From contig CAMPDV010000063.1 of NCBI GenBank assembly GCA_946699065.1, positions 292,501-356,500 on the forward strand: a DNA stretch of 64,000 nucleotides, in the 5' to 3' direction. Numbering within the stretch: position 1 is the stretch's first letter; each line of letters opens with the position of its first letter. The stretch is from Loxodes magnus (lineage: Eukaryota; Ciliophora; Karyorelictea; Loxodida; Loxodidae). A program made the translations under genes and the position numbers. Below are positions 1 to 64,000 of the stretch, piece after piece. The notes under the pieces were generated by a model. It saw only the letters and a list, made by a program, of their open reading frames with translations, searched no databases and had not been told where the DNA came from.

Positions 1-1123
1 CATAGTTTATAACTTAAAATATTAAAATAGACAATGAATACTTTTATTTAAAAATATAAAATTCTTTCTCCAGTTAATAAAAACTATTCTGCTTTAAATA
101 TACATTTTTTTGTATTTTTAATATAAACTTTCAAAAAAAGATTGCCAATAAGGAAAAATTAAATTTAGGTTAATTGTTTCAAAAAAAACAATAAGCTACA
201 ACAAATATTTTTACTTTCTACTATCATCTACACACAAATGTTTTTATTTAGTTCTAAATTAACTAAAATTTTATTTACATCTATTCTTTCCAAATTCATT
301 TGTTTATTATTTATCCTCACTTTTAAATCTATAATTCTTATGATGATAATTGTTTATCACTACGAATTTCTTAGTTTTTTCTAGATAAGAAATAAATTAT
401 ATAATTAAATAATTATTCTATTTCATTTGTAAATTTATTATTATTTAATAATAAATTCATCTCTAAAATATTTTTTGGATTTTCTTATTTTTTCTAAACA
501 GTTTTTATTTATCGAAATATTTCTAAACATTATATATGCTTTTTAACCTTAATTTAAACTTTTTTGTTTAGCATTCTTTTTTGGAAACTGAATTTTCCAA
601 CACTTTTATCATGTTAAATTTGTTACTTCCTCTCATATAATAAAATCAATCTACTAGCATAAATCGAATTTTGCTTAAGCCTTAGTTACTTTCCAATCTA
701 AAGTAACTCTAATGAAATGAATAGATTAATTTCTATAACTGACATATTTATATAAATTTTATAATTTTCGTTTGAATAATGATTCTAAGTGTTTTAGCTA
801 TGAAAAGAGTTTAATTTAATTTTATAAATTTTGATATCTATCCTATTTTTTCTTTATAATAGCAAAATTAAATTCATATTGTTCTTTCTTTAAAACTTTA
901 TAAACTTAATATTTTTAATTCTGTAAGTATTAGTATAACTATTAATCTGATTTTTAAAAGACTTAGCTTTATTAAATTATAAATAATAAAAACATTTATT
1001 TTTAAAGGTTTCGAAGTGAGATTCATCACAATTCTAAAGTTATAGTCTGAAATTAATAGAATATTTCTCTTTTGAATGCTTAATTGGATATGGTTTTAAA
1101 TAACTTTATAGGTAAATTAAAAA
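1..1123. other. AT-rich stretch without a recognised gene
   Basis: The sequence is dominated by A and T runs. I see no RNA gene, repeat family member or convincing reading frame on either strand. Confidence 0.5.
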
Positions 1124-2086
1124 ATGGCAGAAGGTCTCAAGAAGGATTTTTTGCAGGTTCCATAGATAAAGGAGCGAAAACCAGAGAATTCTAATTCTTC
1201 ATCCATCATGCATCACGTCTTCTTTAATAAAATAATAATCTTCTTAATCTTAATAACCTCCAACAGTTGAAAATTTAAGACAATCTTAAATAAAATAAGA
1301 ACTTAAATAAACATAAACAGAATAAAACTAAAAATAAAATATTGACTTTCTTCCTAAACCGAGACCAAGTAACTATAGGAAATAAGAGAATCCAAAAACG
1401 ATGCAAAAAACAGACAAATGAAGAATAATTATTAAAAAAAGTCTTTTGAAATCTGTACGTATTCTGTAAGAAGAATTAAAAATATTAAGATAAGAAAGTA
1501 AAAAATTATTAGAAAAAAGTTAAAATACTGAAGAAAGATTAGACAAATAAGAAATCGAAGTATAGTAATTTGGATAAAAAAGAATAGAGCCTCTAATCTA
1601 AGAAATAAAAATGGAAGCACAAGACTATAGGTAAATAGAACCAACCAATATTAGAAGGATTCTCAAGAGATATTACCTGTGCTAATCAAGATTCCAGATT
1701 TGCAAGATATACAAGGAAAAGATGAAGAGAAACAACGAAGAAGTATTGAGAGAATTAACAAGAATTTACGTGACGATGGAAGGAAGAATTTACAGAAAAA
1801 TAATTTTTTACTCCAGTTCCAGAACTCCGAAAAAACTGGATGACCCGAACTTTTATTTTAAGCATTCAGGAGCGATCACTGGATGTCAGTGGAAATGAGG
1901 TTGAAATACCTCAAAACCACAAACACTTTAATTAAGTATATTATTATAACTTTATAAGTAAACTAACATGAAAATTTTAAGATTTTAATATCTTTATTTC
2001 TAAATTCATTATTACTTTTGAATATTATGCTTTTAATTTGCATTTATGTAATTATATTTAAGTTAGAATTTAAATTATTCATTTGA
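1124..2086 (+). CDS. Unknown basic protein with an N-terminal hydrophobic segment
   Basis: No known family was recognised. The frame opens MAEGLKKDF at the first ATG and holds a hydrophobic segment at about residues 33-48 (VFFNKIIIFLILI). A long Lys/Arg-rich body follows, and around residues 185-235 it is rich in Asp and Glu (GKDEEKQRR, NLRDDGRK), which chance frames in this DNA are not. In-frame TAA and TAG are frequent. Internal TGAs follow SNS, KIKY and LKY and are read as Trp. The TGA at 1841-1843 (after SEKTG) is either the stop, giving 239 residues, or another Trp. The text beyond it (WPELLFQAF, RSDHWMSVEMR) still looks coding, so I carried the gene to the next TGA at 2084. The hydrophobic segment resembles that of the zinc-knuckle gene at 57-59 kb, but I could not establish homology. 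Confidence 0.5.
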
Positions 2087-4315
2087 AGCTATTTTAAAAA
2101 TTAATTATTTTGAATAACCAGAATTCTAAACGGATTATTTTAAAATTAAGACGAAGGTTAAAATATAAATGATAAAAAAAAACTTAATATATTTTAATGT
2201 CTATTTTGATAATCTTCTAAAAAGATTCTATTAGATATATTTAATCTTGCTAATTATGAATGAACTTTTTTAACTCTTTTCTTATTTGAATTTTTCGAAA
2301 TGAAAGGGCCTTTATCAATTATTTATTTTATTTTTAATTTATAGAAACCATTTAGATGTTTCTTAGATTCATTTTTTCTAGGCTTAACTGCTTTAGTTTT
2401 TCTAATTTTTAAGTTTTATTAGCAAAAGATAATTTAAAATGCTAGCGATTAAATTAAGGAATAATCAAAGTAAATCATATATCACTTTTGTAATGGCATA
2501 TTATGCAGAAAATAGCTAACTATTATATTTAAATTTGACTTAGAACCAGATCCCTTTGTAAGAAGTTTATATTAAATAAATTCCACCTAAGAAGTTTCAA
2601 TACATTAAGGACATAATCTATCTATTCAATAAGTTTTAAAGATTAATATTATAACTCACATCATTAAATTGTCTTTCCTTGTGTTCATTGCTCACAAAGC
2701 TTTTAAGATTGAGTTTTTTATGACTTCTATGAGCTATAATTAAACATTTGTCTTACAATTAATAACCTTTAAAGTTTATATAGCGTTTCTTTCTTAAAAA
2801 GGTTAAACAAACAAGAATAACTTTCGCTAAAGAAAATTGAATCTTTAATTTTAAAGATTTGTAAATTAAAAAAAAATTCAAGTTTAAGGAAGGAAATAAC
2901 TTAAGCTTAATAAAGCTAGAATTCATTTTTTAATTTTGCAAGGTGAGAGGAATGTCTTCTTTAGATAAATGTTGAGCTAAACTTTAATTTAAGAGTGCTA
3001 CAAGAAAATTAAATGAATAATTGAATCGCAAAAGAATAAAACAATTTTTATAAGAGAGAATGAAATACTAAGAAAATAAGAAATATTGTAGAATAGATAA
3101 AACTTAAATTAAGTTCAGAAGGTAAAATTATTTAGCTATATAATTTAATTTATCATATTTGAGATATTTATATTTGAAGAATTTTTAACTAAGATCTATA
3201 ATTAGAAAATATTCAAAGTTTAATGATTAAATAAATAGATCTAGTATAAAAATGCTAGATATAAATTAGAATGAAGGTATTAATGATTTTAGAAAATAAA
3301 CTGAATAATTTATAAATAGCGTAATTTCTTTAATTATAGCAAACATTTGATTTAGAGAAAATTGATATAGCTTATCTAATATATATGAAATCTTAGGCAA
3401 TGTCTTAGTTACTAAATAATTTAAAAATAAGTATAGAAATATAATTTTAATAAACTAAAAGAATTTAAGAATCCTTTAAATATTAAGGTTATAAATTCAT
3501 ATACAATTCTTTATATTTATTATATAAATATATTTAATTTATTTAAATCAATAAACTCATCTAATAAAGATCATAATTATAACTTTACGAAAATAAACTA
3601 ATGATTAAGAACTTTCATTTCAATTAATGTTTTAATATGTATATAGTTATATCTTTAATTTTTTTTCTTCAATTTATAAGAAATTGAATTCCAAAATTAT
3701 TAAAAAAATCGATATCATAGAATCATTTTTATATGCTTAGAAGGAGAAAAAAGAAAGTTATTTTATCAATTGATCTCTAGAAAGGATAATAATTTTAAAG
3801 ATTTAAATTTTTGGTAAGCTTAATAAATTTATTTTATTGTATGATGTTTATTAAAAAATTTTATATCTAAGTTCGCAATATTTTCTAATCTTGATAAATC
3901 TTAATCTTTTTATTAAATTCTTATTTTTATTAATTTATTTAGAAAAGGAAATCAAACACTTTAATAATCCATAACATTCATCGTTATGCTGGATGTATAT
4001 AGTTATATATTTCAATCTAGTTTTTTCACCTTATTTCGTAATCTACTTTTTCAAAATGCTTTACAAAAATAGATAATGAGCAAAATAGCAAATTTAGGGT
4101 ATAATTTATTATTTGGAAGTAATGAGCAATGAAAAATTACCAGATCCCTGAATTATAATTTTATTAAACCATTTATTCTTTATAAACACTATGATTAATA
4201 GAAAACACAATTGATAAAATCTTAAACAAAGCAGAATGTTTAAAAGAAAAAGAATGAAATAATTATAAAAATTAAGTTTTAAATAAATTAAAGCATGAAT
4301 ATTATAGAATAATAT
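2087..4315. other. Gene-poor AT-rich stretch
   Basis: No confident gene. A frame starting at the ATG at 2493 (+) can be followed for several hundred codons if UGA is read as Trp, but its composition is close to that of non-coding DNA. A 14-base string at 4144-4157 (ATCCCTGAATTATA) recurs at 14510-14523 with partly similar flanks. Confidence 0.4.
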
Positions 4316-4882
4316 TCATTCAACTGCTACTTTTGGCAAATCTTTAGATTATTTTCATATAATTGATTTTCTTATATCTCTCTTTCTAATTTCTTATCTA
4401 TTCTTATTTGAATCTATAATTGAGAGATTGTAGTTATAAAAACTACAAATTTCTCAATTTTGTCAAGATGAGAAATTCTTAACTATATTTTATTTAAGTT
4501 TCTTGATTTTCCTTCTTGTTTTAAAATTATGATTCTTAATAATAAACATATCTGTACATGTTCCTCTATTGCAGGAAATTAATTATTAATTAATTTCCTT
4601 TTGGTGTTATTCTATTTCATTTGAACAGGCGTAAATTTTATTTTCCATGTTTGAGTATGTTTGAGTCTTTGAATCTTTAATTTCGATTTAGAATCTTGTG
4701 CTAATGATATGCTAAAGTATAGATAGTCTTAATATTTATACTCTAGCATTAACTAATAGTCTCAAGTATCAAAATCAATCAACTTAAATAAGTCTACTTT
4801 CCGCATTTCAGAAACAAAAGTACCTACTTCGTATCTTAGTCGACACATTCAATTCTAAAGATCCTCCTCTCCAGCCTGCCAT
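4316..4882 (-). CDS. Small unknown protein, paralogue of the gene at 12.1-12.7 kb
   Basis: Family unknown. The frame starts MAGWRGGSL and reads 188 residues to a TGA at 4318-4316. It contains many TAA/TAG codons (Gln) and internal TGAs, two of them in the motif VDWFW, where both Trp codons are TGA. The gene at 12113-12700 has ADWFW at the same place with the codons TGA then TGG, which supports Trp as the meaning. The nucleotide sequences of the two loci match recognisably around this motif, near the start and near the end, with small indels. After the DWFW block the best nucleotide alignment shifts frame by one base, so one copy may carry a frameshift or the C-terminal halves may have diverged. 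Acidic residues are more frequent than in chance frames. No domain, signal peptide or membrane helix is evident. Confidence 0.5.
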
Positions 4883-7800
4883 ATTTATAATAAAACAATT
4901 AAATATTTGCTATAAATAAACCCTTCTAACGTTTAATAAATTCAGGTTATAAACTCTAAAGCTTTATAATTATATTCTAGTTAATAAACAAAATGATTTT
5001 AACGTATATCATAAAATTTCAAAAAGCTTTATATTCTCTGAATTTACTATTATTTTATATTATCTTAAATAGAGATATAATTAATTAATTTCCTTTAGAA
5101 ACTAGAAATTTTAATATTTAAGCATCAAATTATAAAAGTTTAATGTTCATAAAATTGTTTTAATGATCAAATGTAAATTACTCTCAAATTTTTTTAATTT
5201 TGCTCTTTCTTAATTATTGTTATAAATGATGCTAAATAAAAATCTCTTTTTTTATTTAATTACATTTTGTTCAAGAAAGAAAGTTGGTTTCATTTATCCT
5301 TTTAAAGAAAAAATCTAGATTAAGACAAATAAAAGAATTAAGGTAAATTATACAATAATTGATGGTATCTGAAGGCTAATTAATCTTAATTTAAATTAAA
5401 AATTAATTAATGGAGCATTTCCAATATTTCTACTCTCTTCAGCTGTCTCATTTAGCTCAGCAAATTTAAGAAAATTATATTATAAAAAGCAGATAAAAAG
5501 ACTTGCATTTTCTATCAACATAAAGACTTCTACTTTGTATATTATTAATAAACTAATATTAAAGCTTTTTCATTTATTACACCCATAAAGGTAAGGATTA
5601 GCTTTCACTTTGCAATTTTTATTAAAGCATTCATAATTATTTAAAAGAACAATGAGCAAATAATTTATATCTATTAAAGTTAATAATTTACCTCTTCACA
5701 TTTAATTAGTTATTCAAATAAAAGGTATATGATTAATATTAAGTTTTTTCCTTGAAGATAAATTAAAAAAATATTAATTTAATTAAGAATTATAAGTCAA
5801 AGTTATTAGATAAGGAAGATAGATAAAAGTCAATGATTAACTTTTATATCAGTTCTAAAAACATTGAACTATTTCTTACAGGATTTATTTTAGAATAAAA
5901 AGTTTTAATTCTAAGTAAGCAAAGAAATTCATTTTTAATAGATCTAAAATTAAATGAAGTGTATGTAATCAATTCATATTTTAAAACTTATATATAATGC
6001 ATGAAGTTTCTCAAAAATTAATAAATATAAGTTTAATATTTTTTATATTATAAAAGCTTATTTTAAAAAAAATTTAACGAAATTTTAATTAAATATTACA
6101 GAATGAAGAATTTTTTATACTTTTAGTGTTAAATTCAGATAAAATTTAAATGAAAAAATGATTATTTTTAATGATTATAGTTTTAATCATAGATAAAAAT
6201 CAAATAGACTAATATAGTGATTAAGAAATTACTAAATAATATAAATCCAAGTTTTTTTTGAATTTTTCTAAAATTTAATGTGATGATAATTAAATAGATA
6301 TTAAGTTTGATTTTTATAATAATTCTTTTCTAAAAAGAAAATTTTATTTTCATATACTAAATATTAAATTTTAAATTTTCTTTAGAATAAAGACATTAGT
6401 TTCTAAATTCTATATAACTTAATAAAAATTAATTTTTTTCTTAAAAATAAACAATTTTAAATATCCTTCCTCATAAAAAAAATAAATATAAAAATTCAAT
6501 AGTTTCAATGATAGCTAATTGAAAATGCTGAGTTACGTTAATTTTTTATTATCTCATAGATTTCATTTTTATAAAATCCACTAATTAATAATTATAAGAA
6601 TTTATACCTTTTATGCAGAACGAAATAATAATAAGGATTTTATTCCTAATATTTATAAAAATAATTGTGTATATATTAATTGTATAATATTTTAAATAAA
6701 ATGCTTTGAGATAAGTACGTGCATGCAAATTTATATTTAAAGCTTTAGCTAAATAAAATAGATTATATTTTATTTTTATTTATTTCAAAAGATTTCTACT
6801 AAATTTACTAAAACTAATTTTGATATATCAAATGCTATCTTTATTTATAAAATCGATTCTTTCTTCAAAATTTTTGACTTTGAAATACATATTTATTAAT
6901 TGCAAAAATTAATTTTCTCTTATAATATGTCTAATTTACTTATCTACTTTTCTTAAAATTATTTTATTTTGAAAAAAAAAATTTAATTTATAAAATATTA
7001 AAAATTAGTTTATTTATGAGAATTTATATTGCTCTTTATTTCTAAATAATAAAATAATTATATTGTATTATATTATAAAATATAAATAACTTATACTTAG
7101 ATTTATTGTTATTTTTTACATAAGCAACCAATATTTAAACATTAAACAATTCAATAATTTTTAAATTATTTTCACTAATTTATTCTTATGTTGCTATAAG
7201 ATGAAAATTATAAAACATTTACACAATTAAGAGCAAATTTAAAGTACTTTATATTTTAATTTTTTTTATAGTAAAAGTTAAATGTAAATGCTCATAAATT
7301 AATATTTTTATCACAAATTAGGTTTATTGCTGTTTTACGCCAAGCAAACTTCTAAATTTTTCTTTTTATATTAATTAATATAAATTGATTAAAATCATGA
7401 AAATTTCTATTATAACTAAATCCTCAATTCTAATTAACTTTTAAAGGCTAAAGATATTATTAAATATTTCTAAGGCAAGAAAAGGAGTTTGCTCTTAATT
7501 ATAAATTATATTCTGCAAAAATTATGAATTTGTTATTATCAAACTGAGTCTTGGCCCTTTCTTATCAATAATTATGGTATCAATTACCTTTTAGCTCATA
7601 AAAAAATATATTCCCCTTTCTATCTTAAATTTATTCTTAAAGTTATTATTCAGAAAATTAAATAAAAGAAACTAACTTAAAAACAATCAGTGAATTATTC
7701 ATTATTTTAGACTTTATAAGTTGAAGAAATAAGTTCATAATGATTTTTTTAGATAAATGAAAAAATGAAAAACTTAAATAAATAATCTAAAATAATTCTT

Positions 7801-10709
7801 TAAAATCAAAGTCAGAGCTTTATTTTATAATTCTCTTATAAAAAAAACTTTATTTATTTCTAAAAACCTTTAGTTATAAACGTTTTTTGATGATACTTAT
7901 ATTTTACTTATTTAAAGTAGCAAGGAAATTAAAGAACTTATATTAAATTATAAAAAGATTATCAATTATTTAGTTTTCGCTAAATTATTAGATCAAATTT
8001 TGCTTAAGAAGCTTATTTATTTTATTATTTTATAAATCTATAAAATTCAAAGTAATCTTCATTAATTATATCTTTAGAAAAACCACTAGAAATTTATTTC
8101 CTTCATTTATCAGCAAAATTACAAGCTCCTCAATTTTATAAGATAAAATTGAAATTTCATCAGTAAAAAATAAAATATTCTTAAACTATTTTTAAATAAT
8201 ATGAAATGTTTATTTTTAATGTCTTTATAATTTTGTTTTCAATTCTTGTTAAAATTTAAAGTTTAGGGATATATTTATAATTTTATCTTAATTATTTTAG
8301 TATTATAAATTATTGAAAATTTAAAACTTAAATTTCTCTCAATTTTAGTTAATATATTAATTTAGTAAAACTCCTTCTTTATTAAATTTAAATAATTTGA
8401 ATAAACCTTTTTAAAAGCTTTATCAAGAAAGATACAACATTTAATTTAAATTTGACCTTCAAATTGAAAAAAACAAATGTTTTCAATTTTTATAGAAAGC
8501 TTTGAATAAATTTCATAATCATTGTTACTATTTTCTTTCTTATATTTGTCTTAAAGTCTTTTAATTTAACTATATAAAGTTTTAATGATCATAATAATAC
8601 TAGACAATCAAGATAGAAATAATTAAATCAAATTATAAAAATCAAATTATCATATGAATTTTTAAGATTTGTTATAAATGATTAAAGTTGTAAAACTTAT
8701 TAATTCTTATAAACATAATTTTATCTTTCATTCTAAAATTAGATTTTCAAATTCTTATTTTTCACGTCTTTCTTAGTTAATCGATGAGTATACTTTAATT
8801 ATTCTAAGATTTCTGTTAAAAAAGGTAGAACCTCATCATTTAAGATCCATATCTAGATATAAAATATTCAAAATAAATAACTTATACAAAAGAAAAAGTA
8901 TTTGTTCTAAATAATAAAATTAGGAATAACCATTTTTTAACTTCAATTTCTTTTAAATTTTTAAAATATTTGAACATGAAAAAATAAAATATTGGTTACT
9001 ATTTATCGTTAAAATTATAGTTCTTGCAACATTTGAGTCTATTTGTTTTTTAGTTATAGTTAAATTTAAAATTTTTTACTAATATTTAGGAATTTATCCA
9101 ATCTCAAATATATTCTTTTTTGCTTTTATTTAAAATTTTTTATTTAATTGAACATAATTAAAAAAAATTTGCTTTTATCATAAATTTGTTATTTTTGCTT
9201 TGTAAAAAATCAACTAGAAAGATATATAGATTCACTAAATCCTTAAAATATTATTCCAAAATTTTAATAATTTTATCATCTTTCATAATAAAATTTAACC
9301 TAAAATATGTCTTTCTATTTTGTTTCTTTCGCGAATTTTCATTGACTTCTTTTAAATTTAATAACCAGATTTCATTTATCTCTAAATTAATATCATTTAT
9401 AAAGTATATGAGTCATATTAATTACTCAATAAAAATAATTATATATTATATATAGAAAATATTCTAATTATTTATTAAGTAATCTATTGCCAATTTTGCA
9501 GCATTAATTTAAATTATTTTTTTATAAAATAAAATTTTATAATTTTAAATTTAAGTTTAATAATAAATCTTAAAAATTTCATTTCGAGCACAGTCATTTA
9601 TTTATTTTTATAATTTTGGTAATTGATTCTTAAATATTTCTTATTATATTTTATTTAAAATATTAATTTTTTTGATAGCTTTAAAGTAAAAAAATTAACA
9701 TAATATTATAATAAATTTAATCCATATACATAATTCTTTATTTTAACTTTCTTAAATTCAATCTTTTAGTAAATCTATATTTTTAATTGTCATACAAATT
9801 AAAAAATTAATTTTTTAGAGGATTAATAGATAAAATATAAGAAAATTAAAGAAACTTTTTAATCTAAAATTAATTAAAATCAGTACCAAATTTTTGTAAT
9901 TTTGATAATGATACTTCACTAATATATTGATTATTAAAACTATATAAAATAAGAATGAAAATTAAATAATTATTTAAGAAAATCTGAATTTTTTAATTCC
10001 AATTTTTTATAAAATGTATAAAATCATTTTAAATAGCTATTGGGAGTAGATAAATTATTAATATTTAAAAATTCTATTAAAAATTGGTTTCTTAAAGTTT
10101 ACCATTTGAATAAGTTCGATTAGCTTTAAGCATAATTGATTATAATTAATATTTAAATACTCATTTAAATAAATTAAATTATTTTCATTTTATCTTTTAT
10201 TCTTTTTAATATAAGTAATGCTTATAACTATTTATAGTTTTTTTTTTATATAAAATGATTCATTTAAAAACCTTATAATATTGGATATATTCATACTTTT
10301 ATGATATTTTATTTATTTTAGAGATTTAAGTTCTTTTAATTTAAAATTAAATTAAAAAAATTTATAAATTAATTATTAATTTTTATTTAAAGTTATAATC
10401 ATGCTTATTGAATCTTCTAAAATAATATAAGATTTCACAAAATTTTTCTTAACTAATTTTTAATTTTTTTTAAGGATTTAATTCAATTTTCTAGATAAAA
10501 CTTTTAACTTTTATAGTTTTTTTTTCTATTTAAAAAAAGTCTCTAATTTTAAAGCAGAGTAAAATTTTTAAGTTATTCACCTTTTCATACTTAAAAAGTA
10601 TATTTAATGTTTAAGATTTGATTTTTACTCTTTTGCAAAAGCTTCTTTAATATTTCCATCTCTCCAATGTCGTTTTAAAACTTGAGCAGAATAAAATTAA
10701 AAAATTTAC
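4883..10709. other. Extremely AT-rich stretch, no gene recognised
   Basis: Nearly six kilobases of A/T-dominated sequence with scattered A and T runs. Short open frames exist (for example 9186-9455, +, 89 codons), but their Phe/Ile/Lys/Asn/Leu-only composition is that of random AT-rich DNA. No tRNA, SINE or paralogue of the window's gene families was seen. Confidence 0.5.
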
Positions 10710-11146
10710 TCAAATTATATAATAAAAATCTAAATATACCTCCTCATTTTGCTTCGAACTTTTTAAAAGTTTTTTAAAGATTTATATCATTTTTATATCT
10801 TTACCCTATTCGTTATATTTTACTTTTTCAGGGATATTTATAATCTTGTTTTTTTCTCCGTTTTCTTTTTATATAAAATTCTTAAGGATTGAATGCATAT
10901 TCTATTGTATTTTTTATTTATTCAGAAATTCGTGCATTTAAACCATAATTTGATTTTTGTGGGACTTTTTTCAAAGAAATAGATTTTAAAACTGGTATAT
11001 ATGTTTTTATTATATTTTTATTCTTTAACAGAGTCAATCTCTGATTGCTTTTTCTTTATGTAGTTTTTAAATTTTGCAAAATTAGGTTGCTTTTAAAATA
11101 AATTATTTCAAATAACCTGAAGATGTTCAATTTGAGATGCAATCAT
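10710..11146 (-). pseudogene. Weak coding tract with a frame change
   Basis: From the ATG at 11146-11144 one frame reads MIASQIEHLQ and continues with charged text such as SEIDSVKEQKYN. A different frame then carries a Lys/Glu-rich segment (NIPEKVKYNEQGKDIKM, SSKQNEEVYLDF) down to a TGA at 10712-10710. The acidic content of both parts suggests an old or broken gene with a frame change near 10.9 kb; an unrecognised intron is possible. No family was recognised. The evidence is composition only, so confidence is low. Confidence 0.22.
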
Positions 11147-12112
11147 TTAAACTTTTACCAATCTCTATTAGTTGTATTAAAATAATATCATTCTTGATTT
11201 TAACTTCTGTCAAAGAAAATAAATTCAATGGAGATAGGTAAAAATTTGAAAGTGTTAGATAGACTAATTAATTCCGACTAAATTACTATTTTTATGTTTG
11301 CTTAACTCAAAACTTAATTAAATCAAAAAATATCGGGCTAAAATAGCTGAAAGGAGACATTTAAAGTTCATCTAATTTTTATTAATAATAGTCAGCTTAA
11401 AAACGTGAGAAAAATAATGCGAAATAATTTAAAAGCAAACACATTTAAGAAGCACAATCAAATACATTTAATTAAAATAAATATAATTAAGTTTTTAATT
11501 TTTCAAAGAAGTAATCAATAGTGAATAATTAATAATTCTACTAAGTATAATAATTAATTTTATAACAATTATTTGTTTTATTTTTATTTAGAAATACCTA
11601 GATCTTTAAGCATAATCATTAAATTAAGAAAGACAAACTTAGAAAAAATTTCTATTTAATTGTTATTATTTTGGAAAGAAATGAATAAAAAATAGATCAT
11701 CATTCTATCTATCTTTAGTATTAGTTTTTTGTTTTTCAGATTCAAATATTTTTAGTAATAATATTCTAAAGTCATCCCTCTTCAAAAAATTAAACCTAAT
11801 TTATACTATTTATAAGGTGAACAACTTTAATTGTAAATTGGTTTGGACTTATATCATTAAACTTACATTGATATTTTTAGCAAATAAAGGATAAATAAAA
11901 ATAGCTATGAGCGGAACTAAATTTTAATTTTTTAACATTTCAAGTACATTTCAATAAAAACACTTTTAACAATAATAATTTCTTTCAAAAACTCTTGCGA
12001 TTGAGCAATAAATAAAACTTAAAAGCTTCTTTATAAGTTTTAAAATTTAAAGAATAAAGATGTAAGCAAAGTGATTTAAATAAATTAAATAATTAATGTT
12101 AAAATATAACAT
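11147..12112. other. AT-rich intergenic stretch
   Basis: No reading frame, RNA gene or repeat could be supported here. It separates the weak tract at 10.7-11.1 kb from the end of the gene at 12.1-12.7 kb. Confidence 0.45.
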
Positions 12113-12700
12113 TCACTTTCCAGTTTCTTGATTATATCTTTAATTGATTTATTCAACTCTGTTTCTACCTTTATCAATTTAATTTATCTATTCTTATTAT
12201 AAACCTATAGCTAATATTAGTGCTATTAAATCCATAACCTCAAATTAAGCAGTGATGCTAAGTTAAAATTTAATATCTTATTCCTTGTTTTAAGATTCAT
12301 ATATCTTTCTCTTTTTAAATTTATTTTTAATAATTATGAGCACATCTTTGTATTCCTTTTTTTATTGTATGAAATCTACTTTCATTTAAATTTCCTGAAT
12401 GCTTCTTACATCCCATTAGTTATTTTATTTTTTTTATTTATTAAATATTTCTAAGCATTTCATGTATTCCTTCAGCCTAAAGCCTTTGAAACCTACTACT
12501 TACGATTTTAATATTCCGTTACTTGAACTAAATTTATAAATTATGTATGATCTATACGCTAGCATTTCTAATAATCTCTTCTACCAAAATCAATCAGCTT
12601 ACAAATTTCGAATCTAAATTATACTGAAATAAACCCAACTATATCTTTACTAATAGAGTAAGTTTCCCAGTTTAATTGGATTAGGCTTCAGACCTGACAT
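12113..12700 (-). CDS. Small unknown protein, paralogue of the gene at 4.3-4.9 kb
   Basis: The frame starts MSGLKPNPIKLGN and runs 195 residues to a TGA at 12115-12113. One internal TGA lies in ADWFWQKRLLEM, the segment shared with the locus at 4.3-4.9 kb; the second Trp of that motif is TGG here and TGA there. The composition is clearly coding, with regular Asp, Glu, Gly and Ala, and the C-terminal third is Gln/Glu/Lys-rich. A moderately hydrophobic stretch (VMDLIALILAIGL) lies at about residues 158-170 and could be a short membrane or buried helix. No known domain was recognised. The two copies share the same strand and lie about 8 kb apart, as expected of a dispersed duplicate. The start is the first ATG of the frame and aligns with the ATG of the other copy. 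Confidence 0.6.
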
Positions 12701-14992
12701 TTTTATAAAGAATTTAGAAATTATTTGTTTAAATATGATTCACAATTAACAAATAAGTTTTATTTCAATTTGCTTTATAAATAAACTTTGATTATCATTT
12801 TATTTATTTCAATTAGACTAGCCTAAACTTTATATAACTAAATAAGGAATTTAAGTTATTTATCGCTTGTCTAAGTAATGTTCTAGCTGTATTTAATTAT
12901 TATAGATTCTATTTTAAAGTTGCTGCTTTAAAAAACTTTATAGCTGTTTACAAAAAGGAAATAGAATAACTATGTGAAATTAAACCTTGCTAAAATAAAA
13001 AAGGCTCTAATTAATGTGCTGATTCTAGTTATAATAAAATACACCTAACTTTAGCTTTATTTATCTTATAATTTTATAATCTATCTGCTTTATTTATACC
13101 TTTATCTTTACTAATAAAATTCAATTCATTTATATTCTATTCCACCCTTTTATTTTATAAATTTTGGCATTATTATCATTTAATAATATTTCATTATACT
13201 AATAATTTAATAAAAGAAAACTAAGATATATTAAGCATTTATATTCTTAGAAGAATTAAATAAATGATTGCTAGATATTTGGACTGGTATGTTTAAATTT
13301 ATTTATTTTAAGTATATCTAATCTAATAATTAACTTTAAATAAAATTATCTAAGTACAAATGCTATTATAAGCATTTATATCACTCAACTATCTTTAAAT
13401 CATTGCTAATTTATTTAATTTTTTCTTTTAGTTTCTATCTATCTAAGTTTAATTTTAATTATTTAAGTTTCCTTTATTATCATTTTGCTTTTTCACTAAT
13501 AACTTAGTGCTTTAATACATTATAGCTCTTATTTTATTATTTAGCTTTTTATGTTTAACAATTAAATTTATAGTCAAACCCAAAAAACTTTTATTCCTTT
13601 AGTTTGATTTAAATCTCAATCTTAAAAATTCTTTAATTACCTTAATAAAAATTGTTTAACAATCTTCTGAGCACAGAGAAGGATTGCAAAAATAATTATT
13701 TAAATTAAATTACATAATTATTATAATTTTTGATTCCTTTAATTTATTAACTAGCTCTAGATTGCTTTTAATTATTTTATAAATACTAGGAAAGAAATTT
13801 ATTATGATTGAATTATTAATACAATATAATTTATTAAATCTAGGTATTTTAAGCTATAGAGTATAGATATATTTTTATAATTTTAGCAATTTTCAATAAA
13901 AGCTTTTATAGATTATTATTTTATCTACCTTACTTTAGTAGGTTTATTGTTTAAATAATAATAATAAAGATTATCCTTCAACTAGAATAAATATCAGATG
14001 TAAAGAATATTTTAATTTTGCTTTTATCTTTGGAATGTAAAACTTCTTATTTATAAACTTAATATAAATGATTCTCTTCTAATAATTTTTATCTACTCTT
14101 AAGCTTATATAATGACGATAAATTAAAGATTATCATTCTTAAAGGAAAAGTTAAAAATTACAAGAAGTTAAGTTTTCCTAAATTTTATTTAATTAAGAAT
14201 TCATTACATTTCTAACTTTTTCAATTGCTATCATTATACATATGGAGCTATACATAACTAATAGATTCCTTTTTATTATATCTTTATGAAATATAAAAAA
14301 TATACTTGATGAAGAATTTAAAAAAAATAAAAAGCTAAATAAATTTCTTTATGGTTCAGGACACTTTTCCTAAAAAATTATCAACACAACATATTAAATC
14401 GGTAAAAATAATTAATATCGCTGAAAATAAAAAATATTCCAAGTTATCTTTAATTATTATAAAGGTTAGTTTAATAATTAATGGATAGAGAACTTAAAGA
14501 AAAATAGAAATCCCTGAATTATAAAATTTTAGTAACCATTTTAAAAGTAGCTCAAATAAATTTTAAATTCATTAACCTAAATAAAAAAGCAAATGTAAGC
14601 GCAAATTAGATGATATACAAAATAAAATTATTATTATTAGCATCTCGCTTCTTTATAATTTATAGCTAATGAAAGTATTAATTATAAATTATTTCATAAT
14701 AAATATAAAATTTTAACTAATTTAAAATTGTTGAAAAAAGTATTAGCAAAATAAAGCTTGGAAACAATAAAAATTAAAAAATCAAATATTTGTTAATCTT
14801 ATTAGATATTTTGAATGTAAATTTCATAATCATAAGACTTAATATCTGCTAACTAATTAATGCATTTATATTCTTTAATTTTGTTGTCAAATACTTGAAT
14901 AAAAGAGATTAGAGCTCTTTAAGTTTTCATTTAACTAGAAATATTTATATATATTTAATGAGATTATGCATCTTTTTCCAATTATATTTTAT
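12701..14992. other. AT-rich intergenic stretch
   Basis: No supported gene. The second copy of the string ATCCCTGAATTATA lies at 14510-14523. Otherwise A/T-rich sequence with occasional GC-bearing words but no family match. Confidence 0.45.
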
Positions 14993-15292
14993 TCACGCAA
15001 CTATTGCTATTATTTCCATAAATAAAGATCTAAACTAGAACATATTTGATTGTAGATTAAGGAATTTGCTTTCTTTGTCTGCTAAAATGTTTTCTTAAAT
15101 GATATTTGATGTATCTAATTTTCTTTTATAAGCAAAAGAATCTTAAAATGATGGTCTCTAAATCATATCGTTAATCTTAGTTTGGATAAAGAAATTGAAA
15201 TGAAAATTATAATTAATTTTCCATCTAGAATTCATTAAACTGTATTGACTCTTCTTTAGTTCTTTTAGGTAAGCTTTTTTCTTAGAAATCAT
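14993..15292 (-). CDS. Weak candidate small gene (second of two overlapping frames)
   Basis: The frame starts MISKKKAYLKELKK and reads 99 residues without any TGA to 14995-14993. It contains a charged segment (KRKLDTSNIIQENILADKE) that looks like real coding sequence and ends in a short hydrophobic run. Its ATG overlaps the TGA that closes the upstream frame at 15289-15579 (ATGA arrangement). Either the two are one gene of about 195 residues with a one-base shift, or only one is real. No homology was recognised. Confidence 0.3.
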
Positions 15293-15579
15293 TTTTGTAT
15301 TAGTTTCTTAAAATTCATCACACAAAAAGCGACTTGATTTAACTAAATGAAAGAGTCTAAATATCTGATTTCTATGTGGAAGTTAATTTATGAGACTTTA
15401 AAAAATTTAAGTTATTAACTAATTAATTTCCTTTTAGTTTTTAGCTTTATTTATTGTAAATAAGTTGAAGGAGCTAAAATTTTTATCTATTTCTTCTTAA
15501 AAATCTTCTTATATTCTGGGGAAATGTTAGCAGGCTAAATTATTCTAACCAATATTAATATTCTAATATCTTTTCGCAT
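15289..15579 (-). CDS. Weak candidate small gene (first of two overlapping frames)
   Basis: The frame starts MRKDIRILILVR and reads 96 residues with no internal TGA, ending at a TGA (15291-15289) that overlaps the ATG of the next frame. It includes text of mixed composition (QPANISPEYKKIF, KILAPSTYLQ) not typical of chance frames. With its neighbour it would give a protein the size of the small families elsewhere in the window, but I found no sequence match to them. Confidence 0.3.
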
Positions 15580-17741
15580 AATATAATCTTAGTTATATAA
15601 AATTTTTATCTATCAATTTCATAGATTTTTACAATCGAAAATGTGCACAAAAATTTAACTAAAAGCACAATGAAAGTTTTTGTCATTTAAAAATTAAAAT
15701 TTGTTGCATTCCGAAATTTTAGAACTTATCATCAAGATATAATACTTATTAATTTCATTTTATTTCTATTTCTTTCATTACAATTTTTATAAAAATTTGA
15801 GTTAATGTTAATATCCAATAATGAGATTTTATATTGTTGAGCCTTCGACGGAAAAACCATTTTTTTATTTTCAGTCTTTTTTTAGTCTTATTGATGGGGA
15901 GTTTGGTTTGATCTTTTTTAACTTTTAGTTATATTAACTAATTCTTTTATATTCTTTCTGTAAAAAATTGTTAGATATCTCATTTACTTATTTTTATGAA
16001 AGATTAGATCGAATGTCAAGGTAAATTAAGTTTTTTCATCTAAATCTAAAGTTATAAACAAAGTGAAGCAAGTTCATCAAAAGAATATTTAGGATTATAG
16101 GTTTTAAAATTTTTATTTCATTACAAAGAGTCTAGCCAGAGTTGGATTTTTTAATTTTTCCAAGTTAATAAATTTTTTTGACTCTTTCAACAATTATCTA
16201 GGTTTTTTCAAGGAAATTTCAAGCCTTAATACTTTCCTTTGCATACCTAAAATGGATTGAAATTTTTATAAATTTCAGGTAATGAAAAATATTTGATACT
16301 TTGATTGTCAATCACCTAACTTACAGTTCACTTGCTTATCTTCCTTTTATAAACAGTATTTAAAAAAAATTTAATTAATTAAAGAATAAGAGGTATTTTA
16401 TACTTTTTTTCTTAATCAAATGGCAAAATTCATTCTAAGATGCATTTTTAGCAGAGAATTATAAATTTTTTCTGATAAAATTTATCATTTTTCAGTTCAT
16501 TTTCAGCTTATTTGATTACATAAATGTAAGTAATTTTCAAAAAGGAAGGATTTGCATTCCTTTAATGTAATTAAGATGTGAATCTAAATAAAAATTTCAC
16601 ATTTTTTAATTAAATTGAAACATAAGGAATATTATTATTTATAATTTCTTAAAAATAAAAAATTTAATTTTTAAATTTCTTCGAATAAAAGCAAGTTAGA
16701 GAGATTTCAGAAATTATGTTTAATTATTTTATTTTTTATATTAAAATTATTTATTTTAATCAAAGCAAATTTATTATAAAATTAATTTAGATAAATTTTT
16801 TATACAAAATAATTATAAAATTGAAATATTTAGATTTTATTTTTATATACTAAAGAAATAATCCTAATTCATCTTTTGGAATTCATTAAATTAAAGCAGT
16901 TTATTTAAAAAGTAAAAATATTTAAAATTAAATTTTTTATAGGCTATTACAATAAAATAATTATATATAATTCTTTAATTAATTTAAAATTATTTTTCAT
17001 TTGATATCAACTTTTAAGTATAAGAAAATTAAGTCTAAGGTTTATATGCTTTAGGATAAAACAAAAAATTATGCTATATTTGCTTTTAATTTAATTTATA
17101 ACACTTATTTCAAGAGAATATTATTTCTTCTATTTTGGAATGAATCATTCAAAGATTTATTAAAATATAATCACTTTTAATTAAAAAATTACAATTCCTT
17201 ATTTCTTTTGCTCCACTTCTTTTCTTTATTAAGATTCTTAGTTTAATAAATAACTTTTGTGTCTTTCTGAAAATTTTAGATTAATTTTAATCACTTAAAA
17301 TGCTTAGAAAGTTATTAATAAATTAATTAAAATTTTTTAACATAAATTTTTTGCTAGGTAAATTAAAGATTAAAAATTCAAATTTAATTTTTTTAAGTTT
17401 GTTATTTAAGTTATTTCAAATTTCAAATTATTTAGAAAAAATTTTAAATAAAAATCTAGTAAATCATGAAACAAAAACCGGTGATAATAAATTCGTCTAA
17501 GTGTATAATTACATAAACTTTAACTATTTTCATAATATTAAAATATCTTCATTTAAATTGTTTAAAATTATTATAGATTTACTTTAAGTTTAGATTTTTA
17601 AGTTTTAAAGAAATAAAAATAATTTTTTTTTCTTATTTTTTATTTTTTCTTCATTACACTTTTATATTATTATTTTTTTCTAATTTAATGAATAAAAATT
17701 TAACTTTTTTAACATAATTTTTATTTACGCTCGAGATAAAA
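15580..17741. other. AT-rich stretch; one long minus-strand frame not accepted
   Basis: On the minus strand one frame stays open for about 680 codons (roughly 16.75 to 14.7 kb) if every UGA is Trp. Its Gly, Ala, Asp and Glu content is close to what random DNA of this base composition gives, and the density of TGA is as expected by chance, so I do not call a gene. Confidence 0.35.
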
Positions 17742-17813
17742 GGGCTGCTACGGGAATTGAACCCGTGACCTCTCGCACCCAAAGCGAGAATCATACCACT
17801 AGACCAAGCAGCC
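17742..17813 (-). tRNA. tRNA-Pro (anticodon UGG)
   Basis: A 72-base cloverleaf read on the minus strand. The acceptor stem GGCTGCT pairs with AGCAGCC, followed by discriminator C. The anticodon stem CTCGC/GCGAG encloses the loop TTTGGGT with anticodon TGG. The T arm ACGGG-TTCAATT-CCCGT contains the B box. There is no intron. A short T run follows the 3' end on the transcribed strand, as expected for RNA polymerase III termination. It is identical to the copies at 22194, 26927 and 39385. By wobble it would read CCA and probably other proline codons. Confidence 0.97.
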
Positions 17814-20800
17814 TATCTATAATTTCTACTTGAATTTAATTAAATGTCTTTCCTATCTATTTTTCAAAAAAATTTTAAGAATTGAGATATCAATATTTAA
17901 GATCTGTAGATAAATCTTAAAAAGTTTAAAAAATTATTTATTTAATTAATTTTATAAATAAAATTTGATTTTAGATTTATTTATTTAAGTCTTTAGTGTT
18001 TTTTATAATTTTTTCTATTTTTCTTTAATTAATCTAACTTTTTCAATTGCTAATATTGTTGTATTTACTAAGCCTTTTAATCTTCTCTTATTTTAACATT
18101 TTAGATTTTTATTTTAGGAAAATGTTATATTTTAGATGATAGCTTAATTTTTTCATCTTATAATTATTTAATTTATTCTTTATATTTTTCTATCTAAATA
18201 TTTTTAAAATTCTCACTAATTTAAAATTCCTCAGTATTATAGTTATAATATCTAAATTTAAATAATTTTGTAATTTTATTTTAACTAAATATACTTATCA
18301 GACTAACTAATAACTTTAATTAGAAATCTAGTAATTTTCAAAATTTAAAGCTATTTCTTACTATTGTTCAAAGTTATTAAATTTTCAATTTATTCTATTA
18401 TTTTTATAGGATCATTATACAAATTGCATTCAAATCGTTATAGTTGTATTTTAATTTTAGAATATAATGATTATGTTTAAATTGTTTTAATATTTGAATT
18501 ATTAACTTAAATTAAAATAAAACAGGCTTCTTAGAAAGCTCTTCTAAGTTAAATTAATTTTTATATAAAAGCATAATTATACATAAGTTAAGGAAAGTTT
18601 AACTAAATTTCTTCTATTATTAGTTTGAAAATAATATTAATATCTACTAAATTTAGATCAAAAGCTTAGCAATGGTAAATAGTTCTATATCTACTAAATT
18701 ACAATACTCTATTATATGATCTTTTATCATTTTTATTTACAATTTTTGATATAGTTCAGCCAAGTTTTTTAACTATTCTAAAGAATTTTGCTAACTTTAT
18801 TATGAAAGATACATCTTTTAAAGGTAAAATTTTATAACTAATTATGAAGAGTATTAAAATTAAAAGTATGGATAAGTTAAAAGTAATATATTAAATTATT
18901 AATAATAAATAAATAATTAATATAAGATATTAATATTATAATATGCATAGAGAAAAATTACAATCAACTTAATTATTAATCATAATTATGTCTCATCTTT
19001 TTGTTATAAATAAATCATTATCAAATTTTATAGGATTTATAATAAATAACCTGCTTAGATATAAAATTAACTTATAATATCTAAATAATTTATATTTAAA
19101 GTTTATATATTTTATTTACGTAAATAATTTTTATTATTTATAAACTAATAAAAAATAGTTATTTTAATAGTAGTCAATATAGAAAAATTTTGATTAAAGA
19201 AGGATTTTTAAAAATTATTTTACATAACTTTTCTTTTTTCATTTTATTAGCTTAAATAATTAAATTATTAACAAAAATTGTAAAATAATTCTAAATTTAT
19301 ATTTTTATATAAAGGATTTTTATTATCTGGTTATATGATAAATATTTTTCTCAAATAAAAAAAACTTTTAATTTTTAAGAAATTTAATTAAAAAAAATAA
19401 AAAAAAGAGTAAAAATTTAGTATCTTTTCAAACAAATTTTTAATTTATTTTAAATAAACAGTTTTATTTTTTTATTGCTCTAGTTATGGCACTTTGCAAA
19501 TATTTAGCTAATATTCTCCTTTTATGAATAACCAAAATTCTTTTTTAATTTATTCATAAATTAATTTTTTCTTTAGTCTGATATGATTGCTAACTTTAAG
19601 AAAGAAAAAAAATTTAATTAATTTATTATTTGATTTTTAAATTCATTTTTTACATAGACAGATTATCTCTATATAAAATTTAATTTACATTTTTCTCTTA
19701 ATTTCCTTTATTTTAATAATTTTATTTTTTTCATAAAAGTATCAAAGAAACTCTAGATTTTTAATTACTAAAATAAAAACTAAATTCTTCTTTATTTTGT
19801 TTTAATATTTCATAAGATATTTTGTGTGTTACATGATATATTAAATTTGATAAAAGAGTTAAAAGCACATTTATCTATTCACTTTCATTAACTTTAGTTA
19901 TTCTTTAGTGGTATTTATTTTCTTTAAATGCGAATAACTTTGGCCAGATTTATCTCAATTTAAACTTTAGTAAAATTATTATCTTATCATCTATGTTTTC
20001 TACAATACTTACTTATAATTTAAGCAACTGCTCTATTTGAAGAATTTTAAAATTATTGATGAAATAACGAGTATTTAATGCTTCATTGTATTTTTTATTA
20101 AAAAGGTAAAATCACATTAAACTGCTTTAGACTCCTAAAACCTCTATTATTTATTAGACCTTTTAGATATTTTACAATATTAGTTAATCATTCTCGTGCT
20201 TCAAAGAAAATTCTATCTCTATTCTCTTTCTAATATACTTCGTTCTTATAGATGTAGGATATAATATAATATTATAGAAGAAAATAAAATTATATATATC
20301 ATTTTAGAGCTTTAATTAGCTTTAATGTAAACAAAATTAAAGAAACTTTATTTTGCTTTTTATCCTCTACAAAATGATGTAGACCAGTATGCTGTTTGAT
20401 GCTTACTTATATTTAGCTTTTTAATATTAGTTAAAGTACTTAATACAGGAAGATGGCTATAATGAAAAATATCATAACTGGAATTTATATATAAGTGATT
20501 AAATTTAAAATAAAGCTTATCTTTAACTAGCCTAGTTTCTAAAAATAGATTAATAAGAAATTATTAACATTTACTTCAAGTGTAAGTTGATTTATTCATA
20601 ACATATTAGAATAGCTACTTTAATAAGAATCCTAAATTAAACAATCATTTTATGAAGTTCAAAGAAAAGCTAAGAACTTAGTAATATAAAGCTATATTGT
20701 TAAACAGTTTTTGGTTTAATAAAGAAGTTATGCTATTAGTCTTAGAAATTAAAAACAATAAGATTAAATTTAATTTATACCTTTATAAAATATTTTAAAT

Positions 20801-20828
20801 AATTAACTTATTTTAAATTTAACTAAAG
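17814..20828. other. AT-rich stretch without a confident gene
   Basis: Mostly low-complexity A/T sequence. Minus-strand text from an ATG at 20475 includes a charged segment (NRDRIFFEAREWLTN) near 20.2 kb that could be part of a real gene, but I found neither a family match nor a clear end. Confidence 0.4.
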
Positions 20829-21428
20829 ATGGATAAACAAAATTTCCTACAACCGCATTCATATGCTTAAAATGCTGTTTTGAGACCAGAGTAGTTGAGT
20901 GAGAATGGTTAAAGTCAGAATAGAAAATTATTGAGGTATCGAAATTTAAGAAAAGAGGAAAATGAAAATATAAGAAGACACCAAAATGTTCAATTAATAG
21001 AAAAGGAAAGAAAGAAATATACTCCAATGCTAGAAATAAATGATAATACACTACTTGCAAGGAGGAAATCATTTAACAATGATCAATAAATAGATTTAAC
21101 CAATTAAAGCAAAGAAAAATTCTCATTTAACAGTTCAAGCACTACTAGTCCTATTTCATCGTATTCATTAACTTATAACCCTAGACCTTTAAATTTCACT
21201 AAATAAAGCAAATACATAGTGGAAATTACTAAAAATACTTAGGTTAAAGAAGAAATAAAAGCTGAATAGAAAATTGAAAAATAACAGAACGATTTAGGAA
21301 AGGAGATGTTTAAAAAATACTGATTATACAAAGCAATAATAGGAAAATTGCTAGCTTGTTTTTTATTAATATCAAGTTTCCTATTTTATAAAATTTTATC
21401 TGGCGCATCATCTAGTGAAACCAGGTGA
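20829..21428 (+). CDS. Tail-anchored membrane protein, six-member family, copy 1
   Basis: 199 residues, ending at a TGA. The N-terminal two thirds are polar and Gln/Asn/Lys/Ser-rich. The family block lies at residues 58-82: EKERK, a proline, then T-L-L-A-RRK. A second shared element, SKYIVEIT, lies at 127-134. A hydrophobic helix at about 169-190 near the C-terminus predicts a tail-anchored membrane protein facing the cytosol. Codon 165 is TGA (21321-21323), directly before LYKAI. The copy at 48.3 kb is also 199 residues long and has TGG at codon 165 before IYKII, so UGA encodes Trp here. UAA/UAG codons are frequent and read as Gln. No outside homologue was recognised and the function is unknown. 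The start is the first ATG and aligns with the paralogue. Confidence 0.8.
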
Positions 21429-22193
21429 AAAAACGAATAACATTGCTTAATTCATAATTATATTTGTTATACATAATATTTATAAATATTCACTACCATT
21501 TGCTTGGCTTTAGCAATTTACAAATTTCCATTATGAAATTAAATTACTTTATCCTAATAACTAAGTTTCTTTCAACAGAATTAAGAAGATTTATTAAATA
21601 AAAAGGAAACCAATTTATAAATATAAATGTCTAGAATAGCAATTATTAATAATGAATTAATATTAGTTTTGCTCGAATGAGATATTGATTTTAGTTTAGA
21701 ATCCAACTTTTAATGATAAACATTAATTAATATACACCTCATTTTTAATTATTTTCAATCATTTATTTATTGTATTTCTTAGGTTTAATCTCAAAGCTAT
21801 TAAATAAAAAGAAATCTTAAATGATGATTTTAGAGTAATAGAACAAAATATGAAATTAGTAGATTAAATTGAGATTAAAAGATGAAAATATCAGATGCTT
21901 TGCTAATTAATAGTTCTATTTTCGTTTTTTAGAATTTATAATGAAATTGATTTCGCTATCTATAACTAATTAAATAAAGAGATAAACTGAATTAAATATC
22001 CCAAAAAATAAAATAAAATTTGATAAATTGCTGAGCATAATTGAAATGAGTTAATATAAGTAAATAATATTCATAATCTAACTAGATAAAATGTATGAAA
22101 TGGTTTTAATAGTTATTTATTTTAAGGATAAACTGAATCATTCGTTAAAAGATAATTAAATATTTAAAGAATTGAGATCATTATATTTAACAA
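21429..22193. other. Intergenic stretch between a membrane protein gene and tRNA-Pro
   Basis: AT-rich; no reading frame or element supported. Confidence 0.5.
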
Positions 22194-22265
22194 GGCTGCT
22201 TGGTCTAGTGGTATGATTCTCGCTTTGGGTGCGAGAGGTCACGGGTTCAATTCCCGTAGCAGCCC
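22194..22265 (+). tRNA. tRNA-Pro (anticodon UGG)
   Basis: Same 72-base sequence as the minus-strand copy at 17742-17813, here on the plus strand, with an intact cloverleaf, TGG anticodon, and CTTTTT directly after the acceptor end as the polymerase III terminator. The flanking sequences of the copies are not similar, so the tRNA alone was copied or conserved. Confidence 0.97.
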
Positions 22266-23713
22266 TTTTTAAATTGAACATAACTAAAATAGTTTATTCT
22301 TTATTAGAGATTTTTTAAATTATCAAGTTAAAACAGCAGCATTATTAACTACCTAAATTATCATATTTTAAATACTCTTCAAGTATTTCTTTATAAAAAT
22401 AGAATTTAATTTATACAAAAGTCATCACTACAAAATTTAAAAATTTTATTTAGATAACAATTTTAATTATGTAAGATAAAAGAGCTAGTTAAATATAAAA
22501 TAATGATAAAATTATAGCAATAAGCATTTTATGACAAATAGATATTAACTTTTAGAGTTATTAAAGCTAGATAATAAGCAATTCTTTATTCAAATCTAAG
22601 AATCTTAATAATAAGCTTGATTCTTTAGTTTTAAAATAAGCTTAGGTAAAATATTAATGATTTAATCTTTATAAGCAATGATTCTTTTATTTTTAGTGAT
22701 CTTTTAATTTCAAGCATTTAACTCAAATAGCAAGTATTTATTTATATAATATTTTTTACGATTTCTATAGAAATATTAAGAATAAGCTTATAATCCAGTT
22801 CTAAATTATTCATTTTATAATTTAGAATGCTTATTCAAATTTGAAGCATTTTAACTAACTAAGAAAGCTTGAAGAGAAATTAGATCTAATTATGCTTTAA
22901 AAATGACAAAATAAAGATGAAAATTTAAATTGAAAAAATGTTCTAAAATAATTGAAAATTATTAGTGTAGAAATAAAATAAATATCTACTAAAATAAAAT
23001 TATAATTCCTTTAATAGTTGCTATACCTGCTTTCTTATTATTAATTTATTTTGCTTCTTTAGTTTATTTTTGTCTCTTGATTCAGATATTCTAAGTTATA
23101 ATTATTCAATTTAGTATCCAGAACAAAATTTAGGAATTTTATACTTTAATGCTTTGTAATTTATTATGAAATAATTACTCTTATAGTCTTTATCTTAGCC
23201 ACATTAATTAAATTAAGACTAAATCTTTGTAATAAGGAAGCATTTTCTTCAGCTTACTAATGATATTTTAAAGAAGAATTTTAAATATAAATTTACTCAA
23301 TAATAAATTAGACATCTCTTAGCTCTTTTAATCTCATTAGACTTAAAATTTCATTGAAGTTAATTAAATTAAATTAGCCATTCTAATGCTTAAAATTTAA
23401 AATTTATTAGCCTTGTATTATTTCTAAAGGGCTGTATTAAAAGTAACTTAGACTAAAGCGTTTATTAGATAATTAAATTAAATATATTACCTCATTTACT
23501 CTGTAATAGATAAATGTATCTAAAGTTAAATTAATACTTCAAAGACTTAAATCTAATAATCGCAAGTTAGCAGATTTTATTTAAAGTCTTCTTAAGTAAT
23601 AACTAAAGAATTAAAAACAATAGCTGTCATTAGTATTTAGTAATATTTATTAATTTTTATTCAATTTTCAATTATGCTTTTATATTTGAAAATCGATAGA
23701 TAAAAAAGATCGA
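22266..23713. other. AT-rich stretch without a recognised gene
   Basis: Long frames exist on the plus strand but overlap each other in different phases with similar composition, so none can be chosen. Confidence 0.4.
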
Positions 23714-24373
23714 ATGATTGAGAATATACATGGCATGAAGCAAGTTGATATACATTAAAAAGGATGACTGTTTCCTTTATTTATCCAAGAAGAAAATTTA
23801 TAGGAGAAAAATAGAAAATATCCTTTATATAGAGTCAAGTTTATTATTCCTTTAATTGAATGAATGAATAAAAGTATTGAGTATGCTTACTAAAGAGAAA
23901 TAATTTATAAATATAGAATTATTATATTACGTTTTCATCTTTCTTTTACATGCTATTATCTTAATGTAGCAGCATTTTAGGCTAAAATTTATGAAAAAGA
24001 ATTATTTCGACAAAATTATTAAAAGCATAATTAACTAGTTAAAAGAGAAATTACAATGTTTGCTTTTATATATTTATTTTTCTGGCATCTGCTGAAAGAA
24101 AAATTACTATAAGAAGATTTTAATAAGCTGATGGATAAAGAAGCTAAAATATATTAAATATAGAAACATTTTTCAAATTTAAACTTTTAGAATCTTGATT
24201 ATCCCTAAACTATGCATAAGTTTCAAATCAATTATATATATTTAAATCTTCTTAATATTTTTCTATATAAATTTTATAGTGGTATATTTAAATCCAAAAT
24301 TAAAAGATGCTATGTTTAAAATTAAGTGATAAGCCTGAATAGAAATCACTTATAAATTAACTATATTTAATGA
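23714..24373 (+). CDS. Weak candidate gene, unknown protein
   Basis: From the ATG at 23714 the frame reads MIENIHGMKQVDI and continues 219 residues to a TGA at 24371-24373, with internal TGAs read as Trp. Acidic residues and proline are more frequent than expected by chance (for example EKLLQEDFNKLMDKEAKI). Hydrophobic stretches in the middle could be membrane segments. A competing frame on the same strand is also open, so this call rests on composition alone. It lies tail to tail with the USP gene. Confidence 0.33.
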
Positions 24374-24665
24374 AGCATTTTGAGCACAATTTATTTTTTA
24401 ATATGAGGATGCTTTTATTAATTGAATATTCGTCTATCTAATTCATAATATCTATTCTATTGCTTAGAATTATTCTAATTAAAAATATTTAATTCTACTT
24501 TTTTCATCTTTAAAGCATTTCAAAGTTCTTTAAAGCTAATAAGAATTTATTAATATATAAATCAATTTTTTATAGTTTATGAAGCTGATTTTGATATAGT
24601 GAGTTGATTTATTTTAAGAAAGAAGCTACATTTTATATTAAGTTAGAATTTCTTAAATTTTAGAA

Positions 24666-26147
24666 TCATTCGTATAACTAAGCATTATAATCTTTGCGAG
24701 GCTTTTTGCAGAAATGGCACGAGTCTTGCTTAGAAAATGTTTCTTAACTGCAGCTATCACATTTCCATCTCATATAAAAGTAGCAAAAAACTTCTGCTAA
24801 GCTATCTTTATTACTACATAGCATGCAATAATAACTTGAATAAGGGTTTTCTTGTTTACAATTTTTGCAAGTTCATTTTTTTATAAGAAAGTGGGGAGAA
24901 GGCTTTTTAAACTTTAAGGCAAATTCTTCTAAGCTCCTATAATCTTGCAGCTTTAATGTGTTCTCTTCATAAGATTCACTTTTAGCATAAATCAATACTG
25001 TTGGATAAAAATGACACCTGACGCACTTCTTCATTACATCAAGCCAACCTTTTATGTCTTAGATATAAGTATCATCGAAATAAGTCCAAATATCCTCTTA
25101 AGGTTTAGTTTTAAAAAATGTGATATAATGTAAGCTTTAGAAACAGATCATTCCTCGTAAAACATAAAAGGTATTGCTTCTATTATTTTCTTAGGTTAAC
25201 TAATTTATGTCTATAGTATTTGTTATGAGAGCGAAGGAGGTGAGAATGCTTTCGAATGAAGGATTACTTTTCCAAACTAGATTAATAAGGAAATATTATG
25301 ATAATTATTAAGGTATTAAAAATCTTACGCTATCTTTGAAAGGACATTAAACTTATCCTTGCTGATTTTCATTTTATTTAGGACACTACTTAACTTTGTT
25401 GATTTATTTAGATCTTCTTTCTGCTTCAACAAACTTATGAATTGCTTGCTAAATTTTAAATTCTTGTTAGCCTTAAGAAGGTAAATTTTCCAGAAGCTCA
25501 TGAACATAAATATTATATAAGAAGTGGTTTTAATTATAAAGAACTGGCTAGCTAATGGCACCACAATTGCATTTTAATTACTCTAAAAATTCGCAATAAA
25601 ATAACTGGTGAGTTAAGCACTGCTTGCCACAAGAAATATCTCTTGCTTTGGAAAGACTTTGCTTTACATAATTAGCATGGATTAAATCGAGGACTACTGA
25701 CAGAGCTTCTGATGCGTCAGCCATCTGCATCTCTTAAAACTCTGAATCTTATTTTTCAAGTTATTTTCTCATCTAAAAGATACTAATCGTGTTTCCTTCG
25801 CAAGAGCTTTTAATTTCATATTCTCTTAGCAATGCTTATAAGCTGCACACCAAACAATTATGATTCTACTAGTTCTTGTTAGCGCACTAAATATTCTGGA
25901 ATGCCTTTTAAAACTCCTTAAGATTTCATAGCAGCTATATTACTACATTTAAAAAACAGTTCTATTAATTAAAATTATTCTCTAACCCTACAAAATACTC
26001 TTATACTACTATCTAACCACTTTACTAGCTTTGAGTGCTAATCTAAGAAGTTCCTTTATGATAACCTTTTAAATGCTCAGCATATTAGGCAATAGGAACT
26101 TTGCAAGGAATTTCTTTACATCACTTACAAAGAATAAAAGGATCCAT
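24666..26147 (-). CDS. USP53/54-type ubiquitin carboxyl-terminal hydrolase with RanBP2 zinc fingers
   Basis: 493 residues. Residues 7-30 form a small C/H-rich finger (CKWCKEIPC...H..GYH). The USP fold spans about 54-388. Its Cys box is GLENNFNQQNCFLN with Cys64 and continues VVIQLLWNLKEF, matching the LNSA.QVLWHLDIFR block of USP53/54. C..H motifs (CGKQCLTHQ, CNCGA) follow at about 173-196. The His box GMICFQSLHYITFF holds His340, then WTYFDD (358-359) and a C-terminal PTVLIY. The tail carries two RanBP2-type fingers, W425-T-C..C and W461-K-C..C, each with paired cysteines. Codons 9, 74 and 425 are TGA and all fall on Trp positions; Trp at 292, 354, 368 and 461 is TGG. Expected role: cleaving, or binding, ubiquitin chains, with the fingers as likely ubiquitin-binding modules. 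USP53/54 proteins were long thought inactive; here Cys and His are both present. Confidence 0.93.
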
Positions 26148-26926
26148 TTCTTTAAATGATATTTGGAAGTTAAAAAGTCTAAAATAAATATAAATTATTT
26201 TAGAAACATTTTATATTAAACTAAAGAGCTAGCTATCTAAGCATCACTACACTAATATTCTGATAAATACTTTAATTAGGGAAAATACTAAAAGAATATT
26301 ATAGAAACAAAGGATTAAATTGAAGCAAACTTAAAAGATACTTGGTCTAAGCTAAAAGATCATATAATGAAAATTAGATATTATAAAGATTTTAACTTCA
26401 AATACTTAAATAAATATAATACCGTTGTTTAATTATAAAAAATAGATAAATAGTAAAATCAAGATTTGATAAGTTAGTCCTTAATACAAGTTTCATTTTT
26501 AAAATAATTTATTAGTTTATCTATATAACTAGAAACTTAATTAATAATTCTAAATTTAAATTGAAAAGGAAACAACAAATTAATAAATTAAATAAGTAGA
26601 CTATAAATTATTAATAATAAGCCAACATTTTAATCTTTTTTAAATAAAACTAACTAAGATTTATACTAAACTATTTAAGATAGAAATATACTAAAGATAG
26701 AAACCAAAAGATTATCACTAATAATTAAGTAAGAATATAAATATATAAAGCAATATAAAATTATAAATAAATATAAAAAGAAACAAAGAATTGTTTATTA
26801 AAGTAATAAAACAGTATCTCGCTATAAGCTATGAAAATAGCTATCTAGCAAATATAATTAAAGAATGAAAATAATTAATAATAAATAAATTAGATAAAAT
26901 CAATTGAAACAGCTTTTCTTAAAAAA
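26148..26926. other. Upstream region of the USP gene
   Basis: AT-rich spacer between the USP start and a tRNA-Pro gene. No promoter element could be recognised and no gene seen. Confidence 0.5.
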
Positions 26927-26998
26927 GGGCTGCTACGGGAATTGAACCCGTGACCTCTCGCACCCAAAGCGAGAATCATACCACTAGACCAAGCAGCC
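26927..26998 (-). tRNA. tRNA-Pro (anticodon UGG)
   Basis: Identical in sequence to the copies at 17742, 22194 and 39385. Intact acceptor, anticodon and T stems, with a run of T after the acceptor end on the minus strand. About 780 bases upstream of the USP gene and on the same strand, but transcribed by a different polymerase. Confidence 0.97.
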
Positions 26999-29187
26999 TA
27001 TTTAGTATTTATATTCGATAATAATTAAAAATAAATAAATTTTACTCTTTTAGTTTTTCTTAAACTATAAATAATTAGTTACAATTCTAAATTATCATAG
27101 AAGACATTAAAGAAATAAACAAAAACGAAATAATAGAGAGAATTTGCAAGTAGAAAGTATAAAGGCAATAATTCTTATAAATAAATAGAGAACAAAATAA
27201 CTAAAACATTTTATTAAATTAATTATAATTGCATATCAATTACTGAGTATTCTAATCATACTACCTTTCACTTTCTCTCTAAAAATAAACATTAATTAAC
27301 TAAAATTAGAATGCTATTGAGCTTTTTATAGGCCTATTACTAATTATTATTAATTTATTTTATTTATTCCTTCAATTTTTTAAATTTAATAGCAACCATA
27401 TCATATCTTATTTTTTCTATTATTCGGAAACAGTTCAGATTAATTATCCTAAATAGTTGAGTACTTATCTACACAATTAAATAAAAATTTATTTTTTAGT
27501 GAAATTTCTCTTTAAATCTATTACAGTTATTATATAATTTTAATTCATTTATCATATTGTTACTTATAAAATAAAGAGACTGCATATGTAAAAATTAAAG
27601 GGTTTTAATTTAAGCAGTTTAAGTTACTTTAAAGTAGAATTTAAAGCAGGGTAATTATAAATTTAAGCCTTTCTATTTTAAAGAGATATTTGCTTAAAAT
27701 GAAGTTATTATTACTTTATTTATTTTTATTTGGTTATTCTAGTTTAATTATAAAGATTGTCTTATATAACTATTTTTGCTAGTCTTTATAATTAACTAGC
27801 TCTTTAACCATAAATTTAATTATTATTTTAAAGCTATAAAGGAAAATCAAATCTTTTTAACTTGTAAATAGACTATAATTCATTAAAGTTATATTTAGCT
27901 ACTAAAATTTAGAAACAGATGAAGATATTTAAGGAAACAAATTTAACTATTATCAAAACTTTTATTTTTCATCTCAAATGGGATTAATTGTTTTTTATTT
28001 CCTCAGAACTGATAAAAGAGATTACTCTAAAGTGGCATTTGTTCTTATATCCTCTGTTAATTTTAATTTATATCTGACTGATTATATAAAAATAAAAACC
28101 TCTTGCAAATTTCTTTACTTTTTATTTATAAAATAGTTTATTAAACCTTTAGCTATAATAGATTTATTCTAACTCTATTGTGAATACACTACAATATTTC
28201 ATATTTGTAATGAACAATTATCTTAAAACTTTTTCTATTTAATTTGAAATTCTATGACTTATATAATTATAATTGTTTGCTGATAAACTAATAAGGTATC
28301 AACCAATAATTAAAATTAAGCTTTAGATAAATAAAAACTAAAGATCATTTAAACAGTATTAACTTACTTATATTCTAGGAATTTAGATTTGATAATCTTC
28401 AGAAATTCATAATTTCATAAATAAAAAGGAATTTGGAAGACTAAATTTCATAAATACTTAACTATAAATAAATATATTCATTATATAAGCTAGAAGAATA
28501 TTAACTTAAGGATATTCATGGAACTTAAGTAATTTACTAAATATTGTTCATAAAGTCTTTATAATTCAAATTAATAAATTGTCTCAATCGAATCTTTTCT
28601 CATCTTAATTTATCACTCATTTTTTTCCTTTAATTATGATCAAGCAAAATTATTCTCTTTAATAACTTGCAAGTTCTGCCAAATTTTAGATCTTAGATGT
28701 TTCAATTAAATTATAAAAATCCATTAATTTTAATATTCTAGTGCTTTAGTACGTCTTACGAAAGTATAAGCGTATATCTTAAAATTTTGACAAAAAAGCA
28801 CAAAATTTGACAATTTCGCTGAAATAATTTGAATTTATTTAATACTTTGAACTAAATAAACTCTGATTTTAAGTATTGTTTTATTTTATTTGTGTTGGTT
28901 CTTATTTTAAAATAAAAAGCAGAGCATATAGTAAAATTTCTAAACTTTTAAGGTATTAATAATTCTACATAATGCAAATGAGTATAATTCTGAGCTATAA
29001 ATATATAATATCTTTGAATAATTAAATATATGCATTCTAATTATTATGTTTCTCAACATATTATGAATCAATTTCTTATATTATACTCTTTATTTTAGCT
29101 TATTTGAACGAAATAAATAGAGATATACACGATTATAAATACTTTAGTTATAAGATTGTTGATGGTAAAGTTATAAACTAACTAAAT
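26999..29187. other. AT-rich stretch; one plus-strand frame considered
   Basis: A plus-strand frame at about 27.8-28.9 kb is open with UGA as Trp and includes text such as LETDEDIQGNK. Overall its Gly, Ala, Pro and acidic content is near the random expectation, so it is not called. Confidence 0.35.
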
Positions 29188-32100
29188 ATGTTTATTTCTG
29201 AAGCTCCAAAATGAGAAATGATTTAAATTATATGCAAATAGATAAAGTTAAAAAAGATAGAAATTATGATAGCAAGCGTTAGTCTATTATTATCATTTTT
29301 TAGCATATTAAGATTTAGCAAACTCTAGTTAAATCAAATAAGCATTAAAAATACGAAAATGTAGAATCTACAAAAATTACTTTAGCTAATACAATAAAAA
29401 AATCCTAGAAAAATGAAATATTTAAGAAAATAAAGGATTATTAAGAAATAATCAGATTAATAAGATGTATCTTTATCTTTAAATTAGAGATATACTGTTA
29501 AAATGTAAGTAAATATACTCTAATCAAATTAGAATAGTAATCATAATAAAATATTTCAATCAGTATTGCTAGTATCCTCATTTAAAAACGGAAAAGTTTA
29601 ATGTTATCATAAAATGGGAAGGGAATTTTTGCTAGAAAGCAGCAAAACTCTTGAAATCAACAAATTGCAAATAAAATAGATTAAGAATTAAAAAATTATT
29701 AAAAGTCAGCCCTAATGTCTAAACTGCTGAAGATGCTTAAAAATTCTAGAAGGAAAATGAATCCAAAATAATCCAAAATAAAGCTAATTTCTAAGAACTT
29801 TAATCAAAATAGACATACCTTAATTAGCCAAAATATTACTGATAGAATGTTAATAAAAGCTAGAAAATGAATTAATAAACTTTTTTTCATTATTAGAGCT
29901 ATTTTAGTTATAGATAAAATAAGGAACGTTTTTTAAAAGTATTCTAAATGAAGAATCGAATAATAGTTAGAATAGTTCCATTAACTTAAAAGAAGAAAAT
30001 AAATAGAAGCATATAATTCCTAATATTAAAAACTAATAAAGCCAAAATAAAGATTAATGAAATTCAGAATGATAAGGCTTTGAATAGATTAAGCAAGTAT
30101 CTAAGTTTTAAAACGAAAAGTATATTTTATGTGCTTTTGGAAGCGAGAAATTTAGAATTTCAAAAGAACTACAGACATTAAAATAAAATCTGAAATTAGA
30201 GCAAATTAATTAATCAACTATGACTTATTAATGAAAGGATAAATCATTAATAGAGTTTTCTTAAATTAAGGATGTATAACATATTAAAAGCTTTTTAGAG
30301 TAAAAAATAAACTAAAACTAAAACATAAAATTCATATTTTGCATAGACTATAAATAAATTAATAAATAACTCAAAAGACTCAAGAGGTTATTAGGAATAT
30401 TTACAGTTGAGATGATAGAAAGTACTCTATTTATTACTATAAACTAAGAAAAAGAAGATAATTTTTAAATATTAAAATAGAAGATACCTGATATTACAAA
30501 TATACCTCATATTTTATCATGAGATAGTTATAAAAATTAACTCTAGGAGTAAAACTCATTGCTAAAATGAATTTTTAAAGAGATAAAGAGCTATAATTTA
30601 AATCTAATTAGCTCAGTTAACAATTAAATATCAAGTTGGATAGATTACTAATAAAAGTTGTCATAGAAGTCAGAATAAACTTGGAACTCTTAAACTAAAA
30701 ATCTAAAAACATTAGATAGCTTATGTAAAAAAGCATTTCAAAACTACATAGCTAAAATTAATTTCTAAACAAATGGCTTTTATAATATAATACTGATTAG
30801 AGCTTTGAATTTGGGAAAAACAAAGATGGAATTTTATTTACTAGGAAAGAGAATGAAAAATAATTAGAATATATTAATTAAAGTAGATATTTATAAAGAT
30901 ATAGGATAGTTTATATAATTAAAGTAAGATATGAAATAAATTAATAACTTAAGCAAATATCAAATTTCCTATAAACTAATTCAAGAGTAAACGAATGAAA
31001 GTATCATGACATAAATATATGAGATGGAATTATAGTAGCCTTCTAATTTGTACTAACTATAATCTCTTCACCAAATTATTTAATAATATAAAGTCTAACA
31101 ATTATCATTTAGTATTGATAAGATAGAGCTATTTATTTATAATGTTATGACATACACTCTTAAGCTTTTGTAATAGAGATAGATTATTTTTCTAACAAGT
31201 GATTCTATTTTATTAAGTGAAGATTTCACTGAAATAAAGTTCTATTAACTTCCTATTTGGTTGAAAGCTATTGATGGATAACTTTTTTTGATACTAGAAG
31301 CAAACTCTTAGAACTATAAATATATCCCAAAAGAAATTTAGGAAATAATGGGCTAGCAAAAAGGAGCAATAGATTATGAATGGTTTTTCATTAAGCAATT
31401 ATCTATAATAATTAGAAATTTAATGTATCCATAAGAAGAAACATATGAAACAATACATGAAAGTGAAGAATTTGATGAAGTACACATTAATCAATAACAT
31501 AACATTGAGTAAGAAAAAATAGACTATACATATCTAGAAAATTTACTTTTATAATCAGAAATTATTAAATCATATTGCTTAGATAACTTCATCAAAAGAT
31601 TCTGCAAGGTATCAAAAACATTAAAACTAAGTTAAAAGCAGGAACTTCAATTTTTAAATGAAGAATTAATTTTACTGAAGTAAAAAATTCCTTATATTTA
31701 ATAAAATAAACAAGAATATGATCACAAAAAGAAGTAAGCATAAATAAATGGACAAGCTAAAGAGAAAAGAAGTAATTACATTATTATTAATAATAACCTG
31801 ACAATCTGGGATAGTTAATAACAAATATCGAAAGACTAAAAATAGGACTAAATCTAATAAGAACATGATGAAATCAGCAAAGCTGTTTTATAATAATAGG
31901 ATTAATAATTTAAAGAATAGTTTCTTGATTAATTTATAGAAGTAGTAGATAGCAAATAGATACAAATAAAGTATCAAAAAAACTAATAAAAGTATATAAA
32001 AAGATATCTTCAAAAGTAGTTGGAGGAAATAAAAGTTAAGAAGGTTCATTATGATAGAAGATTAAAAAAACACAACAGAAAATTAATTTAAGGGTTGATT

Positions 32101-33690
32101 GTAGATCTAAATAACAGAGAGGACTGAAATAACATTCTAGAGTAAGAATTTCTTAGTTTGAAAAAGAGGAATAAGTTTTACTTAGAATTCAATTAGGAAA
32201 ATTTGAGATTATTTAAGTAGAGTTAGATGAAATAGCTGTATCTTTATTTAAATTAGTTAGCAAGAGATTTTTAGCTTAACTCCTTTTAAATAACAACTTT
32301 TGCTATATTTTTAGAAAGAAAAGCCTTTAATGAATATATGCAATAATACTCACAAGTACTTCCTTTTAGTGCTTTTCTTATTTTTCAGTTATTTAGAAAT
32401 GATAATTTTGAGCCTCAATAGGTTTATTAAGAACTTTCTAACAATGGTGGATTCACAGTTCTATTTAATTGATATGTATATGGCATGGTAAATGAAAAGC
32501 AAGTAATTCAAATAAAGACTCACTAAGTTAATAACAAATACAATAATCTTGTTAAGTTAAGCTCTCATTTTAAGAATATTTTTACTTAAAAAGAGAACAT
32601 ACAACTCCTTAAGCTTGTTTTAGATAAAATATCATTATTTAAAGAATAATCAAATAACCTTTAGTTCATATAGAACATTAAAAAGACTAATATTGAAAAC
32701 GATGCTATTCATAAGATAATCAGCAAACCTGAAAATTAAGCAATAGTTTAAGCTGTTTAGAGAGGAAATAAAATAGCTTTTGTAAACAACTAAAACTAGT
32801 AGGAAGTATAGTGAATTAATTTAAATTAATTTGACCGAAAATTCTTAATACCTAAAAATGATGAAGAGTTTTCAAAAAAGTTAATAAGGTAACTATTGAA
32901 CATTACTAATAGTGGAATATTACCATCTAATGTTCTTAAAGATTATAACATATGATTCCCTGAAGATGAAGATGAAGATTCATCTGAAGAATTAAATAAA
33001 AAAAATAAATTAGATTATTGAATCAATAATCACAATGATGATGTCCTTTCTATCAACATAAAAACGATGCAAGAATTAAATAAGCTTCTTACTAACTTAA
33101 AGAAGACTTATGTTCGTAAAACTTCAGCAATACAAACTCTTTCATATAACTTCATTCAATAATTAGCTTTAGAAAGGTTAATCTAGGAGAATAAATTTGT
33201 AAGTATTTTTATTTAGAAATCAGATATAAGTTCAAAATCAGAATGTGAAGAAGGATCTTAATAAGTTACTAAAAAGGTAGATAAATAATAATAGACTTAT
33301 AATAAAAATGCTTCTAACTATTTTATAAAGCAGATTTGCTTCAATCTAACCATGATGGAACAGGAATAAATAACTTAATTAAGACAATCTGAGCTTAACT
33401 ATGTCAACTAAGATCAATAAAATATAAAAATTAAAGCATAAGAGATTGGATAAACAATTTAAGTAGGTGAAAATAAGGAAGCATAAATTAAAATAAGCAA
33501 AGATCAAGAAAATAATATCGAAAAAATACCTAAAAGCAAAGATTTACCAATGCAAAGTAATACTCAAGTAAAGAACTTTATAGATTAAAAGCTAAAAAAA
33601 CTTAATGGAAAATATTCAAAATACATAGACAGATCGGATAGACAAATATCTTTTGATAAAATCAAGGAAATGTTCATAAAAGAAAGTTGA
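29188..33690 (+). CDS. Large protein with a degenerate protein-kinase-like region
   Basis: 1500 residues in one uninterrupted frame if UAR is Gln and UGA is Trp; it ends at TGA 33688-33690, with another in-frame TGA two codons later. At least 13 internal TGAs occur, e.g. 29212 (PKWEM), 32953 (NIWFPE) and 33019 (DYWINN); five Trp are TGG. About residues 530-750 resemble a protein kinase: ILIKVDIYKD (VAIK-like), a hinge-like YKLIQEQ...YEMEL, TSDSILLSED where HRD...N belongs, IKFYQLPIW instead of DFG, YIPKEI (APE-like) and a helix ending LMYP. The catalytic Asp motifs are missing, so a pseudokinase or allosteric module is likely. The rest is Gln/Lys/Glu-rich and partly coiled-coil-like, with an acidic stretch EDEDEDSSEE near 1260. 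The start MFISEAPKW is the first ATG in frame; ATG 29614 is the alternative. Confidence 0.8.
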
Positions 33691-36420
33691 TTTTGAAAAA
33701 AATATACAATTACATAATCTAATCATATTTTTAGCTATAAATAAATCTTAAAATACTTCTAAATGCTAAATATATAACACAAATATCCCTAAGATTTTGC
33801 TAATTCAATAATCTAAACATATCAAATTAAATTTTATAAAAGTGTTGAACAAAATAATATAAATTAAATTAAGTTTACATAACGATAAAAGCTCATAAAA
33901 TGCTTAAAGACTTTAATTATACTAAGTGGATTAATAAAAAAGAATTATTGTTAATTATTCTAATATTATATTTATTATGCAATAGAGATAAATTGAATGA
34001 AAAATAAAACAAAGGAAAATTAGCTATATTTAGAAGCTTATAATAATATTTTATGGTAAAATATTAAGATATTTCATATTATTAAAATTATTTATCTTAT
34101 ATTTATTGGCTGTATTTATATTTCTTAGTACTTTAAAAACAAAATTTATGATTTTTCTTCTTTTAATCTATTCTTTATAAGTTAAAAATCTCTATTTGCT
34201 TTCAAAATATAATGTAGAATTAATAGGATTTGGTTAGTTTGAAAATAATTAATTCTTCATCTTATGAAAATGTAAAAAGTACGTAATTTATTTTTTGCGT
34301 ACATTCTAAATAGAGGTTTAAACATTTTCTTTCAATTAATAAATATTAATGCTATTAAATTTAAGGTAGAATAACTGAGAAGTTGATATTAGTAAATATG
34401 CAAAAGAAAAATATGAGCAATCTATTAAATTGCTTTTGAGATATAACAAATCTAATTTTTCTTAAATATATTTAATGTTTAAGCTCTAAATTAAATAAAG
34501 TTTTAAGCAATAAATTTAAGTTAAAGATAATATATTTCTAATGTTTTTATTGTTAAACAATAGCTTTTAATATATTTAAATTTTGGGAATTATAAATAAT
34601 TATTTAATTTTTTTTATTTTAAGTCTTAAGTGACATCATTTAAATTATTTTTAATTCTATCGAAGAACTAAATCTACCAGTAGTGATTTTCATAAGATGA
34701 AATAATTTCTTTCATTGTTTAAAGTATGTTTATACTAACTGACACAAATTTAAAAATAAAATTTCTTTACATAAGTATATTATGAATATTTCTCTTGCTG
34801 TTAAGAAACTCAAAGTTAAAAATTAAAATTAAAATTAAAAGTTTTTAAGGAAAAATAACAGCAAAAAAAATCTCTAGAAGCAAATATTTAGTCTTAGCAA
34901 TCCCATAAATGAAAAAAATATTTATCTTTTAATCAATTTTAGCTTATATTAAGTATTAATTTTAAAATATATTAAAATCCTTATGTACACTATAAAAAAT
35001 ATTAATAATTTAAATTATTTTTTTTATAATTTTATGATCTTCAAGTTTTCAAAAATCATTTTTGAAGTAGCAATTTATAAATATTTTAAGATTAAAGTTG
35101 TTTTACTCTCTTGAATATAAATCATTATTATAAAACTAATAAAAATAAAAAATTTTATTTTAAATTTTTTGTTAATCTCTGAACAAATATTTTTAGTCAG
35201 ATCTAACGATAACGCTAAGAAATATAAAAAAAGTATTTTTTATCAATTATTTCTACTTATGAATCATTTATTTTAAAATTTACCTTTTTAAGTTAGATGA
35301 CAATAGTTTATGTTCTTAAATTTGAAAAAGATTATGATTTAAAACTAAAATTGTCATAGTAAGAGATGCTTAGAAATATTTCTTCGCTATTTTTAGTATA
35401 ATTCTAAGCATTTAGTTATAATAATTATATGTCTAATTTATTTTTTTAATATAATATAAAGAAAATTAATGCTATTATATTTTATAATTAATTATTGCTT
35501 TTCATATCCACTTAGTATTATAACAACTAATTTAGCAATTTTAGCAAATTAAAAATAAATTGCTTTGATAGCATCTTAAGTTTTCTATATTTGCTTAAAT
35601 AGTTTTTATAGCAAATATTAAATTATGGAATTATCATCAAAATAACTAAAGTAAATAAAAAATCATTTAAAGCAAATAATTTCTATTTCCTTGCAGACTT
35701 AAATAATCAGTCATTTAAAAAATATTAACTCTTTTAAAAAGTTTCTACAGTTTGTGATTTTATCATTTAAATTATTTTTATATCCTATATAAAAAACAAA
35801 TTCATAGATAGAAAGAAAAACCTTAATATTTTGTTGAAGTTTTCTAAAAACTTTGTTGGTGAAGATGACTAACACTTTAAAACGATAGAAAGGAAATTTA
35901 ACATTAAAAAATAAAATAGAATTAAAGAATAAAATAAATCCATTTAAATAAAAACAATTTTGATTTACTTTAATTATAAAAAAAAAACTTTTATAAGAAA
36001 AAATTTAATTGAAAAAAATTAAAAATGATAAACGAAAGGAATAAATTTAATTTAATGCTATACCACTAAAAATAAGTTTTTATATTCTATTAAATTTCAA
36101 AGAGAAAATCTCTATCATTATAACTTTAATATTATACAATTTTAATAAATATAAATTGCTTAAATCCTTGATATCGAAAAGCTAAAGATAAATAACTAAA
36201 TGAAATTTTTCCTCAGCTTTAAAAACTATTATATTAAGTATTAATATTTCTAAGTAATTTTGTGAGTTAATAAAATAATTAAAAAGCTTACCCGAGCTCT
36301 TTATATCTAATTATGATTTTTTTATAAATAGGACTAAATTAACTGTTGAAAAAATTTGCTTTAAGTTCAAAATATAATAAAATATGAACTTAATAAGAGG
36401 CTCAAAGAACTTTAATCACA
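33691..36420. other. AT-rich intergenic stretch
   Basis: Low-GC sequence rich in A and T runs. No gene, RNA or repeat supported. Confidence 0.5.
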
Positions 36421-36972
36421 TCAAATTTTCTAACAAATAAGTATAATGTTGATTTAGTGGTAAATATAGATCTAATTTCAAAGCAACTTTTCATATTTAC
36501 CTTTTACTTCAAAAGAAACTAACTATTTTAATTTAAGAGCTCCTCGAGGTACAATTAAATTTTCTAATTTTCTAGCATAGATTCTCTTAAAATTATTTAA
36601 AACTTACATTTTGACCTGCAATTCGAGTTCTAATTTTATAATTTAAAGAAAAACTTTTATTAGTTATTATATTACTTTAAATGAACGAAAAATTTATTTC
36701 TATCTTTTTACCATCTAATATTAAAGCTGTTCTATAAACAATTTAGAAGTATGCGAACTCTAAATTTTTATTAGTCACAAACAAAACATTAATATATAAT
36801 ATTTTATAAATTCTCTAATTTCATAAAAAAACTTGTTGAATCCTATTTTTCTTCAAAAGAATTTAAATTTTCATTCATCATCTAGCTTGAAATATTTAGA
36901 TCAATTTCTTATAAATGGTTTTGCTAATTAAAATTATATTTCTTTAAACTATTTTAATTATTTATAAATCAT
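36421..36972 (-). CDS. Unknown protein with several UGA codons
   Basis: The frame starts MIYKQLKQFKEI. It contains internal TGAs in RNWSKYF, DDEWKFK, FFWRKIG and CLWLIK, all read as Trp. Charged text continues (KLELELQVKM, RIYARKLENLIVPRG, SFEVKGKYEKLL). Asp and Glu are well above the chance level for this DNA, which is the main evidence. The TGA at 36480-36478, directly after YEKLL, may be the true stop (164 residues); I extended to the next TGA at 36421, giving 183 residues, because the paralogous families here show UGA can be sense. A hydrophobic stretch at about residues 61-73 (YYILMFCLWLI) might be one membrane helix. No family recognised. Confidence 0.42.
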
Positions 36973-37225
36973 TAGTTTAAATAATGCAGTGGCATATATG
37001 ATAATAGGATTTTTTTTGCAATTATTTTAAAAATATCAACTATTTATAAAGATAATTTAGCCTCTAAATTTTTATTATTTGATAATAGAACTATGTACAT
37101 TTAATGCAGCACTGTGTATTTTATTTTTAGCTTTTATAAGGGATTTATTATAGACAAAGCTTGGTATGTTTATTAAGTAAATAATAAAAATATAAAATTA
37201 AACTAACAGAAGTCTTCATAGTCGC

Positions 37226-37768
37226 TCAGTTGAAATATCGTAGAACTCTAATAATGAATAGTCCTAAAATTAAAGCGCAGCATATAAATAACTCATTTGT
37301 AAAGATTTTATAAATTTTATTTTATTTCAACATCTTTTCTATGTCTTGCTTCTTTTAATTCAGATTGATGTTTTGAAATATATTAATTTTTCTTCTTTTT
37401 TTATTTTTCATTATTGTTCCTTTATTTAACTCCTCTAATATTTATTAAGTGGGATCATAAGAATTTTTGAATGCATCACTAGATTCCTACATTTAAGTAT
37501 TAAGTTTAGATTTTAGTTATAATAAACCCTTTTTAAACTTTCTTCTAATAAAAATCTTGCTTTCATTTATTCTAAGTCGAGGAACAGAATAAGTTTTATA
37601 ATTCTCAGTCAATTATAGATTTTAGCATTTCCCAGATAAAAGAGTATCAATACTGAATAGACTATTAGTATCACTTTCTTTTTAATTATTTTCGCTTTAT
37701 AAACTCTTTCTTTGGCGTGATTTTCAGATTCTATTGATTTATCCCTAAAACGAATCTTAACTCTCCAT
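37226..37768 (-). CDS. Tail-anchored membrane protein, six-member family, copy 2
   Basis: 180 residues, the only family member here on the minus strand. It has a polar Gln/Asn/Ser-rich N-terminal part, then the family block in shortened form (TYSVPRLRINESKIFIRRK, about residues 62-80). The C-terminal signature is nearly that of the 48.3 kb copy: KIYKIFTNELFICC here against WIYKIITNELFVCF there. One membrane helix (about 157-175) lies close to the C-terminus, followed by LRYFN and the TGA stop at 37228-37226. One internal TGA at codon 15 (NRIWKSR) is read as Trp. No signal peptide is seen, consistent with post-translational tail-anchor insertion. Function unknown. Confidence 0.8.
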
Positions 37769-39384
37769 TTATTAGGTTACAACTTTAAAAGTAGAATTAA
37801 ATGAAGAAAATATTATTTAAACTTAAAAATAATTAAGCATTAAAAAAATTATGCGAAAAGACCTCTAAGGAGATAACTAAAATATTATCATTAAAAACTA
37901 GCAAAAATAATAAAAAATAATAAAATTAAGAATTTACTTAAATTAATTAAATTTTCATTTTTAGTTTTTATTCAAAATTTAAAATGTTTGCGTAATTTTA
38001 GTTATTTAATATTATATCTTTTGCTAATAATAAAAAATATTTTTAAACTAAGAAAGTAGAGTCATTTGGTTATATTAAAAGATAAATTTTTTTAATTTTA
38101 AATATTTGAAAATAAATTTTGGAATAGCTTTAAAAATATTTGATAACTATTACGTTAAGAAAATTTCATTTCATAGGCTATAGAAAGCTTTATTTTTTTA
38201 TAAGATATAAACTTCAAGCTATTTATTTCATATTTATAAAGAATAAAATCATAGAAGATATGCAGGATTTGCATCTTTATCCCTCTTTTAAAACCAAAAA
38301 TAAAATTAATTGCAGCATTTTATCTCTTTGATTTAAATTTTTAATATTGATTTACTATTTTTATTTAATTTATTAAACTAAACATAAGTATAAATGAAGA
38401 AACTTAAATTTGCTATAATAAGAAAATAAAAGATTAATTTGAAAGAAACTTAAATTTTTTATAAATTTAAATTGTTGAAAAAGTTTCTAGGTTCAATTTT
38501 ATAAGTAATGATTATCATATTAAAGCATCGATCTCTAAATTTAAGAAAATTATATTTATTTGGAAAAAAGTTGAAAATCGATTTTAGGAAATAAAAAGAA
38601 AAAGAGAAATTTTAAGAAAGGATTTCTTCAGAAATTTGCCTGATTCTAATACATCAATAATATATTAAATTACCAAGAATAATAATTGAATCTGTAGCCT
38701 TATCTTTATAAAATTTCTAAATTATTTTTAAATTAAACTACAAGTAAAAATAAATATTCTGTTAGATAATAACTTTTATTAAAAACTATAAAAGCATAAA
38801 GAACTTCTATCAAAAAATAATTTATTTGAAAAGAAAGATTTTAAAATAAATAAATTTTCAAATTAAACTTTTAATAAGATAAATTTCAAATTTTAAATTT
38901 AAAAAATTATAATTCCTATTTATGTTTTAATATTTACCATTTCTTTATATTTAAATGAAAGTCTATTAAATTATCTTATATTAAATATTAAATAGATTAA
39001 AATAAACTATAGCAATAATTAAAAATTATTGTAGTTAAATTAAATAATTTCTTTGATATCCAAATAAAGGATTATGACAATTAATTTATAAAATAATTGT
39101 ATTCACTAAATTTTAATTATATACTGCATGCCATTTAATTCCTTTTTTCAATCTGATATTTATAATTAATAATTTTTAATTTTATTAATCATAGCAAAAT
39201 ATTTAGTTTTATTTTGATTTGCATCTGTAAATATAATTAAATAAAAAATACTATAAATTGGTTAAGGATCAAGTTTTTTATATTTAATAAAGTATATAAA
39301 TTTTAAAATTTATATTTAAATCAAAAAGGTTCTTAAAGTCTATCTATTTTCTTAATAAATTTTTTCTTTCTATTGAAAAGAAAA
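37769..39384. other. AT-rich stretch between a family gene and tRNA-Pro
   Basis: A 63-codon frame at 38140-38331 (+) is open even in the standard code (MITITLRKFHFIGYRKL) and ends at TGA. It lacks a family match and is too short to call. Nothing else supported. Confidence 0.4.
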
Positions 39385-39456
39385 GGGCTGCTACGGGAAT
39401 TGAACCCGTGACCTCTCGCACCCAAAGCGAGAATCATACCACTAGACCAAGCAGCC
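39385..39456 (-). tRNA. tRNA-Pro (anticodon UGG)
   Basis: Fourth identical 72-base copy, with an intact cloverleaf and TGG anticodon. AAAA precedes it on the plus strand, which is the T-run terminator of the minus-strand transcript. Confidence 0.97.
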
Positions 39457-40005
39457 TCTTATATAGATTGTAAATGCTGATTTAAATATTAAATATTTAG
39501 TAAAATTTAGAGTTCTTAAAAAAAAATTAGGGTAGGAAAATAAAATAAAAAGAAAGGCTAACTAAAAAATCAGAAATATTTAAAATCAAATAATAATTAG
39601 AAAAATTTAAGAATTTTATTCTATAAAGAAAAATAAATTCTTCGCAATAAAAAGCAGAATTTTTATTTAAATTCAAATAAAAATTATATAAATAAAAGAA
39701 AAATAAATTAATATTTCAAAATCTCTAAATCTTTAACTTTTGATTTTTTTTTATTTTGAGAAAAAATATTTTGATTAAAAAACTAATAAAAATTATAAAA
39801 TGACTTTGATATATAAATTTTTCAATCAAAAATAAAAGATTGTAAAACTTAAAAACTAATTTGAAAGCTTTTAGAATTTATATTTAAGTTTTATTGAAAA
39901 ATGATATAAATATTTTTTTATTAATATTTAAAGCTCTTATTTATTTTCTTGTTTATTTTGATTTATTTCATTATTTTTAATATTTTTATGGTTGTCTTTT
40001 TTTGA

Positions 40006-40361
40006 TAAATAAATAAATAAATTTGATTATAGAGCGCGTAGCACTCTCGTTGATGCGAAGCTCTTTAAAAAAAATGTTTCATACTGACAAGAATGTTTGT
40101 TACTGATAAAATTATCAGATACTGATAAATCTTGTTCAATATTAGTATAATTATTCAGTACTGATAAAAATGTTCAATACTGATATAATTTTAGAATACT
40201 CGTAATCTTTAATACTTGCTGGAGGTCCAAGGACATGGCAGGATTGTGTCTCATTACATCACCAAAGCAGAGGACGACATGTGTCAATTATGGGTACTTA
40301 AATTCCCCAACCTCTGATGAAGATGACCTTGTTGTTCACCTTCGAACAACTATGGCGGTTT
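40006..40361 (-). mobile_element. SINE-like retroposon, copy A (single-unit head)
   Basis: Read on the minus strand: head AAACCGCCATAG with a perfect small hairpin (TTGTTC...GAACAA), one unit beginning CATCAGAGGTTGGGG and ending CTTGGACCTCCAGC, then several degenerate copies of an ATCAGTAYTGAA motif, a run of T/A, the 3' hairpin (AGAGC...GCTCT stem) and a TTTA-repeat tail. The other two copies carry this unit twice. A 3' short-repeat tail and no coding capacity are typical of SINEs. The TTGTTCGAAGG segment is only weakly like a polymerase III B box, so the origin of the head (tRNA, 5S or other) is open. No clear target-site duplication was found. Confidence 0.75.
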
Positions 40362-43300
40362 AAAGAATATATATATAATAAAACTTTAAATATAATGATA
40401 TTATTTAAATTTTATTTTAATTAAGACCATTCTCTGTCAAATTAAAACATTTTATATTTGATAATCTAGCTATTAAGTTTTTTTAACTACAAATATATAA
40501 ATTGAATAATTAGAAAAATACTTAGTTTAATAAGCTTATATATCTAAGATAGATTTTTAATTATAGTAATAATGATGATCATAAATATTCTTTTAATATA
40601 AAAATTAGCATTTTTAGAAAAGTTGTAAGCTGTCAATTTTATAGTTAATTATTTTTTTTATTTTTTATTAATTTGTTAAGAAAAATTAAATTTAAAGGTT
40701 TTGAAAAGATAATAAATTTTATGAAAATCGATTTAAAATATTTAATTTAGTATTATGACAAAAAACTTTGATATTAATGCTGCAATTAAATGCTAAAGAA
40801 ACAATGCTATTTTTTATTTTATCTATCAAATAAATTTTAGAAAAAAATATTTACTTTTAAAAAATATTTTAGCAATAATACTAAATCTCGAAGAGCAAAT
40901 TAATTTTAAGATGAATTACTTAGTTAAGATATAGCTGTAAATATTTAGAATTATAGTTAGGTAAAAGTATATAAATTGTTAAATAAAAGTTATTTATTTA
41001 ATGAAATAATTTTTTAAATTAAATATTTTATAAATAAACTATTATAGTAACTAAATAATAAACAATTCGTAAATTTAAAATAATTATTTTTTAAGATTTT
41101 TTAATTTTTAATTAATATTTATTAACTTATAATTCCAATTAAGATCTTCAAATAAATCTATAAAAATATTTTTTCTCTTATAATATTGAAAATATTTTAA
41201 CAATTAATCCTAAAATCTTACCTAAAAAGGAAAATAAATATTTTAAAATAAAAAGTTTGAATAAAGAAAATTATAATTCAATTTTAATAATAGGCTTTAT
41301 AAATTTACTTAAATAATAATAATAATATTTATATTAAATCAATCTTATTTATTTACTATTTGCTGTTAATATCAAACTTGATTTATCGAATCAAAGATGA
41401 AAGAAAATCTATTAAAATTTTTGTTGTTTTTAAACGGGAAAATTATAAAAACCTGGTTCTTTAACTTTCAATTAATGTAATAGATTTAATTTTAAACAGA
41501 TTTAAAAAATATTCTTTTTGGAAGATTTTAAAATAAAAAATATAACAATTTTTTTAAACATTTAAATAAATTAAAGGATTAAATAGAGAAAAATTTATGA
41601 AATTTTCGCTTTTTTAATTATTTTAATTAAATAGAAAACTTGCTTAATAAAATATGATATAATATATAAAAAAATGTAAAAATTTTATAAAGATAATTTT
41701 ATTGGTAAATTTAAAATATTTTGAAATTAAATTAAATCAAATCAAAAAATTATAATTTAAAAAACAATTATTTTTTTAATTTCACCAAATATTTAATATG
41801 AATTTTTATTTAACGCTTTGAATATTAAGAAATTTAAAAAATTTATAATATTTTTGATTTTATTTTTTAAATCATTATAGAATCTTACTTTTACAAATAG
41901 TTTAAAATATTTTACGTTATTGCAATGATTTCTATTTGTAATTTTTTTTTGTTATTAAAAAAATAAAATAATTTTTTATTTATATTTGGTTGCATCTCCT
42001 ATTATCATTATATGATTTTTTGATATACCCATGTGTAAGTTAAATTAAAATAAATTTGCTTATTTAAAAATTATTTTGCCAAACATCATAAAATTTCATT
42101 AGTATTATTAATAATATTCAAATCTTTATAAAGCTTGCTTTATAATTAAAGCTGCAGACCCAAGTCTTTAAACGTTTATTTTCGCATTCTTTTTTCACTT
42201 TTTATATCATTTTATAACTTAATTACTTTTTAATCATTTAATATCGATATATAAGCTTGCATAAGGACTTCCTTTATGAATGTTTAGTAAATGAAGAATT
42301 TAAAGAATTAGAATACTTCAATCCAAGTAATTAATTTTTTTCAAGTTAAACTTGAAGATTTTATTAAAATGTTTGAATATATTCCTTTTAAGGCATAAAT
42401 TCTAGAACTTATTTTTAAATTTTATGGATCTAAGGGATCTTAAACTTATTTCATATCTATGATTTAATTTTTGGAATTATTTTAACGTAATATTATAGTT
42501 AACTTCGTCAAATTAATTCAAAAAACAAAATTGTCTTAATAGTAGCAAAACATTCAAAATTTAAAAGAAGAAAATAAAATTTAGTAAAAGCTATTTTTTT
42601 CTAAGTTTTATGGAATCATTAAGATTTAATTAAAAAAAAATTTTCTTAATAAGACTAATATAAAAATAGATATAACTTTAGTCTTTACTCTTTTATTAGA
42701 CTCTTCTCATTTTAATTCAAAGCATTGTATTTAAAAGTATAATTAATATCAGATAGATGGAATCTTTAATTTTAAAATCTTTCCTGATTTTCATTTAATT
42801 AGGCGATTATGACAATATAGTAAATTAAATAAACCCCATTCAACCATTTGATATAAGTATTATAATCAAACAATTAACAAATTCAACGATATTTTGAATA
42901 ATTAACCATGAAATTAACCTTTAAAATTAAGTTTGCTATAGAAATATGAGACATTTCTATAATCTTAAAAATTTAAAAAGCATATCTCAACTTCCAACTA
43001 ATACCTAAATTAAAAATTATTACCTTAAAATTTATTTAGTGAGAATTATAAATTTGATTTTTACTTGAATAAGAGTCTTATTGTTATTTAAAAAATTCAT
43101 TCGCAAATATTCATTAGTAAAAATTCATTGCAGTTTTATTTAATACAATGAGTTATAAATATCAGATTCTTTTTAGTCCTAACTAATTCTATTTGCAAAA
43201 TTTAGTAGATTTAGTGCTTTGAAGTTTTACTTTTAATTTAATAAAATTTACTAGGAAGTTATAAGATTAAGGACTTATTAAGACTTTTTAGTAGTAAGCT

Positions 43301-44501
43301 AATTAAAATAATTAAAATGAAAATTGTCTGATTATAAAATTTTAGTCTGTGATTATATCTTCAAAGGCTAGCAGAAGCAATTTTATATAATTTTTATTTG
43401 ATAAAAATATAAGAAAATATATTTCCTAATATTTTGTATAGCTATGTTCTTTCTTTAATTTAAAGATTTATCCTTTAGTTTCAGATAATCTAGTAGAAAA
43501 TCATTTTGTATTTTAATTTTATAGTTACATTTTCCTAAGTGTATATATTATACTATCAAATCTTTATGAGCAATATCTTTTATTAAATCTTCTTTACATA
43601 CTTACTACTTTTTTAAAAATATCTTAGATGCATTAAATGTTCACTGCTTCCTAAAATTGATTTATAGAATAAATATTTTATAATTATTCTTCAAAATAGC
43701 CAAATGATTCAAGCATTTAATAATGATTTTTTAAATAAACTAATGATTATTAAATAAATAGAAAAAGCTAAAGCTAAATTTATTTAATATGAACAAGTTT
43801 GAAATACTTATTATAAAGCATAGTGAAACATAAGAATAATTGCTATATAACTTAATATAATTTCGTATTTTATATATTTTAATATATTCAATTTACTAAA
43901 TTAAAAATACATTATACCTATATAAATGTTTTGGTTTTTGTAATATCTAAATTAGAAAATCATAAGCTTAAAGATATAATTATTTCATAAATAAAACAAA
44001 ATAAAATTTAAAGCTAGTTAACATAATATAATACAACTTTAAAAAAAATTTTAAATTTAAAAAATGAAAGAATAATCCTATTTATTTGGCCAATCTTGGA
44101 ATTGAGTAGTTCTGTATATTCAGAATCAATAAAAAATTTTATAATTATTTGCTTTTTCCTTCAATTATTTAAAGCACTACACTAAATTAAAAAATTATTT
44201 ACAAAAATAAATTTTATTATTACAAATTTATTAGATACTATTAAAGATTTTAAATTCATTTAATTTGGATGAAAGTTAGTTTTTACTATTTATCTTTTTT
44301 AATTTATAGATAGATTTGAGTTTGTTTACTTTTATCTATTTTAGCTACATATTGTGATGATAATTTCATTTAATTATTAAACTCTTGCTATTGTTCCAAT
44401 TTTTACTATAATTCTATTTATAATTTTATATAATAACAAAGAATTTCGATTGAAGCTTTAAATTAGAGTTAGTTAATTTTTTTTGCTTAAAATTTATAAT
44501 T
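40362..44501. other. AT-rich stretch without a recognised gene
   Basis: Four kilobases of mainly low-complexity A/T sequence. A frame near 42.2 kb (+) reads NEEFKELEYFNPSN but its continuation has random-like composition. No other element seen. Confidence 0.45.
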
Positions 44502-45095
44502 ATGGAAGAAGTCTAGCGCATTAATAGTTGTGAAAAAAAAAGTACGTAAAATAACTAATTGCAGCAGGAATAAATTGTTTTTAAAAAACGTTCTAGATAA
44601 AAATTAAAAACAGTTTAGGATATCTAAAGAGAAACTGCTTAAAGATTCAACAATATCTATTTAATAGAAGAAGAAAGAAAGCATTATATCCCTTTTCTGG
44701 ATTTAGCTCTCAGCACTTTGAGAAACCGAAGGAAAATTTCCAACATTAAACATTGAAAATAAATTCGTAAAAATTCTTCAAAAGAAAGAAAGCAAAATAA
44801 CTCTTATCCAGCATACAAACATAGCAAAGATAATCTTCCTAGTAGTCAATAATAGAACTTATATAAGAGGAAATAAAGCAGATATGTGTTTGAAATTGAA
44901 GAAACATAAACTTAAAATAGAAATAATTAAAAAAAGAAACAAAATTTTCATTAAGTTAATGAAGGTAAGAAAATGTTTAAAAGCTTTAAGATATATAAAT
45001 TACTAACTAATGAGATGTTTGTTGTTTTGATCGTAATTATTGCATTAGTTCTCTTTAAAGAACTAACAGGTTTCTTTACTATTTTGGAACAATGA
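44502..45095 (+). CDS. Tail-anchored membrane protein, six-member family, copy 3
   Basis: 197 residues ending ILEQ then TGA. The family block at about residues 60-84 reads EEERKHYIPFLDLA...LRNRRKISN, matching EKERKLFIPQLNL...RRKLSN of the 48.3 kb copy. The middle is polar and Lys/Asn/Gln/Ser-rich, with RYVFEIEE corresponding to SKYIVEIT of copy 1. The C-terminus reads KIYKLLTNEMF followed by one hydrophobic helix (about 172-190). One internal TGA at codon 85 (44754-44756, KHWKQ) is read as Trp; if it were a stop, the membrane anchor would be lost. Tandem with copy 4, 3.2 kb downstream on the same strand. Function unknown. Confidence 0.8.
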
Positions 45096-48000
45096 CATCA
45101 AATTTAATATTTATTCATAAAAATTATAAAATAAATAAATTAATTTATTTTGTGATTTCGTCTTTTTAGTTCAATTATTTTCAAAAAACAGATAAAGCTT
45201 TCCCTTAATATTTAATGAGTAGTTTTTCTATTAAACTACATAAATGATATAATTTTCAATGTATCTTTCGTTTATATATGGAAGGTATATAAATTAAGTT
45301 TTATATTTTTTTCAAATGTTTAATATACTTATATAATAAACCATCTAATTCATATATTCTTATTTTCAACTTAATTAAATAATCTTAAATCAAGTTTTTT
45401 TTTCTTACTCAAAATCAAAAGAATAAAATAATCATTTCGAATAAAACTATTTTCGTTTTTTCTCTTTACATTAAAAATAAAAATATCTTCAAGTGAATTT
45501 TTAAAATTATTTTATTTAGTTTTTGTTAGAATAGCATGATAAAAATTTAATTATATATATAATTAATTTACAAAATCACCATGGTTTAAATATATCATAA
45601 ATCTATCTTAAATTTTAAAATAGTCTTTCATTTAAAATATATAAAGCATGCATAAACTTTAGTTTCCTCTATAAAATTTAAAATAATTAAGTCTAAATTT
45701 TTTTATAACCTATCTTAATTTGCATTAATTGAGCTTTTTTTCTCAAAATTTAAAACATGTAGTTATTTATTTGAATTTGAACTAACTATTGACTTCTAAA
45801 TTAAATTTTACTATTTATTTATAATAAAAAAATAAATAGTAAAGGTCTTTATACATATAATAATTATAGCTTTCAATTTTTAATTTATTTTAGTTTAAGT
45901 TAATTATTTTTATCCAATGTATTAAATATTATTTATATTCAATCATTTTTGCACATCCATTTTAAAATCATGAGTTTAGTTATATCGATTCTAACTTTAA
46001 AAAAATATCTAAGATTTTTAAACTCATATAAATTTAAAATAGAGATAGCTTATTTTTTCTATAAATATTTTATTTACAAAACATGAAAGCTAAACTTAAC
46101 TAAAAAGAAAAAAATTAAATTGAGTTTAAAGTTTTAATAGTTTGATTTACTTTAGTTAATAAAAAATTATAGGTCTTTAAAAAATTTCAAACTAATTAGG
46201 TTTATAATTTATCTTAATATATTATTTTAAGAAAATGCTTAACTTAGGTAGCATAGAGATAACCATTTAAATAAAGCTTATTTAATACTTTTAGAATAAG
46301 ATTATTTTCAAAGCTTATAATAATTTAAACCTTATAAGTTTAAATTTAATAATTATATATAAAAAATAGATAGTAAAGAATTAAATCTGGTCTTTGAACT
46401 ATAAAAACTATAAAAAAATAAAAAGTCCAAAAATATTTGTTTTTGCTTGAGAATTTTCAAATTATTTCATTTTTTATTTGAAAAATAAATAGAAAATCCT
46501 TTAAACTTTAGTTATTTCTATGAATTATTTTAGATTATTTCTTATTTTTCTTCTTTTTGGTAATTGTTAATTTTAAATCTAAGAATGTCAGATTGATTTT
46601 TATTTAATTATTACTATTCTCATGTATCTTCTTGATAATTTTGAATATCTAGCTTTGATAAAAATCGAAATAATTTGATTAAAAACTTAAATATTATATG
46701 AATTTTTCTTAAAATCAGCTCAAATATTTAATACTTTTAATGAGTTTATTTAAAAACATATTAAAAAAGAAAATAGAGAATAAAAGATTGAGTTAGAAGA
46801 TCAAAGTTATAAGAAACTTTACTAAAAACATTACATTATAACTATTTTATAATTTAATAAGCTGATCCATATTAAAATAATAATTCTATAGCTATATAGT
46901 TTCAAAGCTATTAATATCAAATTTTCAGTGTTAAATCTTTAAAATGATAATAATTTAATTTGAGTTAGATATTTTTTTAAATATAAGATAATATAAGACA
47001 AATATGAATAATATTAGATAAATAATCATTATAAGAGAGATTATCTAAATAGAATCTTTGAGATTTTAAATGTATCTTAAATATGAAAGATATCTTATTA
47101 TCATTTAACAGATATATGGTTAAAATTTAAAATGCTCATTAAACTTTTCACTTTAAAAAATTTAAGTTTTAATGTAATTTTAATAGCTTTAAACAAAATA
47201 ATAGTACCAAACTATTTTAAAATAATTTTTTTTAATTAAGATGTAATAATTTAAATATTAAAGTTTATAAAAAGCAGCATACTTAAATTAAAGCAAATGC
47301 TTTTTTAGCATAGAATTTGATAAACATATGATTTTATTAATAAAATAAAATCATTTAGTCTGACAAAATATAGCAGCATAATAAATTTTAAGAACTTGAA
47401 GTCTTCTATTATTTATTAATATAGGAAAATTTAAATTTATATCTAAATTTAATTAAAACTATAATGTAGTTATTTAAGTTTAGTTAGTAGAATCTTTGCA
47501 ATAATAATAGCTAAAATAATAAAAGATGCTCTCTTAAAAAAATAAAGAATGCTATTTTAATAGAAATTTGATTCCTGTGCAAAATCAAAGCATAAAATTA
47601 TTTCACACTACAATTTTATATAATAACCCTCCTAAAATTAAAACCATTTAGCAATATTTCATTAATAAAATAAATGTAAGGAGTTAGATGTGCGAATTTA
47701 GAATTAAAATCTTAAATTAAATAAAAATTAATTAAAATCCAAGACTATTTATCAAAATGATTTTTAATGCTTGATTCTTAAAGCAAAAGTTATTTAAATA
47801 TTTAACACAAATGATTTTAGACTTTTCTGAAAAACTAAATCTCTATTTAAAAAATATTTAGAGTTTGATAATTAAAAAGAAAAGAAAATTATTTTGATTA
47901 AATAAAGCTTGTTAATATAGATCACCCTTTATTTTAGATGACTAAATAAATAGTAAGAATAAAACTAAAATTTTATAAGCATTAAGCATAAAAAATAATA

Positions 48001-48292
48001 ATTGTTGAATAATTTTTTAATGTATACTTATTCATTTATCTTTAATGTAAAGTACTACATTTTATATCATAAGTGATCTATACAGCATTTTATAAGAAAA
48101 TAATGTATTCATAGCCGTCATTCATATACTATTGTTTAAAATTTTAAAATATTGTCATTACTCTTATTTTATTTAAAGAAAAATACCTCAAAAATAATTT
48201 ATATAAAGTAAAGATTTTAGTTATAAGAAACTAGCTAAATTTCAAATATCTACTTAGCTTATCTGGTATTTAAATTTAATTTAATAAAAAAG
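45096..48292. other. AT-rich spacer between two family members
   Basis: No gene or repeat could be supported in these three kilobases. Confidence 0.5.
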
Positions 48293-48892
48293 ATGGATTT
48301 ATAAGAAAGTAATGTTAGAAACAGTGCATCTGTAAATTCTGTTTAGTTGAGATAAACTAATAACGAGCAAAATTCGATTCAAATTTAAAAAGTACAAAGG
48401 ACATAAACGATAAATGATTCAACTTAAGAAAAATAAAGAAGATTTAATAACATCTAAATAATTGAGAAGGAAAGAAAACTTTTTATTCCTTAGTTAAATT
48501 TACCTGAGAACACAATTATGACAAGGAGGAAGTTATCTAATACCTGTTAGAGTTAATAATTTTGCAGTAGTTCTGAAGTAGAACTTTTTTATTGTAAATC
48601 ATATACGATAATTGGAAACGACTAAAAGATCTCACAGGATTAGAAGCTAAATAAAATCAATGAATAAAAATAGATTAAATAAGCAAAAGAAGCAAAAATG
48701 TCTATAAACGATAATTAGAAATACCTAAAAGAGAATTTGCTTCAAAAGAAAAAAAAAGAAAGATTAAACAATTTTAAAAACTGTTGGATTTACAAAATAA
48801 TAACAAATGAGCTATTTGTATGCTTTGCTTTTATATTAGGAATGATTCTTTTTAAAAACATAGCTACTTATTTTACAGGATAATAGTAGTGA
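48293..48892 (+). CDS. Tail-anchored membrane protein, six-member family, copy 4
   Basis: 199 residues, the only member with no internal TGA, so it is the best reference for the family. The polar N-terminal region holds 20 or more Gln, many encoded by TAA/TAG. Block at 58-84: EKERKLFIPQLNL, ENTIMTRRKLSNT. The middle is Ser/Cys-rich, then Lys-rich (about 116-162). Trp165 is encoded by TGG (48785-48787), in the same position as a TGA in copy 1. A membrane helix at about 172-194 is followed by YFTG and a short tail QQQ written TAA TAG TAG before the TGA stop. The run of four stop-like codons at the end would terminate translation under any code, an arrangement that may guard against read-through. 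Confidence 0.85.
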
Positions 48893-50347
48893 AATTGATT
48901 ATGAACCATATAGTTAAATTATGATTATCTTTTTAATTTAAATCACTTAAATTTTAATTTATTATATTTATTTTTTAAAGATTAAATTAAAGGAAAGATA
49001 GCAATAACGATAGCTTTAAAACTTTTTCAGTTTTCGTTTTAATGAATAAATTAAATTATCTATACTTTTAATAAAGGGATTTATGTTTATGAATATTTGT
49101 ATTTATTTTCTTAATTTAATTTCCACAATAAAACCTAGTTTTAACGCTTTAAAATTAACTAAAAAATAAATAAAAAAAAAATCAAATAATAAGTCTAATT
49201 TTTCGAAATAAAAAAGAAACTTCTATTTAAGATTATTTTACTATAAATAGCTTGGCTTTAATTATAATATATTATATTTTATTAATAATTAATCTTACAA
49301 ATCCCTACTTTTATTTTATCTATACTGCTGAGCTAATTTAAACTAATTTTTTTAATTATATAAGCGTACTTTATGGAATTTTATTATCTTCAAATAATAA
49401 AAATTCATGTTATTTTATAGTTAAAAAATAAAAAAAAACAGGATTGTTAAAAATAAATAAATTTAGATTTAAACTAAATTAAAAAATGAAGAAATAATTA
49501 AAATAAAAATATTTAAGAAAACACTAAAACTAAAATTTTTAGTAAAATTATATATATGTATATATCACTAAAATAGATATTATTCAATCTAAAAATTTTA
49601 TTTTTTATATTTTGCTAATATTTATTATTTAATATATAAATATATTAAAATATTTAGAACTTTAATCTAAAAATTTAGAAATAGTAAAAGTTATTATTAT
49701 CCTAAAAATCTTTAAATAATGCTAGCGAATAAAAAAAATTTATAAAATTAATAAATATTAAAATTTAAAATTATTATAAATAAATAAGAAAGAAAGAAAG
49801 AACTTAAAAGTAAGCAAGATGATACTTTGGAGCTAAATCTTAATTCAAGAAAATTTATATTAAATAAAACTAAACGTTTTTTCAAGCCTTATAAAAAATT
49901 AATTGAAAAAGGGGTTCTATATTTTTTATTTTAAGATATTTCTATAGAAAAAACTAAAAAAGATACTTAAAGTATAAAAATTATTTCAAATACTGAATTT
50001 TAAATGAAGCTAGTTAAATTAATTAATTTTAAATCCGATAGATTCTTATTTAAATTTTCTAATTTTCTTACTAAAATTTAAAAGTTATTTGTTAATATGC
50101 AATTTTAAATAAAAAATTTTAGCTTATAAATTTAAAAAGAAACTCATTAAATTTATTAATCTTGCTTAAATTAAACAAAATTTAATTTATTTAAATATCT
50201 TAAAGGAAATTTCTTTCAATCAAAGATTTTTTAATATTATAAATTAAAAAAATGCATAATTTTTTGTAAAAAAGTCTCTTCTAAAAAGATCCATCCTAAT
50301 CAAATTACAATTAGCTTAATTTACTTCAAGAACTCAAAATTAAGCAA
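48893..50347. other. AT-rich stretch
   Basis: Very low GC content. No gene, RNA or repeat family member was seen before the retroposon cluster begins. Confidence 0.5.
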
Positions 50348-51305
50348 ATGGAGAATTTAAAAATTTTAAGAAATATATAAGAGCTTGAAGGAAAAATCGC
50401 ATACCTAATGTCTAATACATAAATATTAAAAAATAAAAATTCATAGCCAGTCAATCTGAGAATTGAACAAATGGAAGTCAAATTCAATCAATTAGCGGAA
50501 TTGGCATAAAGAATTTTTCTAAAAATACAACAGCAAATGATCCCATGGATGTGGAATCGAATCTACAAACAGCAAAAATTCCGATAAATGCTTGTATTGC
50601 AGGAAATATGGTCATTTTTAAGATATTGCTAATAATAAAAATAAAAATAAAAACTTGAAAGCTTTAACTTATGGAGATCCATAAACAAACTATACACTAT
50701 TCAAAATATTTAATATACAAAAAAAGATATACACGTGAAATGAACTCTTGAAGGACATTGTATTTTCTTAACAAAGAAGAAATTTGAATATGATTGGAAT
50801 CGAACTCGCCTGAAGCAAGATACCTTTTATTAAATTGGTCAAAATAGTAATGGAAGATATATGCTTTAAGAAGAAGAAACAGAAGAAGCCTGGAAATGGA
50901 ATTATACTTAATACAGCATTAAAATTCAGTGATGAACCTTACTTGATTGGTGGAGTCACCATAATTTATTATTATTATATAAATTAATAGAGAGGAGCAA
51001 TCCTCCAATTGAAACTGACTTAAACTCCGTACCAGGAAGTACACCATAGGTGAAGAACCAGCCAATAGAAATAAAGACAAAATCGAAGAGGCATCAAGTA
51101 GCATTAATGATGAAAGATGCCAGATACTAAGGTCTCTTAAGGTAGCATTCCGATCACGGCCCTAAAGATAAATTCACAAGAGAATGCTATCATTGTGGAA
51201 AGACTTAAGTCAGAATTTTTTAACTTTAAAAATCTTTATTAAAAAACTGCGCACCATTAAAGTGCTACGCGCTCTATAATCTCATTTATTATTATTATTA
51301 TTATT
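50348..51305 (+). mobile_element. Retroelement copy with zinc-knuckle coding sequence and SINE-type 3' end
   Basis: The 5' part encodes a protein beginning MENLKILRNIQELEGK, a coiled-coil-like start of the kind found in gag-type or LINE ORF1 proteins. A CCHC-like knuckle follows (CLYCRKYGHF), then a region homologous to the fragment at 61.9-62.4 kb (KKKFEYDWNRTRLKQDT), and near 51.2 kb a second knuckle-like CYHCGK. It then joins directly to the 3' hairpin (51247-51275) and an ATT-repeat tail to 51305, the same 3' end as the SINEs. No reverse transcriptase is present. The best reading is a non-autonomous LINE derivative carrying only ORF1 (a half-LINE); an LTR-type gag fragment is the alternative. 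The copy looks broken, with a few disruptions. Confidence 0.6.
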
Positions 51306-52548
51306 AAACTAAAATTTATTTTTACAACTTTCTAAAAAATTATTTTTGAACTTTTATTTTTTTTCTTAGTACATCTTAACGTTTTTAAAGGATAGGCATT
51401 TGTTCTTTTAAACTAAATTTTTTTATTTTTAAATCCTTATAAAATTGGATTTTAAGTGCTTTGCAAATTAATATTTTTAATATATTGAATTATTTTATTA
51501 TAAATATTAAATTTTTAAAAATATTAAAATAAAATTTTTCAGATGGGATATCTAATATTTCTAATAAATTTCGTAGAAATTTTTTGTAATATTTATTAAA
51601 AATTCTAAACAAATTTTATAAAATAACATATTAATTTCATAATAAAATTTTTGATAAAAATGAAAAATTTATAAATTAAATGATATAATTTTCTTAAATA
51701 AAAATAGAAAAATTATATAAATTTTATAAATTTTTTACTTAACTAAATTAATTTTATATCCATATATTATTTATTTTATTACCATAAAAATAATAAAAAA
51801 TAATAAAATAATATAAATGATATATTTTGAACTATTTATATACTTTTGAGAGAGAGATAGTCAGATTATATCGTTTTAGCCCTTTTTGCTGATAATTGAA
51901 ATATAGTTTTTTTAAGAATATCTAATATGAGTAAAAAGATCTGATAAAATTAATATTGAGTATTCTTTTTACTTTTACTTTTTATATTTTGAATTTTATA
52001 ATGTTTTAAATTTTTTAATTCTTTTTAAGTGTCTTTTAACTTTTAAATTTCATTTAATATCTATTCTACTTTTTTTCGTATTCTTTTTATTAATTTTATC
52101 TTTTTTCTAATTTTATTTTTTTATACTATTTATCTCTTCTTTCTAATTTTGGTGCTTTTTTATGTTTTGAAAGTTTTATTGCCTTATTATTTTTTATTTG
52201 TTTCTTTCTTTTTATTAATTTTTTTATAAATAAAACTTTTTATAACTTTCTTTTTTTGTTTTATAACTATTTGTTAGATTTATTTAAAAACATGGGTATA
52301 TCTAAATATTATAAATTAGGTAAATTTTATTTAATTTTAATTTTTTTATATTTTATGAGCAAACAAAATTTTTTAAATCTAATAAGGATTTAATCAATAT
52401 AAGATTTTAGCTTTCAGCTGTCGTATAAAGATAGATATAGTATATTTTTACAAAAATTATAAAAATATTTAATTCTATCCAAATTTTTAAAAGGTAACTA
52501 TCCATTTATTTTTAAATATTAAAGATATTTATCATTATATATATAAAA
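51306..52548. other. AT-rich spacer in the retroposon cluster
   Basis: Long A/T runs, T-rich around 51.9-52.3 kb. No gene recognised. Confidence 0.5.
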
Positions 52549-52972
52549 TGGATGTCGGCCGCGTCAACCAAACTAGTAGGTAATCTGGTGCAGTTTATAC
52601 TGCATTGCGAGTAATCTCACATTAGATGCCACCACGGGGAAGGGTGGATAAGCTCTGTTGAGACATGCCTAACTTACCCCGAGGGTTCTCTCTAGCAGTA
52701 TGAAAGTTTGACTGACGGGCCTTCTAATTACCGACTTAATAACTATCTCTTATTTGGACCTTATTCAAGAAGACTGAAGCATTTGACTCAAGATTTTAGA
52801 ATAATTTTTAAAAAGCAAATTAACCATTTGGAGAAGCTGACATGACTCATTAGGCTTCTAGAATTTTAACAAAAAACATGAGAACATTTTTCTTAATATT
52901 AAATGTTAATATTGAAAGAGCTGCGCGCCAATGAGGTGCTACGCGCTCTAAAATAATGTATTTATTTATTAT
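52549..52972 (+). mobile_element. SINE-like retroposon with a GC-rich head of a second type
   Basis: The first 190 bases (52549-52740) are strikingly GC-rich for this window and begin GGATGTCGGCCGCGTCAACC. They contain small inverted repeats, such as GCAGTTTATACTGC, and could fold into a structured RNA. No rRNA, snRNA, tRNA or ribozyme could be matched by eye. A less GC-rich body follows, then the same 3' hairpin as the other retroposons (52917-52949), here with loop-proximal bases CGCC/GGTG instead of CACC/GTG, and a TTTA-type tail. It is thus a different head on a shared 3' end. Only one copy is in the window. Confidence 0.6.
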
Positions 52973-53366
52973 GATTTTTTTTTAAGTTCAAAGTGATTTG
53001 ATTTTAAAATATAATTAAATTTTCAAAGAAATTTAAAAATTTTTTATTAAAAAAATTTTATTTTACATAGTTTACAATTTAAAAAATTGTATAACTTAAA
53101 TAAATAAAGAAAAAATTTTAATTTAATTTTACTTAAAAAAAAAATTTGAATACATTTTTAAGAAGTTTAATATATTTCTTAAAACTGGAAATTATTTTAA
53201 AATTTATGTAGCTTTTGGATTTTTTAACCTTAAGTAAAAATATTTTTATTTTTCAATTCAAAAAAGTGAAATATAAATATTTCTTCTATATAGGGTATTT
53301 ATTACGAAATTATAAAATAAATATTTTTGCATTATAATAAATTGTTGAATTATTATATAATATTTT

Positions 53367-53872
53367 AAAACCGCCATAGTTGTTCGAAGATGAACAGCAA
53401 GGTCGTCTTCATCAGAGGTTGGGGAAGTTAAGTACCCATAATCGACTTTATGTCTTCCTCTGCTTTGGTTTGGCCTCGAGACATAAGATTCTTAGACCTT
53501 CGGCGCTGGCTTCGTTTATTTTTAATTCTGGAACTAAAAAGAAATAATATTGCGAGCTTCATCAGAGGTGGGGAATTTAAGTACCCATAATTGACACATG
53601 TCGTCCTCTGCTTTGGTGATGCAATGAGACACAATCCTGCCATGTCCTTGGACCTCCAGCAAGTATTAAAGATTACGAGTATTCTAAAATTATATCAGTA
53701 TTGAATATTTTTATCAGTACTGAATAATTATACCAGTATTGAACAAGGTTTATCAGTATCTGATAATTTTATCAGTAACAAACATTCTTGTCAGTATGAA
53801 ACATTTTTTTTAAAGAGCTGCGCATCAACGAGAGTGCTACGCGCTCTAGAATCAAATTTATTTATTTATTAT
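53367..53872 (+). mobile_element. SINE-like retroposon, copy B (two-unit head)
   Basis: Head AAAACCGCCATAG, then two tandem diverged copies of a unit of roughly 150 bases: the first has GAAGTTAAGTACCCATAATC and GGTTTGGCCTCGAGAC, the second GAATTTAAGTACCCATAATT and GGTGATGCAATGAGAC. The ATCAGTAYTGAA repeats, the hairpin at 53814-53847 and a TTTATTTATT tail follow. Very similar to copy C at 63.3 kb along its length. Small open frames inside it are incidental. Confidence 0.8.
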
Positions 53873-55314
53873 AGATAAATGATTTAAAAGTAATTGATTT
53901 ATGAAATTATAGTTATTTATTTTTCATTTTTATTTTTTTAGAAAATACTTAGTTTACTAAGTATTTTAGTTTTATATAGTGCCAATTAGAATAATTTTAT
54001 ATACAAGTAAACTATTTTATTTTAATGAAAAATATTTAGATATATTTTCTAAATATATTTATATCTTTGAATCATTTCAGATTTACAAGTTTAAAATATT
54101 TCCTTATATGAGATGTTATAATTTCCTTCGTTAAAAGAATTTTATATTTTAGAGATTATAATATTTTAAGATGCTAATATAATGGTATTTTTCTTTAAAA
54201 AAGGAGAAATAAAATATTTTCTTAATCTATTGCTAAAGCAAATAATGTTTTATTATAAATTTATGAATTTAGTTTTTTTTATATAAATAGAATATTTATA
54301 TATGATATCATTTATTTCCATGGTTCCATACTCAACATATAGTAATAAAATAAAAATTATATAAAATAAGCAAGAATAATTAAGATTTATTGTTTATCGA
54401 TATTTTCATACTTTAAATTAATAAAAATTTTTAAAGGAAAAATTTTCCCTCTAAATTAACCAGAGTTATTTAGATCATCTATAAAATAAAAGGGATTACT
54501 TTAAAGATTTAATTTATTTTTTAATTTTTTTAATTTGAAGTATACTCAAATTAATTTCTAAAATTTGAAATCATAAAGGTCTTTTGCACGCAAAATAATA
54601 ACTATATAAGTAATCCTTTAAAAATCAAAAGGATTAATAAATTTCCTTTATACTAATTTTTTTTAATTCAAATTTTTTAGCTTCGAAGTAAAAACAATAA
54701 TTTAAGGATGAAAAAAGTTTATGATAGTCTGATATGAATTCAAAAAAATTAATAAGATGCATGATCTTCAAAAATTAGTTTTAGATTTTAATCTTAGCTT
54801 CAAAATTTTTAACAATTTTTGCATAAAGAGTATATTTTTAAATAAAAACAGCGAAAAAGTCGTTAAAATAAATATAAATAAAGTTATAATTATATGTAAA
54901 TAAAAAAATATAAATGATTAAGATTATGATATTAATTTTTATTAATTAGCTGTATTTAAATATTTTTTAATGCTATATAAATAAAATTTTAATAAGCTGT
55001 ATAATTAAAATAATGTATTTTTAGAGGGAAATCCTTTCTTTATTCATCTCTTTTATTTTTATATTGAATTTTTAAATTGAAATAAAATAATGATTTTTTT
55101 AAGAGGATAACTAACAATTTTCAGATACTAACACTTTTTTTAAATTTGAGTAAATCAGGTGAGAAGGTAAGAAAAAAGTTAGAACTTTATTCTAAAGATA
55201 CTTTAAAATTATAATTTCTCATATGATTAATTTTCTATTTATTCATTTAGTTATTAAATTGTTAAATTGTTAAAATTATTTTTGTTTTCATTAGTAGAAC
55301 CAGATTGAATAAAA
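53873..55314. other. AT-rich stretch
   Basis: No gene or repeat beyond the SINE tail could be supported. Confidence 0.5.
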
Positions 55315-55895
55315 ATGGATCAAGAGGGTAAGCTATTGGAAGATAAAAATACGTTAAAAGTAAAAGAGAGATTAAGAAATAAAAAAAAGATTAACTAAAA
55401 ATGGGGAATGATTGCTAAAGATTCCAGACCTCCATATCTCTCTTAAAATGATTTAATAAGGAAATGTAAAAGTATTCAAATAATTGAGAATGAGTAAAAA
55501 AGTTCTGTTCCTATACTTAGATTAAATAATAATCCACTATTAAATAGAAGGAAATTATCAAGTCAATCCTAGTATTTCGATCAAAGTTTATCTTAATTAG
55601 AACTCAAGTTTTGTAATTCTTATTAGACGATTTAAAAAGAAATGGATAGCATTAATTTTTCGCAGCCAGGATCCCCAATTTAACTCAGGCAAAGTAAATA
55701 CGTTACTTAAATTACAGGAGATACATTTTCTTACTAAAGAAAAGCTTAAGAAAAATTAGAAAAATAAGATAAAAAATTTTTTATACTTATAATCTCTATA
55801 AAAATGTTTCAAGCGTGTTACTTGCCTGTCTTTTCATAATTATGGGAATAATATTTTACAGGATTTAGAGTGTTTATTTCTCAGCTAAGAATTGA
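55315..55895 (+). CDS. Tail-anchored membrane protein, six-member family, copy 5, with a frame change
   Basis: It starts MDQEGKLLEDKN. The family block reads NEQKSSVPILRLNNNPLLNRRKLSSQ at about residues 53-78, split over GAG..AGG codons in the same order as in the other copies, and SKYVTQITGD corresponds to SKYIVEIT of copy 1. The C-terminal part (YTYNLYKNVSS, one hydrophobic helix, then YRIQSVYFSAKN and TGA at 55893-55895) lies in another frame. The locus is 581 bases long, one short of a multiple of three. The shift lies in an A6/T6 run near 55.77 kb and is equivalent to one missing base, so a sequencing or assembly error is as likely as a true mutation. Otherwise the gene looks intact and has no internal TGA in either part. 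Confidence 0.7.
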
Positions 55896-57087
55896 TTAAA
55901 TAACTATACTTTTATTTATAGTTAAATTCTTAATTTAACTTGAGTTTCTTGTTTAAAAATTAAAATGCTTCTACCTTTTAATCCAAAAATTATAATAATC
56001 TCATAAAGTTTAATCCTAAGATATTTATAATACTATTATGATTAAGCGAGATATTTAAGCTGAGTGTTAAATTTTAATATTTCAAAAGCATAGCTTTCTA
56101 ATATAAATTTATTATTCATTTTTTATGCTAAAAAATTTTAATTTAAAGTAAACTTTTACTATCTAATAAATATTAAATTTTACAAATTTAATAATACTCA
56201 TTTAAATGGAAGGAAATATTAAAACTTAAGATCATCATAGATAAATCTAATTGTTGCGTACATAAATATTTATAAGATAAATTTAACAAGAGAATAGATT
56301 TTCCTACTTTTAACAAACAATTTTATCAAGAAAATAATTTAATCATTCTTAAGAACTTCTAAAATTTTGAATACTTCATAAATATACGCAGTCATAATCA
56401 AAAAAGATTTATAAATTATAAGAAAAAAAATCATAATAGTTACATATATTTAATTTAAAAAATAATTTAGATCAAACTACAATTAATTTAATTTTTTAAA
56501 TATAACAATGAATATTTTAACTTATTGTTTTATATTTATTAAATTCTTTATTAAAGATTTTTAATTTATTTATCTAAAGCATTATTATAATTAAGAATTT
56601 TATTCAAAAATAAATTCTAGCCCTTTAAAATGATTTTATATAATTTAATCATAAATATTGTAATATTATAATATAATGTTTTCATAAATATCATATCATT
56701 AAATATATCTTTGTATAATTTAAGTGATTTCTTAAAAAAGCTTAAAAATCAAGAAATAAATTAAATAAAGTATTGTATTTTAATGCTTGCTAATATTTCA
56801 TAATCTTAAATTAAGCATAAATGAATGCATTTTTAATTTCTCTGATACTAAAAGTTTTTAATTATTATTGTTAAACTTCTTCATTATCTTGAATTTAAAA
56901 ATAATTAATTATAAAATTATTTTATTAATTTTGGAATATTTTATTTAAGTAGACGAAAAATTAGAAATTTTTAAATATCATAAGTATATTAAATTTTAAT
57001 TTCATTAAAAATAAGCTAATTTTATATTAAATTTAATTATTTAGATGCTTTTTTTATCACTTTTTTATATTTTAAAATTAAATTTTT
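55896..57087. other. AT-rich stretch
   Basis: No supported feature. It separates copy 5 from the uncertain 3' end of the zinc-knuckle gene. Confidence 0.45.
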
Positions 57088-58998
57088 TCATAAATTTTTT
57101 GAATAGAATCTTATCAAATGAATTTATTTATATTATCTGAAACGAAGATTTGCAAATTAAATATAAAAGCTTTATTTTTTTAATTTAACAGAAAAATTTA
57201 AAATTATGTGCTAAAGTCTCTTATAAAAATACTATGCTTGATAAATTCTCTATATAAAAATAAGGATTTTTTAGTAAATTTATTTTAAATAAAATTCATA
57301 TGATTTTTGGTTTAAAGCTATTTTATAAACTAAAGGGAATATAAATTTTTTACGCTATTATGAAGTTATTTAAAAAAAATTTCTTAAATTCTATAAATTT
57401 AAATTTATCTAAAGTATATAGCATTAAAATTTAATCTACCTCTATAAAGTAAAATATTCCTTGTTATCCATTTATTCTTTAAATAATTTCCTATTATAGT
57501 CCTTATTTTTCTTGAATTTATTTTTAGCTACTTGAACTAAGAAAAATAAAATAAAAAAAATTAAGGGATTTAGTTAGAAAATTTGTCGATTTCATTCCAT
57601 TAATGATTGTATTTCATTTATTGTCTCTTCTATAGATAGAAATTAAAGAATTAGTTCTTTGCCCATTTTTTCTAATATCTATTCTAAGTTTTCTAATTTT
57701 TATTGTAGATTTAATATTTTCTAATGCACTAGTTATGAAAAAGATTCCTGAGATTATTGTGATTTATCTAATTAAAGGGATTATTCTATTAAATTAGATT
57801 AGATTATTATTCTAATTTTTTTAGGTTTTATTCATTAAGAGAGGTCTGCTATAATTTAGGTTCTGCTTTATTATATTTAAATGAATTTATCTTGCTCTAA
57901 AAATAGGATTAATATATCTTTGAAATAAAATTAAAAAATGAGAATAATTTAAAAGAAATAAAATTTTAAAAATCTATAAAATAAAATATACGAAATTATC
58001 GAACTATTGAAAAGAAAATTTATTATTAGCAGCACTTTAATAAATTTTTTCCTTTTTTCATTAATAAAAATCTGGGCTAAATTATTAACGATTAAAATTA
58101 AGTTTTGCAATCTTGGTGGAATTTCATCTCTTCCTGCTGAGTACCGAATCTTCAGGATTAAATAAAAAGCAAATGTTCGCTCTTTTCTCTCACTTGGTCT
58201 TATCATCTCCAGTTTTATCTTCCATTCAGTTCTGATTTTTTCTTAGATTTTTCCAAGCTCATTCATATAAAGTCTTTCTATGATTCTTCTCTGATACAGT
58301 TGATTCTTTTTCCTTTGTTGAGCTTGCTATTTTCTTTGCTTTATCCAGTATTGATTATTGAAACTTAGGAATTTCGTGCATCTCCTTCATAAATGTTCTC
58401 CTGAATTGCAATAATAACATCTTTTCTGAATTTTTTTGATTTCCTTGTATCTTCCTTTTCAATCACCATTAAATCACTTCTATACTCATTTTACTCTATT
58501 TGTCGCTGCAATTTCACTTCTACTTTTTCAAGTCTACTGTCCAGTTCAGTTCAGTCTACTTCTGTAGCTAATTTTAGGATTAGTTATTCTGATTTTGTGA
58601 TATGTTCCAAAAGGTACTTAGCTTTTTTCTTATGATATGAGTTTAGATTCTATTTTTTCTGCTAGATTAATTTGTTGCATTATCTTCTCATTGTCCTTCT
58701 TTAGCTTTTTGATCTCTTTTTTTAGGTTTAGTATCACTTTGATGAGCTGTTCTATGTTCATCAGGCCATAATGATTGAATTCTGAGATCTCCTGGTGTAA
58801 AGCAGATTTTTTCTGCTTTCTGAGCTTCTCCTGATAAGTTGGGATGTTTATTATGGTTGGCTTTCTTAGATTATCTTTTGTTCTTATTGGACCTGTGCTC
58901 AGGATTATTAAGAAAAAAATAAGAATTAAGTAAAAGAAGACTGACTGAGAGTGGCTTCTGGTTTCCTTTCCTTCTTGGAGGTGATTTGAAACCTTCAT
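57088..58998 (-). CDS. Coiled-coil protein with a CCHC zinc knuckle and several UGA-Trp codons
   Basis: The first 122 codons are open in the standard code: MKVSNHLQEG, a hydrophobic helix at about 21-37 (FYLILIFFLIIL), then a Lys/Glu coiled coil to about 120. The same frame continues through several TGAs to a perfect CCHC knuckle, C194-x2-C197-x4-H202-x4-C207 (58378-58419), in which residue 204 is TGA (HLWRRC). A basic region follows (RTEWKIKLEMIRPSERKERTF), then further downstream a second Leu/Glu-rich coiled coil (LENLEQILEKMGKEL, about 437-470). The 3' end is uncertain: stops may be the TGA at 57834-57832 (388 residues), 57594-57592 (468) or 57090-57088 (636, used here). A nucleic-acid-binding, possibly membrane-linked protein is the simplest reading; a domesticated gag-like origin cannot be excluded. 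Function unknown. Confidence 0.6.
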
Positions 58999-59083
58999 AT
59001 TTTTTCTCTGGGTTAAAATTTAAAATTCTTCGAGTTTATTAAAAAATCAATATTTAAACTTTCAAAAGAAATATTATTAAATA

Positions 59084-59155
59084 GGCTGCTCGGTCTAGTG
59101 GTATGATTCTCGCTTTGGATGCAAGAAGTCACAGGTTCAATTCCCGTAGCATCCC
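59084..59155 (+). pseudogene. Degenerate tRNA-Pro (anticodon UGG)
   Basis: A 72-base relative of the four intact tRNA-Pro genes, but with substitutions that break pairing in three stems: the acceptor 3' side AGCATCC against GGCTGCT, the anticodon stem CTCGC/GCAAG, and the T stem ACAGG/CCCGT. The loop keeps the TGG anticodon and a T run follows. About 85 bases upstream of, and divergent from, the zinc-knuckle gene start. Probably a decaying gene copy; a functional variant cannot be strictly excluded. Confidence 0.85.
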
Positions 59156-60884
59156 TTTTTTAGAAAAGTATAAAAATAAATTAAATAGATGATATTTTTT
59201 ACTTGTTCAATTTTCAAATTATAGAATTTATTTAAACTTTTTTCTACGATAAAAGCTTTAGTAAAATTAATTGTTTTTAAGAATGAAAAAAAAATTAAAA
59301 ATCAACCATTATCATTTAAACTTAGTCATTCATAATAAATTAAAAAAAATTCATTTTTAAAATGATTTTTTGAGTATATCTAATAAATTGTAGGCATTTA
59401 AATGATGTATTCATAAACTATCATAGAAAATAATTTATTTTTATCTATATTTTAATTTTAAGAAAGCTAAACGTTTTTTTATTTTTTATTATTTATTTTC
59501 AATAATTTTATATGAAAAATTTTATAAAAAAAAACTGAATAAATTTATTAATGCTTATTACTCGAAAATTTTATTAATAACTTTTTAGTGGAAACCAACT
59601 TCTAGGATTATGCAGGATGGTATTTTATTGGTTATGAACGGATAGGAGATTCTCATCTTTAAGTTAGTTAATTACAAGAAAATAAGTATATATAAATTCT
59701 TTAAATCTAAAACTTTAATATTCTTAAATTTTCATATATAGAACTAACTTAATATAGTTCTACTTTTATTTATCTATTAATTTAACTTTATTTATAAAAA
59801 TCTATAATTTCTCTAAATTTTAATTTATCTTAGAATTATTTTTAGCTTAGTTTAAAACTTTTTTATTTATTTTAAATATATGTGCAAAATATTTAAAAGA
59901 ATATTTAATGTATTTTACAAAAAAAAATTTAAAATTTTAGGTAAAAATATATTTAAAATTTTTAAAAATTTGAAAAAGATAGAGACAAAATTAATTAAAT
60001 ATTTCATATGTGGAAGTTAGAATATTTTCTATTAAGGTAATTTTCTTATAAAAATAGAATAATTTCATACTTAATTTATTAAATTTATCTTTCCTCAATT
60101 AAAATTTAAGATAATTTCATAGCAATTTTATTTAATTTTCTATTAACTCCCATTTTGATATATCATTCGGAGTTATATCAGTAAATACTCTTTTAAGTTT
60201 TCCAGCGTAGCTATAAATTATTTTAAATCATTTGGCTACTTATTATACTAATTACGCTTTATTAAGTTTCTATCAGCATATTTATAGCAATTAATGCTTT
60301 TTATTTTATGCTTTAAAATATTCCTACAATTCAGCATCATTTTTATTTAATTTAGGAAGCTTTCTTCTACCTCTTATTTAATTAAAAAAGATTATAAAAT
60401 TCTTTTAAGGGGGTATATATCATTAATTTAAAGTTATAAATAAAGTTAAGCAGACTAAGAGATAGAATATTAAAAATAATATTTCTTTAATTAATAAAAA
60501 GAATGAGGCCATAATTATTTTTAAATGAAGGAAGATTTCTTATCTTTCAATCTAACTAATGCATAAAAGGAAATTAACATTAATATACTTTTTATTTATC
60601 TAAATCGCTTTTGTATATTCATGTATTTTACCTTTTTTATTTAGTTAATTAATATCCTTATTTTTTATCTTTACTTAAATCAAAGTCCAACTTTCTATAA
60701 TTTTTCCTTTTTCTTAAAATTTTTATTTAATTAAAGCAGAAACGAAAAATTAAAAATCTGTTTAGATATAAAAATTAAAATGATGAAGAAATATAAAAAT
60801 ATTCAAAAATGAAATTAAATAGAAAAATAATTTATTTAAATAGGGGAAATGACAGTACTTCTAATTCATTTGAATGATAATAAA
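59156..60884. other. AT-rich stretch
   Basis: No gene, RNA or repeat supported; T-rich and A-rich runs only. Confidence 0.5.
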
Positions 60885-61613
60885 ATGGATTCATAAAACA
60901 CACATGCTTGAAAATAGAATCCATAAAAAAAATCTTCAATACTTGAGTTAGATAAGGAGACCCAAAAAGATAGTTATTAATTTGAGCATAGTGAGAGTTC
61001 AGATTTTGAATTTATTTCAAAATTAGATCGAAAACAAGAAATAGCTTAATTAATTGACAGCGAAAGAAAGTAATTCATTCCGTTGTTAAATCTGAAGAGA
61101 AATTCCATTCTTTAAAGAAGAGAATTTCATATTGAATAGTAATAGGATTCTTCTTTTAATGCTGATAACTAAATTAAATAATGCAAATCATATCAAATCT
61201 TTGGTAGCAATTTAAAATTTTATCCAGATTTTAATAGTAGCTCACCATTCTAAAATAAAAGTAAATACGTATAAGAAATTGTTGAAAATCAAAAATCCGA
61301 AAAAAAATAAATTCCATAATAAAAAATAGTAAAATTAAAAAAGACGGAATCTAGAAGCTTAAGCACCAACTTTATATATAAAATAAGAGCAAACGAAAAA
61401 ATAGCTAGTTTTATCATATTATTAGGAATCGTTATTTATAGGTTAGTAATATACTTTCTTCTAAAAAACAATTAAAGAATAAACATTTTAAATGATAGTA
61501 AACTTTTAATAATTATTATATATTTGCTATTTACTTTAAAATAAAATAATTCATCAATTTCTTTTAATTTTATTTTAAACACAATGAAGCTTTATAATAA
61601 AATGAAGATTTGA
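60885..61613 (+). CDS. Tail-anchored membrane protein, six-member family, copy 6
   Basis: 242 residues to the first in-frame TGA after the membrane helix. The family block is clear: DSERKQFIPLLNLKRNSILQRRE (about 65-87). SKYVQEIVE aligns with SKYIVEIT of copy 1, and the C-terminal FIYKIRANEKIASF with the IYK..TNE signature. One membrane helix follows (IILLGIVIYRLVIYFL). Unlike its relatives, the frame continues about 45 residues past the helix (KNNQRINILNDSKLL...), so either an upstream mutation removed the usual stop or the C-terminus was extended. One internal TGA at codon 9 (60909-60911, THAWKQN) is read as Trp. If the TGA is a stop, the next usable ATG is far downstream. Confidence 0.72.
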
Positions 61614-61829
61614 GAAAATCTAGCCCATTACTATATTTAAAAAAAATAGAAATCGGATATAGACATCAATTATTAAATGAATTTCTATATTTCATATTAG
61701 TTAAAAGCTAAAATGATAAAGTGCTTACTCAATTTAAATATGAAAAATAATTTTAATTAGATAAAATAACTTCGTAAAAGAAAAAAAATCTAATATCAAT
61801 AATTATTATTATGAATAACAGTATTTAGC

Positions 61830-62520
61830 TATTAGATTCATCATTTCTTTAAGGTTTATTAGTTTTGCAAGTTTATATTTCCAATTTTTTGTCTAGATCA
61901 TCTTCTATAAATAAATATCTACCTACGCTGCGTTATCCTTTTTTAATTACTGGTATCTTGCTTCATTCGAGTTCAATTCCAATCATTTGTTGGTTTCTTC
62001 TTTATTGCGAAAATGATATATCCATCAATATTTCATACTCTTAATTTTTTTTTCTTCTATATATCAGACTTCTAGAGTTCAGAATAATTTACTTATTGAT
62101 TATCATATCTTAGAACTTTATAGTTCTTACTTTTATTAGAATCTTCATCATTCTCTTAAAATGTGTCCAATTTCTCACAATACCAGCATTGCTTTTTTCT
62201 TTTTAGTAAAGGAATTTATGCTGGCTGAGTATAGACTCCTCGTCAGAGGTATAATTTGACGTTACTTTTTTAAGAAATAAACTTTCGGAAAAATCAGTTA
62301 GTTAGTTGATTTGATGTATACCTGTTCAATGCTGAAGTTAGCGCCTCTATTTTTTTTTTATTTTGTTCTAAGGTTGATGTTAGATCTTCTCTTCAACCTC
62401 TTGCTATTGTCGATAAAATTTACCGTTTTAATTTTACATATATCGTAGTTCTTGGAGGTTGATTTAATGGTTTCTTCTTAAATGAAATTTATTCTTTTTC
62501 TATGATATTTAGGGAATGAG
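61830..62520 (-). mobile_element. Retroelement fragment related to the zinc-knuckle element at 50.3 kb
   Basis: On the minus strand it encodes a knuckle-like CWYCEKLDTF and then KNYKVLRYDNQQVNY...IQKKKKLRVW and KKKPTNDWNWTRMKQDT. This corresponds in order to KNLKALTYGDPQTNY...IQKKIYTW and KKKFEYDWNRTRLKQDT of the element at 50.3-51.3 kb. The knuckle has lost part of its consensus. No terminal hairpin or tail was seen at either edge, so this is an internal fragment. It looks old and broken relative to its partner. Edges are approximate. Confidence 0.5.
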
Positions 62521-63324
62521 TTTTCATTTAATATATTAGAAAAAATAAGTAAATATCCATTATTAATTTAATAAATTAATAGGAAATATTTTATTAACTT
62601 TAGAAGATTTTAACAGAAATAATTAAAGAATTGTATACAATTATTGTTGATAAATAAAATTGAAATATTTGAAGTTGCAAGTCAATTTTATTTGTTTTCA
62701 GTCTTACTGAGTTATGAAAATGATGAACTAAATCAGCTTAGAAATAATTTTTCTTGGTTTATAACTAGGATTTAAATTTTAAATCAGAAATTAAGGAATT
62801 CAAGTTTTTCGTTTAGAGTTGAATAATGAATAAATCAAGTGAAAGTTCAATTGATTTTAAATTATTCATAAATATCGTATGCAAATATATAAAATATTAT
62901 CTAGAATTTAATATTAATTTCAACTTATATATACGAAAATCCTTTTGCATAAATACTTGAAAAAATAATCTAACTTAATAAATTAATTTTTAAAATGAGA
63001 AGAATTTTAACTTTTATCTAAACTCTCTATAGCTTTTAAAAGTTATGTAATATGAGTATATTTATTTATAACTATTAACAATATTATTAATTTCAATCTA
63101 AAAATAGATTTAAAACACTTTTCTATTTTTATTTTCTTTAGTTTTATATATTTTATAGTTCATTAGTTAATTTAAAATACACATAGTAGAATAATTTGTA
63201 AAAAAAGACTGCTTATGATTAAAAATAACTAAATAAAGAATTTATCTACTTAAAGAAATATTGTTAAATGTATGTTCTCTTCTGAATTAATTATCTTAGT
63301 TTATAAATTTATTATCATTTCTTT
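62521..63324. other. AT-rich stretch before the last SINE
   Basis: No supported feature. Confidence 0.5.
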
Positions 63325-63846
63325 AAAACCGCCATAGTTGTTCGAAGGTGAACAACAAGGTCATCTTCATCAGAGGTTGGGAAGTTAAGTACCCATAATC
63401 GACTTTATGTCTTTCTCTGCTTTGGTTTGGCCTCGAGATATAAGATTCTTAGACCTTCGACGTCGGCTTGACTTGGTTTCGTTTATTTTTAATACTGGAA
63501 CTAAAAAGAAATAATATTGCGAGCTTCATCAGAGGTGGGGAATTTAAGTACCCATATTTGACTCATGTCGTCCTCTGCTTTGGTGATGCAATGAGACACA
63601 ATCCTGCCATGTCCTTGGACCTCCAGCAAGTATTAAAGATTACGAGTATTCTTAAATTATATCAGTATTGAATATTTTTATCAGTACTGAATAATTATAC
63701 CAGTATTGAACAAGGTTTATCAGTATCTGATAATTTTATCAGTAACAAACATTCTTGTCAGTATGAAACATTTTTTTTAAAGAGCTGCGCACCAACGAGA
63801 GTGCTACGCGCTCTATAATCAAATTTATTTATATTTATTTATTTAT
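63325..63846 (+). mobile_element. SINE-like retroposon, copy C (two-unit head)
   Basis: Same organisation as copy B: AAAACCGCC head with a TTGTTC/GAACAA hairpin, two tandem head units, ATCAGTAYTGAA repeats, the 3' hairpin at 63781-63814 and a tail of TTTA repeats to about 63846. It differs from B by scattered substitutions and a short insertion in the first unit (around 63466). Copies B and C share the dimeric head and are closer to each other than to A. The similarity suggests fairly recent activity. Confidence 0.8.
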
Positions 63847-64000
63847 TATTTGAAAATATAATCTCAGTTCTTTTAGATTTTTGCTATTAAACTTAAATTA
63901 AAGTTATTTTCTCATATATTAAGCTATTAAATAAACATTATATTTAATTAAATTATTTACTCATAATCAAGTAATAAATTTTTATATCTTAAATTATTTA

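Follow-up and report, generated by a model that had tools for sequence, protein, structure and literature searches.

It is almost certain that, in a ubiquitin hydrolase gene of the ciliate Loxodes magnus, UAA and UAG specify Gln, UGA specifies Trp inside the gene and UGA acts as a stop only near the end of the mRNA, the product likely being an active USP53/54-type deubiquitinase. An earlier sequence-only reading had seen here one codon with two meanings, the karyorelict-type ambiguous code, and this matches translation table 27 as published for Loxodes magnus (PMC11441545). The finding of a two-meaning UGA is correct and the code is already known for this organism, since table 27 has been described for Loxodes; according to passages of that paper (PMC11441545), UGA means Trp when the poly(A) tail lies far downstream, and it also serves as the only stop. 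A codon of this kind is at odds with the notion that a code is fixed, and the present gene gives a clean worked example, in which TGA and TGG alternate at one Trp among paralogues and between tandem fingers of one protein.

The gene lies in a stretch of 64 kb, called the window hereafter, with a GC content of about 20%. On the minus strand the frame runs from an ATG at 26147 to a TGA at 24666 and, translated with table 27, comprises 493 codons plus a stop, uninterrupted and with no need for an intron. TGA occurs in frame at codons 9, 74 and 425 and again as the terminal codon 494, Trp is written TGG at codons 292, 354, 368 and 461, and TAA and TAG occur 25 and 14 times, respectively (39 together). 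The 494-codon frame with three in-frame TGAs, four TGGs and a closing TGA, as described earlier, is thus borne out at 26147..24666. With table 11, a single stop-to-stop frame of at least 100 amino acids is listed in the 64 kb; it has 129 codons and lies outside this gene. A self-trained coding model gave eight segments in the window, the USP53/54-type gene among these, and a comparison of eight in-frame translated stretches of the window with Pfam gave no family above the cut-off. The window also holds a three-copy repeat, about 400 to 500 bases long (53354-53870, 63322-63832 and, inverted, 40008-40375); the copies are 89-98% alike in the aligned pieces and have a GC content of about 0.43 where measured.

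The translated protein matches the Pfam family UCH over residues 54-366 (2.6e-20), and among solved structures its sequence is closest to human USP54 (8c61, 9.6e-32), with USP2 following as the next USP chain at 0.04. In the alignment to USP54, W74 faces a Trp, and both putative catalytic residues (Cys 64 and His 340) are retained. The elongated Cys loop, GLENNFNQQNC, aligns without gaps with GLSNEPGQNSC of USP54, that of USP2 being two residues shorter, and the segment before the catalytic His reads MICFQSLHYITFF against MICYYGKHYSTFF in USP54. Passages of PMC12037411 state that USP53 and USP54 are set apart from other USPs by two traits, the lengthening of the loop that precedes the catalytic Cys and an unusual pre-His segment, and that the human USP53/54 were found active. 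K63-linkage-directed cleavage is a further mark of the USP53/54 deubiquitinases. Because the human proteins are active, the Loxodes enzyme is probably active as well, and the gene product is likely a USP53/54-type deubiquitinase with predicted activity.

Judged by its motifs, the product carries a C2H2-like finger at its N-terminus and two RanBP2-like fingers at its C-terminus, the motif W-x-C-x2-C ... C-x2-C being present twice. The Pfam search of this protein gave no Zn_ribbon_RanBP match and the structure search reached an RNF31 finger at 0.71, a weak match, while RanBP matches below the cut-off were obtained in three of seven in-frame paralogues (loci L012, L013 and L016). A homologue search in 5.8 billion predicted proteins returned none at E <= 0.001, perhaps because such databases use ordinary codes for gene calling. 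The features of the gene are collected in the table, together with the tRNA arrays discussed below.

Table. Features of the USP53/54-type gene (positions in the window) and of the tRNA-Trp arrays (positions on contigs C67 and C148 of the same genome)
Feature	Position	Strand	Basis
USP53/54-type ubiquitin hydrolase gene	24666..26147	-	table 27 frame, UCH 2.6e-20, USP54 9.6e-32
Codon 9, TGA as Trp in N-terminal C-x2-C / H-x4-H finger; paralogues aromatic or hydrophobic	26121..26123	-	frame, paralogues
Codon 64, catalytic Cys (NCFLN)	25956..25958	-	inferred from USP54 alignment
Codon 74, TGA = Trp after QLL, Cys box	25926..25928	-	paralogue rows, USP54 Trp
Codon 340, catalytic His (LHYITFF)	25128..25130	-	inferred from USP54 alignment
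Codon 425, TGA = Trp, residue 1 of first RanBP2-like finger	24873..24875	-	paralogue rows
Codon 461, TGG Trp, equivalent place in second finger: internal control	24765..24767	-	paralogue rows
Codon 494, TGA as stop	24666..24668	-	aligned position in L010/L011, similarity and GC drop
tRNA-Trp(CCA) tandem arrays	C67:482324-491201, C148:157295-168215		examined: L062 (C67:482200-483000), L063 (C148:157200-157900)

Eighteen places of the same genome match the USP53/54-type protein, itself included, the weakest of the other 17 at 1.7e-7; these relatives (L009-L026) were seen at about a dozen loci and their zinc fingers varied. The codon-level alignment contained 16 rows including the gene itself, the near-identical L019 and L020 being left out and two genes being each split across two rows. 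With the reference gene counted, column 74 was TGA in nine rows and TGG in five, and nothing else. Column 425 was TGA in seven rows, TGG in four and Gly in one. At the positions where the gene has TGG, the two codons were also mixed: seven TGA and seven TGG in both column 292 and column 368 (7/13 TGA in each among paralogue rows alone), eight TGA, five TGG and one Tyr in column 354 (8/13), and three TGA and six TGG in column 461 (3/8). Over this alignment as a whole and without masking, 246 of the 470 residues opposite TGA were Trp, the remainder lying in variable columns, and 69% of those opposite TGG were Trp.

A masked test was also made, in which TGA was replaced by X before alignment and only TGAs in conserved columns were judged. 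In the USP54-like rows 41 of 66 TGAs were judgeable and all 41 fell in Trp columns. In a broader sample of UCH loci (28 in all, the eight best and 20 hand-picked from 111 matches), 17 of 86 were judgeable, with Trp in 11 and Pro, Tyr and Glu in two each. The corresponding TGG control (six sites, none Trp) is uninformative, because masking strips TGA from those very columns. The glutathione peroxidase (GPx) genes, an independent family, agree with UGA = Trp: their WNFGKF motif is written with TGA in L059 and L060 and with TGG in L058 and L061. A TGA of L047, a Pelota-like gene, counts against it, lying at a position where the human protein is not known to have a Trp.

At codon 9 the evidence is of another kind. 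The counterpart residue in the first finger, compared by eye, is Phe in L010 and L023, Tyr in L011 and L016, Leu in L015 and Ile in L017 and L021; in L013 the finger is doubtful and the residue is Ser, and L012 has no finger within the stretch examined. Of the proposal that the family requires Trp at all three TGAs, the part concerning codons 74 and 425 stands on the paralogues, and for codon 74 on USP54 too, while the part concerning codon 9 fails, with Phe, Tyr, Leu or Ile in seven paralogues; codon 9 would fit Trp without being diagnostic, and "requires" is overstated.

The assignment of UAA and UAG to Gln, also made in that reading, was upheld in the sense that Gln is the commonest consensus residue at conserved TAA/TAG sites, though not everywhere the majority. 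In the USP54-like rows the consensus was Gln at 15 of 30 conserved TAG sites and 15 of 44 TAA sites, and in the UCH set at 21 of 36 TAG sites and 15 of 64 TAA sites, the latter having Glu at 14; for comparison, CAA had a Gln consensus at 8/18 sites in the former and 16/34 in the latter.

That the internal TGAs are instead selenocysteine codons is highly improbable. Such a reading could draw on three tRNA-Sec(UCA) genes above the Rfam gathering score and a SepSecS gene in the genome, and on the location of codon 9 inside a C-x2-C pair. However, at columns 74, 292, 354, 368, 425 and 461 it is TGG that alternates with TGA, where Sec would be expected to alternate with Cys, and column 9 is F, Y, L or I in seven paralogues and never C. 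Selenoproteins usually have one Sec, which also counts against three such codons in one gene. The possibility that the TGAs lie inside short spliced introns gains some appeal from the size of L. magnus introns, given in passages of PMC11441545 as 19.3 bp on average with 93% at most 25 bp, but excision would remove the conserved Trp and neighbours that align gap-free with the paralogues and, at codon 74, with USP54, and this explanation is given almost no weight.

Translated with table 6, the ordinary ciliate code, the frame falls into shorter pieces, as premature stops arising from a pseudogene or from assembly errors would have it. Against this, identity to locus L010, one of the two closest paralogues, is kept on both sides of the TGAs at 74 and 425 (32/64 over codons 10-73, 166/349 over 75-424 and 34/68 over 426-493), these two TGAs stand in Trp columns, and in-frame TGA was counted by hand in 99 of the 111 UCH places of the genome, many of which are near-identical copies; this account is scarcely credible. 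The selenocysteine, intron and pseudogene readings were thus weighed and rejected on the TGA/TGG interchange, the alignment and the identity, and a fourth, concerning a cognate tRNA, on the tRNA evidence given below. Apart from this question, UCH-domain genes were observed to be highly repeated on contigs C1431, C365, C1234, C3033, C141 and others, frequently with many members on one contig that score almost alike, and are perhaps tandem or mobile families.

The reading of UGA as Trp inside the gene is accompanied by evidence that the last TGA is a stop. L010 and L011, the two closest paralogues, share a terminal TGA at the aligned position of codon 494. Identity to L011 over the same three segments is 27/64, 162/349 and 28/68, and past codon 494 identity falls to 11/51 with L010 and 11/55 with L011. 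The GC content of the 150 nt before and after the terminal TGA is 0.33 and 0.18 in this gene, 0.31 and 0.24 in L010 and 0.31 and 0.19 in L011. L012 has no TGA at the aligned stop position and continues into a third finger, which starts with TGA. TGA is, by eye, the closing codon of two eRF1 frames and four GPx frames as well. The view that the same frame closes at TGA accordingly holds, the stop position being common to L010 and L011 and similarity ending after it. In this one gene the last 68 codons contain no TGA; under table 27 UGA would be depleted in the last ~20 codons. Under the proposed mechanism UGA would be read as Trp within the gene and termination would take place at UGA only near the mRNA end.

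Inspection of the release factor, suggested together with the original observation, found a pair of close eRF1 copies (L048 and L049) 35 kb apart, both with the motifs RAQNIKS and FLCENTF, the human counterparts of which are TASNIKS and YLCDNKF. Their frames contain both TAA and TAG and, by eye, end at TGA. According to passages of PMC4967479, earlier work saw no clear connection of individual eRF1 changes with particular codes.

As for the tRNA, a search for a gene with anticodon UCA had also been suggested; with one pattern no tRNA-Trp(UCA) was found genome-wide, and an Rfam model gave three tRNA-Sec(UCA) genes. A cognate tRNA-Trp(UCA) would be the simplest route to UGA = Trp. The pattern, however, gave 30 matches against 53 in the reversed control. 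By eye, none of the 30 agreed with the CCA genes in its T-arm sequence, and none of the four examined with ARAGORN was a tRNA; this single pattern would miss a gene that has diverged, the import of a mitochondrial tRNA or editing of the anticodon. Reading by a cognate tRNA rather than by tRNA-Trp(CCA) is considered unlikely.

The pattern for tRNA-Trp(CCA) with G37 gave 131 matches in the genome against four in the reversed control. An initial pattern (TCCAA...), which assumed A at position 37, had been rejected as no better than noise, with 119 matches against 155 in the control. Among 100 of the 131 matches listed, at least 48 by hand count stand in tandem on C67 with a spacing of ~187 bases and at least 46 on C148 with a spacing of ~241, with one more nearby, while two are singletons on C110 and three are likely chance. 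At least 95 array-type rows among the matches listed have an identical string with C at position 43. The pair 27-43 is broken in all eight array copies examined, as A.C in 4/4 from C67 and U.C in 4/4 from C148, which leaves an anticodon stem of 4 bp, and is U-A in both C110 singletons, with a stem of 5 bp. ARAGORN called all ten examined copies tRNA-Trp(CCA). Because the pair 27-43 is broken and tRNA-Trp(UCA) was not found with the one pattern, the 4-bp-stem tRNA-Trp(CCA) is the likely candidate for the UGA reader; by this mechanism the short stem would increase readthrough of UGA in cells.

The copy number of tRNA-Trp is a weak sign of anything special, because the genome also repeats a 30-base piece of the tRNA-Pro(UGG) of the window, with 129 exact copies that are scattered and not in tight tandem. 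Five tRNA-Pro(UGG) genes, four of them identical, lie in the 64 kb with unrelated flanks (17742-17813, 22194-22265, 26927-26998, 39385-39456 and 59084-59155), and at least 21 copies of the piece are on contig C63 among 100 of the 129 listed.

Selenocysteine may be a third meaning of UGA in the genome, as its machinery hints. The tRNA-Sec(UCA) genes L050, L051 and L052 score 73.9, 70.5 and 63.5 bits with the Rfam model, for which 47 is the cut-off. Of the 52 matches the remaining 49 fall short of that value, two of two checked being tRNA-Ser, and the model is above the cut-off in five of 14 control genomes. A SepSecS gene lies at C53:630645-631820 (1.9e-104), a family which also matches in three of the 14 controls, B. 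subtilis among them. A search of the GPx genes for selenocysteine found Cys in all four (L058-L061), at the place that holds Sec in selenoproteins. At C1173:21361-28060, five weak matches to the tRNA-Sec model 1655 bases apart score as do ARAGORN-called tRNA-Ser(UGA) copies; this is probably a tandem tRNA-Ser array.

Taken together, a broader scheme can be put forward tentatively, as possible rather than probable: UGA would mean Trp, stop and probably Sec, Trp being inserted by a dedicated, tandem-amplified set of ~95 to 126 4-bp-stem tRNA-Trp(CCA) genes beside a few canonical 5-bp ones. If true, two classes of tRNA-Trp would share the work between them, which is directly testable; the two classes make UGA = Trp without a cognate anticodon testable in one organism, and the selenocysteine machinery does the same for how three UGA meanings would be kept apart.

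These features can be compared with known systems. The protein resembles human USP53/USP54 in its UCH match, extended Cys loop, similar pre-His segment and QLLW/QVLW box, and differs from them in its additional fingers, one C2H2-like at the N-terminus and two RanBP2-like at the C-terminus, and in having about a dozen related loci inside one genome. Tandem tRNA-Trp arrays in Loxodes were absent from the titles and abstracts surveyed, which cover the relevant literature incompletely, so no priority is claimed, and the genome paper of L. magnus (PMC11441545) does not use the word "tRNA" in its main text. A 4-bp anticodon stem in tRNA-Trp(CCA) is given in passages of PMC13092985 for Blastocrithidia, Condylostoma, Blepharisma and Loxodes, the last second-hand; those systems share with the present one the broken 27-43 pair, the CCA anticodon and UGA = Trp, whereas tandem arrays beside 5-bp singletons are unmentioned in those passages. 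In Condylostoma magnum, according to passages of PMC4967479, tRNA-Trp(UCA) was not found and tRNA-Sec was, as in Loxodes here; UGA means Trp, stop and selenocysteine in the codes of Condylostoma magnum and Parduczia, so that three UGA meanings were stated earlier for these two, but UAA and UAG can also stop in Condylostoma magnum, whereas they are sense codons in the Loxodes gene. With the karyorelict code of table 27, in the passages of PMC11441545 that describe it, the likeness extends to UAA/UAG = Gln, UGA = Trp and only stop, and low-GC flanks; the code is identical, and the difference is that here a single gene is resolved codon by codon.
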